A program made the position numbers and the translations under genes. 64,000 nucleotides of DNA from Marinobacter sp. es.042 (GTDB taxonomy: Bacteria; Pseudomonadota; Gammaproteobacteria; Pseudomonadales; Oleiphilaceae): assembly GCF_900188315.1 (NCBI RefSeq), contig NZ_LT897781.1, positions 2,232,001 through 2,296,000 of the forward strand, given 5' to 3'. This document shows positions 1 through 64,000 of this stretch, piece by piece. The notes under the pieces are model-generated. The model did no database searches, was not told the DNA's origin, and saw only the letters and a program-made list of their open reading frames with translations. Position 1 is the stretch's first letter. The number at the start of each line of letters is the position of its first letter.

Positions 1-1
1 A

Positions 2-247
2 GTCGATCGCTCGGACACCCTGTACCGGTTCACGCCAGAGGGGGAGAGCACCCGGATGGTGTGGATCCAGCACACGGACCCCAACGGAGCGCTACCCGGC
101 TGGCTGGTGAACTCCCTGCTGGTGGATATTCCCGTGAGGTCGATGGAAGCGCTGGAACGCGTTGCCAACAGTAAAAAGTACCAGGGGCACCAACTGGTTT
201 ATGACGAGCAGGGCCAACTGACCGGCCTTCGCACCAACAAACCCTGA
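2..247 (+). CDS. START-domain lipid-binding protein, C-terminal part (5' truncated)
   Basis: The frame is open from base 2 to the TGA at 245-247 and gives the last 81 residues of a protein that begins before the window. The visible part (V-D-R-S-D-T-L-Y-R-F near its beginning, then PGWLVNSLLVDIPVRSMEAL) has the pattern of the end of bacterial START domains, which form a hydrophobic pocket for a lipid or other small ligand. In this family the final long helix (here about the last 45 residues) closes the pocket. No signal peptide can be judged because the N-terminus is missing. The next gene starts 82 bases downstream on the same strand. The domain call rests on pattern recognition of one segment; the ligand is unknown. 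Confidence 0.6.
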   Translation, partial: VDRSDTLYRFTPEGESTRMVWIQHTDPNGALPGWLVNSLLVDIPVRSMEALERVANSKKYQGHQLVYDEQGQLTGLRTNKP

Positions 248-329
248 GTCCCGGCGCACAGTAAGGGATGACGCGCGGAGTATCACGCGCTAAGCTTTAT
301 GAAAGGACTCTAGAAGGCAGCCCAGATCA

Positions 330-821
330 ATGACCGTTCTCGCCTACGAGATCATGACACCCAGCATCAAGGCCGTCCCGCAATCCTGGACCATGGACCG
401 GTTGGCCCGCTTCCTCACCGACAACGAGATAACCGGCAGCCCCGTCACCGATGACGACGGCGAAATTGTCGGCATTGCCACTCTTAAAGACATCACCGAA
501 TTCCGTTGGAACGCCACGCGGTCAGATGCCGGCCGGCATCTGACTCCCGAAGAGCGGGAGGAAGCCCGACGCCTGCGAATGGTGATCTTTGAGGAAATGG
601 GCAAGGTGCCGGTAGAAGTCCGGGACATCATGACCCCCATCGTTTTATCGGTTGACGAGAAGACGCCGGTGCGCGACATTGCGAATATCATGATGCGCGA
701 GCACCTGCACCGGATCTTTGTCACCAATGATTCAAAAATTACCGGCATCATAACGACTTACGATATGCTGAAAGTGATCTCGGATGAGGAACTCACGCAA
801 CGCTGCGCCGATAACGACTGA
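330..821 (+). CDS. CBS-domain pair protein
   Basis: A 163-residue protein made almost entirely of two CBS motifs. The first covers about residues 5-62 (IMTPSIKAVP, ending GIATLKDITEF) and the second about 98-155 (IMTPIVLSVDEKTP, ending GIITTYDML). A charged helical linker (about 65-95, rich in Glu and Arg) joins them. Tandem CBS modules usually fold as a Bateman module that binds adenine nucleotides and acts as an energy or ionic sensor. No catalytic domain is attached, so this is a stand-alone module that would act on a partner. It ends 24 bases before the phoH-like gene on the same strand, so co-transcription is likely. The ATG at 330 is the first start before the first motif. The partner is unknown. 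Confidence 0.85.
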   Translation: MTVLAYEIMTPSIKAVPQSWTMDRLARFLTDNEITGSPVTDDDGEIVGIATLKDITEFRWNATRSDAGRHLTPEEREEARRLRMVIFEEMGKVPVEVRDIMTPIVLSVDEKTPVRDIANIMMREHLHRIFVTNDSKITGIITTYDMLKVISDEELTQRCADND

Positions 822-845
822 GCCACCAGAGAGGTAGCGCCACTT

Positions 846-2231
846 ATGCCCAGAGCACCGCAAGCTCGCCGAAAGATGTACGTCCTCGACACCAACGTCC
901 TGATCCACGACCCGAACGCCCTCCTCAACTTTGAAGAACACGATGTCATCATCCCGATGACGGTCCTCGAAGAACTCGACAGCCTCAAATCCGGCAAGCA
1001 AGCCGTGGCCGCTGACTGCCGTCAGGCCATCCGCAACATCGATAAGTTGCTTGGCGATGCCAGCCCGAAGGTGATCGAGAAAGGTGTTCCCATCGTGCGT
1101 GGCAAGAGGGCCGAACCCCTGGGCACTCTTTCGATCCTGATGAGCACCGGTGACAGTGGCAACCATTCGCTGCCAGAGCATCTGAACGATAACAAGATCA
1201 TCAACACCCTGGCCGCGCTCCAGAATCGCCACAAGTCCCGGGACATTATTCTGGTGTCGAAAGACATCAACATGCGCCTCAAGGCAAGGGGCTTCGGCGT
1301 CGAAGCTCAGGACTACCACAACGACCAGTTGCTCGATGACATTGACCTTCTGCCCAAGGGCTACCGGGAATTCCCCAACTCCTTCTGGGACACCATCGAG
1401 AAAGTGGAGACTGTTCAGCGGGAGGGTTCGACCGAACATATCCTCAAGCGGGAGGGCGAGCTGGCGAAGCTGAACATCAATGAATTCGTCATCGATCAAA
1501 TGGGCTTCGTCGGAAAGGTGGTGGACCTCTCCGACGACCAGTTGATCATCAAGGACCTTCACCAACACGACCTGATGAACGAGGAAGTCTGGGGTCTGGT
1601 TCCCCGGGACATCTATCAGGCCATGGCGCTGAACCTGCTCCTGGACCCGGACATTCACCTTGTCAACCTCACCGGCTCCGCCGGCTCGGGCAAAACCATC
1701 CTGGCGCTGGCTGCGTGTATCGAGATGACCGTGGCCAGCAAGCTCTACAAGCGCATTATTGCCACCCGCTCCACCCAGGGCCTCGACGAGGACATCGGGT
1801 TCCTGCCCGGCACTGAAGCCGAGAAAATGGAGCCCTGGCTGGGCGCCATCGTCGACAACCTGGAAGCGCTCCACGAGGACGACGAGAACATGACCGCCAG
1901 CGTCGACTACATCCTCAGCAAGGTGCCCCTGCACTTCAAATCCATGAACTACATTCGGGGACGCAGCTTCCAGCACAGCCTGATCATTATCGATGAATCA
2001 CAGAACCTGACGCCCCATCAGATCAAGACCATCATTACCCGGGCCGGCAACGGGTCAAAGGTGATCTGCCTCGGCAACCTTGCGCAGATCGATACGCCCT
2101 ACCTGAGCGCCCTGAGTTCGGGCCTCACCTACATGACCGAACGATTCAAGCGCTTTCGACATGGCGCTCACATCCACCTGCAGGGTGTTCCCCGGTCGCT
2201 ACTGGCAGAATTTGCCGAAGCCAATCTCTGA
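846..2231 (+). CDS. PIN-PhoH family ATPase (PhoH2/YlaK type)
   Basis: A 461-residue protein with an N-terminal PIN nuclease-like domain (about 10-150, opening MYVLDTNVLIHDP with the expected acidic residues) and a C-terminal PhoH ATPase domain (about 250-455). Walker A is GSAGSGKT near residue 276 and Walker B is IIIDES near 380. PIN-PhoH fusions are established as RNA helicase/RNase enzymes of the PhoH2 type, and some are induced by phosphate or oxidative stress. The role of this copy is inferred. A GAGG ribosome site sits 11 bases before the ATG at 846. The gene follows the CBS protein by 24 bases and is closed by a strong terminator at 2261-2284. Length fits the family. Confidence 0.92.
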   Translation: MPRAPQARRKMYVLDTNVLIHDPNALLNFEEHDVIIPMTVLEELDSLKSGKQAVAADCRQAIRNIDKLLGDASPKVIEKGVPIVRGKRAEPLGTLSILMSTGDSGNHSLPEHLNDNKIINTLAALQNRHKSRDIILVSKDINMRLKARGFGVEAQDYHNDQLLDDIDLLPKGYREFPNSFWDTIEKVETVQREGSTEHILKREGELAKLNINEFVIDQMGFVGKVVDLSDDQLIIKDLHQHDLMNEEVWGLVPRDIYQAMALNLLLDPDIHLVNLTGSAGSGKTILALAACIEMTVASKLYKRIIATRSTQGLDEDIGFLPGTEAEKMEPWLGAIVDNLEALHEDDENMTASVDYILSKVPLHFKSMNYIRGRSFQHSLIIIDESQNLTPHQIKTIITRAGNGSKVICLGNLAQIDTPYLSALSSGLTYMTERFKRFRHGAHIHLQGVPRSLLAEFAEANL

Positions 2232-2260
2232 CATTGGCGAGCGTTTAAAGAACAAAAAAA

Positions 2261-2284
2261 GGGGCAGAATCCGAGTTCTGCCCC
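2261..2284. terminator. Bidirectional intrinsic terminator
   Basis: The 9-bp stem GGGGCAGAA / TTCTGCCCC has a six-base loop. It is preceded by seven A residues on the plus strand and followed by TTT. It lies between the convergent phoH-like gene (ends 2231) and the chemoreceptor (ends 2307), so it can serve both; the T-tract is better for the minus-strand gene. Confidence 0.85.
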
Positions 2285-2306
2285 TTTCGCATTTAGTCAG
2301 TAGTGC

Positions 2307-4001
2307 CTACACCCGATACCGACTGACCTGCTCTGACATCTCGGACGCCAGGTTCTTCAGTCGTTGAGTTGCGTCTCCGGCCCGACGGGTTCCCTGCGCC
2401 GTCTGTTCGGTAATCGCGACGATCTCATGCACGTTCTGATTAATGGTCTCGGAAACGCTGGTCTGCTCTTCGGCGGCACTGGCAATCTGTGTATTCATGT
2501 CCGTGATCGTTGCCACAGCCTGACCAATGCGCTGCAGCGCATCGTTGACCTGCCGGGTTTCTTCCACGGTCGCTTCGCTGCGCTCACTGATGGAAGCAAT
2601 TACCTTGACCGCATTCCCTGCCCCAGACTGAAGCCGCTCAATCATATCCTGGATTTCCTGGGTGCTCTGCTGGGTCCGGCGAGCCAGCGTTCGAACTTCG
2701 TCAGCCACCACGGCAAAACCCCGACCAGCCTCGCCGGCCCGTGCCGCTTCGATCGCAGCGTTGAGGGCCAACAGGTTGGTCTGATCAGCAATTTCGCGAA
2801 TGACCTCCAGGACACTATCGATCCGGCGAGAGTCAGCGCCAAGCTGCTCGATAACCCGAACGCCTTCTCCCACCTGCTCGGAGAGCCCGCCAATAACTTC
2901 CGTAGCCTGATGAACCAGGCCCTGGGCATCGCAAACCTGTCCATTGGCATGATCGGCGGCCGTGGAGGCTTCACTCGCGTTGCTCGCAACCTCCTGGGCA
3001 GCTGCGGTCATTTCGTTCATCGCCGTTGCCACCTGATCACTCTCGGATTTCTGTCGCTCGACGCCCTGCTCGGCTTCAGTCATGACCTGGTTCAGGTCAG
3101 CCGTGGCCTCGTTCAGCGTGCGGGTAGACGACAGCACGCGTTCAACCAGTCCGTGCACCTGGTCGGCGAAACTGTTAAAGGCAGTCGCCAACTGTCCAAG
3201 TTCATCCTTGCCGGAAACGTCAAGACGACGGGTCAGGTCTCCATCACCGCTGGCGATGTCGTTCATTGCCGACACGGCCGATTTCAGGGGCCGAATGATG
3301 CTGCGGACCACGATCAGGGCAAGCAGGACGATCAGCGCCAATGCGACAAGTGAGGTGCTGACTGAGCCTATCACGGCGTCCTCGAGTGAAGTCCCCACCT
3401 GGTTTTCCATCGCCGCTACCTGGGCCTCGAGGCCGTCAATCCAGAAGCCGGTGCCGATCATCACACCCCACTTGGGCAGCATTTCCGCATAGCCCAGCTT
3501 GGGCGCTACTTGTCCGGTTTCGCTGTTTTTCCAACCATAAGGCACATAACCGCCGCCATTGCGCGCCGCCTTTACCAGCTCACGAATCAGGAAGGTTCCG
3601 TTGGGATCCTGGAAGTCCCAGAGATTTTTACCTTCCAGAGACTGGTTGACGCCGTGCATCACATTGACACCCCGGGTGTCGTACGCAAAAAAATAACCGG
3701 TGCTTCCCGAATCGTTAAAACGCAGCTGTCGCAGGATCTCCCACGCTTTCTCGCGCACTTCCGGATCGTCTGCGGACCCAGGCTGATTGTAGAGATGCTC
3801 GATGGAAGACTTTGCAACGGCCAGATAATTCTGCAGTTCCTGGCGTTTACTCTCTTCCATATCGGACGAGAAACCGGCAACGGCCTCTTCGCCAATAGCA
3901 CTGGCCTGGTTAAGGTTGTAACTGGTCAGGAATGCCGTGAGCACAATCACCGGCACCAGGGCCAGCAACAGTACCCGTGTCTGGATGGTCAGGTTTTTCA
4001 T
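2307..4001 (-). CDS. Methyl-accepting chemotaxis protein with single Cache sensor
   Basis: A 564-residue transmembrane chemoreceptor. TM1 is about residues 8-28. A periplasmic sCache_2-like domain covers about 35-205 ([15 protein letters not shown], then [12 protein letters not shown]). TM2 is about 211-233, HAMP about 234-290, and the rest is a long coiled coil with the signalling tip [18 protein letters not shown] and flanking methylation helices. Single-Cache receptors often bind small carboxylates, but the ligand cannot be read here. The start is placed at ATG 4001 ([10 protein letters not shown]); a 25-residue upstream extension is open but lies before the transmembrane signal and looks non-coding. 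The gene lies 154 bases downstream of the DctD-like regulator on the same strand. Output would go to CheA/CheW, not present in the window. Confidence 0.93.
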
Positions 4002-4155
4002 GACTGGTCGTCTTTTTGGTTTAGTGATCAATTCGCCGGGCAATCCGGCATGGAAAAAGTCGCAAAGACTACGCAAAAACCCGGGGCAATATCATTGATG
4101 ATACTGCGTAGTTTGTTTCCAGCCTGTAACCATGCCAGTAAATTTTTGTTGCTCA

Positions 4156-5508
4156 TCAATCCTTGAACTGGGCTTTGTCCAACCCATGCTTGCGCATCTT
4201 GTCGTACAGGGTTTTCCGGGCAATACCGAGCTGGACCATGGTGTCCTTGATGCTGCCATTGCTGGCATTCAGGGCGCTGATAATGGCGGAACGCTCGAAA
4301 CCGTCCATCATTTCGGCGAGCGTCTGTCGACCCGCCACATTGGCGGTATCCGCAGGTTCGTTCTCATCCAGCGCTGCCGGCCCCAGCAGGACATAACGTT
4401 CAGCCAGGTTCCGAAGTTCGCGAACGTTGCCGGGCCATGAATGTTGCATCAGCCGGGCGGCCTGACCAGCATCAAGCGGTATGCTCTCCCGATCGTAACG
4501 GGCCGCGGCAATCAGCACGAAATGATGGAACAGCAGAGGAATGTCCTCTTTCCGCTCTCTCAACGGCGGGATGTCAACTTTGACCACATTCAGCCGGTAA
4601 TAGAGATCGGGCCGGAATTCGCCGTCGTCACTGAGCTTTTTCAAATCCGCCTTGGTGGCGGCAATGATCCGGACATCCACCTCCTGAACCTGGTTACTGC
4701 CCAGACGTTCTACCCTTTGTTCTTCCAGCACCCGCAGGAGTTTCACCTGCAAGGGCATGGGCATACTTTCAACCTCATCCAGGAACAGGGTGCCCTTGTG
4801 GGCGTGCTCGATCTTGCCGATACGGCGCTTTTCAGCCCCGGTGAACGCCCCGGCCTCATGGCCAAACAACTCGCTTTCAATCAGGTTCTCGGGCACCGCG
4901 CCGCAGTTGATTGCCACAAAGTTGTAGGCGCTGCGTCCACTGTTCTCATGAATATATCGGGCCAGCGCATCCTTCCCGGACCCTGTTTCGCCATGCAAGA
5001 GGATATTGGCCGAGATGTCGAGGATGGGATCAATGGTCGCCATGACCTTTTGCATCAACGGCGAATCCCCCAACATTCGTGGACCGGGTCTGGCCAGGTG
5101 CCGCAGCTGTGCTTTCAGTCGCCGGTTCTCGAGGGCGAGATGCCGTTTTTCCAGGGCATGGCGGAGCAGCTCTATCAGTTCATCATGATCAAACGGCTTC
5201 TCGATAAAGTCGTAAGCGCCCTGCTGCATGGCTGTTACCGCCGTGCTTATGTCGCCCTGCCCGGTCAGAATGATCACGGGAATGGTGTTATCGATAGCTC
5301 GAAGCCGGTCCAGCATCTCCAGGCCGTTCATCTCCGGCATGTTGTAGTCGCAGAGAACCACGCCGTCGTAATCGGCGTTGATATGTCCTAGCGCCGATGG
5401 CGCATCTTCGAAGCAGCTGACCGGCAACTCCTCCAGGGTCAGTGTCTGGGCAATGGCCTGGCGGATGTGTGGATCGTCGTCCACAAAGATTACCGAGGGT
5501 TCTGTCAT
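4156..5508 (-). CDS. dctD: DctD-like sigma-54-dependent response regulator
   Basis: A 450-residue NtrC-class activator. The receiver domain (1-120) carries the acidic pocket DDD near residue 10 and the phosphorylated Asp at 54 (VVLCDYNMPEMNG). The AAA+ domain (about 145-375) has Walker A GETGSGKD, the GAFTGA loop that contacts sigma-54, and the Walker B segment GTLFLDEVESM. A Fis-type helix-turn-helix ends the protein (about 405-445). Its ATG overlaps the stop of the kinase gene by 4 bases, so the two are translationally coupled. The likely target is the TAXI-TRAP transporter operon just upstream, which has a sigma-54 site at 10768-10783. The symbol is by family resemblance; the real inducer may not be a C4-dicarboxylate. 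Confidence 0.9.
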   Translation of the reverse strand: MTEPSVIFVDDDPHIRQAIAQTLTLEELPVSCFEDAPSALGHINADYDGVVLCDYNMPEMNGLEMLDRLRAIDNTIPVIILTGQGDISTAVTAMQQGAYDFIEKPFDHDELIELLRHALEKRHLALENRRLKAQLRHLARPGPRMLGDSPLMQKVMATIDPILDISANILLHGETGSGKDALARYIHENSGRSAYNFVAINCGAVPENLIESELFGHEAGAFTGAEKRRIGKIEHAHKGTLFLDEVESMPMPLQVKLLRVLEEQRVERLGSNQVQEVDVRIIAATKADLKKLSDDGEFRPDLYYRLNVVKVDIPPLRERKEDIPLLFHHFVLIAAARYDRESIPLDAGQAARLMQHSWPGNVRELRNLAERYVLLGPAALDENEPADTANVAGRQTLAEMMDGFERSAIISALNASNGSIKDTMVQLGIARKTLYDKMRKHGLDKAQFKD

Positions 5509-7319
5509 TCCATGGCCTCCCGCTTCTTGAGGGTTACGACGAATTCTGCGCCCGGCCCATCCCGACGGTTACGACCGGTCAGGCTGCCACCCAGCGCATC
5601 CACGATCTGGCGCGATATGGAAAGCCCCAGGCCCAGTCCCTGCTTGACCGATTTGGTGGTAAAAAAGGGCTCGAAAATCTGTTCGGTGTCGCCCTGCAAT
5701 CCCGGCCCGTTATCGCGCACCAGGCATTTCCAGCACTGCTCGGTTTCTTCTATATCGATCCGGATTTCCGGCCGTGCACCACCCTCTACCGCCTGAACCG
5801 CATTCGCCATCAGGTTAACCATAACCTGCTCTATCCGTATCAGGTCGCCGTGGCACATCACCGGCGAGTCCGGACGGTGCCACTGGATATCGATTTCCGA
5901 ACTCGATTGCTGGGCAACGATAATTTTCAGAGATGCATCAATCGGTTGCCGGAGATCCACCACCGCTGGCGGGCCTTCGGATTTGCGCGCAAACACTTTG
6001 AACTGCCGGGTCAGCTCCGCCATCTTGTCACACAGGAGGATGATTTCTGACAGATTAGCATCCACCATCTCCCCGGCACCTTTCTCAAGGAAGCGGCGGC
6101 TGTTTCGGGCGTAGGTCTGAATGGCCGTCAGGGGCTGGTTCATTTCATGGTTGAGGCCCGCGGACATCTGCCCCAGCACCGCCAGTTTTGCAGCCTGGAT
6201 CAGCTCCTGCTGTGTTTCCCGCAGCTCGGTTTGGGTGCGTTCTCGCTCCCGGATCTCCTCCACCAGTTTGCGATTGGAGTTCTCCAGGTCTGCGGTTCGC
6301 TCGGCCACGCTTCGCTCCAGCTGCTCGCCCCGAAGAGCCAGTTCAGCCTCGCGCCGGTAGCGCTCGCGCAGGTACAGCCAGGTCAACAGGCCACCAAAGA
6401 ACAGCGCCGCGCCACCGACCGCAAAACCCAGCCGGGTCCAGACGACCGAGCGAGTGCTCACCATGACTTGAAGTGTCCAGTCCATCCTTGGCAGAGGCGT
6501 GCGTACGCTCAGATACTCCCGGGGTTTGCCACTGTCCTGGATGCGGACCGTTGCTGACTGCTCCAGAAGCCCCCAGGGGGTTCCCAACGTTTTCAGTGCC
6601 ATTGGCGTCAAATCACGGTCTGGATAACGCCGGCGGGAATACTCGTCGGGCACGGCATCGGCCATCCCCGAGAAATTGCGGTAAAGCCAGTCCTGCCTGC
6701 TCGCGAGAAAACTGATGCCATTATGATCAAGCACGACCATCTCCGCCTCTCGCAAGCCAGCAGGGCGATCCCATTGGGATTCCAGTTCGTGAACCAGAAC
6801 CTTCACGGCGACCACCCCGATAATCTGGCCGCCCTCGTCCCGAACCGGATGCGAGAAATACAGACCCCGAACGCCAGACATCAGGCCGAGGGCGAAATAG
6901 ATCGCCGAATCGCCCGACTCCATCGCCTCATAGAAATACGGCCGGAAATTGAAATTCCGCCCGACAAAACTGTCTGGCTGCAGGTAGTTGTTGGCTGCGA
7001 TCGTCAGGCCGCGAGTATCCATCAGGTAGACATCCGAACTGCCTACGATAGTGGCCATGCGCTGCATCTGTTCATTGGCCGAGAGAATAGCAGAGGGATT
7101 GTCAGGCGCCTCCAGCGCCCGTTGCAGTAACGGATGCTCGGCCATCAGCTCGGGCACCGGGAGATATCGGTTCAGTTCGTTGGCCACCAACTGGCGATAC
7201 CGGAAGGACTCCTCAAGGCTCTCCTGCTCCACCTGCCGGTATCCAACCCAGCCACCGAGCAGCCAGGCGGCCACCAGGGTCGCCACGAAAAGGAGAAAAA
7301 CGCCAATACGGTAAGGCAT
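5505..7319 (-). CDS. dctB: DctB-like sensor histidine kinase
   Basis: A 604-residue membrane kinase. TM1 is about residues 5-25. The periplasmic double-Cache-like sensor runs to about 285 and includes DVYLMDTRGLTIAANNY and GVVAVKVLVHELE. TM2 is about 295-315. A coiled coil leads to the HisKA box GLNHEMNQPLTAIQTYARN, where the His is the phosphorylation site. The ATPase domain has the N box (NLMANAVQAV), DNGPGL, and a GLGLGLSIS G2 box. This architecture matches DctB kinases that sense organic acids in the periplasm. It overlaps dctD by 4 bases. The TRAP transporter genes lie directly upstream in the same orientation, as expected for a dedicated sensor. The ligand is inferred to be the transporter substrate. 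Confidence 0.9.
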   Translation of the reverse strand: MPYRIGVFLLFVATLVAAWLLGGWVGYRQVEQESLEESFRYRQLVANELNRYLPVPELMAEHPLLQRALEAPDNPSAILSANEQMQRMATIVGSSDVYLMDTRGLTIAANNYLQPDSFVGRNFNFRPYFYEAMESGDSAIYFALGLMSGVRGLYFSHPVRDEGGQIIGVVAVKVLVHELESQWDRPAGLREAEMVVLDHNGISFLASRQDWLYRNFSGMADAVPDEYSRRRYPDRDLTPMALKTLGTPWGLLEQSATVRIQDSGKPREYLSVRTPLPRMDWTLQVMVSTRSVVWTRLGFAVGGAALFFGGLLTWLYLRERYRREAELALRGEQLERSVAERTADLENSNRKLVEEIRERERTQTELRETQQELIQAAKLAVLGQMSAGLNHEMNQPLTAIQTYARNSRRFLEKGAGEMVDANLSEIILLCDKMAELTRQFKVFARKSEGPPAVVDLRQPIDASLKIIVAQQSSSEIDIQWHRPDSPVMCHGDLIRIEQVMVNLMANAVQAVEGGARPEIRIDIEETEQCWKCLVRDNGPGLQGDTEQIFEPFFTTKSVKQGLGLGLSISRQIVDALGGSLTGRNRRDGPGAEFVVTLKKREAME

Positions 7320-7376
7320 AGGGTCCGGTTCCCGAAAAACCGCGGAAAGCCGCTAGAGTATAGCCAGGCCGGGTGC

Positions 7377-7414
7377 AGAACAACCGTGCGATGCTTCCAT
7401 AGCACGGTTGTTCT
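7377..7414 (-). terminator. Strong hairpin between TRAP permease and dctB
   Basis: A perfect 13-bp inverted repeat (AGAACAACCGTGC / GCACGGTTGTTCT) with a 12-base loop lies between the permease stop (7436) and the dctB start (7319). No T-tract follows, so it may act as a partial terminator or as a 3' stabiliser that separates transporter and regulator expression. Confidence 0.5.
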
Positions 7415-7435
7415 GACGCAGCCAGCAAGCCCCCG

Positions 7436-9625
7436 TTACAGGGCGCCAGCTGTGGCAAGGCGAGTTTTACGCTGCTTCTGGATGACGAACGCCAGGACCG
7501 CCAGGGCAATACCGGTGAGATCCGTCCAGAGCCCTCCCTCGATCATCAGCAACGCGGCCGCAATCAGCAGGAGTCGCGTTATCCAGGACGCGGAAATGCT
7601 CGCAAACCAACCGAGCACGCCGCCAGAAAGCATGTAAACGCCAAAGGTTGCGGTTACCAGTGCCCTCGCGATCTCGAACCAGCCGGCTTCCATCAACAGC
7701 GCGCCGTTGTAGAAGAACATGAAAGGCACGATGAACGCTGCGATGCCAATCCGGAACGAGGCCACGGAGGTTTCCATGGCATTGGCGCCCGATATGCCTG
7801 CAGCGGCATAGGAGGCCAGCGCAACCGGCGGTGTGATCGCGGAGACTACAGCGAAGTAGAACACGAAGAAGTGCGCCGTCAGCGGTTCAATACCCAACTG
7901 GACAAGGCCGGGCGCGACCACTGAGGCAGCTACCGCATAGGCCGCCGTGGTCGGCATCCCCATACCCAGTAGAATGGAAATGAACATGGCGAAGATCAGC
8001 GCCAGCAACTGGCTCGTGGCCGCAACGTCCAGCAACAGCACAGAGAAGCGCGCGCCCACTCCCGTCAGCGAAATCACGCCCACGATTACCCCGGCCGCTG
8101 CGCACACCACGATAATCTGGATCGCCATATAGGAAGCAATTTCCAGTGCCTGAAGGATATGCCGCAGACCCATCTTGTTGGGGGACAGCCAACTCACCAC
8201 AGCAGCTGAAACGGTCGCCAGGGTGCCGGCCCGGATCACCGAATAGCCCATGAACAAGGCGACGATCAGGATAATGATCGGCACGAACAGATAGCACTGC
8301 TTCATCATGGTTCTGAGCTTTGGCAGCTCGTCTTCACGCATGCCGCGCATGCCGGTCTTGGCGGCTTCAAAATCCACCATGAAGTAGACCGAGGCAAAAT
8401 ACAGGATCGCCGGAATGATCGCCGCGATGGCAATCTCGGTGTAGGGAATGCCGGTAATTTCCGCCATGATAAAGGCGCCGGCGCCCATGATCGGCGGCAT
8501 GATCTGACCACCGGTGGAAGCGGCCGCCTCGACAGCGCCCGCAGACTGCTTGCTGTAACCCACCTTTTTCATCAGCGGGATCGTCAGCGAACCGGTGGAT
8601 ACCACGTTGCCGGCACTGGTGCCGTTGATCATACCCATCAGGCCCGATGCAAAGATCGATACCTTGGCCGGGCCACCCCGGGAACGGCCGGCGGCCGCAA
8701 AGGCAAAGTTCACGAAGTAGTCGCCCACCTTTGAGGACTGCAGGAAGGCGGCAAAAATGATGAACAGGATGATGTATGTCGAAGACACCGCCGTGGTCGG
8801 CCCAAGGATCCCGGCATCGGTATACACCTGACTGAAGAACCGCTGAACCGAAAGCCCCGGGTAACCGAGGAAACCTGGCAGGTAGGGTCCTGCGAAAACA
8901 TAGGCCAGAAACACCAGACCGATGATCACCAGTGCCATCCCCGCCACGCGCCGGGTAAGTTCCATGATCAGGGCCGTGCCGGCAATTGCTGCAAACGAGA
9001 TACCCAACGGCGCAAAGGAGGTGCCGGTCGACATCCGCATGGACGTGTTATAAACCACCAGGAAATAGGCGGCCACGGCCAGCGAGCAGACGATCAACAC
9101 CAGGTCGGGCACACTGAATACCGATCGCTCGCGCTGATGAAACCAGCTCATGACGATACCAACACCGGTCGCCGCCAGCAGCGGCCAGCCAAAGTGCCAC
9201 ACCTCCAGTTCGATCGGAATCCGCATGGCGCCGTTCTGAACCATCTGCCAGAACGAAAATGTCTGATACAACACATAGAGAGCCGGCAGCATGGCACCGG
9301 CACTGATCCAGGTTGTCCAGCGGTGGCGGGCGCCGCCCTCTTCCGATGACACAAACCGGGCGCCGGCAAACAGAACAAAACCCAGCACCAGGGCACCGGC
9401 AATGTGCACAATCCGGAACGACCAGGTTTCCAGGGGCGCTATGTTCAGGGAATACAGGTGAAAGGCTGAATAGGCTATCGCCAGCAGCGCGACGAATTTC
9501 AGCAGGCCGCCTTCGAAAAGCCGGCGGTTGGCTTCGACCGGTTCCTCGTCCACGTTGTGCGCGAGTACATGGTCTTCGCCCACTTCAATGTCCGGAAGGT
9601 CTTTGGAATCTTGTTCGGTAGTCAT
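7436..9625 (-). CDS. TRAP transporter fused permease (TAXI-type, DctQM fusion)
   Basis: A 729-residue integral membrane protein. The N-terminal hydrophilic tail (about 1-35) is followed by a small-subunit-like block of helices and then a DctM-like block of many helices (GTSAGNVVSTGSLTIPLMKK, GGQIMPPIMGAGAFIMAEI, LGMGMPTTAAY). Fused permeases of this length pair with TAXI solute-binding proteins, and such a protein is encoded 90 bases upstream. TRAP systems are secondary transporters driven by ion gradients, commonly sodium. The start is placed at ATG 9625 (MTTEQDS); the 16-residue upstream extension shows no family signature. It is probably one transcript with the binding protein from the sigma-54 promoter at 10768-10783. 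The substrate is unknown; organic acids or amino acids are typical. Confidence 0.92.
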   Translation of the reverse strand: MTTEQDSKDLPDIEVGEDHVLAHNVDEEPVEANRRLFEGGLLKFVALLAIAYSAFHLYSLNIAPLETWSFRIVHIAGALVLGFVLFAGARFVSSEEGGARHRWTTWISAGAMLPALYVLYQTFSFWQMVQNGAMRIPIELEVWHFGWPLLAATGVGIVMSWFHQRERSVFSVPDLVLIVCSLAVAAYFLVVYNTSMRMSTGTSFAPLGISFAAIAGTALIMELTRRVAGMALVIIGLVFLAYVFAGPYLPGFLGYPGLSVQRFFSQVYTDAGILGPTTAVSSTYIILFIIFAAFLQSSKVGDYFVNFAFAAAGRSRGGPAKVSIFASGLMGMINGTSAGNVVSTGSLTIPLMKKVGYSKQSAGAVEAAASTGGQIMPPIMGAGAFIMAEITGIPYTEIAIAAIIPAILYFASVYFMVDFEAAKTGMRGMREDELPKLRTMMKQCYLFVPIIILIVALFMGYSVIRAGTLATVSAAVVSWLSPNKMGLRHILQALEIASYMAIQIIVVCAAAGVIVGVISLTGVGARFSVLLLDVAATSQLLALIFAMFISILLGMGMPTTAAYAVAASVVAPGLVQLGIEPLTAHFFVFYFAVVSAITPPVALASYAAAGISGANAMETSVASFRIGIAAFIVPFMFFYNGALLMEAGWFEIARALVTATFGVYMLSGGVLGWFASISASWITRLLLIAAALLMIEGGLWTDLTGIALAVLAFVIQKQRKTRLATAGAL

Positions 9626-9715
9626 GACACACCCTGCTTGCAGGCAAATCGGAGCCAGAACTCGGCTGGCCATACATTGCAGGAGGCTGCAGGGCAGCCT
9701 CCTGCTCGAGCACTG

Positions 9716-10693
9716 TTACTTGATCTGGCTGTCTTCGATCGGGTAACCATTCTCGTTGAACCAACGCGCAGCGCCCGGGTGCCAGGGCAGGACGTTGTTC
9801 TTTGTGTAGTTCTCGGGTACCGAGTTACGGGCCGCCTTGTGAATGGAGACCATCTTGTCGTTGTTCTCCATGGTCAGCTTGGTGATTTCATACACGAAGC
9901 TTTCAGATACATCACAGTTGACCATCGCGAAGTTCCACATGGATACCACGCGGGAAGGCGCATCCAGGGACTGGTAGGTGGACGCCGGAATGATGAACTC
10001 GGACACCGGGAAGTTGCTGATAATGGTCTCGGCCTCGGCATCGTTCATACCGATGATGTTCACGTCGGTTTGCACTTCCAGCTGGCTGACCGCAGGAATG
10101 GGAATACCGGCGGCGAAGGCAACCACATCAATCAGTCCATCCTGAAGCTGACCGCCCAGATCAGACCAGCTGCCGTTGCGGCGTTCGAAGTTCACACCCA
10201 GGGTCTCCATCATGCGCGGAAAGTAGGTGTCCGAGGTGGAGCCCGCCGGTCCAAACCCGATCGTGGCGCCATCAGGGATATCGGCGATGGAAGTAATGCC
10301 CGAGCTGGAGAGTGCGGTCACCGAGAACGGTGTTTCGTACATCGGGAACATGGCGCAGACGTTGTCCATCTTCATGCCCGGCGCAAGCGGGCTGTTACCG
10401 TCCATGGATTCCCGAGCCGGGCCCATGGTGGTCAGGCCGAACTTCAGGTCACCGGTGTGCACCAGCGCCATATTCTGAACCGGTCCGCCGGTGATCTCGG
10501 CACCACCGGAAACGCCCAGGTTTTCAGCCACAAAGTTGGCCCAACCGGAACCGTAGGCAAAATAGGTTCCACCCTGACTGGCGGTACCAACGGTGAAGTT
10601 GCTCGGCCAGTCCGAACGATCCTGGGCTGTTGCGGGGGTTGCGACTGCGAAGGTGGAGGCAAAGGCCACCGCCACTACGGCTTGGGTTTTCAT
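9716..10693 (-). CDS. TAXI family TRAP transporter solute-binding protein
   Basis: A 325-residue periplasmic protein with a clear signal peptide (hydrophobic core VVAVAFASTFAVA, cleavage near ATPATA-Q at about residue 23). The mature part starts with FTVGTASQGGTYFAYGSGWA, a typical opening of TAXI binding proteins, and continues with GFGPAGSTSDTY and the segment LIDVVAFAAGIPIP. It delivers a ligand to the fused permease encoded just downstream. The TAXI clade has few defined substrates, so none is assigned. It is the first gene of the transporter operon, with a GGAG ribosome site about 9 bases before the ATG. The leader is about 65 bases long from the predicted sigma-54 start. Confidence 0.92.
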   Translation of the reverse strand: MKTQAVVAVAFASTFAVATPATAQDRSDWPSNFTVGTASQGGTYFAYGSGWANFVAENLGVSGGAEITGGPVQNMALVHTGDLKFGLTTMGPARESMDGNSPLAPGMKMDNVCAMFPMYETPFSVTALSSSGITSIADIPDGATIGFGPAGSTSDTYFPRMMETLGVNFERRNGSWSDLGGQLQDGLIDVVAFAAGIPIPAVSQLEVQTDVNIIGMNDAEAETIISNFPVSEFIIPASTYQSLDAPSRVVSMWNFAMVNCDVSESFVYEITKLTMENNDKMVSIHKAARNSVPENYTKNNVLPWHPGAARWFNENGYPIEDSQIK

Positions 10694-10767
10694 AAGGAAT
10701 GCTCCCGATTCATTTTGTTTGTTGGGTGCTCAACGAAGCTCTTACAGCTCCGGTGGGTAACCCAATC

Positions 10768-10783
10768 AGCAAGGAGCAGACCA
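10768..10783 (-). promoter_or_regulatory. Sigma-54 (-24/-12) promoter for the TAXI-TRAP operon
   Basis: Read on the minus strand the site is TGGTCTGCTCCTTGCT. It has the invariant GG (-24) and GC (-12) with 10 bases between them, and a perfect TTGCT -12 block. Expected initiation is about 12 bases downstream, near 10757, leaving a 65-base leader before the binding-protein ATG. The nearby NtrC-class activator gene supports the call. Confidence 0.7.
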
Positions 10784-10846
10784 GATCTCGATTAATTCGG
10801 AAAAACAGAGCCTTACTAAAATCAGAGCAAGGTCAGGCGCTGGAAA

Positions 10847-10866
10847 ATGGGTGGATATCCACCCAT
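10847..10866. promoter_or_regulatory. Perfect 20-bp palindrome, candidate activator site (UAS)
   Basis: The half-site ATGGGTGGAT is followed directly by its reverse complement, with no spacer. Its centre is about 100 bases upstream of the predicted sigma-54 transcription start, the usual distance for an NtrC/DctD-class enhancer. The site lies in the 224-base gap between yjbQ and the TRAP binding-protein gene. That the DctD-like protein binds it is an inference. Confidence 0.55.
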
Positions 10867-10917
10867 CGGAAAGAGCGAACGGGTGATTCCCGACACGTCG
10901 GGCGTTTCGGGTTCTGG

Positions 10918-11343
10918 CTACCAGCGGCCCTGAAGAGTCGACACAATACGACGACTGCCGGCTCGATCCCGGTGCTCACAGAGATAAAGTCCCTGCCAGG
11001 TTCCAAGTGCCAGGCGACCATGGCTGACCGGGAGGGTCAGCGAGGGGCCGATCAGGATGCTTTTGATATGAGCCGGCATGTCGTCGGGCCCTTCCATAAC
11101 GTGCTCATAGTGCGGCGCATTCTCCGGCACCATGACGTTGAAATGGCGTTCCAGGTCGCCCCGCACATCCGGATCGGCGTTCTCGTTCACCGCCAGAGAA
11201 GCGGAGGTATGCTGGATGAACAGGTGCAGCAAGCCGACTTCGCAGTTTGTCAGGTCCGGCGCCTGGGCAAGGATTTCATTGGTGACCAGATGAAAACCCC
11301 GCGGCAGCGGCGCCAACTCGATAAACGACTGATCCCAGATCAT
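10918..11343 (-). CDS. YjbQ/UPF0047 family protein
   Basis: A 141-residue protein of the YjbQ family, with LLHLFIQHTSASLAVNENADPDV and a GTWQGLYLCEHRD C-terminal block holding the conserved His residues. The family has a compact beta fold, forms trimers, and has been reported to show weak thiamine phosphate synthase activity; its true role is uncertain. It is the last gene of a minus-strand series and starts 14 bases after the aspartoacylase-family gene, so it is probably co-transcribed. The sigma-54 promoter region of the TRAP operon follows it directly. No thiamine genes are nearby, so context does not support a thiamine role. Confidence 0.88.
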   Translation of the reverse strand: MIWDQSFIELAPLPRGFHLVTNEILAQAPDLTNCEVGLLHLFIQHTSASLAVNENADPDVRGDLERHFNVMVPENAPHYEHVMEGPDDMPAHIKSILIGPSLTLPVSHGRLALGTWQGLYLCEHRDRAGSRRIVSTLQGRW

Positions 11344-11357
11344 GACAGCCCTCTCGG

Positions 11358-12422
11358 TTATTTCTGCCGGTCATCCCAGGGGTGCACGGGAACCACATCG
11401 TCGCCGACATCGCCCTCGTAGCTGCTGCGGAAATAATCCATCACTTTTTCCGCCTCGCTGAGCTCGTCAAATCGGGCGACGTGGTAGATTGCCTCGCCCT
11501 CGTTCACCAGTGGCAGGTTATTCACGCAGATCACGATACCTGAGCAGGGTGACACCACCGCGGTTTCCGATTCGCCGAAGGGATCCGCCACCATGGCCAG
11601 CCTCTGGCCTTTGCGAACCTTCTGGCCCAGCCGGGCGACAGGCCTCATGATCCCATCGATATCCGCCCGCACCCATTGGGAATTGGCCGCGGTTTCAGAC
11701 CGCTTTCTCGGTGCCTTGGGCCCCTTCTTCGCCGGGATCATTTCGAGTTCACGCATCACCCGGATAACCCCTTTCACACCGCTCCCGATCACCACGTCAT
11801 CAAATCGCAGAGCTTCTCCGCCTTCGAAGGTGATCACCGGAATGTCCTGTGAATCGGCGTACGCCCGGAGACTTCCCTCTCGAAGCCCCGAATTGATTAT
11901 GATCGGGGCACCAAAGGCCTCGGCCATGCGCACGGTTTCCGGGTTTTTCAGCTCGGCACGGATTTGCGGCAGGTTGAATCGATGAACTGCGCCTGTGTGC
12001 AAATCAATAATGTGGGTCACTCGCTCCATAATCTGGGTGCGCAGCAGGTAGGCAATACGCCCGCCCAGGGAACCACTCTCGCTGCCGGGAAAACAGCGGT
12101 TCAGATCCCGCCGGTCAGGCAGGTATCGGGTGCGCTGCACGAATCCGAAAATGTTCACGATAGGCACCGCAACCAACGTGCCCCGAAGGTGCCTCAACGC
12201 CGAATTGGTGAGCACCCGACGAACGATCTCAACACCGTTGATCTCGTCACCGTGAATGGCACCACACACCATCAATACCGGGCCACTTCGCCGGCCGTGC
12301 ACAACCTCAACGGGAATGTGCAGCGGCGTATGGGTGTACAGCTTGGCGACCGGAACTTCCACAGTTTGCCGGGTTCCGGCCTTTACCTGGGTCCCGGCAA
12401 TTTCATAGGGGGCACGAGCCAT
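11358..12422 (-). CDS. Succinylglutamate desuccinylase/aspartoacylase family protein
   Basis: A 354-residue zinc-dependent amidohydrolase-like protein. The metal site is visible as GAIHGDEINGVE (His and Glu ligands) and IIDLHTGAVHRF (His ligand), with NRCFPG between them. The C-terminal part (from about 250) is a barrel-like lobe (ARLGQKVRKGQRLAMVADPFG, SPCSGIVICV). The family hydrolyses amide bonds at N-acylated amino acids or related carboxylates. The gene begins 3 bases after the rimK stop, so it is tightly coupled to the glutamate ligase. A role in removing or processing glutamyl or acyl groups is an inference from this position; the substrate is not known. Confidence 0.88.
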   Translation of the reverse strand: MARAPYEIAGTQVKAGTRQTVEVPVAKLYTHTPLHIPVEVVHGRRSGPVLMVCGAIHGDEINGVEIVRRVLTNSALRHLRGTLVAVPIVNIFGFVQRTRYLPDRRDLNRCFPGSESGSLGGRIAYLLRTQIMERVTHIIDLHTGAVHRFNLPQIRAELKNPETVRMAEAFGAPIIINSGLREGSLRAYADSQDIPVITFEGGEALRFDDVVIGSGVKGVIRVMRELEMIPAKKGPKAPRKRSETAANSQWVRADIDGIMRPVARLGQKVRKGQRLAMVADPFGESETAVVSPCSGIVICVNNLPLVNEGEAIYHVARFDELSEAEKVMDYFRSSYEGDVGDDVVPVHPWDDRQK

Positions 12423-12425
12423 GCT

Positions 12426-13331
12426 TTAGCCTCTCCCCTTGGTCCGGGTCTTCCAGGGCTTCTGATTCTTTTCGGTCCAGTTAATGATCATGCCGGCAAC
12501 GTTCTTGCCCGTGGCGTTCTCGATGCCCTCAAGGCCAGGCGACGAGTTCACCTCCATTACCAGTGGCCCCCTGCTGGAGCGGAGCAGGTCAACACCGGCA
12601 ACGTTCAGGCCCATGGCTTTGGCGGCCTTGATGGCAGTGCTGCGCTCCTGGGGGGTGATGCGTATGAGCGAGGCAGTACCGCCCCGGTGCAGGTTCGAAC
12701 GGAACTCGCCTTCGGCACCCTGACGCTTCATGGCCGCGATCACCTTGTCGCCAATCACAAAGCAACGGATATCGGCACCGCCGGCCTCCTTGATGAATTC
12801 CTGTACGAGAATATCCGCTTTCAGGCCCATGAAGGCTTCAATCACACTCTCCGCGGCCTTGCGGGTTTCTGCCAGCACCACGCCGATGCCCTGAGTACCC
12901 TGCAGCAGCTTGATCACCACCGGCGCCCCGCCAACCATCTCAAGCAACTCCGGAACGTTGTCCGGCTTGTTCGCGAAACCGGTAATCGGCATTCCTACAC
13001 CCTTACGGGCCAGCAGTTGCAGCGAGCGCAGCTTATCCCGGGACCGGCTGATGGCCACGGATTCATTCACCGGAAACACGCCCATCATCTCGAACTGACG
13101 CAGTACCGCCGTTCCGTAAAACGTCACCGATGCACCGATCCGCGGAATCACCACATCGAAATCCTCAAGGACCTCCTCATGGTAGTGGATCTGTGGGTTC
13201 GCCGAAGTAATATTCATCGAACAGTGAAGGCAGTCAATCACCTTCACTTCGTGGCCACGATTAATGCCCTCCTCCACCAGACGGCGGGTCGAGTAGAGGT
13301 GACGGTTTCGTGACAGTACCGCTATTTTCAT
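12426..13331 (-). CDS. rimK: ATP-grasp glutamate ligase RimK
   Basis: A 301-residue ATP-grasp ligase that closely follows RimK. It opens [20 protein letters not shown], has the ATP-binding segment [18 protein letters not shown], and the metal site near [15 protein letters not shown]. RimK adds glutamate residues to the C-terminus of ribosomal protein S6 and can make poly-alpha-glutamate. Its ATG overlaps the stop of the zinc protease gene by 4 bases and the aspartoacylase-family gene follows after 3 bases, so the three form one translational unit. The candidate substrate S6 is encoded at 46484-46900 and ends in Glu-Glu-Glu. In Pseudomonas fluorescens a RimB protease is known to work together with RimK. 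Confidence 0.93.
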
Positions 13332-13825
13332 TTTTCAGTCCTTAAGGCCGGCTTGCCGGCAAGATAGGAAGCTTCGGGATAGATCACTGAGCGCCCTGAC
13401 ATAGCGGTACGGCCCAGCAACATCCGGAACCGCATGGAATCTCGGTTGGTCAATGTCATTTCAATGGGCCATTTCTGGCCGCCAATCAGCAGCGTGGTCT
13501 CGATGACCAGGCGCATTTCCTTGTGGCCGCCGGAATCAGACACGTTCCGCTCATCCAGCACCCTGGCGTCACACTCCACCACCTGGTGAAGATCGTTCTG
13601 TACCGGATGAACCCAGAAGCGCACGCGCCGTTCACCGTTTTCCGTGTAGGGTTCAGTGCGGAACGTGTGGAGACAGGAAGTTCTGGCTCCGGTATCGATT
13701 TTCGCCTTGATACGGCTAATATCCAGGTCCGGCAGCGCCACCCATTCACGCCAGCCAAGACTCATCTTGCTCTCGGCGGGGGTCAGTGGGATGGTTTTGA
13801 TAACTTCAGCTGTCTTTGTCGACAT
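13328..13825 (-). CDS. rimB: RimB-like ATP-dependent zinc protease family protein
   Basis: A 165-residue protein with a retropepsin-like core: [31 protein letters not shown] contains the DTGA motif (split here only to name it), and the later part has [17 protein letters not shown] and MLLGRTAM. This is the family annotated as putative ATP-dependent zinc proteases, which includes RimB of the rimABK system. The start is placed at ATG 13825 (MSTKTAEV); 35 upstream residues are open but lie inside the MscS reading region. The gene overlaps the mscS end by 20 bases and the rimK start by 4 bases. Function in balancing S6 glutamylation is by analogy only. Confidence 0.85.
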
Positions 13826-14681
13826 CCGGGAGATCCTTTTCAGTGATTTTTTCCGGCCCCAACAGCTGAACACGGAACGGCTCTGAATGGCTACCCGCAT
13901 AAACGCTGGTGTGGGGGAACGGAATTTCAATGCCTTCCCGATCCAGGGTTTTCTTGATCGCGACCATCATGCCGCTTCTCCCTTCAAGCACCTTTTCCTT
14001 CGGCACCCAGTAAGAGAACTGCAGATCGACCGAGGATGGGCCAAACGCTGTCACCAAAGTGAAGGGCTTGGGTTCTTCGAGACAGACCGGATTCTTTTCT
14101 GCCAGCTTCAGAAGCAGACTTTCCACCCGCTCTACATCTTCAGCGTAGGCAATCCCCACCGTCAGGTCGAGCCGGCGTATCGGAAACCGGGAACGGTTGA
14201 CCACCCTTGTCTTGATCAGGGTTTCATTGGGAATCCGCACGTACAGGTTGTCCGGCGTGCGTAACTTCACGCTCAGCATATCAATACCGACGACTTCCCC
14301 GATGGTCGCGTCTACCTCAATGAAGTCACCGATTTCAAAGGGTTTTTCCACCAGTAGAAACAGCCCACTGATCATGTTCGACGCCGAGGTCTGAGAGGCA
14401 AAACCAATGGCAACGGTGAGGATACCAGCGGCGCCGAGCACCACATCCAGAGAGAACCCGGCCTCCCGCAGGGCCGCCACAAAAAACAGCACCACGATGA
14501 CGTAAAACACCAGCCGCCGAACCATGACGGTATGATGGCGGGAGGTGCGCTGCGCCATGAAACGGCCGACACTGCGGGCCGCCAGAGACCCGAGGAACAG
14601 CCCCAACACCACAAGAAAGGCGGAACTGATCCACTGCCCCCAGGCAATATCGGTAAAAAACTGCATTACGCCTGTTTGCAT
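13806..14681 (-). CDS. Small-conductance mechanosensitive channel (MscS family)
   Basis: A 291-residue channel protein. Hydrophobic segments are at about residues 14-36, 60-80 and 83-110; the last is the pore-lining helix (VVLGAAGILTVAIGFASQTSASNMISGLFLLVEKP). The beta domain follows (GDFIEVDATIGEVVGIDMLSVKLRT and NETLIKTRVVN), then an alpha/beta C-terminal domain. MscS channels open on membrane stretch and release solutes after osmotic downshock. ATG 14681 is preferred over a TTG four codons earlier. The gene begins 36 bases after the stop of the upstream unknown gene and overlaps rimB by 20 bases, placing an osmotic valve in the same unit as rimK. Confidence 0.93.
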   Translation of the reverse strand: MQTGVMQFFTDIAWGQWISSAFLVVLGLFLGSLAARSVGRFMAQRTSRHHTVMVRRLVFYVIVVLFFVAALREAGFSLDVVLGAAGILTVAIGFASQTSASNMISGLFLLVEKPFEIGDFIEVDATIGEVVGIDMLSVKLRTPDNLYVRIPNETLIKTRVVNRSRFPIRRLDLTVGIAYAEDVERVESLLLKLAEKNPVCLEEPKPFTLVTAFGPSSVDLQFSYWVPKEKVLEGRSGMMVAIKKTLDREGIEIPFPHTSVYAGSHSEPFRVQLLGPEKITEKDLPDVDKDS

Positions 14682-14717
14682 TGTTTCCAGCAAAGCGTCG
14701 ACTCCATCAGATCCGTT

Positions 14718-15536
14718 TCAGCCAAACATCCGGTCAAACGCCCGGACAAGCCGGCCGCGGGCCATTTTTTCACGAGCATCCGCCACCTGCCGGCAGGTGC
14801 CCGCTGCGGCCGGCAACGGCTGTTCCACATGCAGACTCGCCGAATTCATGTCGGTCTCAACTTCAACGGTTACCCCCGGCGTCCAGAGCTGGCCCCGATC
14901 GTTCTGGTGCAATGACAGCAACGGCGTTGGCAGACTGAAGCGCTCAAGCAGCAGGGGCTCATCCCGCCGGTTGATCAGCGTCACCGGCGTGACGGCTCGC
15001 CATGGGCGTTTCGGCACCGCCTCAAGCACCAGACGGGCAAAACTATGAGAGGTATAACAAAGCTCGCCCTCCATGGTATTTCTGCCCACCCAGGTCATCG
15101 AAGGCGACGCCAGGGGGATTTCCGTCAACACGGTTTGCTTGTCGCCGGCACAGACCTTCATCCAGGCCAGCGTGCCCACGTAGATTGTGCAGCGGCCACC
15201 GGCGGGAATCGTCAGGGGCTGGAAAGGACGAATCACGGTAGGCAGGTTTGCGAGTGCCGGCAGGAATGTCACGGTCGACGACTGGTTTTCCCGGATGAAA
15301 CGCTGCAGCGGCACAGAAGCCGAAGGCAGAGTGTGGCCGATGGTTTCTGTCCAGCTGGCCGGATCCGTATCGAGTTCCAGCGTTTCTGAACGAATCTGCC
15401 ATTCCTGGTCCAACAGAGTCACCCACAAACGAATATGACCCAGTTGATGATACTGGGTCTGGCCGGAAGCCAGTGAATAAGGCTGGGCCCAAACGCCGTC
15501 ACGGCGACCTTCGCTGTTGTTCTCCATTCCCGCCAC
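14718..15536 (-). CDS. Hypothetical protein, possibly DUF432 family
   Basis: A 272-residue soluble protein without signal peptide or membrane helix. It is rich in beta-type segments (HIRLWVTLLDQEWQI, CTIYVGTLAWMKV, VTVEVETDMNSASLHV) and ends with a basic helix (AREKMARGRLVRAFDRMFG). The style and its place next to mscS recall DUF432 proteins, but I cannot confirm this. The GTG at 15536 is favoured because AAGGAG lies four bases before it; an ATG at 15527 would be too far from that site. It is the first gene of the six-gene minus-strand unit and is divergent from the photolyase gene. Confidence 0.7.
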   Translation of the reverse strand: MAGMENNSEGRRDGVWAQPYSLASGQTQYHQLGHIRLWVTLLDQEWQIRSETLELDTDPASWTETIGHTLPSASVPLQRFIRENQSSTVTFLPALANLPTVIRPFQPLTIPAGGRCTIYVGTLAWMKVCAGDKQTVLTEIPLASPSMTWVGRNTMEGELCYTSHSFARLVLEAVPKRPWRAVTPVTLINRRDEPLLLERFSLPTPLLSLHQNDRGQLWTPGVTVEVETDMNSASLHVEQPLPAAAGTCRQVADAREKMARGRLVRAFDRMFG

Positions 15537-15564
15537 AGAACTCCTTGAGGATGGGCCGGCTGAA

Positions 15565-15591
15565 TTGCTGTAAAAGTATCCTAACTATAAT
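15565..15591 (+). promoter_or_regulatory. Weak candidate promoter for photolyase
   Basis: TTGCTG is followed after 15 bases by a perfect TATAAT (15586-15591) in the divergent gap before the photolyase gene. The spacer is shorter than the usual 17, so the call is tentative. No recognisable operator for a light-responsive regulator was seen. Confidence 0.3.
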
Positions 15592-15692
15592 CCAATCAGC
15601 CAGCCCGGGCGAATATCCAAGTTGGTGATTTTATTGATACACCGGGCTGTAATTACACTTACATCAATCCCTCAGACAACTATGGATTACGG

Positions 15693-17096
15693 ATGACACA
15701 ACTGGTCTGGTTCCGAAACGATCTCCGGGTTGCCGACAACCCCGCCCTCACAGCCGCCTGCGAAAGCAGCGAAGAGGTGCGAGCCTGTTTTATTCTCACC
15801 CCGGACCAATGGCAGGAACACGATTGGTCGCCGGCCCGGGTGCAATTCGTAGTCGCCCACGCCAACGCCCTGGCCGAAGAGCTCGCCAAACTGGGTATAC
15901 CGCTGTCATTTATGCACGCAAAACGCTTCGACGACAGCCTTCGCAAACTCGAGAGCCACTGCGAAGAGCACGGGGTGACAGCGCTGCACTTCAACGAGGA
16001 GTACGGCGTCAACGAGCGCAAACGCGACAAGACGTTGAAACACCGCTTTGATGAACTCGGCATTGCCGTTCGCAAATACCGCGACCAGACAGTTGCACCA
16101 GTAGGGGAGATCCTCACCCAACAGAATGACCCCTACTCCGTGTTCACACCGTTTTCGAGACGCTGGCGCAGCTGGATAGAAGAAACCCATCCGGGTCTTT
16201 TTTCAACGCCCAAAGCCAGGGGCAACGCCGTAAGCCCGGAACAGATTGACACCATACCCGAAGCCTTTCGAGACGCCCCCGAACCCCTCGTTGCAACCGG
16301 TGAAGATGCCGCCCACGACCAGCTCGAGCGCTTCCTCGAAAAACGCGGCGCCGCGTACAAGGAAAAGCGTGACTTCCCCGCCATCGATGGCACCAGCCAG
16401 ATATCCCCTTACCTCGCCAATGGTGTTCTCTCTGGCCGGCAATGCCTGATAGCCGGCCGACAGGCGCAGGGCGCCGGCGGCAACCAGGAAGGCCTGGGAA
16501 CCTGGATCACCGAAATCGCCTGGCGGGATTTCTACATCAACATCCTCTACCACTTTCCCAGAGTGAGCATGCACCGCGCCTTCAAGCCGGAAACCGAAGC
16601 CCTTGAATGGAACACCCCGGGTGACAGGTTTGAAGCCTGGAAAACCGGCAACACCGGCGTCCCCATCGTCGACGCCGCCATGCGCCAACTCAACCAGACC
16701 GGCTGGATGCACAACCGCCTACGCATGATCACCGCCATGTATCTCACCAAAAACCTGTTCATTGACTGGCGCCTGGGCGAAGCCTACTTCATGTCAAAAC
16801 TGATCGACGGCTTCCTGGCCTCAAACAACGGCGGCTGGCAATGGAGCGCCTCCACCGGCACCGACGCCGCTCCCTACTTCCGGGTCTTTAACCCGGTCAC
16901 CCAGAGCGAACGTTTCGACCCCAAAGGCGACTTTATCCGGGAGTGGATTCCTGAACTGGCCAAACTGGACAGCAAACGGATTCATGATCCGGGGGCGAAA
17001 GGTGGTGTTATTCCGAAAGGATATCCAAGGCAGATCGTTGATCTGAAAGAGAGCAGGAAAGAGGCGATCGCAAAATTTCAGGAATTGAAAAACTGA
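15693..17096 (+). CDS. phrB: Deoxyribodipyrimidine photolyase (class I CPD photolyase)
   Basis: A 467-residue flavoprotein that repairs UV-made cyclobutane pyrimidine dimers with blue light. The N-terminal Rossmann-like antenna domain (1-130) opens TQLVWFRNDLRVADNPAL. The FAD domain (about 200-465) shows SQISPYLANGVLSGRQ, ITEIAWRDFYINILYHFP, GVPIVDAAMRQLNQTGWMHN and NNGGWQWSASTGTDAAPYF, all hallmarks of class I photolyases rather than DASH cryptochromes. Length matches E. coli PhrB (472). The gene is divergent from the mscS/rimK unit and is followed by the large inverted repeat at 17133-17246. The start ATG 15693 fits the family N-terminus directly. Confidence 0.95.
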   Translation: MTQLVWFRNDLRVADNPALTAACESSEEVRACFILTPDQWQEHDWSPARVQFVVAHANALAEELAKLGIPLSFMHAKRFDDSLRKLESHCEEHGVTALHFNEEYGVNERKRDKTLKHRFDELGIAVRKYRDQTVAPVGEILTQQNDPYSVFTPFSRRWRSWIEETHPGLFSTPKARGNAVSPEQIDTIPEAFRDAPEPLVATGEDAAHDQLERFLEKRGAAYKEKRDFPAIDGTSQISPYLANGVLSGRQCLIAGRQAQGAGGNQEGLGTWITEIAWRDFYINILYHFPRVSMHRAFKPETEALEWNTPGDRFEAWKTGNTGVPIVDAAMRQLNQTGWMHNRLRMITAMYLTKNLFIDWRLGEAYFMSKLIDGFLASNNGGWQWSASTGTDAAPYFRVFNPVTQSERFDPKGDFIREWIPELAKLDSKRIHDPGAKGGVIPKGYPRQIVDLKESRKEAIAKFQELKN

Positions 17097-17132
17097 GGTA
17101 CACAACGAGGCAGGCTACTCCGAGGCTCTGAC

Positions 17133-17246
17133 GCAGTGCCGGGGATGGCCTTCCCAAAACTGTGCGGAGCCATGGATGGCGGAGCCCAAGCGCCACAGGG
17201 ATGTGCCGCAAGGAGCGTGTTTTGGGAAGGCCATCCCCGGCACTGC
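17133..17246 (+). repeat. NGGA-hairpin element, copy 1 (28-bp inverted arms)
   Basis: Perfect 28-bp inverted arms (17133-17160 and 17219-17246) enclose 58 bases with two small hairpins. The first is GCCATGGATGGC (17169-17180, loop TGGA) and the second CACAGGGATGTG (17194-17205, loop GGGA). The stretch ACAGGGATGT (17195-17204) matches the core of the CsrA binding consensus. The element lies 36 bases after the photolyase stop, in its sense orientation, in the convergent gap before moeB. A second copy of the same design, with different but still complementary arms, is at 36729-36838. It may act as a 3' structure or bidirectional stop signal; no T-tract is present. Confidence 0.85.
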
Positions 17247-17280
17247 AGCCCGAAAGCTCCCAAGCCCGCCGGCACCAAAG

Positions 17281-18027
17281 TCAGCCAGAACAGACCGGGC
17301 AATCAGGGTCCCGAGCCAGCTTCATCTCCCGCCACTGCATCTCCCAGGCATCCAGAATCAGCAAGCGCCCCACCAGAGGCGAGCCAACCCCGGAAATCAC
17401 CTTGATGGCCTCCATGGCCTGAGTCGCCCCGATCATCCCGACCAGAGGCGCAATCACGCCCGCCTCGGAGCAGGTCAGATCCTCATTGCCCTGCTCCGGA
17501 TACAGACAGTGGTAGCAGGGGCTGTCCTCCCGCCGGCTGTCGTAAACCGAAACCTGCCCCTCGCCCCGAATGGCCGCACCGGACACCAGCGGAACTCTCG
17601 ACGCCACACAGGCACGGTTCAGCGCAAACCGGGTGTTGAAGTTATCCGTGCAATCCACCACCAGGGTTGCCTCCGCGACCGTCCGCGTTAGAGCCTCACC
17701 TTCGAGGCGCTGATTCAGGGCGGTAACGGACACCAGCGGGTTGATCCGACGAATCCGATCGGCAAGGCTTTCCGCTTTCGATTCACCCAGCTGCGCGGTT
17801 TCAAAACCAATCTGACGCTGGAGATTGGCCAATTCGATATTATCGTCATCCACCAGGGTCAGGGTCCCGACACCTGCGGCGCCCAGATACAAAGCGACAG
17901 GACACCCCAGGCCGCCAGCACCGATCACAAGAACCCTGGCCGACTGCAGCTTTTCCTGGCCGGCAATATCGAACCGGGGCATCAGGATCTGCCGGCTGTA
18001 GCGCAATAATTCGTCGTCACTGAGCAT
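17281..18027 (-). CDS. moeB: Molybdopterin-synthase adenylyltransferase MoeB (ThiF/HesA family)
   Basis: A 248-residue E1-like enzyme that adenylates the C-terminal glycine of MoaD (or a related sulfur carrier) for molybdopterin synthesis. Seen are MLSDDELLRYSRQI, the nucleotide loop VIGAGGLGCPVALYL, LVDDDNIELANLQRQ, VDCTDNFNTR, and two zinc Cys pairs (SPCYHC and DPDCPVC). The start is placed at ATG 18027 because GGAG lies six bases upstream; ATG 18033 is also possible. It follows prmC by 14 bases in the common prfA-prmC-moeB order of gammaproteobacteria. Two Cys pairs and length exclude a truncated ThiF. Confidence 0.92.
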   Translation of the reverse strand: MLSDDELLRYSRQILMPRFDIAGQEKLQSARVLVIGAGGLGCPVALYLGAAGVGTLTLVDDDNIELANLQRQIGFETAQLGESKAESLADRIRRINPLVSVTALNQRLEGEALTRTVAEATLVVDCTDNFNTRFALNRACVASRVPLVSGAAIRGEGQVSVYDSRREDSPCYHCLYPEQGNEDLTCSEAGVIAPLVGMIGATQAMEAIKVISGVGSPLVGRLLILDAWEMQWREMKLARDPDCPVCSG

Positions 18028-18041
18028 CTGCATCTCCACTG

Positions 18042-18893
18042 TTAGGCACCCGAAGACCATTGTCCGAGTGTCATCCGATCCCGGTTGCCATAATCCTGCC
18101 GGGTCTCAACGGCTTTAAACCCGCGAGCATGAAACAACCCTGCCACGGCATCTGCCTGATCGAAACCATGCTCAACCAGAAGCCAGCCGCCTTCCACCAG
18201 CCAGTCCGGCGCCTGTCTGATAATCAGTCGCAGATCATCCAGGCCATCGCTCCCGGATACCAGGGCCGAGGCAGGTTCGAATCGAACGTCACCTTCCTCA
18301 AGGTGGCGGTCGCTAGTGGGGATATAGGGTGGATTGGAGACAATCAGATCAAACCTCTCTGGGTCCAGCCCCGAAAACCAGGAGCTCTGGACCAGGGAAA
18401 GGTTCAGGCCAAGGGCAACAGCGTTTTCACGGGCCAGCGCCACTGCCTCGGGCACGGCATCACAGGCAGATATTCGCCAACCCCCGTGCTCACTGGCGAG
18501 AGCCAGGGCAATGGCGCCCGTCCCTGTTCCCAGATCCAGCACACTGGCTTGCGGTGGTAGCGGCAAAGCAAGAGCAACTTCCACCAGGCATTCGGTATCC
18601 GGTCTTGGAATCAGAGTGGAGGCACTGACTTTCAGCGGCAGTGACCAGAATTCCTGCTGCCCCAACAAATGCGCCACAGGCCTGCCGGCCACCCGATCCT
18701 GCACCAGCCTCTCGAAAGCCTCGGCGTGAGTGTCGGTCACCTCACGCTCCGGCCAGGCCCGAAAACTGGTCCGGCTGAGCCCCGTAATGTGGCTCAGCAG
18801 CAGCTCGGCATCCAGCCTCGGCGAATCACTTTCAATTCGGCTGGATGCCTCCGTCAGAAGGGCTTCGCAGGTCAGTAAGGGTTTACTGGTCAT
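18042..18893 (-). CDS. prmC: Peptide chain release factor N5-glutamine methyltransferase
   Basis: A 283-residue SAM-dependent methyltransferase that methylates the glutamine of the GGQ motif in release factors RF1 and RF2. The N-terminal helical domain (about 1-85) is followed by the SAM fold: [18 protein letters not shown] (motif I) and the NPPY catalytic motif in [16 protein letters not shown] 18893 overlaps the last 11 bases of prfA, which encodes its substrate RF1, so the two are translated together. A 25-residue upstream extension in frame lies inside prfA and is rejected. The order prfA-prmC is the classical one. Confidence 0.95.
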
Positions 18894-19971
18894 CGGCGAG
18901 AGAGGCGAGCAGCTCGGCCTGGTGTTCCTGCTGCAGAGGTACGACAACGGCATCCAGATCGCCGGCAATGACTTCGTCGAGCTTGTAAAGGGTGAGATTG
19001 ATCCGATGATCCGTCACCCGCCCCTGGGGAAAGTTGTACGTGCGGATCCGCTCGGACCGGTCGCCACTGCCCACCAGGCTCTTGCGAGTCTCGGCCATGG
19101 ACTTTTGCTGCCGCTCGGTCTCGGCATTCTGAAGTCGAGAGGCCAGCAAGCTCAACGCCTTGGCGCGGTTCTTGTGCTGAGAACGCTCTTCCTGGCATTC
19201 CACCACGATGCCCGTTGGCAAATGCGTTATCCGGATCGCCGAATCGGTCTTGTTCACGTGCTGGCCGCCAGCACCTGACGCACGAAACGTGTCTACCCGC
19301 AGATCCGCCTTGTTGAGCTCGATGGCCTCGGCCTCATCGGCCTCGGGCATCACCGCCACGGTGCAGGCGGAGGTATGGATCCGGCCCTGGGATTCGGTTT
19401 CCGGAACACGCTGCACCCGGTGGGCACCAGACTCGAATTTCAGGGCACCATACACTCCGTCACCGGCCACGCGCGCAATCAGTTCCTTGAAGCCGCCGTG
19501 CTCGCCTTCGCTCTCGCTCAGAACCTCCACTTGCCAGCGCCGGCGCTCGGCATAGCGCAGATACATCCGGAACAGGTCGCCGGCAAAAATGGCAGCTTCG
19601 TCACCACCGGTGCCGGCGCGAATCTCCAGGAAGACGTTCTTGCCGTCGTTCGGGTCTTTCGGCAGCATCAGGCGCTGGAGCTCTTCATCGAGCTCCTCGC
19701 TCTTCTGCTCGGCAAGTTGCAGTTCTTCCTCGGCCATTTCCCGCATATCGGCGTCGCCATCTTTCGCCAGCTCGCGCGCAGCCTCGATGTCATCCAGGGA
19801 GTGCTGCCAGGCCTGGAAGCAATGAACAATGGGCTCAATCTCGGCGAACTCCCGGGAAAGGTCCCGGAACTTGTCCTGCTGGGAGATAATGGAGGAATCA
19901 CTAAGCAATGCGCTGACTTCCTCGAAGCGGTCAGAAAGCTGCTCGAGGCGGGATTGGATCGATGGCTTCAT
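18883..19971 (-). CDS. prfA: Peptide chain release factor 1
   Basis: A 362-residue class I release factor that reads UAA and UAG. Domain 1 (1-100) is helical and acidic; the decoding domain holds the PxT motif as P-E-T in [14 protein letters not shown]; the GGQ loop that enters the peptidyl-transferase centre is [13 protein letters not shown]. The Gln of GGQ is the target of PrmC encoded just downstream. Its ATG overlaps the hemA stop by 4 bases, so hemA-prfA-prmC-moeB looks like one operon. Length matches E. coli RF1 (360). Confidence 0.97.
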
Positions 19972-21257
19972 AGTTTTTCCGGGGTTGTCGTCGTGTCCGC
20001 GTCCAGTGCATCCAGCTGGTGCAACTCACGCAGCCACTCTGTCACCTCGGTGCGACCTTCTGTGGTGGCCTTGCGAACCTGCACAGAGGGCTCGTGCAGG
20101 AGTTTGTTGGTGAGGCCGCGTGCCATACTGCGCAGCACGGTTTCAGGATCTGTGCCATTGCGCAGGGCGCGCAGGGCTTTTTCGGTCTCCGCATCGCGCA
20201 GCACTTCGGCACGCTGACGGAACTGCTTGAGCGTGGACACCGCATCCAGCGCCCTTAGCTGGTTCAGAAAATCCTGAACCCCGGATGCCACCAGATTCTC
20301 GGCCTCCCGGGCCGCACCCTCACGAGAGCGGATATTTTCTTCGATAACCTGGCGCAGGTCGTCCACCGTGTAGAGATAGACGTCATCCAGCGAGGCCACC
20401 TCCGGCTCGATATCCCGGGGCACGGCAATATCCACCATGAAATAGGGGCGGTGTTTGCGTTTCTTCAGGGCTCGCTCAACGGCACCTTTACCAAGGATCG
20501 GCAATGGGCTTGCCGTTGAAGAAATAATAATGTCGACATCGGCCAGATGTTCCGGGATCTCGGACAGCACAATGCCCTTGCCACCACGGGATTCTGCCAG
20601 TGCCTGTGCCCGCTCAAGGGTACGGTTGGCCACCAGGAAGTCCTTCACGCCGGCATCCGCAAGGTGCCGGGCCACCAGTTCAATGGTTTTGCCGGCACCG
20701 ATCAACAGGGCCTTGTTCCGGGACATGTCGGCAAATATGTGATGCGCCATGCTCACCGCGGCGTAGGCAACAGAAACGGGGTTTTCACCGATGGCAGTCT
20801 GGGTCCGCACTCGTTTGGCGACCGAGAAGGTATGCTCGAACAATCGGGACAAGAACGCGCCGCTGGCGCCGTGCTCCCTGGCCAGGGAATAGGCATCCTT
20901 CAATTGCCCAAGGATCTGTGGCTCGCCAAGCACCATGGAGTCCAGGCCGGCGGCCACTCGCATCATGTGCCTGACGGCATCACCATCACGGTGCACGTAC
21001 AGCGCTTCTTCCAGTTCCGCGGCGTCCATTCCATGGAAGCCGGCCATCCAGCGAAGCACCATGGGGGCGCAGTCGTCATCTCCAGCCAGGTACAGCTCGG
21101 TCCGGTTACAGGTAGACAGTATCGCAGCCTCGGTGGCGCCTGACGTCGCACGCAGCTCGGCGAACGCCTCCGCCATACGCTCGGGCGTAAACGCTACTCG
21201 CTCCCGTAGCTCTACGGGGGCCGTGCGATGATTGATTCCCAGCGTTACCAGTGCCAT
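19968..21257 (-). CDS. hemA: Glutamyl-tRNA reductase
   Basis: A 429-residue enzyme that reduces glutamyl-tRNA(Glu) to glutamate-1-semialdehyde, the first step of the C5 haem pathway. It starts [21 protein letters not shown] and has the catalytic Cys in [10 protein letters not shown]. The NADPH domain shows [16 protein letters not shown], and a C-terminal dimerisation helix ends the protein. ATG 21257 is chosen over a 16-codon longer frame because the family begins there. It heads the hemA-prfA-prmC-moeB unit and is divergent from the TPR lipoprotein gene; the 247-base gap between them must hold both promoters. A degradation-tag region at the N-terminus, known in enterics, is not obvious. Confidence 0.96.
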
Positions 21258-21379
21258 TTCGTGGTTGTACAACCTTTTGCCGATGAGCGGTTTAGAGACG
21301 CGCAATTACTGGACATTTTAACGGCCAGCGGCCTGAGCTGCCACCCAAAACCACCGCAGCTTCGGCAAGTGCGGACAGG

Positions 21380-21409
21380 TTGGGCAAGATCAGGTGCTTA
21401 TGCCATTAT
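21380..21409 (+). promoter_or_regulatory. Weak candidate promoter for the TPR lipoprotein-lolB-ispE unit
   Basis: TTGGGC and CATTAT are separated by 18 bases in the 247-base divergent gap between hemA and the lipoprotein gene. Only half of the -35 and four of six -10 bases fit, so this is a low-grade guess; the rest of the gap shows no clear repeat or operator. Confidence 0.25.
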
Positions 21410-21504
21410 AGGGATTCGGCTGAGGCCGCGACCCGATCTACCCCAATTCCGGGGCTGGAGCGTGGTTATTTCAGATGCGTTTTCGACAGATCATGGGAAG
21501 TTGC

Positions 21505-23253
21505 ATGCACAAATCCGTACCGTTTCTGTTTACCTGCCTGCTTGGCCTCACGCTGGCAGGCTGTGCCAGCCTCACCGGCACAGAGGAAGCGCCTGCCAAG
21601 AGCGAAACCGTCGCCGCCGGGGAAAAGACAGAACCACAACCGCCGGTTGAATACGCCGATTTTGAGCCCGAAACCCTCTATTTGCTTCTGTCTGCCGAAA
21701 TTGCAGCCCAGCGCGGACGCTACGACATTACCCTGGTTAACTACCTGAAGGCTGCCAAACAGTCCCGGGACCAGGTGGTGATTGAGCGGGCGATGCGAAT
21801 CGCCCAATCCCTGAACGGCGATAACGCCCAGAAGCAACTAGCCGAGCTCTGGCTCGAGATCGACCCGAACAGCCTCCAGGCCCACCGGATCTCTGCTATC
21901 CAGGCCGTGAAAGGAAATGACCTCCAGACCGCCATCCACCATATGGAGCAGATCATGGACCAGGGTGGCGACGCTGACTTCGACAGCTTGGCCGCCATGG
22001 CTGCAAACCTGCCACCAGAACAGCAACAGGAGCTTCTGGCCCTCTACAATCAAATGTCGGACCGCCATCCCGACACGCCGGAACTCGAATACAGCATCGC
22101 GCTGCTTTTAAAGGTAACCGGGCAGCCGCAGGAAGCCCTGGACAGGCTTGAACCGCTGTTGGAGGAAAGTGCCAATTTCCAGCCGGCCATCATTCTCAAG
22201 GGCGACCTTCTCTACCAGACCGGCCAGAAAAGCAGCGCCCTCGACTACCTGCTGACCAACACCCGACGCTTCCCCGGCAACCGGCAGATGGGAACACTCT
22301 ACGGCCGAATGCTTATAAATGAAGGGGAATTACAGGCCGCGCAGGATGAATTCAACCGCCTTGTGAAGCGCTACCCGGACACGCCAGGCCTGAGACTATC
22401 CCACGCACTGGTCGCTCTTGAGAACGGTCAGACTGATCTGGCCCGGGAAGAACTGACACGCCTGGCCGAACAGGGCCATCATACCAGCGAGGCCAACTAT
22501 TACCTGGGTCGCATTGAAGACCAGGCGGGCAATACCGGGCAGGCCATTGGCTACTACCAGAGCGTTGAACAGGGCAACTACTACTTTCCGGCCCTGGCCC
22601 GCGCCAGCTCCCTGCTGGCCAAGAATGGCCAGCTTGAGGACGCCATTGACCGCATCCGCAGGCTGCGCGAGGCCAATCCCCGCCAGGCAGAGAATTTCTG
22701 GCTGCTGGAGGTGAACCTGCTGCTGGATCAGGAACAGCAACAGCAGGCCCTGAGCACCGCCACGGAAGCTCTGGAAGAACATCCGGACAATATCGAGATC
22801 CGGTACGCCCGGGCCATGCTCTACGATGGCATCGGACAGCCTGGCGACGCCGAAGCCGATCTGAAGCAGATTCTCGAACAGGAACCGGAAAACGCCGTCG
22901 CCCTGAATGCCCTGGGCTACATCCTGACCATCCGGACAGACAGACTGAGAGAAGCCCGCGGCTATATCGAGAAAGCACTGCGGCTGGACCCGGAAAATCC
23001 GGCCATCCTCGATAGCATGGGCTGGGTCCTGTTCCTCGAAGGCCAGCTCGAGCCGGCGCTCGATTACCTCTCCCGTGCCTGGGCCGCCTTCCCCGATCCG
23101 GAAGTTGCCGCTCACTATGGTGAGGCGCTGTGGATGAACGGAGCCGAAGAACAGGCCAGAATCATCTGGCAGGAAGGCCTCGAACAGGACAGCGATCACG
23201 AAGTGCTCAGAGAAACCATCGATCGGCTGACCAATGGTGGTGACACCGAATGA
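21505..23253 (+). CDS. Tetratricopeptide-repeat lipoprotein
   Basis: A 582-residue protein with a lipoprotein signal: after MHKSVPFLFTCLLGLT the lipobox is LAGC, giving a lipidated Cys at about residue 20. The mature part is a long array of TPR-like helix pairs (ANYYLGRIEDQAGNTGQAI, VALNALGYILTIRTDRLREA, ILDSMGWVLFLEGQLEPALDYL). Such proteins work as scaffolds at the outer membrane. This gene overlaps lolB by 4 bases, so the lipoprotein is made together with the receptor that inserts lipoproteins. A similar TPR protein precedes lolB in Pseudomonas. ATG 21505 follows a GGAAG site; an ATG four codons earlier is possible. Partner proteins are unknown. Confidence 0.88.
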   Translation: MHKSVPFLFTCLLGLTLAGCASLTGTEEAPAKSETVAAGEKTEPQPPVEYADFEPETLYLLLSAEIAAQRGRYDITLVNYLKAAKQSRDQVVIERAMRIAQSLNGDNAQKQLAELWLEIDPNSLQAHRISAIQAVKGNDLQTAIHHMEQIMDQGGDADFDSLAAMAANLPPEQQQELLALYNQMSDRHPDTPELEYSIALLLKVTGQPQEALDRLEPLLEESANFQPAIILKGDLLYQTGQKSSALDYLLTNTRRFPGNRQMGTLYGRMLINEGELQAAQDEFNRLVKRYPDTPGLRLSHALVALENGQTDLAREELTRLAEQGHHTSEANYYLGRIEDQAGNTGQAIGYYQSVEQGNYYFPALARASSLLAKNGQLEDAIDRIRRLREANPRQAENFWLLEVNLLLDQEQQQQALSTATEALEEHPDNIEIRYARAMLYDGIGQPGDAEADLKQILEQEPENAVALNALGYILTIRTDRLREARGYIEKALRLDPENPAILDSMGWVLFLEGQLEPALDYLSRAWAAFPDPEVAAHYGEALWMNGAEEQARIIWQEGLEQDSDHEVLRETIDRLTNGGDTE

Positions 23254-23882
23254 GACTGGGGCGAATTCTGGCGGCACTGATGATGCTTGCCACGCTCGGC
23301 GCCTGTACCACGATTCAGATCGATCCATTGCCGGAGGGCATGACAGACCAGCCTCCGGCTGACTGGACCACTCGCGCAGTCAGTCTCGACAAACTCGACC
23401 ACTGGAAGCTGTCCGGGAAGCTGGCCGTACGCCAGCCATCCGACAGCGGAACCGCCATCATCAACCACTGGATCCAGGATGGCGAAGCCTACGATCTTGC
23501 CCTCTCCTCATCCTTCCTCGGTATGGGCAGCACAACACTCAAAGGGGTTCCCGGGTTTATCGAGTTGACCCTGCCGAACGGCGAAACCTACCGCTCGGGC
23601 GAACCGGAAGCGCTGGTCGAGGCGGCCACGGGCTGGCAGCTGCCACTGGAGAATCTGACCTGGTGGATTCGGGGCCTGCCATCCCCCGCCAGCCACTATC
23701 GCCTGCTGTTTGATAATAAGGGCACCCTGGCCATAATCCGCCAGAACGGCTGGGAAATCCGCTACGACCGCTGGCAGGCCTTCCTCTCCGCTTACCCTGC
23801 GCTGCCCGCCCGGATTACCGCCCTCAAGGACGACAAGCGGGTACGCCTGGTGGTCAGCGACTGGCAGGAGCAGCCCGAGTGA
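23250..23882 (+). CDS. lolB: Outer-membrane lipoprotein receptor LolB
   Basis: A 210-residue lipoprotein that accepts lipoproteins from periplasmic LolA and inserts them into the outer membrane. The signal peptide is [19 protein letters not shown], so the lipidated Cys is residue 19. The mature part has [19 protein letters not shown], typical of LolB, then WWIRGLPSP and a C-terminal basic segment. Its start overlaps the TPR lipoprotein stop and its stop overlaps the GTG of ispE, giving a three-gene translationally coupled unit. The lolB-ispE order is common in gammaproteobacteria. Length fits E. coli LolB (207). Confidence 0.94.
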
Positions 23883-24742
23883 CACCTGGCCTGATACTGC
23901 CCTCACCGGCCAAGCTGAACCTGTTCCTGCACATTGTCGGGCGCCGGGACGATGGCTACCACGAGCTTCAGACCCTGTTCCAGTTTCTGGACTACGGCGA
24001 CGAGCTGAGCTTCACCCTGACACCCGGCGAGCCGGGGGTGAGGCTCGCGGAGCCTGTTCCCGGTGTCGACGACGAGGACAACCTCATCATTCGCGCGGCC
24101 AGAGCACTCCTTGAGAGGGCTCAAGGCGACTTGCCCGGAGTCACCGTCGGCATCACCAAACGGCTGCCCATGGGCGGCGGCCTGGGCGGCGGCAGCTCCA
24201 ATGCTGCAACCACTCTACTGGGCCTGAACCATCTCTGGCAGCTCGACTTGAGCACCGATGAGCTTGCCGGAATAGGCCTCGGCCTGGGCGCCGATGTGCC
24301 GGTGTTTGTCCGGGGTCATGCCGCCTTTGGTGAGGGAGTTGGTGAAACACTGACCAACGCCAATCCGCCGGAAGACTGGTTCGTTGTTCTCAAGCCTGGC
24401 TGCAACATAAACACTGGCAAGATTTTTTCCGAGCAAGGGTTGACAAGGAACACCCCGAGAATCAAAATAGCGCCCGCTTTTGAGGGAGACGCCTCGAGGT
24501 ACCGAAACGACTGTGAGGATGTAGTTCGAAAACTGTATCCTGAGGTTAACCAGAGCCTGGAATGGCTTTCACAATTCGGACCTGCAAGATTAACCGGAAC
24601 CGGGGCTTGCATATTTGGACGTTTCCCGACAGAATCCGCAGCCCGGATCATCTGGGAAAGCAAACCCTCCGGCGTCACGGGGTTCGTAGCTAAAGGGGTG
24701 AACAAGTCACCTCTACACAAAAAGCTAACAGAGCTGAAATGA
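23879..24742 (+). CDS. ispE: 4-diphosphocytidyl-2-C-methyl-D-erythritol kinase
   Basis: A 287-residue GHMP kinase of the MEP isoprenoid pathway; it phosphorylates the 2-hydroxyl of CDP-methylerythritol. It opens [26 protein letters not shown] and has the ATP loop [18 protein letters not shown]. The GTG start at 23879 overlaps the lolB stop and is preceded by GGAG about 8 bases upstream. The C-terminal part carries [13 protein letters not shown]. The tRNA-Gln gene begins 19 bases after the stop, and no terminator lies between them, so the mRNA probably runs through tRNA-Gln into prs. Length matches E. coli IspE (283). Confidence 0.95.
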
Positions 24743-24761
24743 TGCCAAAAAAGCACGATAC

Positions 24762-24836
24762 TGGGGTGTCGCCAAGTGGTAAGGCAACGGGTTTTGATCC
24801 CGTCATGCGCAGGTTCGAATCCTGCCACCCCAGCCA
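24762..24836 (+). tRNA. tRNA-Gln (anticodon TTG)
   Basis: The 75-base cloverleaf includes the encoded CCA. The acceptor is TGGGGTG paired with CACCCCA, the anticodon stem ACGGG/CCCGT encloses TTTTGAT (anticodon TTG), and the T arm has GGTTCGAATCC. It closely resembles E. coli tRNA-Gln(UUG). It sits between ispE and prs, as in Pseudomonas. Confidence 0.97.
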
Positions 24837-24888
24837 CCTTTCTCCCGCTTCTTCTGAATCAAACGCCGATACTGAGAAGGATGCCGTC

Positions 24889-25839
24889 GTGTCCAAACTG
24901 ATGATCTTCGCTGGCAACGCCAACCCTGAACTGGCTCAAGCGATTGCCCGCAAACTCCACATTCCCATGGGTCAGGCCACTGTAGGCCGTTTCAGCGACG
25001 GGGAAACCACCGTCGAGATCAATGAGAATGTCCGCGGCCATGATGTGTTCATCATCCAGCCGACCTGCTACCCCACCAACGATAACCTGATGGAACTGAT
25101 CGTGATGGCCGACGCACTTCGCCGTGCTTCCGCTACACGGGTCACCGCCGTTATCCCCTATTACGGATACGCGCGCCAGGATCGCCGGGTACGCTCTACC
25201 CGTGTTGCCATCAGCGCCAAGGTGGTCGCAGACATGATTTCCAGCATCGGTGTAGACCGGGTCCTGACCGTTGACCTGCACGCCGACCAGATCCAGGGCT
25301 TCTTCGATATCCCGGTGGACAACATCTACGCCACACCGGTCATGCTTGAAGACATCTTCAAGCAGCGTTTCGAGAACTTTGTCGTGGTATCTCCGGACGT
25401 TGGCGGTGTGGTTCGCGCCCGCGCCGTGGCCAAGCGCCTGGACGATGCCGATCTCGCTATCATCGACAAGCGTCGCCCGAAAGCGAACGTTTCCCAGGTG
25501 ATGCACATCATCGGTGATGTCAAAGACAAGACCTGTATCCTGGTTGACGACATCATTGATACCGCCGGCACTCTGTGCAAAGCAGCCAACGCCCTGAAAG
25601 AACACGGCGCGGCCCGCGTGGTTGCCTACATCACCCACCCGGTTCTCTCCGGCCCGGCCATTGATAACATCAATGCCTCACAGCTGGACGAACTTGTGGT
25701 CTGCGATACCATCCCGCTGGGTGACAAAGCGCATAATTGTGATAGAATCCGCGTCCTCGGAATGGCCGGGCTGCTTGCGGAGTCGATTCGCCGCGTGAGC
25801 AACGAAGAGTCCATCAGTGCCATGTTCGAGAATGCCTGA
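24889..25839 (+). CDS. prs: Ribose-phosphate pyrophosphokinase
   Basis: A 316-residue enzyme that makes PRPP from ribose 5-phosphate and ATP, feeding purine, pyrimidine, histidine and NAD synthesis. Seen are [42 protein letters not shown], and the PRPP-binding loop [17 protein letters not shown]. The GTG at 24889 is chosen because GAGAAGG lies at a suitable distance upstream and it gives the standard length (E. coli 315); the frame also runs through tRNA-Gln, which is not coding. Two tandem terminators follow. Position between tRNA-Gln and rplY is conserved in relatives. Confidence 0.96.
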
Positions 25840-25884
25840 GTGACCTTTCGGTCGTAATATCAGGGCATTACAAGCAGTTACCGG

Positions 25885-25916
25885 GTCGGGAGCCTACACA
25901 GGCTCCCGACTCTTTT
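25885..25916 (+). terminator. Intrinsic terminator after prs (first of two)
   Basis: The 11-bp stem GTCGGGAGCCT / AGGCTCCCGAC has the loop ACAC and is followed by TCTTTT. It lies 45 bases after the prs stop. Confidence 0.88.
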
Positions 25917-25920
25917 AGTC

Positions 25921-25941
25921 AGCCGGAAAAATCCGGCTTTT
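25921..25941 (+). terminator. Intrinsic terminator after prs (second of two)
   Basis: The 7-bp stem AGCCGGA / TCCGGCT has an AAAA loop and TTTTC follows. It stands only 10 bases after the first hairpin, so the prs transcript has a double stop before rplY. Confidence 0.75.
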
Positions 25942-26005
25942 CAGAAACATCACCTGATCCTACGCCTGGTCGCGGGCAGTTCAGGTGACGATTGAGGTTA
26001 TTACC

Positions 26006-26656
26006 ATGTCTCAGGAATTTGTTATCGAAGCATTTCCTCGCGACGATCAGGGGAGAGGTGCGAGCCGCCGCCTGCGTCGTGAGGAACGGAAAATCCCGGC
26101 CATCATCTATGGTGGCAACAAGGATGCAACTCCGATTGCCATCTGGCACAACGAGCTGAAAAAAGCCCTTGAGAACGAAGCATTCTTCTCCCACGTTCTG
26201 ACCGTTGAGCTGAACGGCAAGAAAGAAAGCGTAATCCTGAAGGATCTGCAGCGTCACCCGTACAAGCCGATCCTGACCCACGCTGACTTCCTGCGTGTTG
26301 ACAAGGACCACGAGATCCACGTCAACGTACCGCTGCACTTCATCAACGAAGACACTGCACCGGCTATCAAGCTCCACGGCGGTGTAGCGAACCACCAGAT
26401 CAACGAAGTTGAAGTGATCTGTCTGCCGCAGAACCTGCCCGAGTTCATCGAAGTGGACATGACCACTGTCGAAATGGACCAGGTAGTTCACCTGAGCGAC
26501 CTGAAACTGCCGAAAGACGTCAAGATTGCCGCCCTGCTCCAGGGTGAAGATCACGACCTGCCGGTTGTGGCTATCCACAAGCCGCGCGGCGCCAAGGCTG
26601 ATGACGAAGCCGAAGACGGCGAAGAAAGCGAAGAAGGCGGCGAAGACAAGGAGTAA
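26006..26656 (+). CDS. rplY: 50S ribosomal protein L25/Ctc family
   Basis: A 216-residue long form of L25, which binds 5S rRNA in the large subunit. The L25 domain (about 1-95) opens SQEFVIEAFPRDDQGRGASRRLRR and includes YKPILTHADFLRV; the C-terminal TL5-like domain follows. The last 25 residues are strongly acidic (EDGEESEEGGEDKE). The start ATG 26006 has GAGG about 9 bases upstream; an earlier GTG in frame adds seven residues not seen in the family. Gene order prs-rplY-pth-ychF is conserved. The short E. coli form lacks the C-terminal domain, so this is the Ctc type. Confidence 0.96.
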   Translation: MSQEFVIEAFPRDDQGRGASRRLRREERKIPAIIYGGNKDATPIAIWHNELKKALENEAFFSHVLTVELNGKKESVILKDLQRHPYKPILTHADFLRVDKDHEIHVNVPLHFINEDTAPAIKLHGGVANHQINEVEVICLPQNLPEFIEVDMTTVEMDQVVHLSDLKLPKDVKIAALLQGEDHDLPVVAIHKPRGAKADDEAEDGEESEEGGEDKE

Positions 26657-26686
26657 TCACTCCTGCACTGAGGAGGGCAATGGCGA

Positions 26687-27274
26687 ATGGCGCAGGATAT
26701 TGTCATGGTGGTTGGTCTGGGGAACCCCGGCGCTGACTACGAGAATACCCGCCACAACGCCGGCGCCCTCTTCGTGGAAGCTCTGGCTCGCACCGCGGGC
26801 CAGACGCTCCGCCCCGAAAAGAAGTACCACGGGCTCTATGCCCGCATTCAATGGCAGGGCCTGGACCTGCACCTCCTGAATCCGAGCACCTTCATGAATC
26901 GCAGCGGCCTGGCCATCAAGGCGCTGGCAGACTTCTTCAAGATTCAGCCCCAACAGATTCTGATTGCCCACGACGAACTCGATCTGCCCCCGGGTACCGC
27001 AAAGCTCAAGAAAGGTGGCGGCCACGGCGGACACAACGGCCTGCGTGACGCTATCGCCCACCTGGGCACCAACGATTTCCAGAGACTGCGCATCGGTATC
27101 GGCCACCCCGGCGACAGCCGCAGGGTAACCGGGTACGTCCTCGGCCGCCTGGGCAAACAGGAAACCGAGGAACTGAACGCAGTGATCGACGAAATCATGC
27201 GGGTATTACCGGATGCAGCCAGCGGCAAACTCCCCGCCGCCATGAATCGCCTGCACAGTTTCAAACCGGTATAA
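26687..27274 (+). CDS. pth: Peptidyl-tRNA hydrolase
   Basis: A 195-residue enzyme that frees tRNA from peptidyl-tRNA dropped by ribosomes. The N-terminal segment [22 protein letters not shown] contains the catalytic His, and [15 protein letters not shown] and [12 protein letters not shown] are the other family signatures. The gene starts 30 bases after rplY with GGAGG about 14 bases before the ATG at 26687; an out-of-frame ATG at 26680 is closer to that site but gives no long product. It is followed 37 bases later by ychF. Length matches E. coli Pth (194). Confidence 0.97.
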
Positions 27275-27311
27275 TCCGCTCAAATTTTTCCAGTACCAGC
27301 AGAGGCATTCC

Positions 27312-28403
<1,092 letters not shown>

Positions 28404-28431
28404 TTTTTCAGGAAAAACTGGGCCCTAAGCC

Positions 28432-28460
28432 TTGACAGAATGGGCCCAAATACTGAAAAT
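28432..28460 (+). promoter_or_regulatory. tRNA-Met promoter with GC-rich discriminator
   Basis: A perfect TTGACA (28432-28437), a 17-base spacer and GAAAAT (28455-28460) are followed directly by ACGCGCC. Expected initiation is near 28467, 29 bases before the mature tRNA. The same discriminator occurs at the tRNA-Leu promoter; GC-rich discriminators mark promoters under stringent control. Confidence 0.75.
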
Positions 28461-28495
28461 ACGCGCCTCGTTTGGGGCGATGCCCAAAGCGAAAT

Positions 28496-28572
28496 GGCAA
28501 GGTAGCTCAGTTGGTTAGAGCACAGCACTCATAATGCTGGGGTCGGCGGTTCGACTCCGCCCCTTGCTACCA
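28496..28572 (+). tRNA. tRNA-Met, elongator type (anticodon CAT)
   Basis: The 77-base cloverleaf includes CCA. The D arm TAGCTCAGTTGGTTAGAGC, the anticodon stem CAGCA/TGCTG with loop CTCATAA, and the T arm GGCGG-TTCGACT-CCGCC are all intact. The first acceptor pair is a G-U wobble (G1 with U72). The 3' half is repeated about 1 kb downstream. Position after ychF is conserved in relatives. Confidence 0.95.
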
Positions 28573-28577
28573 GTATT
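28544..28577 (+). repeat. Direct repeat at tRNA-Met 3' end, proximal copy (att-like)
   Basis: These 34 bases span the T arm, the acceptor 3' strand, CCA and five following bases. They recur at 29560-29593 with a single change (C28552 to A29568), an offset of exactly 1016 bases. This is the layout left by integration at a tRNA 3' end. Confidence 0.85.
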
Positions 28578-28581
28578 TATA

Positions 28582-28611
28582 AAGCCCGGCTCGTAAGAGT
28601 CGGGCTTTTTT
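28582..28611 (+). terminator. tRNA-Met terminator (GNRA-loop hairpin)
   Basis: The 10-bp stem AGCCCGGCTC / GAGTCGGGCT (one G-U pair) is capped by GTAA and followed by six T. It is 10 bases after the tRNA CCA. Confidence 0.88.
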
Positions 28612-28650
28612 GATGCCTGAAAGGTCGGCGGACAACTCACTGACGCTAAG

Positions 28651-29394
28651 TCAACCTTCTGGATCTCGCTGTCCCCCGGGGATATCCCAGGCCTCATAAT
28701 TTTTCTCGCTAATCAAGCGGCAGGTTCTTATGGCATCCCTGAAGTCTTCCTTAAGACGGTTATCCTCTACACTGTGAGAGATGTACATGGACAAATCTAT
28801 CCAGGCTGCGGTCCGGTCATAATAAGCCCCCTGGTAGTCCTCGAGATACAGGTCCATCATGATCCGAGGCAGAACCACAACATCTACACGACCGAGCCTG
28901 AGCATCCGGACAGCCTGCTCCCAATCAGAGACATGCGTTACTTGAGGGCTATCACCTTTTAAAAGCTCTAAACCCGCAAACTTCCGGACAAATCCAAACC
29001 TGAGCCCCGTCATGCTGTCTAACGGCGGCAAATCCTGAACCATGAGATACACATATTCCAATTGGAACAACGTACCGCCAAAGTCCGCATACTGATCCCT
29101 TTCTACCGTTTGAATTAACGGCAACCCAATTGAAATACCGCCTTTTTCCAGTTGGCGAAGTATCTGGGCCAACGGCATGTTAACGAACCTGAAATCGCCG
29201 TCTACGCGGCTAAAGACACAACGATAATAAGGCGCAAAACGACCCACGAGTTTCCCATTTTCCACAGAAATTTCGCGTTCTATATCTGCAAAGACCCCAA
29301 CAATATGCTGACGTTTCGAATCAGCGGACAGGGACAGAGAAAAAAACAGGAACAAAAAGACATGAAAAATCCTGAGCCATACTATCCTTGGCAT
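28651..29394 (-). CDS. Periplasmic substrate-binding-like protein (SBP_bac_3 type) in the tRNA islet
   Basis: A 247-residue protein with a signal peptide (MPRIVWLRIFHVFLFLFFSL, cleavage near SLSADS). The mature part resembles family-3 solute-binding proteins: MPLAQILRQLEKGGISIGLP, a central GLRFGFVRKFAGLELLKG, and RMLRLGRVDVVVLPRIMMD. Such stand-alone proteins can bind amino acids or act as orphan sensors; no permease or kinase is adjacent. ATG 29394 has GGGAGG seven bases upstream. The gene is AT-richer than its neighbours and is bracketed by the repeated tRNA-Met ends, so it was probably acquired. A function cannot be given beyond the fold. Confidence 0.72.
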   Translation of the reverse strand: MPRIVWLRIFHVFLFLFFSLSLSADSKRQHIVGVFADIEREISVENGKLVGRFAPYYRCVFSRVDGDFRFVNMPLAQILRQLEKGGISIGLPLIQTVERDQYADFGGTLFQLEYVYLMVQDLPPLDSMTGLRFGFVRKFAGLELLKGDSPQVTHVSDWEQAVRMLRLGRVDVVVLPRIMMDLYLEDYQGAYYDRTAAWIDLSMYISHSVEDNRLKEDFRDAIRTCRLISEKNYEAWDIPGGQRDPEG

Positions 29395-29559
29395 GTCCCA
29401 CCTCCCAAGCATGCGAATACAGTGCATACCTTTTAAGGTATTTAAGCGAACGAACGTGACATTGACTCACACACAACACGAAACGCTTTTTTTATAGTAG
29501 TTGTCATATCGGCACCGTGCCCATTTTTTCCAGCCCTTTGCATTGTCCTCTTTATCGGG

Positions 29560-29593
29560 CGGCGGTTAGACTCCGCCCCTTGCTACCAGTATT
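29560..29593 (+). repeat. Direct repeat of tRNA-Met 3' end, distal copy (att-like)
   Basis: Thirty-three of 34 bases match 28544-28577. The copy keeps the CCA-type end but carries TTAGACT in place of TTCGACT in the T loop and lacks the 5' half of a tRNA, so it cannot make a tRNA itself. It lies in the 304-base gap between the islet gene and the PACE gene; the rest of that gap is AT-rich sequence and the terminator at 29599. Confidence 0.85.
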
Positions 29594-29598
29594 CTGGC

Positions 29599-29626
29599 AA
29601 GCCCGTCCCGAAAGCGCCGGGCTTTT
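29599..29626 (+). terminator. Hairpin after the distal tRNA fragment
   Basis: The stem AAGCCCG / CGGGCTT with a 12-base loop is followed by TT. It aligns with the tRNA-Met terminator at 28582-28611, so tRNA end and terminator are repeated together. Confidence 0.65.
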
Positions 29627-29698
29627 GAGTTTCTGGGGACGACCCCACCCTTCCCGGGCAGTGAACGCGGGACGACCCGTCTTCGTACAAAACGTTCT

Positions 29699-30133
29699 AT
29701 GAGATCAACCAGAGACAGAGTTCGACAGGCGATTTCCTTTGAGGTTATTGGCCTCCTGCTTTCCGTTCCCCTCGCTGCCGTAACGTTCGGATTCGATATG
29801 GGAAGAACCGGAGTTCTTGGTGTGGTTGGCGCCACCATCGCGACCATCTGGAACTACTTGTTCAACCTGGGATTCGATCACGGCCTGAAGCACTTCAATG
29901 GCTCAACCCAAAAATCCCTGCGGATCCGTTTCCTGCATGCGGTGAGTTTCGAGTTGGGTCTGATGCTCATCTTCCTGCCGATCATTGCCTGGTGGATGGG
30001 CATTGGCCTGTTGCAAGCACTGATCGTAGATGTGGCGTTCGTAGTGTTCTATCTGGTGTATGCGTTCGTATTCACCTGGTGTTACGACACAATATTTCCT
30101 GACACGGACGCCAAGAAATCCAACGCCACCTAA
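29699..30133 (+). CDS. PACE family efflux transporter
   Basis: A 144-residue membrane protein with four predicted helices in two tandem bacterial transmembrane pair repeats (about 12-32 and 38-58; 80-100 and 106-128). The conserved signatures are RVRQAISFEVIGLLLSVP, with the Glu that is needed for proton coupling in AceI, and the second-repeat RFLHAVSFELGLMLIFLP. PACE proteins export compounds such as chlorhexidine and short polyamines; the natural substrate of this copy is not known. It lies just outside the tRNA-Met islet. The next gene begins 80 bases downstream in the same direction. Confidence 0.9.
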   Translation: MRSTRDRVRQAISFEVIGLLLSVPLAAVTFGFDMGRTGVLGVVGATIATIWNYLFNLGFDHGLKHFNGSTQKSLRIRFLHAVSFELGLMLIFLPIIAWWMGIGLLQALIVDVAFVVFYLVYAFVFTWCYDTIFPDTDAKKSNAT

Positions 30134-30213
30134 ACAAACTTTGACAATTCCGGAAGGGAGAGTCGGATAGGATAGAAGCTCCGCCCGAATGCGTTTTAAG
30201 GTTGTATCGCATT

Positions 30214-30474
30214 ATGAAATCCCCCCACGCGCTCACCGTGTTCCTGGCCGTTATTCTGGTTCCCATTGCCCTTGGGTTCGCCGGCGCGAGCGTGAAGGCG
30301 GCCATCCTGTCGATCAGTGTTTTCTGGGTTTGCCTGGGGATATTCTTCTACCCATCCATCACTGACTATCTCAGGTCCGCAAGGAGAGAGCGGGACGATC
30401 CTCTAAAGAGAAACTCTGTGGCATACTCACGGGCTGAAACCCACAAAGAACAACACACCAGCAAGGACCGTTGA
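30214..30474 (+). CDS. Small two-helix membrane protein of unknown function
   Basis: An 86-residue protein with two hydrophobic segments (about residues 6-24 and 28-48: ALTVFLAVILVPIALGFAG and AAILSISVFWVCLGIFFYP) and a polar, charged tail of about 35 residues (RSARRERDDPLKRN and EQHTSKDR). ATG 30214 is used; a TTG four codons earlier is open. The ribosome site is weak. Its stop is one base before the metY ATG, so it may be translated with metY. I do not recognise a family. Confidence 0.55.
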   Translation: MKSPHALTVFLAVILVPIALGFAGASVKAAILSISVFWVCLGIFFYPSITDYLRSARRERDDPLKRNSVAYSRAETHKEQHTSKDR

Positions 30475-30475
30475 C

Positions 30476-31753
30476 ATGAAACCGGAAACCCTAGCGCTGC
30501 ACGCAGGCTTCAAAAGCGATCCCACTACCCGGGCCGCTACCACCCCGATTTACCAGACCACGTCCTACACCTTCGATGACACCCAGCACGGTGCCGATCT
30601 GTTCGACCTGAAGGTTCAGGGCAACATCTACACCCGTATCATGAACCCGACCAACGCGGTTCTCGAAGAGCGGATGGCAGAACTGGAAGGCGGTGTTGGG
30701 GCCCTGGCCGTGGCCTCTGGCATGGCTGCCATCACCTATGCGCTGCAGACCATCTGCAAGGTGGGCAACAACATCGTCAGCACCAGTCAGCTATACGGCG
30801 GCACCTACAACCTGTTCGCGCACTCGCTGCCGAACCAGGGGATTGAGTGCAAGATGGTTCGCCATGACGATTTCGATGCCGTGGAAAAGGCTATTGATGA
30901 AAACACCCGTGCCCTGTTCTGCGAGTCCATCGGCAACCCGGCGGGCAACGTGGTCGATATCCAGCGCTGGGCCGAAATTGCGCACAAACACGGCATCCCG
31001 CTGATGGTGGACAACACGGTTGCCACGCCGTTCCTGTGCCGCCCGATCGAGCACGGCGCCGATATCGTGATTCACTCGCTCACCAAGTACATCGGTGGCC
31101 ACGGCACCACCGTCGCAGGCGTTGTCGTGGATTCCGGAAAGTTCGACTGGAAAGCCAGTGCTGACAAGTTCCCGATGCTGAACGAACCGGATCCGTCCTA
31201 CCACGGCGTGGTCTACACAGACGCCCTGGGCGCTGCTGCCTTCATCGGCCGCTGCCGAGTGGTTCCGCTGCGCAACACCGGTGCTGCCCTGGCTCCGTTC
31301 AATGCGTTCCTGATCATGCAGGGTCTGGAAACCCTGGCGCTGCGCATGGAACGTCATTGCGAGAACGCAGAGAAAGTCGCGAACTTCCTGCAGGAGCACC
31401 CGTCTGTTGAATGGGTCAACTACGCGACCCTGGCCAACAGCCCCTACAAGGCGACCTGCGAGAAGATTTCCGGCGGGAAAGCGTCCGGCATCCTGAGCTT
31501 CGGCATCAAGGGTGGCCGGGAAGCCGGGGCAAAGTTCATCGATGCCCTGGAACTGATCCTGCGTCTGGTGAACATCGGCGACGCCAAGTCCCTGGCCTGC
31601 CACCCGGCGACCACCACCCACCGCCAGCTCAACCCGGAAGAGCTGAAGAGCGCCGGTGTGAGCGAGGATTTGGTGCGGCTGTCCATCGGTATCGAGCATG
31701 TCGACGACATCATTGCCGACATTACCCAGGCCCTGGACAAAGCCCAGGCCTGA
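30476..31753 (+). CDS. metY: O-acetylhomoserine sulfhydrylase / aminocarboxypropyltransferase
   Basis: A 425-residue PLP enzyme of the Cys/Met metabolism family that makes homocysteine directly from O-acetylhomoserine and sulfide. It opens KPETLALHAGFKSDPTTRAAT and has YQTTSYTF, and the PLP lysine lies in SLTKYIGGHGTTVAGVVVD. The C-terminal part has LRLVNIGDAKSLACHPATTTHRQL. The long insertion and total length fit MetY rather than MetB or MetC (about 380-400). AAGGA lies 9 bases before the ATG at 30476. A hairpin without T-tract follows the stop. Confidence 0.95.
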   Translation: MKPETLALHAGFKSDPTTRAATTPIYQTTSYTFDDTQHGADLFDLKVQGNIYTRIMNPTNAVLEERMAELEGGVGALAVASGMAAITYALQTICKVGNNIVSTSQLYGGTYNLFAHSLPNQGIECKMVRHDDFDAVEKAIDENTRALFCESIGNPAGNVVDIQRWAEIAHKHGIPLMVDNTVATPFLCRPIEHGADIVIHSLTKYIGGHGTTVAGVVVDSGKFDWKASADKFPMLNEPDPSYHGVVYTDALGAAAFIGRCRVVPLRNTGAALAPFNAFLIMQGLETLALRMERHCENAEKVANFLQEHPSVEWVNYATLANSPYKATCEKISGGKASGILSFGIKGGREAGAKFIDALELILRLVNIGDAKSLACHPATTTHRQLNPEELKSAGVSEDLVRLSIGIEHVDDIIADITQALDKAQA

Positions 31754-31763
31754 TAGCGGTCAA

Positions 31764-31789
31764 CCGGGTACGACCAATGTCGTGCCCGG
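31764..31789 (+). terminator. Hairpin after metY (no T-tract)
   Basis: The 11-bp stem CCGGGTACGAC / GTCGTGCCCGG has one G-U pair and a CAAT loop, 10 bases after the metY stop. No T-run follows, so it may only protect the 3' end. Confidence 0.45.
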
Positions 31790-31882
31790 CACCCTCGTGA
31801 TTGCCCCTATCTGTCTTGTAACTCCTCCGCCAGGCCATTACTCTTTAGTGTTCCCCACGCCCGAATCGAGAGTCCGGTTGCC

Positions 31883-32935
31883 ATGAGCGAAAGCGCAAAA
31901 ACCCGCATTACCAGTGGTTCAAAATTCCGCAATGAGCATGGCTTCTCGGCCATCAAGGATGGCGTCAAGCGGTCATCGAAGCAGGAAGCCACAACAGCGG
32001 AGAAGCGAGAGCCGAAGCCAAAATGGCTACGGGCACGCATGCCCGGGGGCGAGCGCTATGAGGCGGTGCGCAAGAACGTCAGTGAGCACCGGTTGAGCAC
32101 CGTTTGCCAGGAATCTCATTGCCCCAATATCGGTGAGTGCTGGACCGCCGGCACGGCCACCATCATGGTGATGGGGTCTGTGTGTACCCGGGCCTGCAAG
32201 TTCTGCGCGGTGGACACCGGCAACCCGAAAGGCTGGCTTGATCATGAAGAGCCGGAGAACACGGCCAAGTCCGTAGAGCTGATGGGCCTTCGTTATATCG
32301 TGCTTACCTCGGTAGACCGTGACGACCTGGACGACGGCGGCGCTGCACACTATGCCGCCTGTGTGTCTGCCATCAAACAGCGCACGCCGGAAGTCGCTGT
32401 TGAAGCGCTGACGCCGGATTTTGATGCGGTGATGGCGGACGTTGAGAAGGTGGTGGATTCCGGGCTGGATGTCTTTGCCCAGAACGTGGAAACCGTCAAG
32501 CGGCTGACCAGTCGGGTCCGTGATCCGCGTGCCGGGTATGAAAAAACCCTCCGGGTCCTGGAGCACGCCAAGAAGCACCGTCCGGACGTGCTTACCAAGA
32601 CCAGCCTGATGCTGGGGCTGGGCGAAACCAAAGAGGAAATCCTGGAAACCATGGACGACCTGCGCGCCATCGGTGTGGATATCCTGACTCTGGGCCAGTA
32701 CCTGCGCCCTACTCCGAATCACCTGCCTGTAGAACGCTACGTCACCCCCGAAGAGTTCAACCGTTACCGGGAAATCGGCCTGGAGAAGGGCTTCATGGAA
32801 GTGCCATCCGGCCCCATGGTCCGCTCCAGCTACCGGGCTGACAAAGTCTTCGATAAAAACAATCTGGGTCTTGCCGTGCCCGAGGTTCCCCAAGCCTCCA
32901 ACGCCATGCAGATTCCGGTGAAGGCCATCGACTGA
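31883..32935 (+). CDS. lipA: Lipoyl synthase
   Basis: A 350-residue radical-SAM enzyme that inserts two sulfurs into octanoyl groups on lipoate-dependent proteins. The auxiliary cluster Cys motif is C-x4-C-x5-C in [14 protein letters not shown], and the radical-SAM motif is [15 protein letters not shown]. Further signatures are [17 protein letters not shown] and [22 protein letters not shown]. The N-terminal 50 residues are basic and variable. lipB, its usual partner, is not adjacent. A chemoreceptor gene begins only 8 bases after the stop. Length fits E. coli LipA (321) with a longer N-terminus. Confidence 0.96.
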
Positions 32936-32943
32936 GAACATAC

Positions 32944-34164
32944 ATGCTGACACTGCTGCGAAATGCCCGGCTGAAGTACAAATTCTGGTTGCTGAACATT
33001 GTCGTTTTTGCAGTTCTCTGCTTGCTCGTTCTCTATGCCATGAACACGATTGCCGGGCAGACCGGCCGGACGTTCAGTGAGGTCTTCGCTGATACGGCTC
33101 CCGGCTTCGCCCTGGTTGTGGCAATACTCATGGTGCTCGAGATGGCCGGCTCCCAGCTGCTGATCTCGTTTATCGAACGCCACGTGAATCGCCTGAAAAA
33201 CACCATGGTCGACGTTCAGGCTTCGGGCAATCTTAGCCAGCGGGCGGTGGTGGATTCCACTGACGAAATCGGCGAGATGGCCAGCGCCTTCAACGCCATG
33301 CAGGACCGCACCGTGGGCGTGGTCCGTAGCATGAAGGAAGCCATCGAACGGCTGCACCGGGAAGTTGAGGAACTGACCGCGGCCGCCGAAGCCCGACGGG
33401 ATGACCTCGGTCGCCAACAGCAGGGCGCCGACCGGTCCGCGGAAGTCATCGAAACCATGCTGCAGAGCTTCACCGGCATTGCCGAACAGGCCGGGATTGC
33501 CAAGACTCTCTCCCACGAGGCGAGCGATGCCGCTCGCGACGGCAGCTCCCGTGTCGGACAGAGCGCCGACAGCATCCGCAAGCTTGCCGATGTGGTGCGC
33601 AATTCCGCCAGCAGCGTCGAAGCCCTGGCCGAAAACAGCCATGAAATCAGCCACGCCATCACCGAAATCCGGGGCATTGCCGAACAGACCAATTTGCTGG
33701 CCCTGAATGCGGCCATCGAGGCGGCCCGCGCTGGCGAACAGGGCCGAGGGTTTGCCGTCGTGGCTGATGAAGTCCGTAAACTGGCCCAACGGGTCCAGGA
33801 CTCCACCGATCAGATTCAGGGCACGATCGATCGGCTTCTAAGCGCCATCAACACCGCCGTAAATCAGATGACCGGAAGTTCCGAGGATGCCACCCGCTGC
33901 GTTGAGGAATCCGAGGAAGGCCGCCGTGCCCTGGAAGCCATCAACGAGGTGGTCAGCCGGATCGATCATACCAACCAGGAAATCGCCAACGTCTCGGCAG
34001 ACCAGACGGCCGGCACCGACGATGTGCTGGCTAACGTTCAGGGCATTCGCGAGACCACCCAGAACATGGTGACCCAGCTTGCCGAGAGCGCGGATATGAG
34101 CCGCCGCCTGAAAAAGCTGATCGATTCCCTGGAAGAAGCCTCGTCAAAGGTCACGGTTCACTGA
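32944..34164 (+). CDS. Methyl-accepting chemotaxis protein without periplasmic sensor domain
   Basis: A 406-residue chemoreceptor-like protein. Two helices (about 13-33 and 54-78) are separated by only some 20 residues, so there is no external ligand domain. HAMP covers about 78-132 ([20 protein letters not shown]). The signalling domain contains [21 protein letters not shown] and the return helix. It most likely senses an internal state through the membrane or a partner. It begins 8 bases after lipA, closer than any promoter would allow, so it is read from the lipA transcript, an unusual pairing. No methylesterase docking tail is evident at the C-terminus (SSKVTVH). Confidence 0.9.
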
Positions 34165-34212
34165 GGTTTATGGCACACTCTGCACTCGTTTGAACTGGCA
34201 GAGTAGTTGTTC

Positions 34213-36714
34213 ATGAATCGTCTTCGCGCCCTGTATGACCGGCTTATTTTTCCGCATCCCGTTATTATCCTTGCGGGTTTTGGCCTCCTTCTGGCCATCG
34301 CCGCCATCAAATTCGGCGAATTCCGCCTGGATGCTTCCGCCGAATCCCTGGTACTGGAAAACGACCGTTCCCTTGAACAATACCGCCAGGTAAACCGCCG
34401 CTTCACCACCTCGGACGATTTCCTGATCGTCACCTATACCCCCGAAGGTGAACTGTTCTCCGAAGATGGGCTGGCCAGACTGGGCGCGCTGCGGGACGAA
34501 CTGCAAGGCCTGGAAGCCGTAGGTTCCACCAACAGCATCCTGAACGTACCCCTGCTCCACAGCCCGGATCTGACGCTGGATACCGTGGACAGCGAGATCA
34601 AGACCCTGGACGACCACGATGTAACGCCGGACACAGCCCGCCAGGCGCTTCTGAACAACCCGCTCTACCCCAACCTGCTGATCAGCGAAGACGGGCAAAC
34701 CACTGCCATACAGGTCAACCTGCCCACGCCGGATCGCTATTTTGAACTGCTGAGAAAGCGCAACGATCTGAGAGACAAGGTCGATGCCGGCAAAGCCTCC
34801 GAGGCCGAGTTGGCCGAACTGGAACAGGTAAAACAGGAATTCATCGACTTTACCGAAACCCTCGGGGTCGAGCGCGATGCCACCATCCGCACGGTTCGCT
34901 CCATTCTCGACACCTACCGCGACGGCGCAGACATCCACCTGGGCGGGGTGCCCATGATTGTGGCGGACATGATCCGCTTCATCGAAAACGACCTGTCGAC
35001 CTTCGGGCTTGGCGTCCTGGCGTTTCTGCTGCTCACTTTGGCCATCATTTTCCGGCAGTGGCGCTGGGTTCTGGTGCCACTGTTGTGCTGCAGCTTTACC
35101 GTCTGGCTGATGGTCGGCTTTCTGGGCTGGGCCCAGTGGCCGGTGACGGTCATCTCCTCCAACTTTATTTCCCTGCTGCTGATCATGACCCTGTCGCTCA
35201 CCATCCACCTGATCGTGCGCTACCGGGAATTCCAGCACGACGAGCCCGAGGCAAGCGCCAGAGTCACCCTGCGCAACACCGTAATGGCGATGATCAAGCC
35301 CTGCTTCTACATGGCCATCACTACCATTGTCGCCTTCGGGTCCCTTACCTTCAGCGGCATTCGCCCGGTCATCGATTTCGGCTGGATGATGACCCTCGGC
35401 CTGACCGTAGCTTTTCTCATCACCTTTATTGTTTTCCCGGCCCTGCTCACCCTGTTGCCACCACCACTGGACAGCCGGGTTACCTCTGACAGGGTGCCCT
35501 TCACCGATGCCTTTGCGCGGTTCACGGAACACTTCGGCAAGACAGTGTTGGTCGGCTCCGGCGTGATTGCGGTGCTCTGCGTGGTCGGCCTGAACAAGCT
35601 GACGGTGGAAAACAGCTTTATCGACTATTTCAAATCGTCCACCGAAATCCATCAGGGCATGATCACCATCGACAACCGCCTGGGCGGTACCACGCCCCTG
35701 GACGTGGTTATCACCGACGATCCGCCACCGGAAGGCGCGAGCGGCGGCGACCCGTTTACCAGTGACTGCGACCCGTTCGTGGAAGACTGCGGTGCTGGAG
35801 AGGAATACCGCGATACCTGGTACACCTACCAGAAAATGGAACAACTGGAAGCGGTTCACGACTACCTGGACGGATTACCGGAAACCGGCAAGGTGCTCTC
35901 GATCAACACCACGCTGGATATCCTCGCCCAAATCAACCAGGGCGAGCCTTTGGACGCCCTGGAACTGGCGTTTGTACCCGCTGCCGTTCCGGACGACCTG
36001 CAGGATACCCTGCTGACGCCTTACATCTCCGAGGAACATGACCAGGCCCGCTTCAGCATCCGGATCCTGGAAACCATGCCGGAACTTCGTCGACAGGAGC
36101 TCTTGAACCGCATCCATGAACATCTGACAACGGAACTGGGGTACTCGAAAGATCAGGTACTCTTTGCCGGCATGACGGTGATGTACAACAACATGCTGCA
36201 AAGCCTGTTCGATTCCCAGATCAAGACCATCGGCGTGGTTTTCGCTGCCATCATGGTGATGTTCCTGATCCTGTTCCGCTCGCTGAAACTGGCCCTGATC
36301 GGCATCGCCCCGAACCTCATCGCCGCCGGCTCGGTGCTCGGCCTGATGGGCTGGCTGGGCATTCCCCTGGATATGATGACCATCACGGTGGCGGCCATTA
36401 CCGTCGGCATCGCCGTGGACGACACCATACACTACATCCACCGCTTCAAAACCGAGTTCGCGAAAGATGGCGACTATATCGCAACCATGCACCGCTGCCA
36501 CCGAAGCATCGGCCAGGCCATGTTTTTCACCTCGCTGACCATCATCTCCGGGTTCTCGATACTGGTGCTCTCCAACTTCATCCCGACCATCTACTTCGGG
36601 TTGTTTACGGGGTTTGCCATGTTCATGGCTCTGGTAGGAGCACTTACCCTGTTGCCCCGGCTTATTGTCCTGGTTAAACCCTTTGGCTCTGGGGGTGAAG
36701 CTCCTTCGATATAA
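34213..36714 (+). CDS. RND/MMPL family exporter
   Basis: An 833-residue membrane protein in two repeats. TM1 is about residues 15-35, a periplasmic loop follows, then helices 2-6 (about 255-420, with the sterol-sensing-like stretch FISLLLIMTLSLTIHLIVRY), a second loop (about 455-660) and helices 8-12 to the end (GVVFAAIMVMFLILFRSL, AVDDTIHYIHRFKTEF). This fits predicted exporters of the RND superfamily that export lipids or hydrophobic compounds. The second loop carries an acidic insert with two cysteines (SDCDPFVEDCGAG). ATG 34213 is preferred over TTG 34207. No membrane-fusion partner is adjacent. The substrate is unknown. Confidence 0.88.
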   Translation: MNRLRALYDRLIFPHPVIILAGFGLLLAIAAIKFGEFRLDASAESLVLENDRSLEQYRQVNRRFTTSDDFLIVTYTPEGELFSEDGLARLGALRDELQGLEAVGSTNSILNVPLLHSPDLTLDTVDSEIKTLDDHDVTPDTARQALLNNPLYPNLLISEDGQTTAIQVNLPTPDRYFELLRKRNDLRDKVDAGKASEAELAELEQVKQEFIDFTETLGVERDATIRTVRSILDTYRDGADIHLGGVPMIVADMIRFIENDLSTFGLGVLAFLLLTLAIIFRQWRWVLVPLLCCSFTVWLMVGFLGWAQWPVTVISSNFISLLLIMTLSLTIHLIVRYREFQHDEPEASARVTLRNTVMAMIKPCFYMAITTIVAFGSLTFSGIRPVIDFGWMMTLGLTVAFLITFIVFPALLTLLPPPLDSRVTSDRVPFTDAFARFTEHFGKTVLVGSGVIAVLCVVGLNKLTVENSFIDYFKSSTEIHQGMITIDNRLGGTTPLDVVITDDPPPEGASGGDPFTSDCDPFVEDCGAGEEYRDTWYTYQKMEQLEAVHDYLDGLPETGKVLSINTTLDILAQINQGEPLDALELAFVPAAVPDDLQDTLLTPYISEEHDQARFSIRILETMPELRRQELLNRIHEHLTTELGYSKDQVLFAGMTVMYNNMLQSLFDSQIKTIGVVFAAIMVMFLILFRSLKLALIGIAPNLIAAGSVLGLMGWLGIPLDMMTITVAAITVGIAVDDTIHYIHRFKTEFAKDGDYIATMHRCHRSIGQAMFFTSLTIISGFSILVLSNFIPTIYFGLFTGFAMFMALVGALTLLPRLIVLVKPFGSGGEAPSI

Positions 36715-36728
36715 CTGTGCTGTTCAAA

Positions 36729-36838
36729 GAACAGGGGTGTGGAACCCTCCCAAAAATGTCTGTGGCCAAGGATGGCCACAGCCAAGCGCACATGGATGTG
36801 CTCGTAGCGGTTTTTGGGAGGGTTCCACACCCCTGTTC
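36729..36838 (+). repeat. NGGA-hairpin element, copy 2 (28-bp inverted arms)
   Basis: Perfect 28-bp inverted arms (36729-36756 and 36811-36838) enclose 54 bases with two hairpins: TGTGGCCA-AGGA-TGGCCACA (36761-36780) and GCACA-TGGA-TGTGC (36788-36801). ACATGGATGT at 36790-36799 is one base off the CsrA core. As in copy 1 an AAGCG linker lies between the hairpins and AGCG follows the second. It begins 14 bases after the exporter stop, in its sense orientation, before the convergent Spy-like gene. The arms differ from copy 1 except at their inner ends (CTCCCAAAAA against CTTCCCAAAAC). Confidence 0.85.
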
Positions 36839-36866
36839 CTGCTCTCCACCCCGCAGGCTACAGACA

Positions 36867-36900
36867 TAAAAAAAGGGCCACACCAAAAGATGCGGCCCTT
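36867..36900 (-). terminator. Intrinsic terminator of the Spy-like gene
   Basis: On the minus strand the stem AAGGGCC / GGCCCTT, extended by GCATC/GTGT pairs, is followed by seven T. It lies 28 bases after the stop of the Spy-like gene. Confidence 0.85.
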
Positions 36901-36928
36901 CTCCAACCCAGCCAAAGGGAAGTCAGGA

Positions 36929-37393
36929 TTACTGCATGCCCTGACCTTGCCCCTGCTGCATCTGTTGTTGCATCTGACGACGCTGCTGCATTTGCTGTTG
37001 CATCTGCTGCATACGCTTGTCCAGCTCGTCGCGCTGCTCCTGGGTAAACACGCTGTCGACCTTCGCCTGCATCAGAGTGGACAGAGCCGCGATCTCGCCG
37101 GTCACATCGCCCAGCTCTTTGGCCTGCTCGCGAATAGCGGCTTCATCAAAGTCTGATTTGATCTCACCTTGCATCTGCTGCTGCAGCGCACGGGCTTCCT
37201 GACGGAGTTCACCGATTTCGCCCTGCATCTCGTCGATGATGGCACGGATTTCAGTTTGCTGATCTTCGGTCAGCCCCACCATCTGTGCCAGTTGATCCAC
37301 CTGATCCGGCTGGCCACTGGATTGCTGGGCCATGGCCGGGACCGAAAGGCTGAGGGCTACCAGGGCAGTACCGAACAGTTTTACAAGCTTCAT
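36929..37393 (-). CDS. Spy/CpxP-like periplasmic protein with Gln/Met-rich tail
   Basis: A 154-residue exported protein. The signal peptide is MKLVKLFGTALVALSLSVPAMA, cleaved near AMA-QQ. The mature part is helical and shows the LTxxQ signature (VGLTEDQQTEIRAIID) and a second one (VFTQEQRDELDKRM), as in Spy and CpxP proteins that act as periplasmic chaperones or sensors of envelope stress. The last 27 residues consist almost only of Gln, Met, Gly and Arg. ATG 37393 starts the signal peptide; a 20-residue upstream extension is rejected. It converges with the exporter gene across the NGGA element. The Met/Gln tail could bind metal ions, an inference. Confidence 0.8.
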   Translation of the reverse strand: MKLVKLFGTALVALSLSVPAMAQQSSGQPDQVDQLAQMVGLTEDQQTEIRAIIDEMQGEIGELRQEARALQQQMQGEIKSDFDEAAIREQAKELGDVTGEIAALSTLMQAKVDSVFTQEQRDELDKRMQQMQQQMQQRRQMQQQMQQGQGQGMQ

Positions 37394-37635
37394 AAATGTC
37401 TCCGATAAGGGGGTGGCCACAATCTGAATGCCACCGACATACATTGGTTTCATCGTTCAGGGACTACACCCTAAAACATACGCATACGGTTTTTCACCCC
37501 GATCAGCCCTCTTTTTGTACATACTTCTCAGTATCCCGGGCCAAAAGCCGCCACACACGGGGATTCAAACAAATGTGAAAGTTTGGTCATTCCCCTTCAT
37601 AATGGCGCCGTTTAACCACATCCGGAGCAGACAAG

Positions 37636-38505
37636 ATGGCCATTAACTGGTTTCCAGGGCACATGCACAAGGCCCGCAAGGAGATCAAAAAAGTCATGCC
37701 GCAGATGGATCTCATCATCGAAGTGGTTGACGCGCGTATTCCTTTCAGTAGCGAAAACCCGCTCGTGCCGGCCCTTCGTGGTGATACGCCACTGATCAAG
37801 GTATTGAACAAGCGCGACCTGGCGGATCCAGAAATTACCGAGCAATGGTTAGCCTGGCTCGAGAAAGAACGTGGGGTTCGCGCCATCACGCTTACCCACA
37901 ACCAGCGCAATGAGGCACTGTCCATCCTCAAGCTGGCGGAAGAGATGACGCCCGGTCACGATCGCCAGAAGAGCGCATTGCGGGTGATGATCCTGGGCAT
38001 TCCGAACGTCGGCAAGTCCACCCTGATCAACACACTGGCGGGACGACCTGCGGCCAAAACCGGGAACGAACCGGCAGTGACCAGGGCCCAGCAGGCTATC
38101 AAGTTGCCCAACAATATTCTGCTCTACGATACCCCTGGCTTCCTCTGGCCGAAACTGTCGCCCGAAGCCTGTGGTTACCGTCTGGCGGTTACCGGAGCGA
38201 TTCGAAGCGCGGTGCTGGATTTTGAGGATGTGGCCATGTTCGAGGCCGAGTACCTGCTGGAAGCCTACCCGGAGCTTGTGCGGGCCCGCTACGGCTTTGA
38301 GGAACTGCCGAAAGATGCCCTGGCGCTGATGGATGGCATTGCCGCGAAACGCCGATTTTTCGGGCGGGGCGGCGTTCCGGACCTGCACAAGGTCTCGGAG
38401 GTACTTCTCAACGAATTCCGGTCGGGCAAGCTGGGACGCATTTCCCTGGAAACCCCGGACATGGTCGAACGCGAAGCCCGGGCCGCCGAGGAGGCGGCAA
38501 ACTGA
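37636..38505 (+). CDS. ylqF: Ribosome biogenesis GTPase YlqF/RbgA
   Basis: A 289-residue circularly permuted GTPase, with the G4 motif (NKRDLAD) ahead of G1 ([14 protein letters not shown]) and G3 (DTPGF). It opens INWFPGHMHKARKEIKKVMPQMDLIIEVVDARIP, the family hallmark. RbgA matures the 50S subunit. The C-terminal domain (about 180-285) is helical and would contact RNA. ATG 37636 gives the standard N-terminus. The gene is divergent from the Spy-like gene by 242 bases; that gap shows no clear RNA gene or repeat. fabB follows after 121 bases. Confidence 0.93.
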   Translation: MAINWFPGHMHKARKEIKKVMPQMDLIIEVVDARIPFSSENPLVPALRGDTPLIKVLNKRDLADPEITEQWLAWLEKERGVRAITLTHNQRNEALSILKLAEEMTPGHDRQKSALRVMILGIPNVGKSTLINTLAGRPAAKTGNEPAVTRAQQAIKLPNNILLYDTPGFLWPKLSPEACGYRLAVTGAIRSAVLDFEDVAMFEAEYLLEAYPELVRARYGFEELPKDALALMDGIAAKRRFFGRGGVPDLHKVSEVLLNEFRSGKLGRISLETPDMVEREARAAEEAAN

Positions 38506-38590
38506 GCGCCTCCTGAGCTCCCCTTACCAAGGTCAAATATCGTATCCGGGCCAAAGCGCCTAGACTGTCAAATAACGTTATTGATCGCAG

Positions 38591-38611
38591 GATCGGCCAT
38601 TTCGGCCGGTC
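38591..38611 (+). promoter_or_regulatory. 5' leader hairpin before fabB
   Basis: The 8-bp stem GATCGGCC / GGCCGGTC (one G-U pair) with loop ATTTC ends three bases before the AAGGAGG ribosome site. It could affect translation initiation of fabB. No protein or small-molecule partner can be named. Confidence 0.4.
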
Positions 38612-38626
38612 GGTAAGGAGGAACTT

Positions 38627-39835
38627 ATGAGACGCGTCGTCGTCACCGGCATGGGCATTGTGTCCTGCCTCGGAAACTCACTGGACGAGGTCACCCAGAG
38701 CCTGAAGAATGGAAAATCAGGCATCCGCTTCAACGAAACCTACAAGGAAATGGGCTTCCGGAGCCAGATTGCAGGCTCGGTGGATGTGGACACATCCGTT
38801 ATCGACCGCAAAATCCGCCGGTTCATGGGTCCGTCCGCCATGTACAGTTTTCTGTCCATGGAGCAGGCCATCGCCCAGGCGGGGCTGACCGAAGACCTGA
38901 TCTCCAACGACCGCACCGGCCTGATCGCCGGCTCCGGCGGCGCTTCCTGCTCAAGCCAGGTAGAAGCTACCGACATCATGCGCGAGAAAGGCGTGAAGCG
39001 CATCGGGCCCTATATGGTCCCCCGCATCATGACCAGCACAGTGTCTGCCTGCCTGGCCACCGCCTACAAGATCCGTGGCGTGAACTACTCCATGTCTTCG
39101 GCCTGTGCCACCAGCGCCCACTGCATCGGCCACGCCATGGAGCAGATCCAGGCTGGCAAGCAGGACATCGTGTTCGCCGGCGGCGGTGAGGAAGAAGACT
39201 GGAGCCTGACCATGATGTTCGATGCCATGGGAGCGCTGTCCACCAAATACAACGATGCCCCTGAAACGGCTTCCCGCCCCTTCGATGCCGGCCGTGACGG
39301 TTTCGTGATTGCCGGCGGTGGCGGCATGATGGTGCTGGAAGAACTGGAACACGCGAAGAAACGCGGTGCCAACATCATTGCCGAGCTGACCGGCTACGGC
39401 GCCACCTCGGACGGCTATGACATGGTCGCGCCTTCCGGCGAAGGTGCCCAGCGCTGTATGAAGCAGGCGATGGCCACCATCCGGGGCAAGATTGACTACA
39501 TCAATGCCCACGGCACCAGCACCCCGGTTGGCGACGTTGCCGAGTTGGGCGCAGTGCGGGCCACCTTCGGTTCCGACATCCCGGCCATTTCCTCAACCAA
39601 ATCACTCTCTGGTCATTCGCTCGGCGCTGCGGGTGTTCAGGAGGCCATTTACTCGCTGCTCATGCTGCAGAACGGGTTCATTGCCGGCACCAAGAACCTG
39701 AACAATCCGGACGAGAAAATCAGCGATATCCCTATTGTAGGCCCTGAAGGTCGGGAAGCCTCGCTGAACACCGTGATGTCCAACAGTTTCGGATTTGGCG
39801 GAACCAACGCGTCCCTCGTATTCGAGAAGCTCTGA
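38627..39835 (+). CDS. fabB: Beta-ketoacyl-ACP synthase I
   Basis: A 402-residue condensing enzyme for fatty-acid elongation, needed for unsaturated fatty acids. The catalytic triad is visible: Cys in [16 protein letters not shown], His in [15 protein letters not shown], and His in [16 protein letters not shown]. It opens [22 protein letters not shown]. An ideal AAGGAGG site is 6 bases before the ATG at 38627. fabA, which often precedes fabB, is not here; the upstream gene is ylqF. A terminator follows 14 bases after the stop. Length and the MSSACATS active site favour FabB over FabF. Confidence 0.95.
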
Positions 39836-39848
39836 AACCGCGATGCAT

Positions 39849-39873
39849 AAGGGCCTGCGGGCCCTTATTTTTT
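39849..39873 (+). terminator. Intrinsic terminator of fabB
   Basis: The stem AAGGGCC / GGCCCTT with loop TGCG is followed by ATTTTTTT. It lies 13 bases after the fabB stop. Confidence 0.9.
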
Positions 39874-39941
39874 TACAATATATTCTAAGATCATTCAGCT
39901 TGATTATTGGCAAAGACGGCCATCCGTATTAAGGTACATAG

Positions 39942-39955
39942 TTGACATGGATCAA
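39942..39955 (+). promoter_or_regulatory. FNR/Anr box upstream of the FNR-type regulator
   Basis: TTGACATGGATCAA matches the FNR/Anr consensus (TTGAT, four bases, ATCAA) in 9 of 10 defined positions. It ends 19 bases before the regulator ATG, so it overlaps the likely promoter or start and would suit negative autoregulation, as known for fnr in E. coli. A second TTGAT half-site is at 39900. Confidence 0.75.
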
Positions 39956-39974
39956 ATCGGACGGCTTATCACGT

Positions 39975-40724
39975 ATGGCTCAAGCAATTCCGTTTCGTCA
40001 GGCATCTCCCCTCAAGGCACCCTGCCACCAGTGCAGTCTGAGCAACCTGTGCCTGCCCCTGGCAATTGAAGAAAATGACCTCGACCGGCTGGAAGACATT
40101 GTCCAGCAGGGGCGGATCTTCAACCGTGGTGAACACATCTTCGACCAGAGCACGCCCTACCGCTCCTGCTTTGCAGTGAAAAGCGGCTCCATCAAGACGT
40201 CGATCATTACCGAAAATGGCGAGGAACAGGTGACGGGCTTTTTCATGCCCGGGGAGCTGGTGGGCCTGGACAGCATTGGCAGTGAACATTATGCGTGCAC
40301 CGCCAAGGCGCTGGAACGGACCAGCGTGTGTGAATTTCCGATGGACAAGCTGGAAGAGCTGACCGGCAAACTGCCAGAACTCCAGCACCACATGTATCAC
40401 CTGATGAGCCAGGAGATCCAGAACAGCCATCAACTGGCCATGCTGCTGAGCAAGAACACCGCTGAAGAGCGGATTGCTGCACTGCTCTTGTCACTGTCCA
40501 GCCGATTCCAGCGCCGCCGTATGTCGCCGACCAACTTCAGTCTGCCCATGGCACGGAACGACATCGCAAACTTCCTGGGCCTAGCCGTTGAAACGGTAAG
40601 CCGGGTATTCACGCGCTTTCAGAATCAGGGCATCATCAAGGCCCGGGGCCGGGAAGTCGAACTTCTGGATATCGAAGCCCTGCAAATGGTCAGCCGGGAA
40701 TTCTCCCGCCAGTGCAATAACTGA
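39975..40724 (+). CDS. anr: FNR/Anr-type oxygen-sensing transcription regulator
   Basis: A 249-residue CRP/FNR regulator. Four cysteines for an oxygen-labile 4Fe-4S cluster are in place: C17, C20 and C26 in APCHQCSLSNLC, and C108 in SEHYACTAK. The cyclic-nucleotide-like sensor fold (about 35-155) is followed by a dimer helix and the helix-turn-helix RNDIANFLGLAVETVSRVF with the E-x2-SR DNA-contact motif of FNR. ATG 39975 gives the family N-terminus MAQAIPFRQA; an upstream TTG lies inside the FNR box and is rejected. An FNR box at 39942-39955 suggests autoregulation. A GC-rich hairpin (40738-40764) lies at the convergent border with the next gene. Confidence 0.93.
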   Translation: MAQAIPFRQASPLKAPCHQCSLSNLCLPLAIEENDLDRLEDIVQQGRIFNRGEHIFDQSTPYRSCFAVKSGSIKTSIITENGEEQVTGFFMPGELVGLDSIGSEHYACTAKALERTSVCEFPMDKLEELTGKLPELQHHMYHLMSQEIQNSHQLAMLLSKNTAEERIAALLLSLSSRFQRRRMSPTNFSLPMARNDIANFLGLAVETVSRVFTRFQNQGIIKARGREVELLDIEALQMVSREFSRQCNN

Positions 40725-40751
40725 GAAACTGCGTTTTGCCCGCCGTTGCCA

Positions 40752-41630
40752 CTAGCCGGCGGGCTCACTCTCCACTTCCCTGCCGTTTTTCTTTTTCAGC
40801 ATCGTCAGCTCATCCACCAGGCCAGAGCGCCAGGGCATCTGCTTGATGCCGAAGGTATTGCGGATCTTGGTGCAGATCAGCGTGGTATTGACCGGCTCAA
40901 GATGGCCCCACTCGGGCACCTCGTCCACCACCCGGATCCCTTCTGGAATGCCGGGCAGCCCGGCAATCGCCAGGCCCAGCTCGTACAGATTGATTTCCTC
41001 GGCACCGGCGTACTGATAGGTACCCCAGACCTCGGCCCCGCAATCAAGTTGCAGAACCACAGCCTCGATTACCCGGGCCAGATCACGGACCGATACGGGT
41101 TGCCCCCGGCATCGTCCGGGCAGTGACAGTATTTCGCCGGCAGCCGTACTGGCCTGCACCTTCCGGATGAACCGTGCCAGGCTCCAGCCGGTTCGCAGGA
41201 TAATATGCCGCGGCAACAGGGTCCGCAGGGCCTGCTCGCACTCCCATTGCCAGTTACCCAGCTCATTCACCGGCTGCCCCGGATTGGAAGTGATGTAACC
41301 GCTTTGCTTCCGGCCATCGAACACGTAGCAGGAGGACAGCTGGAGCAGTGCCATACCACGATCACGTGCAAACTCGGCCATGGCCACCGGCAGCGAGAAT
41401 GCCGCCATATGGACGCCCTCAGGATCATTCTCGGCGACCTCCGGATCGGCCATCCAGAGTGCGTTCACGATCAGGTCGGTATCTTCGGGAATCCAGTTTT
41501 CCAGTGCATCAAGATCGGCGTTGGAGGGGTCGCTGACAAGCAACGGGCTGACATGCAGGTGCGTTGCCCGCAAGCGCTCCAGCAAAACCTTCCCCAAAGG
41601 GCCGTAATCGTGAACAACAAGTACATGCAC
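40752..41630 (-). CDS. RmlD-like sugar-nucleotide reductase homologue lacking the catalytic Tyr/Lys
   Basis: A 292-residue short-chain dehydrogenase-like protein of the RmlD (dTDP-4-dehydrorhamnose reductase) family. The N-terminus MHVLVVHDYGPLGKVLLERL keeps a glycine-poor nucleotide fold, and LLQLSSCYVFDG and ILRTGWSLARF are typical. However the YGxxK catalytic segment reads L124-G-N-W-Q128, so the Tyr and Lys are replaced by Leu and Gln. No other dTDP-sugar genes are nearby. It may bind a nucleotide without catalysis. The start is GTG 41630, since a stop lies two codons upstream. It converges with anr and is divergent from the small helical protein gene. Confidence 0.75.
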   Translation of the reverse strand: MHVLVVHDYGPLGKVLLERLRATHLHVSPLLVSDPSNADLDALENWIPEDTDLIVNALWMADPEVAENDPEGVHMAAFSLPVAMAEFARDRGMALLQLSSCYVFDGRKQSGYITSNPGQPVNELGNWQWECEQALRTLLPRHIILRTGWSLARFIRKVQASTAAGEILSLPGRCRGQPVSVRDLARVIEAVVLQLDCGAEVWGTYQYAGAEEINLYELGLAIAGLPGIPEGIRVVDEVPEWGHLEPVNTTLICTKIRNTFGIKQMPWRSGLVDELTMLKKKNGREVESEPAG

Positions 41631-41779
41631 GAGGATTCAATGCCTCCTGGTATCACCTATGTGACGGTATTTCGGAACCGGTCTGGCCAATGGCTTATGG
41701 ATTCCGGCGCCTACACTGATGCAGTCTGAACTTAATGCTTTGCCATCTCTTTCAAGAGCATACAACAACAGGAACTGCC

Positions 41780-42136
41780 ATGCTGAAACAACAGAGCCAC
41801 ATTGTGGCGCCGATCCCCGATGAGTTGCGAACCCGGGCCCTTTACACCGTCGGCGAACTGCGCGAGCGGGGCAAGGCCGACAAGGAGGCCATCGACAAGC
41901 TCTTCAACCTGATTGTGGACATGACCGAAGAAGGTCTGGACTTCTTTTTCCTGGAGCCGCTTCGCCGCCTGCATGCCAGCAACATGATGATGGGCATGGC
42001 CAAAATGGGCATCAGCAGCATGCTCAAGGGCAGCAAGATGGTCGTGCACAAGGTACTTAAAAAGCTGGACGACCGCAGCCTCGCTGCCATTCTCGACTTT
42101 ATCGAGGAAATCATTCACGAACCGGAACCGGGCTGA
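41780..42136 (+). CDS. Small helical protein of unknown function
   Basis: A 118-residue soluble protein with no signal peptide. It looks all-helical: DELRTRALYTVGELRERGKADKEA, a central Met-rich hydrophobic stretch (HASNMMMGMAKMGISSMLKG) and an acidic C-terminus (DFIEEIIHEPEPG). The Met-rich part is amphipathic rather than a clear membrane helix. ATG 41780 has GGA seven bases upstream; a longer frame from 41735 adds residues without a family look. It is convergent with alr (17 bases between stops). I do not recognise the family. Confidence 0.6.
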   Translation: MLKQQSHIVAPIPDELRTRALYTVGELRERGKADKEAIDKLFNLIVDMTEEGLDFFFLEPLRRLHASNMMMGMAKMGISSMLKGSKMVVHKVLKKLDDRSLAAILDFIEEIIHEPEPG

Positions 42137-42153
42137 AAAAGCGCTCCACAACG

Positions 42154-43230
42154 CTACCGGTATTGCCGCGGTACCCGCCCGGTGATTCCGGTCATCAACT
42201 CGTAGGAGATGGTGCCGGCGCAGGCGGCTACCTCATCAACCCCCACGGTGCGACCCCAGAGTTCAACGCTGTCACCCTCCTTAGAATCGGGTGCATTGGT
42301 GAGGTCCACCGCCAGCATGTCCATGGATACCCGGCCAATCAGTCTGATCCGCTGGCCGTTGATCGCCGCAGGCGTATTAGTGCCGGCATGCCGGGGGTAG
42401 CCATCACCGTAACCGATCGCGACCATGCCCATCCGGGTGTCCCGATCGGCAACCCAGCCGGCCCCATAGCCAACGGACTCGCCCGCCGGCACCATCCGGG
42501 TGCTGATCAACGGCGCCTCAAGCGACATAACCGGCTCCAGGCCAAGCTCGGGACCGGTCGTGCCCACCATTGGTGAGCCGCCATACAACATGATTCCGGG
42601 GCGGCTCCAGTCAAACATCGGCTGGCCCGGTCGAAAATGGGCGGCCGAATTGGCAACGCTCTTCATTAAATCCGGGAACGAAGACGTGGCCTTTTCGAAC
42701 ACCGCAGTCTGCTGCGCCGTCATTGCGCTGTCGGGATCGTCGGCGCACGCAAAATGCGTGACGAACCCCAGGAGCTCTGTATCAGCGCTCATGGCCTGTA
42801 ACCGGCTCATCACCCCGGCCAGCTCGTCCGGATGAAAGCCGAGACGGTTCATACCGCTATTCACTTTTAGCCAGAAAGCGGGCCAATTCTCCAGGCGCTC
42901 CAGCCACGCCAGTTGCTGGAAACTGTGGAAAACCGGCTCAAAGCCATTCCGGGCGCATTCATCGATATCCGCTTCAGCATGGACACCCTGCAGCAGGACG
43001 ACCGGCTGTATCAGACCTGTTTCCCGAATGGCCCGCGCCTCTTCCAGGCAAGCCACTGCGTATTTTGGCGCCAGGCTATCCAGCGCCGAAGCCACCGGCC
43101 CGATGCCGTGGCCATAGCCATCGGCCTTCACCACGGCCATCACCCTGGCCCCGCCTGCCCGCCGCTGGGCGGTCTGGAAGTTCCGGCGCAAGGCGTCCAG
43201 ATCGATCCGGGCAATCGTACTGCGGGGCAT
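42154..43230 (-). CDS. alr: Alanine racemase
   Basis: A 358-residue PLP enzyme that makes D-alanine for peptidoglycan. The PLP lysine is in VMAVVKADGYGHG, and the barrel domain (about 1-235) is followed by a beta domain with GYGDGYPRHA and MLAVDLTNAP. The catalytic Tyr lies in SVGYGAGW. ATG 43230 overlaps the dnaB stop by one base (TGATG), so the gene is coupled to dnaB, as in Pseudomonas and E. coli. It is the last gene of the minus-strand run. Length fits Alr of E. coli (359). Confidence 0.95.
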   Translation of the reverse strand: MPRSTIARIDLDALRRNFQTAQRRAGGARVMAVVKADGYGHGIGPVASALDSLAPKYAVACLEEARAIRETGLIQPVVLLQGVHAEADIDECARNGFEPVFHSFQQLAWLERLENWPAFWLKVNSGMNRLGFHPDELAGVMSRLQAMSADTELLGFVTHFACADDPDSAMTAQQTAVFEKATSSFPDLMKSVANSAAHFRPGQPMFDWSRPGIMLYGGSPMVGTTGPELGLEPVMSLEAPLISTRMVPAGESVGYGAGWVADRDTRMGMVAIGYGDGYPRHAGTNTPAAINGQRIRLIGRVSMDMLAVDLTNAPDSKEGDSVELWGRTVGVDEVAACAGTISYELMTGITGRVPRQYR

Positions 43231-44636
43231 CAATACTCCCCGCCGTAGTCGCTGTAATCGCCGTGGGCCAGATCTTCGAATTTCGTGTACTTGCCGATAA
43301 ACGCAAGTCGGATAGTGCCGATGGGGCCGTTCCGCTGCTTACCAATAATGATCTCGGCAATGCCCTTGTCCGGAGTGTCCTCGTTGTAGACTTCATCCCG
43401 GTACACAAACATGATGACGTCGGCGTCCTGCTCGATGGCGCCGGATTCCCGCAAATCCGAGTTCACCGGGCGCTTGTTCGGCCGCTGCTCAAGACTCCGG
43501 TTAAGCTGGGACAGGGCCACCACCGGGCAACTCAACTCTTTGGCGATACCCTTCAGTGACCGGGAAATTTCCGAGATCTCAGCGGTCCGACCCTCGGTGT
43601 TGCCGGGCACCCGCATAAGCTGCAGGTAGTCGACCATGATCAGGCCAATCTTGCCGTCGTTTTCCCGGGCAATACGGCGCGCCCGGGAGCGCATCTCGGT
43701 GGGGCTCAGGCCCGGCGTATCGTCGATATAAAGCGGCTTGTCTTTCAGAAGGCTCACCGCCGACGTCAGCCGGGGCCAATCGTCTTCTTCCAGCTTGCCG
43801 CCGCGAACCTTGGTCTGGTCAATGCGCCCGAGCGACGAGAGCATACGCATGGCAAGGGCATCCGCAGGCATCTCCATACTGAACACCAGAACCGGCGTGC
43901 CGGTGCTGATCAGGGCGTTCTCGACAATATTCATCGCAAAGGTCGTCTTACCCATGGAGGGGCGACCCGCCACGATGATCAGGTCCGAGGGCTGCATGCC
44001 CGAGGTCTGCTCATCCAGATCCTTGAAGCCGGTGGTCAGGCCGGTGGTCTGCTCTCCCGACTCAAACAGTTCTTCAATCCGGCTCAGGGTCTTGGCCAGA
44101 ATGGGGTTGATGGCCTGCGGCCCGGACCCCTCCTTGACCCGCGCTTCGGCAATCTGGAAAACGCTGCGCTCAGCCTCATCCAGAATCTCATTGCTGTTTC
44201 GCCCGAGCGGATTAAAGGCCGAATCGGAAATCTTGCCGGACACCTCCACCAGCTGGCGCAGAATGGAGCGTTCGCGGACGATATCGGCGTAGGCACGGAT
44301 GTTGGCGGCACCCGGGGTTTTCTCGGCCAATTCGGCCAGATAGGACAAACCACCGGCATCTTCGATATCACCGGCCCGCTCCAGGAATTCGGCGAGGGTT
44401 ACCACATCCAGCGGCTCACTCTCACTGGCAAGGCGCTCCACAGCGCCAAAGATCAGCCGGTGGTCCTGTCGGTAAAAATCGGCGGCCGAAATCACCTCGG
44501 AGATCTCGTCAAACCGGCGATTGTCCAGCATCAGGCCGCCCAGGACTGCCTGCTCTGCTTCGACAGAATGAGGGGGAACCTTGATCCGGCTGGTTTCGAG
44601 ATCGGTACTCGCGGGCTTCAGATTGGGCTTGGCCAT
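43230..44636 (-). CDS. dnaB: Replicative DNA helicase DnaB
   Basis: A 468-residue hexameric 5'-3' helicase of the replication fork. The N-terminal helical domain (about 20-130) begins VPPHSVEAEQAVLGGLMLD; the RecA-like motor has Walker A in IVAGRPSMGKTTFAMN, Walker B in IGLIMVDYLQLM and the arginine finger region near SGAIEQDADVIMFVYRDE. No intein is inserted. ATG 44636 is chosen; a GTG two codons earlier is open. A strong hairpin separates it from rplI, so it probably has its own promoter in the 231-base gap. Length fits E. coli DnaB (471). Confidence 0.97.
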   Translation of the reverse strand: MAKPNLKPASTDLETSRIKVPPHSVEAEQAVLGGLMLDNRRFDEISEVISAADFYRQDHRLIFGAVERLASESEPLDVVTLAEFLERAGDIEDAGGLSYLAELAEKTPGAANIRAYADIVRERSILRQLVEVSGKISDSAFNPLGRNSNEILDEAERSVFQIAEARVKEGSGPQAINPILAKTLSRIEELFESGEQTTGLTTGFKDLDEQTSGMQPSDLIIVAGRPSMGKTTFAMNIVENALISTGTPVLVFSMEMPADALAMRMLSSLGRIDQTKVRGGKLEEDDWPRLTSAVSLLKDKPLYIDDTPGLSPTEMRSRARRIARENDGKIGLIMVDYLQLMRVPGNTEGRTAEISEISRSLKGIAKELSCPVVALSQLNRSLEQRPNKRPVNSDLRESGAIEQDADVIMFVYRDEVYNEDTPDKGIAEIIIGKQRNGPIGTIRLAFIGKYTKFEDLAHGDYSDYGGEY

Positions 44637-44736
44637 GAACACATCTTCAGTTGCACATCATAACCACGACAGTTTAAGCGACCTGCCGAAGCAATGGGAG
44701 GGGGTTACAGGGACTTAACAGCATACCAGAAAGCAA

Positions 44737-44771
44737 CAGGCCCGAAAGCCGCAAGATGCGGTTCGGGCCTG
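44737..44771 (-). terminator. Long hairpin between rplI and dnaB
   Basis: The 10-bp outer stem CAGGCCCGAA / TTCGGGCCTG contains a second stem (CCGCA / TGCGG). On the minus strand TTGCTTT follows. It lies about 100 bases after the rplI stop and likely ends the ribosomal-protein transcript. Confidence 0.75.
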
Positions 44772-44867
44772 TCAGGTTGGCCGGCACCAGCCTCCGGAGA
44801 GACAGTGGGGCCACCAGCGTATTACCAGAGCCGGGGCAACCCCGACACCGTTTCCGGAGAAAACGGC

Positions 44868-45314
44868 TTACTCGGCAACAACCGCCAGCTTGACGCTTAC
44901 TTCAACGTCGGAGTGCAGCTGAAGCTCGATCTCGTACTCGCCAGTCACCCGGATCGGGCCTTCCGGCAGACGAACTTCGCTCTTCTCTACTTCGGTACCA
45001 CCGGCAGTGATCGCGTCAGCGATGTCGCGCACACCGATAGAACCGAACAGCTTGCCTTCTTCACCGGCCTTGGAGCTGATGGTGAAAGCGGCACCCTCGA
45101 GGGCCTCGGCGCGGGCCTGGGCAGCAGACAGCTTCTCAGCAGCCGCTTTCTCAAGCTCGGCACGACGCTCTTCGAACGCCTTCAGGTTTGCTTCAGTGGC
45201 AGGTACAGCCTTGCCATAAGGAAGCAGGAAATTACGACCGTAACCGGCCTTAACCTTTACCTTGTCACCCAGGGAGCCAAGGTTTGCAACTTTCTCGAGC
45301 AGAATAACTTCCAT
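44868..45314 (-). CDS. rplI: 50S ribosomal protein L9
   Basis: A 148-residue L9. The N-terminal RNA-binding domain opens [19 protein letters not shown] and has the signature [13 protein letters not shown]; a long helix ([19 protein letters not shown]) connects to the C-terminal domain with [16 protein letters not shown]9 sits at the base of the L1 stalk. It ends the rpsF-rpsR-DUF2232-rplI group. Length is one residue short of E. coli L9 (149). Confidence 0.98.
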
Positions 45315-45334
45315 CTCGTTAACCTCTTCGTGCT

Positions 45335-46201
45335 TTATTCAGCCGGCCCGGCAGGGCTTATTCGCCTCCGGATATCCAGCCAGCTATCCACAAAAGCCAG
45401 AACCACTAACAGAATCATCAGGCTTGGGCCCAAAAGGATCAGCGCTACATAAAACATCGCCAACCAGTTCCCACTGAGCTTTTTCAAACCAACAACGCCG
45501 TGCACCAGTGCCAGGCTGGCCAGGAACAGCGGTGTTCCCGCAGCCCAGGCAAGCAACATGGAATTCAGCCCGAGGATCGGACCAACCACCATGGTCACTG
45601 CACACAACACCGCAATCGGCGCCGACAGCCGCAGGCTATGGAATTCCTTGCGGAACCCACCGGGGTTATAAAGCCCCGCCTGCCAGGACCGCGCCAGCAT
45701 GGTCATGCCCAAACCCGTTGCCAGGTAGGTGCCGGCCATACTCGCGTTCATCGTGTCGCGGATAACCCTGTCGAGGTCATCGCCGAGACTCTGCGCGATT
45801 TCGGCATTGTACTGTTGGTAAAAGCTCACCCCGGCCTGGACCAGATCATCCAGCAAGCCCGGGTAGACCACAGGCAACATCAGGCCTGTGACGATTGCGA
45901 GAAAACTTCCCGCAAGCAGGGCTTTTTCCCAGGACTGCGTCGTTCTGATCAGCGACGCCATAAGCATCACCTGGAGCAATACAGCCAGAGCAGTCGGGTC
46001 CTGCCCGAAAATGCTCCAGCCAAGCGCCGGAAGTAATGCCCAGAGCCCGATATTGAGCCCCTGGCTGATGCCAAGCCTGAGAATAACCAGGCCGACAACG
46101 GCTGCGCCAATCCAGAACAACAAGGGTACTGCAGTCGTGACTGCTGCTACCCCGCCGGCCTGGAAGGGACCGCGCATTACATACTGTGCAAGTGCACGCA
46201 T
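45335..46201 (-). CDS. DUF2232/YybS-like membrane protein
   Basis: A 288-residue integral membrane protein with about eight hydrophobic helices ([21 protein letters not shown] near the start and [27 protein letters not shown] near the end). A polar loop ([22 protein letters not shown]) lies near the middle. The gene is placed between rpsR and rplI, where gammaproteobacteria commonly carry a YybS/DUF2232 protein. The function of the family is unknown. It starts 26 bases after rpsR and ends 20 bases before rplI, so it is part of the ribosomal-protein operon. No catalytic motif was seen. Confidence 0.8.
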
Positions 46202-46227
46202 GGTCCCAAGTCCTGTGTTTCTGTTAC

Positions 46228-46458
46228 TTAGTTATCGTGGCTGTCCGAGTACGGCAGCAGTGCCAGGTAGCGGGCACGCTTGATAGCGGTAGCCAGCTGA
46301 CGCTGATAACGTGCTTTGGTGCCGGTGATGCGGCTGGGCACGATTTTGCCGGTTTCAGTGATGTAGCCTTTCAGGGTGTCCAGATCTTTGTAATCGATCT
46401 CCTTAACACCCTCTGCCGTGAAGCGGCAGAACTTACGACGTCTGAAAAAACGAGCCAT
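46228..46458 (-). CDS. rpsR: 30S ribosomal protein S18
   Basis: A 76-residue S18, which pairs with S6 on the 30S platform. It opens [25 protein letters not shown] and ends with the basic RNA-binding part ([27 protein letters not shown]). It is encoded 25 bases after rpsF, as usual. Length fits the family (75). Confidence 0.98.
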
Positions 46459-46483
46459 AACTTAACTCCTCAACTCCGGTTAA

Positions 46484-46900
46484 TTACTCTTCTTCGTCCT
46501 GGGTTTCAGCACGCTGACGTGGCTCGTCAGATTCGGCTGAACGACGCGGGCGATCATCGCCGCCACGACGGTCTTCACGGGACTCGGAAGCTTTCATCGG
46601 GGACAGGTCTGTATCCGCACCATCACGGCGCAGGATCATGTCGCGGATGATTGCATCGTTGAAACGGAAGTTGTGAGTCAGCTCGTCCATCGCGGCCTGT
46701 GAACATTCAACGTTCATCAGTACGTAGTGAGCCTTGTGAATCTTGTTGATCGGGTATGCCAGGTGACGACGGCCCCAATCTTCCAGGCGATGTACCTTGC
46801 CGCCATCTTCAGTGATGACGCCGGTATAACGCTCGATCATCGCGGGCACCTGCTCGCTCTGATCCGGATGTACCATAAAAACGATTTCGTAGTGACGCAT
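46484..46900 (-). CDS. rpsF: 30S ribosomal protein S6
   Basis: A 138-residue S6. The core ferredoxin-like fold (1-100) opens [25 protein letters not shown] and contains [23 protein letters not shown] polar C-terminal tail of about 35 residues rich in Arg, Asp and Glu follows and ends QDEEE. In E. coli the C-terminus of S6 receives extra glutamates from RimK; a rimK gene is present at 12426-13331 in this window. The gene heads the rpsF-rpsR-DUF2232-rplI group and is preceded by a possible S6:S18 leader. E. coli S6 is similar in length (131-135). Confidence 0.97.
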
Positions 46901-46985
46901 GAGTTCTCCCTACGGTTTAAACAGCTTCCTTTTTACCGGCACGGCGTTGAACCCGCGACCGACAAACATGAAAGCAAGGAGTTGA
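46901..46985 (-). promoter_or_regulatory. Possible S6:S18 autoregulatory leader of rpsF
   Basis: Before the ATG the minus strand reads ACCGTAGGGAGAACTC, which joins a CCG to the ribosome site, and has an upstream CGGT that can pair with ACCG. S6:S18-binding leaders with a CCG motif are known before rpsF in many bacteria. The match was judged by eye only. Confidence 0.35.
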
Positions 46986-47062
46986 CAGCTGCTGCTGCCG
47001 GTTTCTTTTTGCTTTATCAATAAGGCTTTACAAGAAAGGCTTGATCAAAAGCTTGGCCATGC

Positions 47063-47082
47063 ATTGCCTGCAATCAGGCAAT
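47063..47082 (-). terminator. Hairpin between rlmB and rpsF (distal)
   Basis: The stem ATTGCCTG / CAGGCAAT encloses four bases, about 60 bases after the rlmB stop. No T-run follows. Confidence 0.4.
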
Positions 47083-47090
47083 ACAAAAGC

Positions 47091-47108
47091 ACCCCTTAAA
47101 AAAGGGGT
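47091..47108 (-). terminator. Hairpin after rlmB
   Basis: The stem ACCCCTT / AAGGGGT encloses a TTTT loop on the minus strand and is followed by GCTTTTG. It likely ends the rnr-rlmB transcript before rpsF. Confidence 0.55.
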
Positions 47109-47145
47109 CACGTATTCTAGGCGGGGAAGGCCCTGTGTGCAAGGG

Positions 47146-47883
47146 TTAACCAAGCCGCTGGCGCAGTGCTTCGTATAGGCAAACACCCGTAGCCACAGAG
47201 ACGTTGAGGCTGTCTACGTGGCCGAGCATGGGGATATTGATCAACTGATCGCAGTGCTCGCGGGTGAGCCGGCGCATACCCTTACCCTCGGCGCCCATCA
47301 CCAGCGCCACCGGCCCCTTGAAATCAGCCTGGTAAAGGGTGGCGTCCGCCTCACCGGCGGTGCCAATCAGCCAGACACCCTGATCCTGCAAACTGCGCAG
47401 AAAGCGGGCAAGGTTGGTGACCCGCACAAAGGGCACCGTCTCGGCAGCCCCACAGGCGACCTTTCGGGCAACAGGCGTCAGTGACGCAGACTTGTCCTTG
47501 GGCACGATAACCGCCTGAACACCAACAGCATCGGCGGTGCGCATACAGGCACCAAGATTGTGAGGATCGGTTACGCCATCAAGTACCAGCAGGAACGGCG
47601 GTTTGTCACTGGCGGCCAACTGGGCCAGCAGATCATCTTCGGTCCATTCCCGGCTTTCACTGACGGCCGCCACTACACCCTGATGGACACCGGACACCCG
47701 CTCATCAAGCTCCTTCCGGTGCACGACCTTCCATTTCACCCCGAGGCTGTCCAGGGTATCGGTAATGCTCTTGACCCGCTTATCCTGCCGGCCGGTCTGG
47801 ATCCAGACCTGCTGAAGACGCTCAGGCTCGCGCTTGAGGACAGCCTCAACCGCGTGCCAGCCAAACACAAACTCTCCGGACAC
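47146..47883 (-). CDS. rlmB: 23S rRNA (guanosine-2251-2'-O)-methyltransferase
   Basis: A 245-residue SpoU-family methyltransferase that modifies G2251 in the peptidyl-transferase P loop. The N-terminal substrate domain opens GEFVFGWHAVEAVLKREPERL. The knotted SAM domain has DPHNLGACMRTADAVG (motif 1), VMGAEGKGMRRL (motif 2) and NIPMLGHVDSLNVSVATGV (motif 3). The start is GTG 47883, 15 bases after the rnr stop, so it is co-transcribed with rnr as in E. coli. Length fits RlmB (243). Confidence 0.95.
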   Translation of the reverse strand: MSGEFVFGWHAVEAVLKREPERLQQVWIQTGRQDKRVKSITDTLDSLGVKWKVVHRKELDERVSGVHQGVVAAVSESREWTEDDLLAQLAASDKPPFLLVLDGVTDPHNLGACMRTADAVGVQAVIVPKDKSASLTPVARKVACGAAETVPFVRVTNLARFLRSLQDQGVWLIGTAGEADATLYQADFKGPVALVMGAEGKGMRRLTREHCDQLINIPMLGHVDSLNVSVATGVCLYEALRQRLG

Positions 47884-47898
47884 TGGCTCTGATTCCTG

Positions 47899-50475
47899 TT
47901 ACTTGCCTGATTTTCGCGGCTTGGCTTTCTTGTCGTCTTTGCCAGCGCCACTGCCCTTCTTGCCTTTTTTCAGGGCAAGTTTCGCAGCCTTTGCAACCAG
48001 CTCATCTCTGGCAGATGGCGTTTCATTATCATCGAAGGCCTCAGGCCCCTTTTTCTTCGATGACGCCGACGCCGGGCGTTTCCTCGGGCGCTTCAGGCCA
48101 GGCTCGCCGGGTGATGCGCCCTTCTGGCCAGGCTTGGTTCTGCCGGGCGGCTTGCCACCTTTGCCGGGGCCGCGCCTGCCCTTTCCTCGCTCGCCTTTAT
48201 CTGGAACCTTGAGCGCGTCGCGATCTGCCTGTCGATGCACGGGCTCACTGATCAGCTCCAGGTCGATCTTGCGATCTTCCATTCCAACCCGAACGACCTT
48301 CACACGAACCTCATCGCCAAGCCGGAAGCTCATTGCCGTGCGCTCACCGATGAGGCGATGCTTGGCTGAATCGTGATGGAAGAAGTCACCGCTGAGCGTC
48401 GACACGTGCACCAGCCCCTCTATGTAGACGCCAGAAAGCTCCACAAAGAAACCGAAGGGCACAACGGACGCAATGACACCGTCGTACTCCTCACCGACAT
48501 GATCACTGAGGTACTCACACTTCAGCCAGGCCATGACGTCACGGGTGGCATCATCGGCACGGCGCTCTGCCATCGAGGTGTGCTCACCCAGCTGCTCCAT
48601 CCGGGCCATATCGTAAGGATATTCGGCAAGCTCGGGATCCGGCTTCGGTGGCGGAACCACATCCTTGGAAGGCTGCCCGCCGTGAATAACCGACTTGATG
48701 GCCCGGTGATTAATGAGGTCCGGATAACGCCGGATCGGCGACGTAAAGTGGGCGTAACCCGCGTAGCCAAGGCCAAAATGGCCACCCTCTTCAGGACTGT
48801 AGACGGCCTGGCTGAGCGAACGCAGCATAACCGTCTGGATCACATTGGCATCCGAGCGGTCCTTGATACTGTTCAACAGCTCCTGATAGTCCGCAGACGT
48901 GGGGCTATCGCCACCACCCAATTGCAGACCCAGCTCACCCAGGAACAGCCGCACTGCATTAAGTCGCTCTTCCGACGGGCCATCATGGACCCGGTAGAGT
49001 GCCGGCAGTTTGTGTTTTTTCAGGAATCGCGCTGTGGCAACGTTCGCACACAGCATGCATTCCTCGATGATCTTGTGGGCGTCGTTGCGCTGCACCGGAA
49101 CGATCTCTTCTATCTTCCGGTCGGCGTCAAACACAATCTTGGTTTCGGTGGTTTCGAAGTCAATTGCACCACGCTCAGTACGGGCCTTGCGCAACAACTG
49201 GTAGAGGCCATAAAGATTGTGCAACTGCGGGAGCACGTTGGCGTATTGCTCACACAGCTTGTAGCCCTGTTCGGTGTCCGGGTGCTCCAGCATGGTGCTT
49301 ACCTTGTTATAGGTAAGCCGAGCATGACTGAACATGACCGCTTGATAGAAACTGTAGCTGCTGATATTCCCCGCGGCGCTGATGGTCATATCGGCCACCA
49401 TGCAGAGGCGGTCAACCCCCGGGTTCAGCGAACACAGGCCGTTGGACAGCTTCTCCGGCAGCATCGGCACAACGTGGTCCGGGAAATAAACCGACGTACT
49501 GCGGTTTACCGCCTCTTCGTCCAGTGCTGTACCAGGCCGGACGTAGTGGGAAACATCGGCAATCGCCACCAGCAGACGATAGCCACCACGGGGCCTTGGC
49601 TCGCAATACACGGCATCATCAAAATCACGGGCCGTCTCGTCGTCGATCGTTACCAGCCTGAGATTGCGGATATCCTTCCGGTTGACCTTGTCTTTTTCAG
49701 TGACTTCTTCCGGAATTGCTGCTGCTTGCTCACCCACGGCGGGCGGCCAGCTATGGGGAATGTCGTAGGAACGAATGGCAACATCGATTTCCATCCCCGG
49801 CGCCATGTGCTCCCCGAGGACCTCGACCACCTTACCCAATGGCTGGGTGCGCACGGTGGGCTGGCGAACGATATCCACCACCACGTACTGGCCGTGGCGG
49901 GCATTGCCGCAATTCTCCTGAGGAATCAGTACTTCGTGGTTGATCCGCGCATTTTCCGGCACAACGAAGCTGATCCCGCTTTCCTGGAAGAAACGTCCCA
50001 CTGTTTGACTGGTACGGTATTCCAGAACGTCAACGATCACACCTTCCCGCCGGCCGCGATCATCGACACGATCGACCCTCGCAGCCACCCGATCACCATG
50101 GAAAACCTGACGCATCTGCCGAGCGGTGAGGAACAGGTCACTGCCTCCGTCGTCAGGGATCAGGAAACCGAAACCATCCTTATGACCAACTACCCTGCCG
50201 GCGACCAGTTCGGCCTCCTCAATCGGAAGGTAGGCCCCACGGCGGTTACAGATCAGCTGACCGTCACGACACATGGCAATCAGACGCCGACGCAGAGCCT
50301 CGATACCCTCCGGGGAATTCTGTCCGAGCTCGTCACAAAGCGTCTCGTGCGTCGCCGGGGCGCCACGCTCCTTGAGGTGATCGAGGATGAACTCCCTGCT
50401 CTGGATCGGATTGTCGTATTTTTCTGCTTCACGACCTGCGTGCGGATCTCTGTCTGTCTTTTTTCTCGAAGCCAT
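47899..50475 (-). CDS. rnr: Ribonuclease R
   Basis: An 858-residue 3'-5' exoribonuclease that degrades structured RNA. An N-terminal helix-turn-helix (about 25-90), cold-shock domains, the RNB catalytic domain with TIDDETARDFDDAVYCE (metal-binding Asp residues), and an S1 domain (about 655-740, YDGVIASVVPFGFFVEL) appear in order. The last 90 residues are a basic Lys/Arg/Gly tail. ATG 50475 (MASRKKTD) has AAGGA 9 bases upstream; the frame is open 59 codons further but that part overlaps AT-rich promoter sequence. rlmB follows after 15 bases. Divergent from tRNA-Leu. Slightly longer than E. coli RNase R (813) because of the tail. Confidence 0.96.
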   Translation of the reverse strand: MASRKKTDRDPHAGREAEKYDNPIQSREFILDHLKERGAPATHETLCDELGQNSPEGIEALRRRLIAMCRDGQLICNRRGAYLPIEEAELVAGRVVGHKDGFGFLIPDDGGSDLFLTARQMRQVFHGDRVAARVDRVDDRGRREGVIVDVLEYRTSQTVGRFFQESGISFVVPENARINHEVLIPQENCGNARHGQYVVVDIVRQPTVRTQPLGKVVEVLGEHMAPGMEIDVAIRSYDIPHSWPPAVGEQAAAIPEEVTEKDKVNRKDIRNLRLVTIDDETARDFDDAVYCEPRPRGGYRLLVAIADVSHYVRPGTALDEEAVNRSTSVYFPDHVVPMLPEKLSNGLCSLNPGVDRLCMVADMTISAAGNISSYSFYQAVMFSHARLTYNKVSTMLEHPDTEQGYKLCEQYANVLPQLHNLYGLYQLLRKARTERGAIDFETTETKIVFDADRKIEEIVPVQRNDAHKIIEECMLCANVATARFLKKHKLPALYRVHDGPSEERLNAVRLFLGELGLQLGGGDSPTSADYQELLNSIKDRSDANVIQTVMLRSLSQAVYSPEEGGHFGLGYAGYAHFTSPIRRYPDLINHRAIKSVIHGGQPSKDVVPPPKPDPELAEYPYDMARMEQLGEHTSMAERRADDATRDVMAWLKCEYLSDHVGEEYDGVIASVVPFGFFVELSGVYIEGLVHVSTLSGDFFHHDSAKHRLIGERTAMSFRLGDEVRVKVVRVGMEDRKIDLELISEPVHRQADRDALKVPDKGERGKGRRGPGKGGKPPGRTKPGQKGASPGEPGLKRPRKRPASASSKKKGPEAFDDNETPSARDELVAKAAKLALKKGKKGSGAGKDDKKAKPRKSGK

Positions 50476-50614
50476 TCGTGTCCTTGTCCTGGTACCGTAA
50501 TGCGGTGTGTCTGAATTGAATTTGATCCCGAGTATAACGCCGGTATAAAGGAAGTGCCTAACCACACAAAGAATATAGGCACAAATACTGCTCAAGGTTT
50601 TTGATAAAAAACGT

Positions 50615-50643
50615 TTGACACCGTTTTCCGGAATTATTAAAGT
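50615..50643 (+). promoter_or_regulatory. tRNA-Leu promoter with GC-rich discriminator
   Basis: A perfect TTGACA (50615-50620), a 17-base spacer and TAAAGT (50638-50643) are followed directly by ACGCGCC. The predicted start near 50650 gives an 80-base leader to the tRNA. The discriminator is identical to that of the tRNA-Met promoter. Confidence 0.75.
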
Positions 50644-50654
50644 ACGCGCCATCG

Positions 50655-50675
50655 GTTGAGGGGCAATACCTCAAC
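50655..50675 (+). other. Leader hairpin in the tRNA-Leu precursor
   Basis: The 7-bp stem GTTGAGG / CCTCAAC with a 7-base loop lies just after the predicted start of the tRNA-Leu transcript. It may be a processing or stability signal. Confidence 0.5.
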
Positions 50676-50729
50676 TGCGGCAGAACTGCTAGGTTTTCAA
50701 CGAACTAAACGCAGAACTGCAAATCACCT

Positions 50730-50816
50730 GCCGAGGTGGTGAAATTGGTAGACACGCTAGCTTCAGGTGCTAGTGGGGGCAACCCCGTGGAGGTTCAAGT
50801 CCTCTCCTCGGCACCA
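50730..50816 (+). tRNA. tRNA-Leu (anticodon CAG)
   Basis: The 87-base class II tRNA includes CCA. The acceptor GCCGAGG pairs with CCTCGGC, the anticodon stem CTAGC/GCTAG encloses TTCAGGT (anticodon CAG), a long variable arm (TGGGGGCAACCCCGT) follows, and the T arm has GGTTCAAGTCC. It decodes CTG, probably the major leucine codon here. The 128 bases to the next gene show nothing clear. Confidence 0.96.
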
Positions 50817-50944
50817 TTTCCTCCCTCAGGAAGTGGCAAACCGGCCAACCGGCTGCATTTTAACTCCCTTTGAATCACAGCCAATTCCCATAGCTCCCTT
50901 GTCCGAGCTGCCTGCAGCCAGAAAAGAATCCGGCTCAATAGCGC

Positions 50945-52828
50945 CTATTCCAGCAGTTCAACCAGATACTCAGACAAACGCTGGTAGCTATACTCCACCC
51001 GCGCATACGTGGAGCTGGGAATGCCCTCGAACTCTCGGCCACAGTCACCGCCCGCGTTGTATCGCGTCAGGTAAGCATCACGAATAAGATTCGGTTGTTC
51101 AGCAACGAAGCCCGGCCCGCCTGCTGTCGGGTAATTCATCACCCACTCGAAACTGCCATCCCCAGTTACCCTGTCTGGCCCAAGACGATCGGGATCGAGG
51201 AATCCGTATCGCAGCAGTCGAAGATCCGGTTGCTCCGGGCCGGAAAACTCCCTGCGATCGAATTCCAGGACGGTATCGGTAAAACCCTCGGGCTGAGGGT
51301 CGTAGCCCGAAAACTGGTAAGACTGAACGCCAGTGACAACCTGATTCGCGTCCACGGCATCCTCTTGCGGGGTACAGTTACTGATGCCGACCGCAAACGT
51401 CACGGCCTCCACCTCACTGCCCTGCTCTGAAAGCCGATAACCCGGAAATACAGAAGACGAATTCGCCATGTCCGGAACCAGCGTGCGGGTCTTGCCGGTG
51501 CCATACTCTGCAACCAGCTCGGCCAGCTCACCACTGTCCTTTGTCCAACTGTAGGTTACCTCGGGGTTACCGCCGAGTTCAGTCGAGCCTGCTGGAATCC
51601 CGCGATACTGGTGGCAGGTGGTACTGGTTTCGAAATAGGCACGGCGGTTGTCCCAGTCGAAAATCAGACGTTCATCCGTTCCGTCTTCATCAAAATTCAA
51701 GCGGCTCTGCTCCGATAGTGCGGCAGAGGGCAGCCACTGGGTGTGCAGGTTCGCCATATAACCATTTACACCGATCACGCGCGCCAACTCCGGCATGGAC
51801 GGCGACAGACAGCCATTCGCCGAGACGGATAGCAGACGCCCGCTCTCACTGTAATCGAAGGTCAGCTCGGCGGAGATCTGCAGGCCTGAACGATTGGCAG
51901 GCAGGGTGTCCTGGTTGGAAGGCTCGGCGTATACCTTCTGGCCGGTGAGCAGCACGGGATCGCTTAATTCCACATCCACTTCGGGCAGGCTCAGGGCGTC
52001 GACATCGACATTGGCAAAGTCACCCTGAGCGGCAGCATCAACCACCGCAATAACGTCCGCGGCATTCTGAATCAGAGAGACGCCCAGCAGAAACGCCGCT
52101 TCCCTGCCCAGGAATCGCTCCGTGCCGTCACTGTTCTCTGCTGCCAGCAGGTCGTTGTAGGCCTCGGGGATCTGACTGGCCATAAATCTTGCCAATGCCA
52201 TGGCGTAGGCTTGTGAGCGGTCGTCCTGGGCGAGAATGTAATCCCGCACCAGATTCAGGTCCGCCAGGCTGGCAGCAACGCCAGATGGCGTTTCCAGGAA
52301 CGAACCCAGCCCTACAACACCCCGGTAACGGGCCAGTGTTGTCAGTGGCGTGATATTGCGGACACCGGGAGGCGCCGACATCAGATAGGCGCTGGCCACC
52401 GGCACCTCGCCGTTGCGTGTTTCCTCAAGGGTTTTGCCCGGCAGGGCGACTGCGTGTAACGGATAGTCCCTGGGATCCAGGTCCGGGCCCACGGAAGGAG
52501 GTAGAACCAACTCCGAGATGTCGATTGTGAAACGGCCACCGGTACCGCTCATTGCCGTGGGCTCACCGGAGGCAAGAGTGACTTCTGCCCCGTTATCCAG
52601 TTCGATGACCAGGGGCCCCGGCGTAAACTGACTGTCGCCATCCATATCCAGCCAGACCCGGGCGTTGTTCAGGTACCCGTCGATAACCTTGCCGGTATAG
52701 GGCGCCGGCTCACTGTACTCCACACCATCAAAATCCCGCCCGTCCACGGGCAGTTCATCGGATTCCTCGCCGCAACCGGCCAGAGCGAGGGAGAGAACAG
52801 ACACAGAGAAACCTATCAGGCGTTTCAT
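50945..52828 (-). CDS. Large lipoprotein of unknown function
   Basis: A 627-residue lipoprotein. The signal MKRLIGFSVSVLSLALAGC puts the lipidated Cys at residue 19. Near the start, KVIDGYLNNARVWLDMDGDSQFTPG has Asp-rich turns of the kind found in calcium-binding surface proteins. The middle region is helical, and the C-terminal half (from about 300) is rich in beta and polar residues, with four scattered Cys (NGCLSPS, STTCHQY, SNCTPQ and GGDCGREF) that could form disulfides in the periplasm or outside. I do not recognise the family. The gene stands alone, converging with tRNA-Leu, with 116 bases to the selO stop upstream. Confidence 0.75.
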   Translation of the reverse strand: MKRLIGFSVSVLSLALAGCGEESDELPVDGRDFDGVEYSEPAPYTGKVIDGYLNNARVWLDMDGDSQFTPGPLVIELDNGAEVTLASGEPTAMSGTGGRFTIDISELVLPPSVGPDLDPRDYPLHAVALPGKTLEETRNGEVPVASAYLMSAPPGVRNITPLTTLARYRGVVGLGSFLETPSGVAASLADLNLVRDYILAQDDRSQAYAMALARFMASQIPEAYNDLLAAENSDGTERFLGREAAFLLGVSLIQNAADVIAVVDAAAQGDFANVDVDALSLPEVDVELSDPVLLTGQKVYAEPSNQDTLPANRSGLQISAELTFDYSESGRLLSVSANGCLSPSMPELARVIGVNGYMANLHTQWLPSAALSEQSRLNFDEDGTDERLIFDWDNRRAYFETSTTCHQYRGIPAGSTELGGNPEVTYSWTKDSGELAELVAEYGTGKTRTLVPDMANSSSVFPGYRLSEQGSEVEAVTFAVGISNCTPQEDAVDANQVVTGVQSYQFSGYDPQPEGFTDTVLEFDRREFSGPEQPDLRLLRYGFLDPDRLGPDRVTGDGSFEWVMNYPTAGGPGFVAEQPNLIRDAYLTRYNAGGDCGREFEGIPSSTYARVEYSYQRLSEYLVELLE

Positions 52829-52944
52829 CGCGGCAACCGTTTATCCTTGTTAGAGGTTGTGCCGCTACTTTAGGGGATGTGGTGATCGGAGACCTTGATA
52901 GGTTTGGCAATTTGTAAAGTTTGGTAACCAGACGAGGGCACTCG

Positions 52945-54687
52945 TCACGACGAACAGCTGTAATGGGAAAACCCGCCGAGATCGAACAGCTCGAGGGGCT
53001 TCAGACGGTTGTAGCGATGCTCAACCCCATCCGATTGCTCGTCATAGGGTCGATTCAATACTCTTTGCAGGTCTCTCAGTGGCAGGTAATCACCGTCAGC
53101 AGCTTGCTGATAGGCCGGAACCACGAACCACTCGCGCATGGTGTATTTCGGGTTCACGAGTTTCATGTCCCGGGAGAGCTCCTCGCGGAGCCGGGAACCG
53201 TTGCCCACTCTGTCGATTCCAATCTGGCATTTCCAATTGGCAAGCCATTCGGACCACCGCTTGAGCAGCCCTTCCGAGTCAGTTCCTCCTGCTTCATCCA
53301 GTGACCTGTAAAAGCTCTGCTTTAGTGGCTCAATATCGTCGGGTACAGAGGACAGCTCACGAAAGAAAACGGTGTAATCCACCGGGGTGCGGGTCATCAG
53401 CATCATCAGCTCCCGGAAGAGTTCGGCGTCAAAATCTTTCAGCCCCAGTTTCGCTGACCACATGCTTTCCATTTCCGCCTGCATCACCTCCGGAAAACCC
53501 TTCTGAATCTCGTCGAGCTGAGCCAGTTCGTCTTCATGGCCATTGAGCAGTGGACGGAGGGCCGAGCAGAAACTCTTGAAGTTCTGCTCGGCGGCCGCCG
53601 GTTGATTCAGGAAAGCAAAGTGTTGTCCGCCACCGGTCCACGGTTGATAAAACGGCTCAAACACTTCGCAGAAGCCGAAGGGCCCGTAATCCAGTGTGAA
53701 GCCGCCAGCGGCGCAGTTGTCGCTGTTGAAATTGCCCTGGCAATAGCCGACTCGGATCCAGTTTGCCACCAGCGAGGCGAGGCGGCCGCGGAACGCCCGT
53801 GCAAGCATGACGACTTTCGTGGGAGTCGCGAGCGTCTGGTCAATGACCCCGCTGTACTCACGATCAATCAGGTGCAGCACCAGCTGTTCGAGCTCTTCGA
53901 TCGCTCGGGGGTGTTCCTGTTTTCTGGCCCTGCGACCAAAGAGTTCGAGCTGGCCGACCCGGATGAAGGAAGGCGCAACGCGGGTGGAAATGGCAACCGG
54001 CTCTGAAATGAGCTGGTCGGGATCCCGGGAATGGGAGCCCTCGGAGTACCAGGGGCGCCGCACCCTCTCCGTTTTCGAGACATAAAGGCTCAGTGATCGC
54101 GAGGTCGGCACACCCAGGGCATGCATGTGCTCTTGCGCCAGGAATTCACGGACGCTGGAGCGCAGAACGGCGCGTCCATCGCCACCGCGACAATACGGAG
54201 TCTGCCCGCCACCCTTGAGCTGCATTTCCCAGCGCCGACCGTTGATAACCGCTTCAAAAACCGAAATGGCACGGCCGTCACCATAGCCGTTGCCGGTCTG
54301 GAAAGGACACTGCTGAGTGTATTCGGTGCCGTAGATGGAAAGCGCGTAGCCACAGGCCCAGCCCACTTTGCGCATCGGCTCCGGTACAAGCGAGAGGTCT
54401 CCGGAGAACATCCGGATAAAGTCGTCGGACTGGGCCAGGCTGTCGGCGAAGCCCAGTTCGCGGAACAAACCCTCACTGTGGGCAACGTAGTCAGGATTCT
54501 CGATGGGCGTTGGCCGGACGGGAACATAATGCCCTGAAAAGACCTGCCTTGGTCGATGGTCAACACCATCGGACGTAGCGTCAGGATCAGGGGTAAGATG
54601 ATCCATCAGCGAATAGTCGGCCACTGGTGCAAGATCTTCGAGGTCAGTCACTTCGAAACCGGTTTCCCGCGACAACGGCTGTTGCAT
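52945..54687 (-). CDS. selO: Protein adenylyltransferase SelO (YdiU family)
   Basis: A 580-residue pseudokinase-fold enzyme that transfers AMP to proteins; in E. coli it responds to oxidative stress. Conserved blocks are [91 protein letters not shown] with the Asn and Asp metal ligands, and FLNQP. The eukaryotic selenocysteine is not at the C-terminus, which ends SHYSCSS. It starts 83 bases after the acyl-CoA dehydrogenase stop. Length is above that of E. coli YdiU (478), with a longer N-terminus and insertions. Confidence 0.92.
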
Positions 54688-54769
54688 TTGTGCCTCTCCT
54701 GATCAAAGGAAACGGGCAGTGCCAGCACTGCCCTCAGTTGCCCTTATGACCAGGCCACGCGGCTGGGGT

Positions 54770-55909
54770 TCAGAAAGAACGGGCAACGATTTCCTTCATG
54801 ATTTCATTGGTGCCGGCGTAGATCCGCTGAACCCGTGAGTCCGCCCAGGCCCGTGCGATCGGATATTCCCACATGTAGCCGTAGCCGCCGTGAAGTTGAA
54901 CACACTCATCCATCACTTTGCACTGCAGGTCTGTGGTGAGCTGCTTCAGCATCGCCGCAGTGGGGATGTCGAGCTTCTTGTCCAGATGCAGCTCCAGGCA
55001 CCGATCGGTGAACACCCGGGCAGCGGTAATTTCCGCCTTCATTTCCGCCATCTTGAAGCGGGTATTCTGAAACGCAATCACTGGCTTGCCGAAGGCGTTG
55101 CGCTCCTTGACGTAATCCAGGGTCCACTGCCAGGCGGCTTCGGCTGCGGCAACAGCACCCAGGGCCACCTGAAGGCGCTCGGCTGCCAGCTCCTGCATTA
55201 GCTGGAAAAAGCCCTGGCCTTCGCCCGGACCGATCAGATTCTTCTCAGGTACTTTAACATCCTGGAAGAACAGCTCTGAGGTGTCCTGGGCCTTCATGCC
55301 CACCTTGTTCAGGTTCTGGCCTTTCTCGAAACCTTCCCACGCGGTTTCCACCATGAACAGGCTGATGCCTTTGGCGCCTTCCTTGGGATCGGTCTTGGCA
55401 ACAACAATAACCACGTCAGCAAGCTGGCCGTTAGTGATGAAGGTCTTGGAACCGTTCAGCACGTAATGATCGCCGTTTTTCACCGCCGTCGTTTTCACGC
55501 CCTGCAGGTCCGAGCCGGCACCCGGCTCCGTCATGGCAATGGCGCCAATCATTTCACCGCTCGCCAACTTGGGCAGATAATGATTTTTCAGCTCGTCGGA
55601 GCCGTAGTTGAGCACGTATGGTGCAACAATGTCAGAGTGCAGGCCCCAGCCTATGCCCGTCAAGCCGGCCCTGGCCACCTCTTCGATCAACACCGCGCTG
55701 TACCGGAAGTCCGCGCCTACACCGCCAAACTCCTCCGGCAGGCAGGGGCAAAGGAAGCCCAGCTCACCAGCTTTCTGCCAGAGCTCGCGGCTAACCTGGC
55801 CGTCTTTCTCCCACTGATCATGGTAAGGCGTTGCCTCCTGCTCCAGGAACTTGCGGACAGAATCGCGAAAGCCTTCAAGGTCGGCGTCGAAGAGAGTGCG
55901 TGGAATCAT
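54770..55909 (-). CDS. Acyl-CoA dehydrogenase (long-chain-like)
   Basis: A 379-residue FAD enzyme of beta-oxidation. Seen are the N-terminal helix TLFDADLEGFRDSVRKFLEQEA, the signature MTEPGAGSDLQGVKTTA, and the C-terminal signature ECVQLHGGYGYMWEYPIARAWAD followed by QRIYAGTNEIM. The segment MQELAAERLQVALG is where the catalytic Glu sits in long-chain and isovaleryl enzymes; the usual C-terminal Glu of the short-chain type is absent. ATG 55909 has GAGG about 7 bases upstream; 15 upstream residues are dropped. No thiolase or ETF genes are adjacent. Substrate length is inferred from the Glu position. Confidence 0.92.
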   Translation of the reverse strand: MIPRTLFDADLEGFRDSVRKFLEQEATPYHDQWEKDGQVSRELWQKAGELGFLCPCLPEEFGGVGADFRYSAVLIEEVARAGLTGIGWGLHSDIVAPYVLNYGSDELKNHYLPKLASGEMIGAIAMTEPGAGSDLQGVKTTAVKNGDHYVLNGSKTFITNGQLADVVIVVAKTDPKEGAKGISLFMVETAWEGFEKGQNLNKVGMKAQDTSELFFQDVKVPEKNLIGPGEGQGFFQLMQELAAERLQVALGAVAAAEAAWQWTLDYVKERNAFGKPVIAFQNTRFKMAEMKAEITAARVFTDRCLELHLDKKLDIPTAAMLKQLTTDLQCKVMDECVQLHGGYGYMWEYPIARAWADSRVQRIYAGTNEIMKEIVARSF

Positions 55910-56031
55910 GGTGAACCTCGGTGAATAACCTGTTTTGTGATTGTCGTTCACCAAGTCTCTGCCCGGAGCCCGGTTTGCTCAATGATGAAAAGCATCAATC
56001 GGGCTGGCCAAAACCATCGCTTGGAGCAGCC

Positions 56032-56679
56032 TCAGCCCTTGCGCTTGTCCTCGGCTCGGGCTTCGCCCCATCGGGGCATCAGGTCCTGCGGCAGGTTCAG
56101 ATGATCAAGGATTCGGGCAACAATAAAATCCACCAGATCCTCGAGCGACTGGGGCTTGTGGTAGAAGCCGGGACTCGCCGGCATGATGACAGCACCCATG
56201 CGGGTCAGTTTCAGCATGTTCTCCAGATGCACCTCCGAGAAAGGCGCCTCCCGTGGCACAAGAATCAGCGGCCGGCGCTCCTTTAAGGCCACATCTCCGG
56301 CCCGCTCAATCAGGTTGTTACTGGCACCGGTCGCCAGGGCCGAGAGAGTGCCGGTACTACAGGGGCAGACCACCAGTGGCGCTTTCTCCCCGGAGCCGGA
56401 AGCCGGCGGTGCAAACCAGTCTTCCCGACCAAACACCAGAACCTGCCCCGGTTCTGCGCCCGCATAGGCAGACAATGTTTCCTGCATCGCCGGCGGCGTT
56501 CCCGGCAGTTTCAGATCGGTTTCCGTGGCGATCACCACCTGCGCAGCCCGGCTGACCATCACATTCACCCGGCAGCCTGCTGAGACCAGGCACTGCAACA
56601 GGCGCAGGCCATACTGGGCACCCGACGCGCCAGTGAAGGCCAGGTTAACGGTTGATGGCCGGTTAGGTTCGTTGGTCAT
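56032..56679 (-). CDS. ubiX: Flavin prenyltransferase UbiX
   Basis: A 215-residue flavoprotein that prenylates FMN to make the cofactor of UbiD decarboxylase in ubiquinone synthesis. It opens [20 protein letters not shown], and has [28 protein letters not shown] and [20 protein letters not shown], all diagnostic. ATG 56679 is used; a GTG four codons earlier is possible. It follows mpl by 46 bases, an arrangement common in Pseudomonas. Length fits the family. Confidence 0.95.
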
Positions 56680-56725
56680 GAATATCGCCACTTGTCAGTC
56701 AGGAGGAGTCGCCGGTTACGCCGGA

Positions 56726-58120
56726 TCAGCCACGGATACGCTCAAGCTCGGCAATAAGTTTACCGTGAATACCACCAAAGCCTCCGTTGCTCATAATCAC
56801 AATGTGGCAGGGGCTGGGAAGATCTTCCAGGGTGCGCGCCAGCAAATCCTCTACTGTAGCCTCCACCCGGTGCCGATCGGAACCGGCATTCAGCGCCTGC
56901 CAACCGGCAATCAGTTCCGGCAGCCACTCCATGTCATTCAGGTTCGCCCACAGAACCCGGTCCGCGATTTCCGCGCTGGGCAGCAGTGTCTGCTGGTGCA
57001 CGCCCTGCTTCATGGTGTTCGAACGCGGCTCAATCAATGCCAGGATAGGTTCATCACCCACCTGGTTGCGCAAGCCCTCAAGTGTGGTGGCAATGGCCGT
57101 GGGATGGTGGGCAAAGTCGTCGTATACGCGCACCCCGTCTATGTCCGCCAGCAACTCCATCCGCCGCTTGACGCCTGAGAACCGGCACAGGGCGGCCACC
57201 GCATGGTCCGGGGTGACGCCCACGTGACGGGCGGCAGCAATGGCAGAAAGAGCATTGCGGACATTATGAAGACCGGTCTGATCCCACTTCAGGGTTGCCA
57301 CCGGCTGTTCGTGGTGAATCACCAGAAACCGGCTGCCATCCTCCGATAGCAGCTCGGCCCGCCAGTCCGACATGCGCGGGGTCTCGCTGCCAATCGAGGT
57401 GTCCTGAACCGGGCTCCAACAGCCCAGTGCCAGGGCATTGTCCAGGTGGCCATCCACCGCGGGACGGATAATCAGGCCCTGGGAAGGGACGGTCCGGACC
57501 AGATGATGAAACTGCCGCTCGATGGCCTCGACGTTTTCGAAAATATCCGCGTGATCAAATTCCAGATTATTCAGGATCAGGGTATGGGGGCGGTAATGGA
57601 CGAACTTGGAGCGCTTGTCGAAAAAGGCGCTGTCGTACTCGTCCGCCTCGATCACAAAAAAGTCGCTGTTGCCCAGACGCGCCGACACGGGAAAGTCCCG
57701 GGGGACACCGCCAACCAGGTATCCCGGTTCAAACCCGGCCTGATCCAGGATCCATAGCAGCATGGACGTGGTTGTGGTCTTGCCGTGGGTACCGGCTACC
57801 GCCATGACCCAACGGTGCCTGAGCACCTCGCGGCTCAGCCACTCGGGCCCGGACATGTAGTCGATATTGCGGTTGAGCACCGCTTCGACTTCCGGATTGC
57901 CGCGGGACATGGCGTTACCGATAAGCACCAGGTCCGGTTTCGGCTCCAGGTGATCCGGGCTATACCCTTCCATCAGACTGATACCCTGAGCCTCCAGCTG
58001 GGTGCTCATGGGTGGATAAACACCCTGATCGGAGCCTGTCACCGTATGGCCGAGTTCCCGGGCCAGAACGGCCAGGCTGCCCATGAAAGTGCCACAGATT
58101 CCGAGGATATGAATGTGCAT
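56726..58120 (-). CDS. mpl: UDP-MurNAc:L-Ala-gamma-D-Glu-meso-Dap ligase
   Basis: A 464-residue Mur ligase that recycles murein tripeptide onto UDP-MurNAc. It opens MHIHILGICGTFMGSLAVLARELGHTVTGSDQGVYPP, has the ATP loop VAGTHGKTTTTSMLLW, and VRVYDDFAHHPTAIATTLEGL near the C-terminus. ATG 58120 is chosen because the family starts with MHIHILG. It precedes ubiX. A divergent gap of 155 bases separates it from the phosphofructokinase gene. Length fits E. coli Mpl (457). Confidence 0.95.
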   Translation of the reverse strand: MHIHILGICGTFMGSLAVLARELGHTVTGSDQGVYPPMSTQLEAQGISLMEGYSPDHLEPKPDLVLIGNAMSRGNPEVEAVLNRNIDYMSGPEWLSREVLRHRWVMAVAGTHGKTTTTSMLLWILDQAGFEPGYLVGGVPRDFPVSARLGNSDFFVIEADEYDSAFFDKRSKFVHYRPHTLILNNLEFDHADIFENVEAIERQFHHLVRTVPSQGLIIRPAVDGHLDNALALGCWSPVQDTSIGSETPRMSDWRAELLSEDGSRFLVIHHEQPVATLKWDQTGLHNVRNALSAIAAARHVGVTPDHAVAALCRFSGVKRRMELLADIDGVRVYDDFAHHPTAIATTLEGLRNQVGDEPILALIEPRSNTMKQGVHQQTLLPSAEIADRVLWANLNDMEWLPELIAGWQALNAGSDRHRVEATVEDLLARTLEDLPSPCHIVIMSNGGFGGIHGKLIAELERIRG

Positions 58121-58275
58121 TCGGCAACTGCCCTCTGAGTTGAAACCCGACAAGCCTCCCGTATCCGCCCCACCCCGTCAAGAGCCACGCTATCCGCAAT
58201 CCTGCTCATGAAAATTGCCGTCGATTGGCGTATCATCTGCGCCATTGTCGAACCAGCAGGAGGCTCCAGCCCGAG

Positions 58276-59538
58276 ATGGCCATCAAGAATGCATTCTACG
58301 CTCAGTCCGGCGGTGTCACCGCCGTCATCAATGCCAGTGCCTGTGGCGTCATCCAGACCGCCCGCAAGCATCCGGACAAAATCGGCAAGGTGTTTGCCGG
58401 ACGCAACGGCATTATCGGGGCGCTGAAGGAAGAACTGATCGATACCAGCCTCGAGAGCGACGATGCCATCCAGGCACTGATTCACACCCCGGGCGGCGCC
58501 TTCGGCTCCTGCCGTCACAAGCTCAAGAACATTTCCGAGAACCGGCGCGAGTACGAGCGCCTGATCGAGGTGTTCCGGGCCCACGACATTGGCTACTTCT
58601 TCTACAACGGCGGTGGGGATTCACAGGACACCGCCTACAAGGTTTCACAGATCGCCGACAAGATGGGCTATCCCATTACCTGCATCGGCGTGCCCAAGAC
58701 CGTGGACAACGATCTGCCCTTCACCGACTGCTGCCCGGGCTTCGGTTCGGTTGCCAAATACATTGCCACGTCCACCCTGGAAGCCAGCCTGGACATCAAG
58801 TCCATGTGCGAAACGTCCACCAAGGTGTTCATCCTGGAAGTAATGGGGCGCCACGCCGGCTGGATTGCCGCATCCGGCGGCCTGGCAGGACAGGGCGAGG
58901 GCGAACCGCCCCACGTTATCCTGTTCCCGGAAATCCCGTTTAATCGCGACGCCTTCCTTGAGCGCGTGGATCATTGTGTGAAGGAATATGGCTACTGTGT
59001 AGTCGTGGCCTCCGAGGGTGCCCAGTACGAAGATGGTCGGTTCCTGGCGGACGCCGGAGCCAAGGACGCGTTTGGCCACACCCAGCTGGGAGGTGTTGCT
59101 CCGGCCCTGGCCAATATGGTCAAGCAGGCCCTGGGCCACAAATACCACTGGGCCGTTGCCGACTACCTTCAGCGCAGTGCCCGCCACATTGCCTCCGCCA
59201 CCGACGTGGAGCAGGCCTATGCGGTTGGCAAGGCTGCCGTGGAAATGGCACTTGAGGGCAAGCAGGCTCTGATGCCCACGATCGTCCGCGAACAGGGCAA
59301 ACCTTACGTCTGGAAGATCGGTGAGGCCCCGCTGAGCGAAGTGGCAAACCAGGAGAAAAAGATGCCGATCCACTTCATCACCGACGATGGCTTTGGTATC
59401 ACCCAGGATTGCCGGGACTACCTGGAACCTCTGATTGCCGGTGAGAGTTTCCCGCCATTCGATAACGGCCTGCCGCGTGTTGCCAAACTCCAGAACACGC
59501 TGACCGAGAAGAAGCTGAAGACCGACTTCCAGCTGTAA
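58276..59538 (+). CDS. pfp: 6-phosphofructokinase, probably PPi-dependent
   Basis: A 420-residue phosphofructokinase. The donor-site residues point to diphosphate rather than ATP. The glycine of the ATP-type GGDGS is Asp115 here (G-G-G-D-S at 112-116), and the ATP-type Gly of PGTIDND is Lys141 in PKTVDND (140-146). The catalytic Asp is retained in TVDND, and ILEVMGRHAGWIAASGG is the substrate signature. The gene stands alone with a strong terminator. A PPi enzyme would work both in glycolysis and gluconeogenesis, which suits a marine organotroph. ATG 58276 fits the family start. Confidence 0.85.
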   Translation: MAIKNAFYAQSGGVTAVINASACGVIQTARKHPDKIGKVFAGRNGIIGALKEELIDTSLESDDAIQALIHTPGGAFGSCRHKLKNISENRREYERLIEVFRAHDIGYFFYNGGGDSQDTAYKVSQIADKMGYPITCIGVPKTVDNDLPFTDCCPGFGSVAKYIATSTLEASLDIKSMCETSTKVFILEVMGRHAGWIAASGGLAGQGEGEPPHVILFPEIPFNRDAFLERVDHCVKEYGYCVVVASEGAQYEDGRFLADAGAKDAFGHTQLGGVAPALANMVKQALGHKYHWAVADYLQRSARHIASATDVEQAYAVGKAAVEMALEGKQALMPTIVREQGKPYVWKIGEAPLSEVANQEKKMPIHFITDDGFGITQDCRDYLEPLIAGESFPPFDNGLPRVAKLQNTLTEKKLKTDFQL

Positions 59539-59568
59539 CCGAACGAACAGCGTACCGGAAAGCAAAAA

Positions 59569-59597
59569 AAGCCTGACAGAGCAGCTCTGTCAGGCTT
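59569..59597. terminator. Bidirectional terminator between pfp and grx
   Basis: The stem AGCCTGACAGAGC / GCTCTGTCAGGCT encloses a single A (effective loop GCAGC), with A7 before and T5 after. It serves both convergent genes. Confidence 0.92.
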
Positions 59598-59627
59598 TTT
59601 CATTGTTCAGACCCTACACGCAGATGG

Positions 59628-59882
59628 TTAGCGGGACAGCTCCGATTGCTGGTCGCGCATATAGGCGTAGAACTGATCAAACCCACCCACGTACTGGTTG
59701 CCCACCAGAATCTGCGGCACGGTATAAACCGGCCGGCCAATCTTGTCCGCGATATCCTGCTTGCTCATGCCCTTCTCGATCATATCGACCCAGACGTAGG
59801 GAATGTTCCTGGCCTCACACAGGCGCTTTGCCTGAACGCAGAAACCACAACTCGAGCGGCCATAAATCGTGACCTGCTCCAT
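59628..59882 (-). CDS. Glutaredoxin with CGFC active site
   Basis: An 84-residue thiol oxidoreductase. The N-terminus MEQVTIYGRSSCGFC has a dithiol site at C12 and C15 with Gly-Phe between, rather than the classical CPYC. The cis-proline segment is VYTVPQILV, and NQYVGGFDQFY is the glutathione-contact region. It reduces disulfides or glutathionylated proteins with glutathione. ATG 59882 is chosen; a longer frame to 59990 adds a non-family segment. A terminator lies just past its stop and is shared with the convergent pfp gene. Length fits small glutaredoxins (83-85). Confidence 0.92.
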   Translation of the reverse strand: MEQVTIYGRSSCGFCVQAKRLCEARNIPYVWVDMIEKGMSKQDIADKIGRPVYTVPQILVGNQYVGGFDQFYAYMRDQQSELSR

Positions 59883-60002
59883 AAACACCTCCCTCAAGTC
59901 TCTGGCTGTATGTTTCAGGACTGACATCCTATGGATGAATGATGGCACGGCAAAAGCTAATTTAAAATTGATGCTTTGAATCGCCACCATAGTAGGCGCC
60001 CA

Positions 60003-62129
60003 TCATGTCCTCAGGCGACCGAGCTCCCGCTCCAGAACCTGCACTTCATTGTCCAGGGCCTGACCACTGCCTTTGACGCGACCAGCAAGTTCCCGGAGAT
60101 CGTTGGCGGCGTCACCGATATGAGTGAGGTTGCGATTGATTTCCTCGCTCACCGAGCTTTGCTCTTCCGCTGCGGTCGCCACCTGGGTCACGTGTTCGAC
60201 AATGGTTCCGATCCGCTCGACAACCGTGGCCAGGGAATGGGCCGCCTCCTGGGTGCCATCCACCGCCGAGGTGGCGCGATCAACACCGCTCTGGATCACC
60301 GAAACCGCCCCGTTCACATCCTGCTTTAGGCCGTCGATCATGGTGCTGATTTCATCGGTGGATTCCCGCGTCCGGGAGGCAAGGGTTCGGACCTCATCGG
60401 CGACAACGGCAAAGCCGCGCCCCTGCTCACCGGCCCTTGCCGCCTCGATGGCGGCGTTAAGCGCCAGCAGGTTGGTCTGTTCTGCAACGCCACGGATGAC
60501 ATCCAGAATCCGGTTGATGTCCTCACTGCGATTGGCCACCTGGCCGATCGCCGTGCTGGCCTCGCCCATATCATTGGCCACCGCGCTCACGCCGTTGACT
60601 GCGGACGACAAGGTATCCTGGGTAAAGCGGATGCCGTCCTGGGCCATCCGGGCGTTGTCCGCCGCCTCGCCGGCAAATCCCGCGACCTCACCGGCAGCGA
60701 CAGACATTTCGTTCATGGCGGTCACCACGCTGTCGATGTCCTGATGTTGCCTGCCGGTCTGCTCATCAGTCTCAACCGCAATACTTCCGACATCCCTGGC
60801 CTGTTCGCGGACCTTGGCGTTTACATCCTTCAGGTCGTTGATCATCTCTCTCAGCCTCGCCAGGAAGGCATTGAATCCACCAGCCAGCTCGATCAGCTCG
60901 GCGTGGGTGTCGATTTCCAGCTCACGGGTAAGGTCCCCTTCGGCACTGGCCAGGTTCTTCATGCGATCCCGGATCTCATCCAGCGGGCGGGTCACCGAGC
61001 GGACCAGGAGAACGAGGGCGACAACAGCAAGAACCACGACACCGATGCCTACCAGGGTCTGGCGGGTCGCGGTCGCGGCCACTTCCTCTGACAGCAGGCC
61101 CGTGATTTCGGAAACGCTGGCAAGCGCGGCATCTCTTGGCAGTTCAATCAACAACGACCACTCGGCATCGGGCAGGCTGATTACGACGGGATAGGCCACG
61201 GCCAGGGTCTGGCCGTCATCGAAGGTCCCCTCACCCTGATGCAATCCCGAGAAGGTATCGCCATGCTCCGGCAAAGCCTCCTGAAGGGGCCGACCAAGAT
61301 GTGCTTCATAATGACTGGATGCCGCGATAAGACCCTGCTCGCTGATCAGTGTGACCCGGGACTTGCCGTCAAACAGTTCCTTGCTGACACCGGAAATGGT
61401 TCTTTGCAGTGTCGAGAGATTGATATCGACGCCCACCACGCCGGCGAATGCTCCGTCGTCCAGAATCGGAACCACCAGGCTGGTCATCAGCTCGGAATAG
61501 CCCTCACTGATTTCGTAGTCATAGGGCTCCATGATGCAGGGTGCCTTGGTGTCCCGCGAGCACAGATACCACTCGGCTTCCCGAATCCCGAATTCGTTCA
61601 GACTATCCAGATACTTCGTAGCCGGGTCCTCGGTGCGGCTGAAGTAAACCTTGCCCTCCGGATCCCGGTAGTAATAGATTTCCAGGGTACCCTCGTCGCT
61701 GCTGTGCTCCTCAACACCACCGGTGAAATAGCGATCCTGCCCGTCATAGCCATCCGGCTCGAACTGGGCGTATATCGAACTCAGACTTTTCTGCTCCTCA
61801 AGCACGGCGCCAACAGTTTCCTGCAGGGCCGTCCTGCTGATTCGACCGGAACTGTCGGACTGAATATTGCGGGTAATGACATTGCGGACGACTTCCGGGG
61901 TCCGAAAGGCAGTTGCAAACTGACCACTGACCAGCTCGCCGAACTTGCCAGCGGTTGCGCTGAGCTGATCCATTACAATGCCCTGCACCGTATCCCGGGT
62001 CTCGACACTCAACCGCTTCTCCATGGCTCCGAGAGACAGCTGGGCAGTCACCACGATACTGATGCCCATTATCAGAAGCAGGGACACAACAAGGGCGTAG
62101 AGCTTGAAGCGGAGCGATAACTGTTTCAT
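60003..62129 (-). CDS. Methyl-accepting chemotaxis protein with double Cache sensor
   Basis: A 708-residue chemoreceptor. TM1 is about residues 10-32. A large periplasmic dCache_1-like sensor (about 40-345) has [37 protein letters not shown] and [18 protein letters not shown]2 is about 358-380, followed by HAMP and the signalling domain with [18 protein letters not shown]. Double-Cache receptors bind amino acids, amines or other small ligands; the ligand is unknown. The gene stands alone, with 60 bases before the divergent YqaA-like gene. It is the third chemoreceptor of this window; no che genes are present. Confidence 0.93.
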
Positions 62130-62189
62130 GGTGAAGGCGGACCTGCGGAGAGTTGGAGGTTCATTCTATTTTAGAGCACGGAGGGGTCG

Positions 62190-62633
62190 GTGGCCTACCT
62201 GACGCTATTTCTGACCGCGTTCGCCGCTGCCACACTGCTGCCCGCTTACTCGGAAGTTCTGCTGGGCACGCTGATAACACAGGGTTACTCCTGGTGGTGG
62301 CTGTGGTTCTGGGCAACGCTGGGTAACACGCTGGGCTCGGTCGTTAATGGAGTTATCGGCCGGCAGGTAGATCGCTTTAAGCATAAACGCTGGTTTCCGA
62401 TCAGCGAGATGCAATTGCACAAGGCGAGGAACCGCTTTAACCGTTATGGCCAATGGTCTCTGCTGATGGGCTGGCTGCCTCTGGGCGGCGACGCGCTGAC
62501 CCTGGTTGGCGGGATCATGCGCGTGCCATGGCTCAATTTTGTGATATTGGTAGGAATCGGCAAGGGGGCCCGCTACGCCTTTGTGCTCTGGCTCGTCGCG
62601 GAGGCGTCCGGTGCATCGTCACCTTCACCGTAG
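62190..62633 (+). CDS. YqaA family DedA-like membrane protein
   Basis: A 147-residue membrane protein with three to four helices (LTLFLTAFAAATLLPAYSEVLL, WWWLWFWATLGNTLGSVVNGVI, WLPLGGDALTLVGGIM and FVILVGIGKGARYAFVLWLV). The P-x-G-D-x-L-T-x-x-G pattern is that of the DedA/VTT superfamily small YqaA branch. Members affect membrane lipid homeostasis and, in larger DedA proteins, undecaprenyl-phosphate recycling. The GTG at 62190 is the only good start. The last 61 bases overlap the 3' end of the convergent ABC1 kinase gene. Function of this copy is not known. Confidence 0.8.
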   Translation: MAYLTLFLTAFAAATLLPAYSEVLLGTLITQGYSWWWLWFWATLGNTLGSVVNGVIGRQVDRFKHKRWFPISEMQLHKARNRFNRYGQWSLLMGWLPLGGDALTLVGGIMRVPWLNFVILVGIGKGARYAFVLWLVAEASGASSPSP

Positions 62634-64000
62634 AGGTATTTCCGAAGCAGCGGCTCGCCGTTGAATTCGGAATTCAGAACCGCAACGAAAGTGTAGACCC
62701 CGATCAGTTTACGGTTAAGGAACACGAACTCCTTCGGGGGCACCCGGAAATAGCGACTGATCGCCGACCGGGCCGCCTGACGCGCCACCCGGGACGGCAG
62801 TTCACTCTGTTTCCAACGATACTGGCCATGACTGTTCACCGCGTAGTCCGGCCAGGAATCCTTGTCACTGGAGAGGGGCTCAAGCACCGACATGCAGACC
62901 TGGCCGAACTTCTCCAGCACTTCGTCGGGCCATTCGGTGCTCATGAAACGCAGTTTCACGCCACCATCGATTACCGCATCGAGATCATTCTCGTAGGATG
63001 CCTTGATCATCTGGATGACCGGTTTGAGAAAGTCGTCCGAGTAGGACTGCACGGCGCCGAAATCGAGGAGGACGATACGGTCGTACCCCGGGTCATCCCC
63101 TTCCTCCCCGGCAATCCGGATGCGGTAGTTGCCGAAATTGGGATCGGTCTGTATTTCGCCCCAGATGAACAACTCCCGGAAAAACAGCTCCAGGGCGGCC
63201 TTGCCAAGGGCACTGCGACGTTCCAGCGGGAGGTCCCTGACCGACTGGGAACTGACCGAATGCCCGTGTTCGTAGGTTGAACAAATAACGTGCTCGGTTG
63301 AAAACTCCGGCAAGACCCTGGGCACAATGAACCTCGGATCCGATGCCAGCATGTTGCGAAATTTCTCGGTGGTCTTCGCCTCAAGGCGATAGTCCACCTC
63401 GCGATGCATCATCTGCCGGACTTCCTCCAGCCAGTCATTGAACTCGGGGCCAAAACTGACCAGCCTGGCCACTCGCAGCAACTGGGCGACCGCATTCAGG
63501 TCGCTGTCTACGGCGTCGGCAACGCCGGGGTATTGCACTTTCAGCACCAGTTCCAGGCCGTCACTGCGGCGCCAGGCCCGATGGACCTGCCCCAGCGACG
63601 CAGCGCCAATAGGCTCGGGCTCTACATCCAGTTGCGCCAGACGCTCCGCGCCCAGCTCGTCTTTCAGCACACGTTCGATAGCCGGCCATTCCAGAGAAGT
63701 GGTCTGATCTTCCAGGGTGTGGAGCGCTTCGGTGACTTCCTCGGGCAGAAAATGCTCACCATACAGAGCCATAACCTGGCCAATCTTGACCACGCTGCCC
63801 TTCAACTGGCCCAGTTCATCAACCAGGAACCGCGCCTGGCTCGAAAGCATGGCGCGATGACGTTTTTCCCGGTTTTCCCGACTGCTGAACCAGTTGGTTG
63901 CCATGTGTGAGGCCATACGGGTACCAGCAAACAACCCGGCACGGGTCAGACTCAACCTGCGCTCGAAACTGCCTGTCTTGATGCGGGAAACCGAATTTCC
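62573..64000 (-). CDS. ABC1/UbiB-family atypical kinase (5' end outside the window)
   Basis: At least 475 residues are open and the frame continues past base 64000, with S-R-I-K-T-G-S-F-E-R-R before the first visible start-like codon. Family features are KGSVVKIGQVMALYGEHFLPEEV (the KxGQ helix that replaces the glycine-rich lid), EPIGAASLGQVHRAW (Ala-rich loop), ELVLKVQYPGVADAV (lysine), and the DFG motif in IVLLDFGAVQSYSDDFL. ABC1 proteins support ubiquinone synthesis, but several copies exist in many genomes and this one is not next to ubi genes. The last 61 bases overlap the YqaA-like gene tail to tail. Confidence 0.9.
   Translation of the reverse strand, partial: GNSVSRIKTGSFERRLSLTRAGLFAGTRMASHMATNWFSSRENREKRHRAMLSSQARFLVDELGQLKGSVVKIGQVMALYGEHFLPEEVTEALHTLEDQTTSLEWPAIERVLKDELGAERLAQLDVEPEPIGAASLGQVHRAWRRSDGLELVLKVQYPGVADAVDSDLNAVAQLLRVARLVSFGPEFNDWLEEVRQMMHREVDYRLEAKTTEKFRNMLASDPRFIVPRVLPEFSTEHVICSTYEHGHSVSSQSVRDLPLERRSALGKAALELFFRELFIWGEIQTDPNFGNYRIRIAGEEGDDPGYDRIVLLDFGAVQSYSDDFLKPVIQMIKASYENDLDAVIDGGVKLRFMSTEWPDEVLEKFGQVCMSVLEPLSSDKDSWPDYAVNSHGQYRWKQSELPSRVARQAARSAISRYFRVPPKEFVFLNRKLIGVYTFVAVLNSEFNGEPLLRKYLYGEGDDAPDASATSQSTKA

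Follow-up and report, generated by a model that had tools for sequence, protein, structure and literature searches.

A dispersed two-loop hairpin element of Marinobacter that resembles TwoAYGGAY and YPAL repeats and carries candidate CsrA-docking loops

The usual binding motif of CsrA is A(N)GGA (PMC5864184) and, CsrA being a dimer, GGA hairpin loops come in pairs (PMC4333381). In TwoAYGGAY (Rfam RF01731, in clan CL00106 shared with CsrC) the CsrA motif is matched twice, there are tandem GAs and conservation of the external stem is poor; Gardner and colleagues predicted that CsrA binds this candidate (PMC4333381), which was considered to be probably an RNA and probably not cis-regulatory (Weinberg, 2010). 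YPAL repeats, like the model of their family, are about 168 bp long (PMC2267715); they have been described as mobile, with target duplications of 3-26 bp and empty and filled sites, and as thought to influence the stability of upstream transcripts (PMC2229807). RU-2 repeats also occur in Erwinia carotovora, now Pectobacterium (PMC2759123), and the REP elements (GTAG/CGTC families) are dispersed extragenic palindromes found predominantly downstream of genes (PMC3733652). In our literature search, which had most subscription journals outside its range, no paper joined YPAL to TwoAYGGAY, CsrA, Ysr224 or Marinobacter; in four YPAL papers neither CsrA nor TwoAYGGAY occurs in the main text, and a fifth does not mention CsrA. 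Nothing relevant was found on Marinobacter REPs by title or abstract, and no work on intergenic repeats in the genera concerned was retrieved.

The window, a 64,000-nt stretch of the genome of Marinobacter sp. es.042 (hereafter G000), holds at 36729-36838 an inverted repeat whose 28-bp arms match perfectly and enclose a 54-nt core, in which two hairpins present loops of the form ANGGAY with the starts of their GGAs 24 nt apart (Table 1). An earlier note had described arms of 28 bp, a linker AAGCG, two loops of the form NGGA and an AGCG ahead of the right arm, all of which are present, and had placed this element and a second one in the window, copy 1, in convergent gaps, as is indeed the case for both. 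Folded as RNA, 36715-36880 reaches -87.6 kcal/mol compared with -54.35 ± 4.55 for 200 shuffles (z = -7.31), and the four other inverted repeats of at least 20 nt in the window with arms within 400 bp are just 74-77% complementary. A covariance model (R1) built from an alignment (A1) of 109 non-redundant copies of one length class (157 of 283) gave a score of 116.4 bits to the element and 83.8 bits to copy 1. Since this model recognises 81 copies in the genome, the element is not a product of chance. At gathering thresholds, Rfam reported three tRNAs only in the whole window; microRNA hits, all below their cut-offs, were read as artefacts of long hairpins.

Table 1. Features of the element, of copy 1 and of copies with a longer hairpin 2 (window positions unless a genome or locus is named)
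Feature	Position	Strand	Description
Left arm	36729-36756	+	28 nt; outer part site-specific, inner part CCCAAAAA
Core	36757-36810	+	54 nt; near identical in many copies
Hairpin 1	36760-36781	+	CTGTGGCCA-AGGA-TGGCCACAG; ANGGAY loop at 36768-36773
Hairpin 2	36786-36803	+	around GCACA-TGGA-TGTGC; ANGGAY loop at 36792-36797
Right arm	36811-36838	+	28 nt; exact reverse complement of the left arm
Right-flank motif CAGGCTAC	36854-36861	+	
ORF upstream of the element	34207-36714	+	stop codon to left arm, 14 nt
ORF facing the element	36929-37453	-	right arm to its stop codon, 90 nt
Copy 1	17133-17246	+	layout as in the element; belongs to the subfamily whose hairpin 1 has GGA/GGA purine mismatches
Arms of copy 1	17133-17160 and 17219-17246		28 nt, 100% complementary, 58 nt between them
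ORFs flanking copy 1	15693-17096 and 17281-18060	+ and -	convergent
Copies with an extra stretch in hairpin 2	L068, L111; G009:C1 near 280987; G056:C1 near 1797014; G000:C1 near 558527		

With TwoAYGGAY the element has in common two A-N-GGA-Y hairpins, purine mismatches in one stem, an outer stem of poorly conserved sequence and the presence of multiple copies, often in (-,+) pairs, in other genera. The strict AYGGAY loop, however, is not followed, as the first loop of the element reads AAGGAT and the second ATGGAT, and the variable position is often G or A over 298 copies. In G000, with 150 of 202 candidates scored, the RF01731 model had 28 matches at E ≤ 10, the best at 4.8e-5 and 13 below 0.01, each of the 13 spanning model positions 1-168; 22 of the 28 overlap BLAST copies of the element and the other six are in the R1 list. 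None of the 28 exceeded the gathering cut-off of 43 bits, the best reaching 41.4 bits and copy 1 (2249128-2249251) 35.7 bits (9.4e-4), and the element at 36729-36838 itself was not reported at E ≤ 10; nor was locus L007. As a control, one of 14 named genomes matched at E ≤ 10 and none over the cut-off. With permissive filters on six loci, L148 scored 45.2 bits (cut-off 43) despite being missed by Rfam's own fast filters, L154 scored 38.3 and the Marinobacter locus L063 scored 28.6, the other three being unreported. At the stricter setting used across the class, 16 of 185 genomes matched RF01731 at E ≤ 0.01, ten of them over the cut-off and often in multiple copies, and G000 showed two hits. 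Among the matches listed, close RF01731 pairs were six (-,+), one (+,-) and one (+,+). In the reverse comparison, R1 gave strong matches to two of ten RF01731 loci (L397 and L401), weak ones to four (L394, L398, L399 and L392) and none to the remaining four; R1 thus recognises just part of the RF01731 loci, which makes RF01731 broader than the element.

The core of RU-2 (PMC2759123), AAGCGTC-CGCGCCAAGGATGGCGCG-GCTCGAGC-CTACATGGATGTA-TTTACGGCGT, when compared by eye, is the same as that of the element, with two ANGGAY loops whose GGAs are 24 nt apart. R1, which contains no Pectobacterium rows, matched all seven Pectobacterium loci given to it at 56-69 bits, out of 19 retrieved by a core pattern. 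YPAL differs in length, its roughly 168 bp comparing with 110-114 nt from arm to arm here, with site-specific arms. Ysr224 (RF02770) matches two of the Pectobacterium copies at 73.3 and 90.2 bits but names the opposite strand and pairs the arms otherwise, and gives the element 16.7 bits against a cut-off of 70. REP elements are alike by description, being dispersed extragenic palindromes mostly 3' of genes, but are only 20-40 bp long. On these comparisons the element appears to be a relative of RF01731 below its threshold, with a core common to YPAL/RU-2 and, on the opposite strand, to Ysr224. Used as a query (E ≤ 0.001), the element had matches in 56 of the 60 further genomes searched in the genus and in none of 36 from other genera of the order. 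A core pattern matched five of 369 genomes of the class, G000 included, and its reversed control matched none. A related pattern occurred, among the matches listed, in Marinobacter, Pectobacterium, Microbulbifer, Zobellella, Vreelandella, Halospina, Idiomarina, Pseudomonas and others.

Some copies extend beyond this layout. Right flanks carry a C-rich and then an A-rich stretch; a subset also has AGGCTA, at a nearly constant distance from the right arm, so that the element probably reaches past its arms on that side. Of 295 copies, 53 have [AC]AGGCTA 12-18 nt past the right arm and 55 have it anywhere within 80 nt, compared with six in the left flank; the right-flank motif is likely to be a 3' extension of one subfamily. 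A larger form, found at different sites and in different species, carries additional sequence, rich in hairpins and similar from copy to copy, at the loop of hairpin 2, several examples with GTGAGGCCGAGCG, and in these nested copies the simple second loop is lost; they are either a larger subfamily or the product of a repeat that targets that loop.

BLAST searches with the element and copy 1 retrieved dozens of places in the genome, and R1 recognised 81 copies at E ≤ 0.01, 80 with values below 1e-11 and the remaining one with 0.0017. This number covers the copies that R1 recognises and is a minimum, given that R1 was partly built on G000 copies and 150 of 1756 candidates were scored. Placement was called in G000 with a home-made codon-scored gene caller, with background gaps taken from one 400-kb region. 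None of the 81 copies lies inside a called gene, in a genome whose 400-kb sample is 89% coding; a cruder ORF caller used earlier had put eight of 62 elements 'inside' ORFs. The 3' end of a gene adjoins 66 of the 81 copies, at a median distance of 33.5 nt and within 100 nt in 60 of them. By comparison of copies, the element sits between genes and mostly just after a stop codon, a position in which De Gregorio in 2006 reportedly found YPALs too. Neither an exclusively convergent setting nor one fixed orientation was borne out: 26 copies are in convergent, 40 in tandem and 15 in divergent gaps, and in tandem gaps the GGA strand is sense in 20 cases and antisense in 20. Convergent gaps are nevertheless enriched, since they make up 17 of 171 background gaps of at least 60 nt, the others being 112 tandem and 42 divergent.

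With 20 antisense and 15 divergent copies, 35 of the 81 have no adjacent upstream gene that reads the GGA strand. A run of T directly follows the right arm in none of 294 copies (three of 294 on the other strand), and a simple scan of the flanks for sigma-70-like promoters found no enrichment; the element is thus not an obvious free-standing sRNA gene, and we rejected that candidate. Copies show no preference for a replication strand (37 of 81 on one strand, with the origin placed at dnaA). All ten close pairs of copies in G000 face outward (-,+). A second repeat, GTAGGTCGGRTTA...TAAYCCGACCTAC, was seen between some paired copies (G000:C1:442476) and in the left flanks of some copies. A tenth of the chromosome, G000:C1:360000-760000, holds 27 of the 81 copies.

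The earlier note had inferred covariation of the arms from two non-orthologous copies. That inference was too strong on such a basis, as the two arms of a long palindrome can change together through template switching, yet the covariation itself proved real. In the 109 arm-diverse copies, 93.1% of cells are paired compared with 61.6% after shuffling and 38-46% after sliding; in the arms the figure is 97.3%, all 28 arm pairs show change on both sides, and over the whole structure 38 of 43 pairs do. Hairpin 1 is looser, at 78.6% paired, with purine mismatches in mid-stem. At orthologous sites the sequence of the arms differs and their pairing persists: 65 of 76 ortholog pairs were kept (11 with left-arm identity below 0.6 were dropped), drawn from four genomes compared pairwise and hence not independent, and showed 252 coincident changes compared with 83.4 expected if the arms changed independently; 235 positions switched one Watson-Crick pair for another on both sides. 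Single changes relative to a Watson-Crick pair gave G.T 79 times, A.C eight times and other mispairs 37 times. With one pair retained per G000 site (19 sites), 55 co-changes remained, with single changes of 23, 2 and 12, respectively. By this comparison the closing stem is kept through its pairing and not through its sequence. There were 25 adjacent co-changes compared with a shuffled mean of 14.9 and maximum of 26 (1000 shuffles), and, neighbouring positions thus co-changing slightly more often than in shuffles, template switching may account for some of the covariation.

The mispairs identify the strand that folds. Read on the GGA strand and with equal penalties for G.T and A.C, the arms of 298 distinct copies (of 367 element records, orthologs included) contain 7802 Watson-Crick pairs, 187 G.T, 17 A.C and 97 other mispairs (GA/AG 49, GG 31, TT 8, TC/CT 5, AA 3 and CC 1); counted as distinct events, G.T outnumbers A.C by 179 to 16. 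The excess does not depend on whether an upstream gene reads the GGA strand, the G.T to A.C counts in the 79 of 81 G000 copies scored being 20:0 in sense, 12:0 in antisense, 14:3 in convergent and 11:1 in divergent contexts. Right flanks are richer in A (0.297) and C (0.299) than in G (0.227) and T (0.176), left flanks being nearly even, so the excess is not explained by regional drift. In a cruciform both strands are folded and a G.T on either is an A.C on the other, which gives no reason to expect an excess of G.T; the cruciform offered by the earlier note alongside a folded RNA was rejected on the count of 187 G.T to 17 A.C, with which a single folded strand agrees. Hairpins of single-stranded DNA also tolerate G.T better than A.C, and the test consequently picks the strand and not RNA over single-stranded DNA. 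Comparison among copies shows the selected object to be one folded strand, the GGA-looped one, in the form of a three-way junction with a long closing stem and two hairpins. A purely mutational origin, in which template switching copies one arm onto the other without any selection, would account for adjacent co-changes; it predicts equal numbers of G.T and A.C, however, where 187 and 17 are seen, and the right flank is rich in A and C rather than G and T; the conservation of the loops and of their spacing also speaks against it. It is already disfavoured and we consider it very improbable.

The loops are the second conserved property. A scan of four 400-kb regions for long inverted repeats, in which GGA was not required, returned 89, of which 81 carry two ANGGA[CT] on one strand, one is the element with one loop ending in A and seven are unrelated; GGA is present in both loops in 82 of 82 elements. 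In G000, 78 of 79 scored copies have at least two ANGGA in the core and the other has one. As the 298 copies were chosen for two A-N-GGA, conservation of GGA was judged from the unbiased scan and the G000 copies; in the 298, the variable base is T in 169, G in 73, A in 50 and C in 6 for hairpin 1, and T in 143, G in 137, C in 14 and A in 4 for hairpin 2. Of 283 copies, 271 have a distance of 23 or 24 nt between the starts of the two GGAs. An unrelated long inverted repeat whose spacer measures 44-47 nt (GCCGGCGGTGGGGTGGGGGTATCTTTTTC...) was seen at G000:C1:524114, with counterparts in genomes G023 and G009. These properties bear on another reading, namely that the element is a plain 3'-end hairpin, a terminator or mRNA stabiliser, with incidental loops. 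Its proximity to gene 3' ends, its enrichment in convergent gaps and the proposed effect of YPAL on transcripts are what such a hairpin would explain; the invariant GGA in both loops, the rigid spacing and the lack of T-runs are not, and a hairpin that would serve either strand does not account for strand-asymmetric mispairs. This reading appears improbable to us.

The CsrA SELEX consensus and the structure of the RsmE-bound loop are the background against which ANGGA loops are recognised as CsrA/RsmA sites, and the paired ANGGA loops on the folded strand look like such sites. G000 has one csrA gene. Sequestering sRNAs of the CsrB/RsmZ type likewise carry several ANGGA hairpin loops, but the element has two in each of many dispersed copies; of the features of a CsrA-sequestering RNA, paired ANGGA loops are present, while an own promoter and an intrinsic terminator were not found by simple sigma-70 and T-run scans.

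The history of the sites was followed by searching those of the element and of copy 1 in 61 genomes of the genus, with junctions read in 30 loci per site (two of the 30 at the element's site were without one flank), and by a synteny comparison of 62 element records in four genomes. Where arms are homologous the core subfamily can differ (for example, G000 564265 and G009 284559), a pattern suggestive of gene conversion acting on the cores. Several sites that lack the element retain a stub or one arm together with short direct repeats: the G056 counterpart of G000 560780 is empty, with a direct repeat GGGG and a hairpin stub, as are the G023 and G009 counterparts of G000 500924, with a direct repeat GAGC and a hairpin stub. 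Were these repeats target duplications, the retained flank would be complementary to the supposed insert, and the deletion reading is preferred; we read the clearest empty sites as probable deletions at short direct repeats that left a hairpin stub. Insertion into ready-made palindromes or terminators, hinted at by the unique arms, was unsupported in the comparison of four genomes, as the stubs look like deletion scars and the arms of a given site co-change. Of the 30 loci read for the site of copy 1, three from other Marinobacter (L109, L110 and L117) have the element in the opposite orientation to its flanking genes compared with the other genomes, as if it had flipped within its own arms.

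The main rival reading is that of a miniature selfish mobile element, in which an enzyme would recognise the folded GGA strand by its shape, as single-stranded DNA or an RNA intermediate, in the manner of attC or of IS200/IS605 ends, with the loops as recognition features. The number and clustering of copies, the consistently outward-facing pairs, the differing cores within homologous arms and the mobility described for YPAL all agree with this, as do a G.T excess that is independent of gene context and the tolerance of G.T in single-stranded DNA. Against it stand the deletion reading of the clearest empty sites, the lack of a replication-strand bias and the long-kept sites with compensatory change, which suggest more than passage; in four 400-kb regions no clean new insertion was seen, although copies present in one genome only exist (G056 1698538). 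We regard this reading as possible but rather unlikely.

The best explanation, to which we give an even chance, is that the element is a dispersed hairpin of the TwoAYGGAY/YPAL kind whose GGA strand acts as an RNA, its two loops docking one CsrA/RsmA dimer. We infer that this strand would exist as RNA through read-through from neighbouring genes or from unmapped promoters, and that the transcript would fold into the three-way junction with two ANGGAY loops, a putative docking platform for a single dimer. Each copy would mark or stabilise a transcript end, and the copies together would hold part of the cell's CsrA and thereby buffer it. Counted against this explanation are a G.T excess that is the same in kind whatever the gene context, flanks without sigma-70-like promoter enrichment or T-runs, the misses of RF01731, the nested copies without a simple second loop and the naming of the other strand by Ysr224, and the absence of an orientation preference in tandem gaps counts against transcription from the adjacent upstream gene in the 35 copies noted above. 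CsrA docking and mobility as a folded single strand may both be true.

More tentatively, and with the odds against it in our view, TwoAYGGAY, YPAL and Ysr224 could all belong to a single superfamily of the Gammaproteobacteria, in which an RNA module, mobile or propagated by gene conversion, brings docking sites for CsrA dimers to gene ends. The roughly 80 copies here (about 160 loops) would then be a distributed CsrA sponge, its cores kept by gene conversion while the closing stems drift by compensatory change, and free CsrA would depend on read-through transcription across the genome. The comparison connects TwoAYGGAY, a candidate RNA known mainly through computational work, with YPAL, which has been described as a miniature insertion sequence, and it names the folding strand and a concrete candidate binding partner, CsrA. 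If CsrA binds, repeats scattered over the genome would have a place in a global regulatory circuit.
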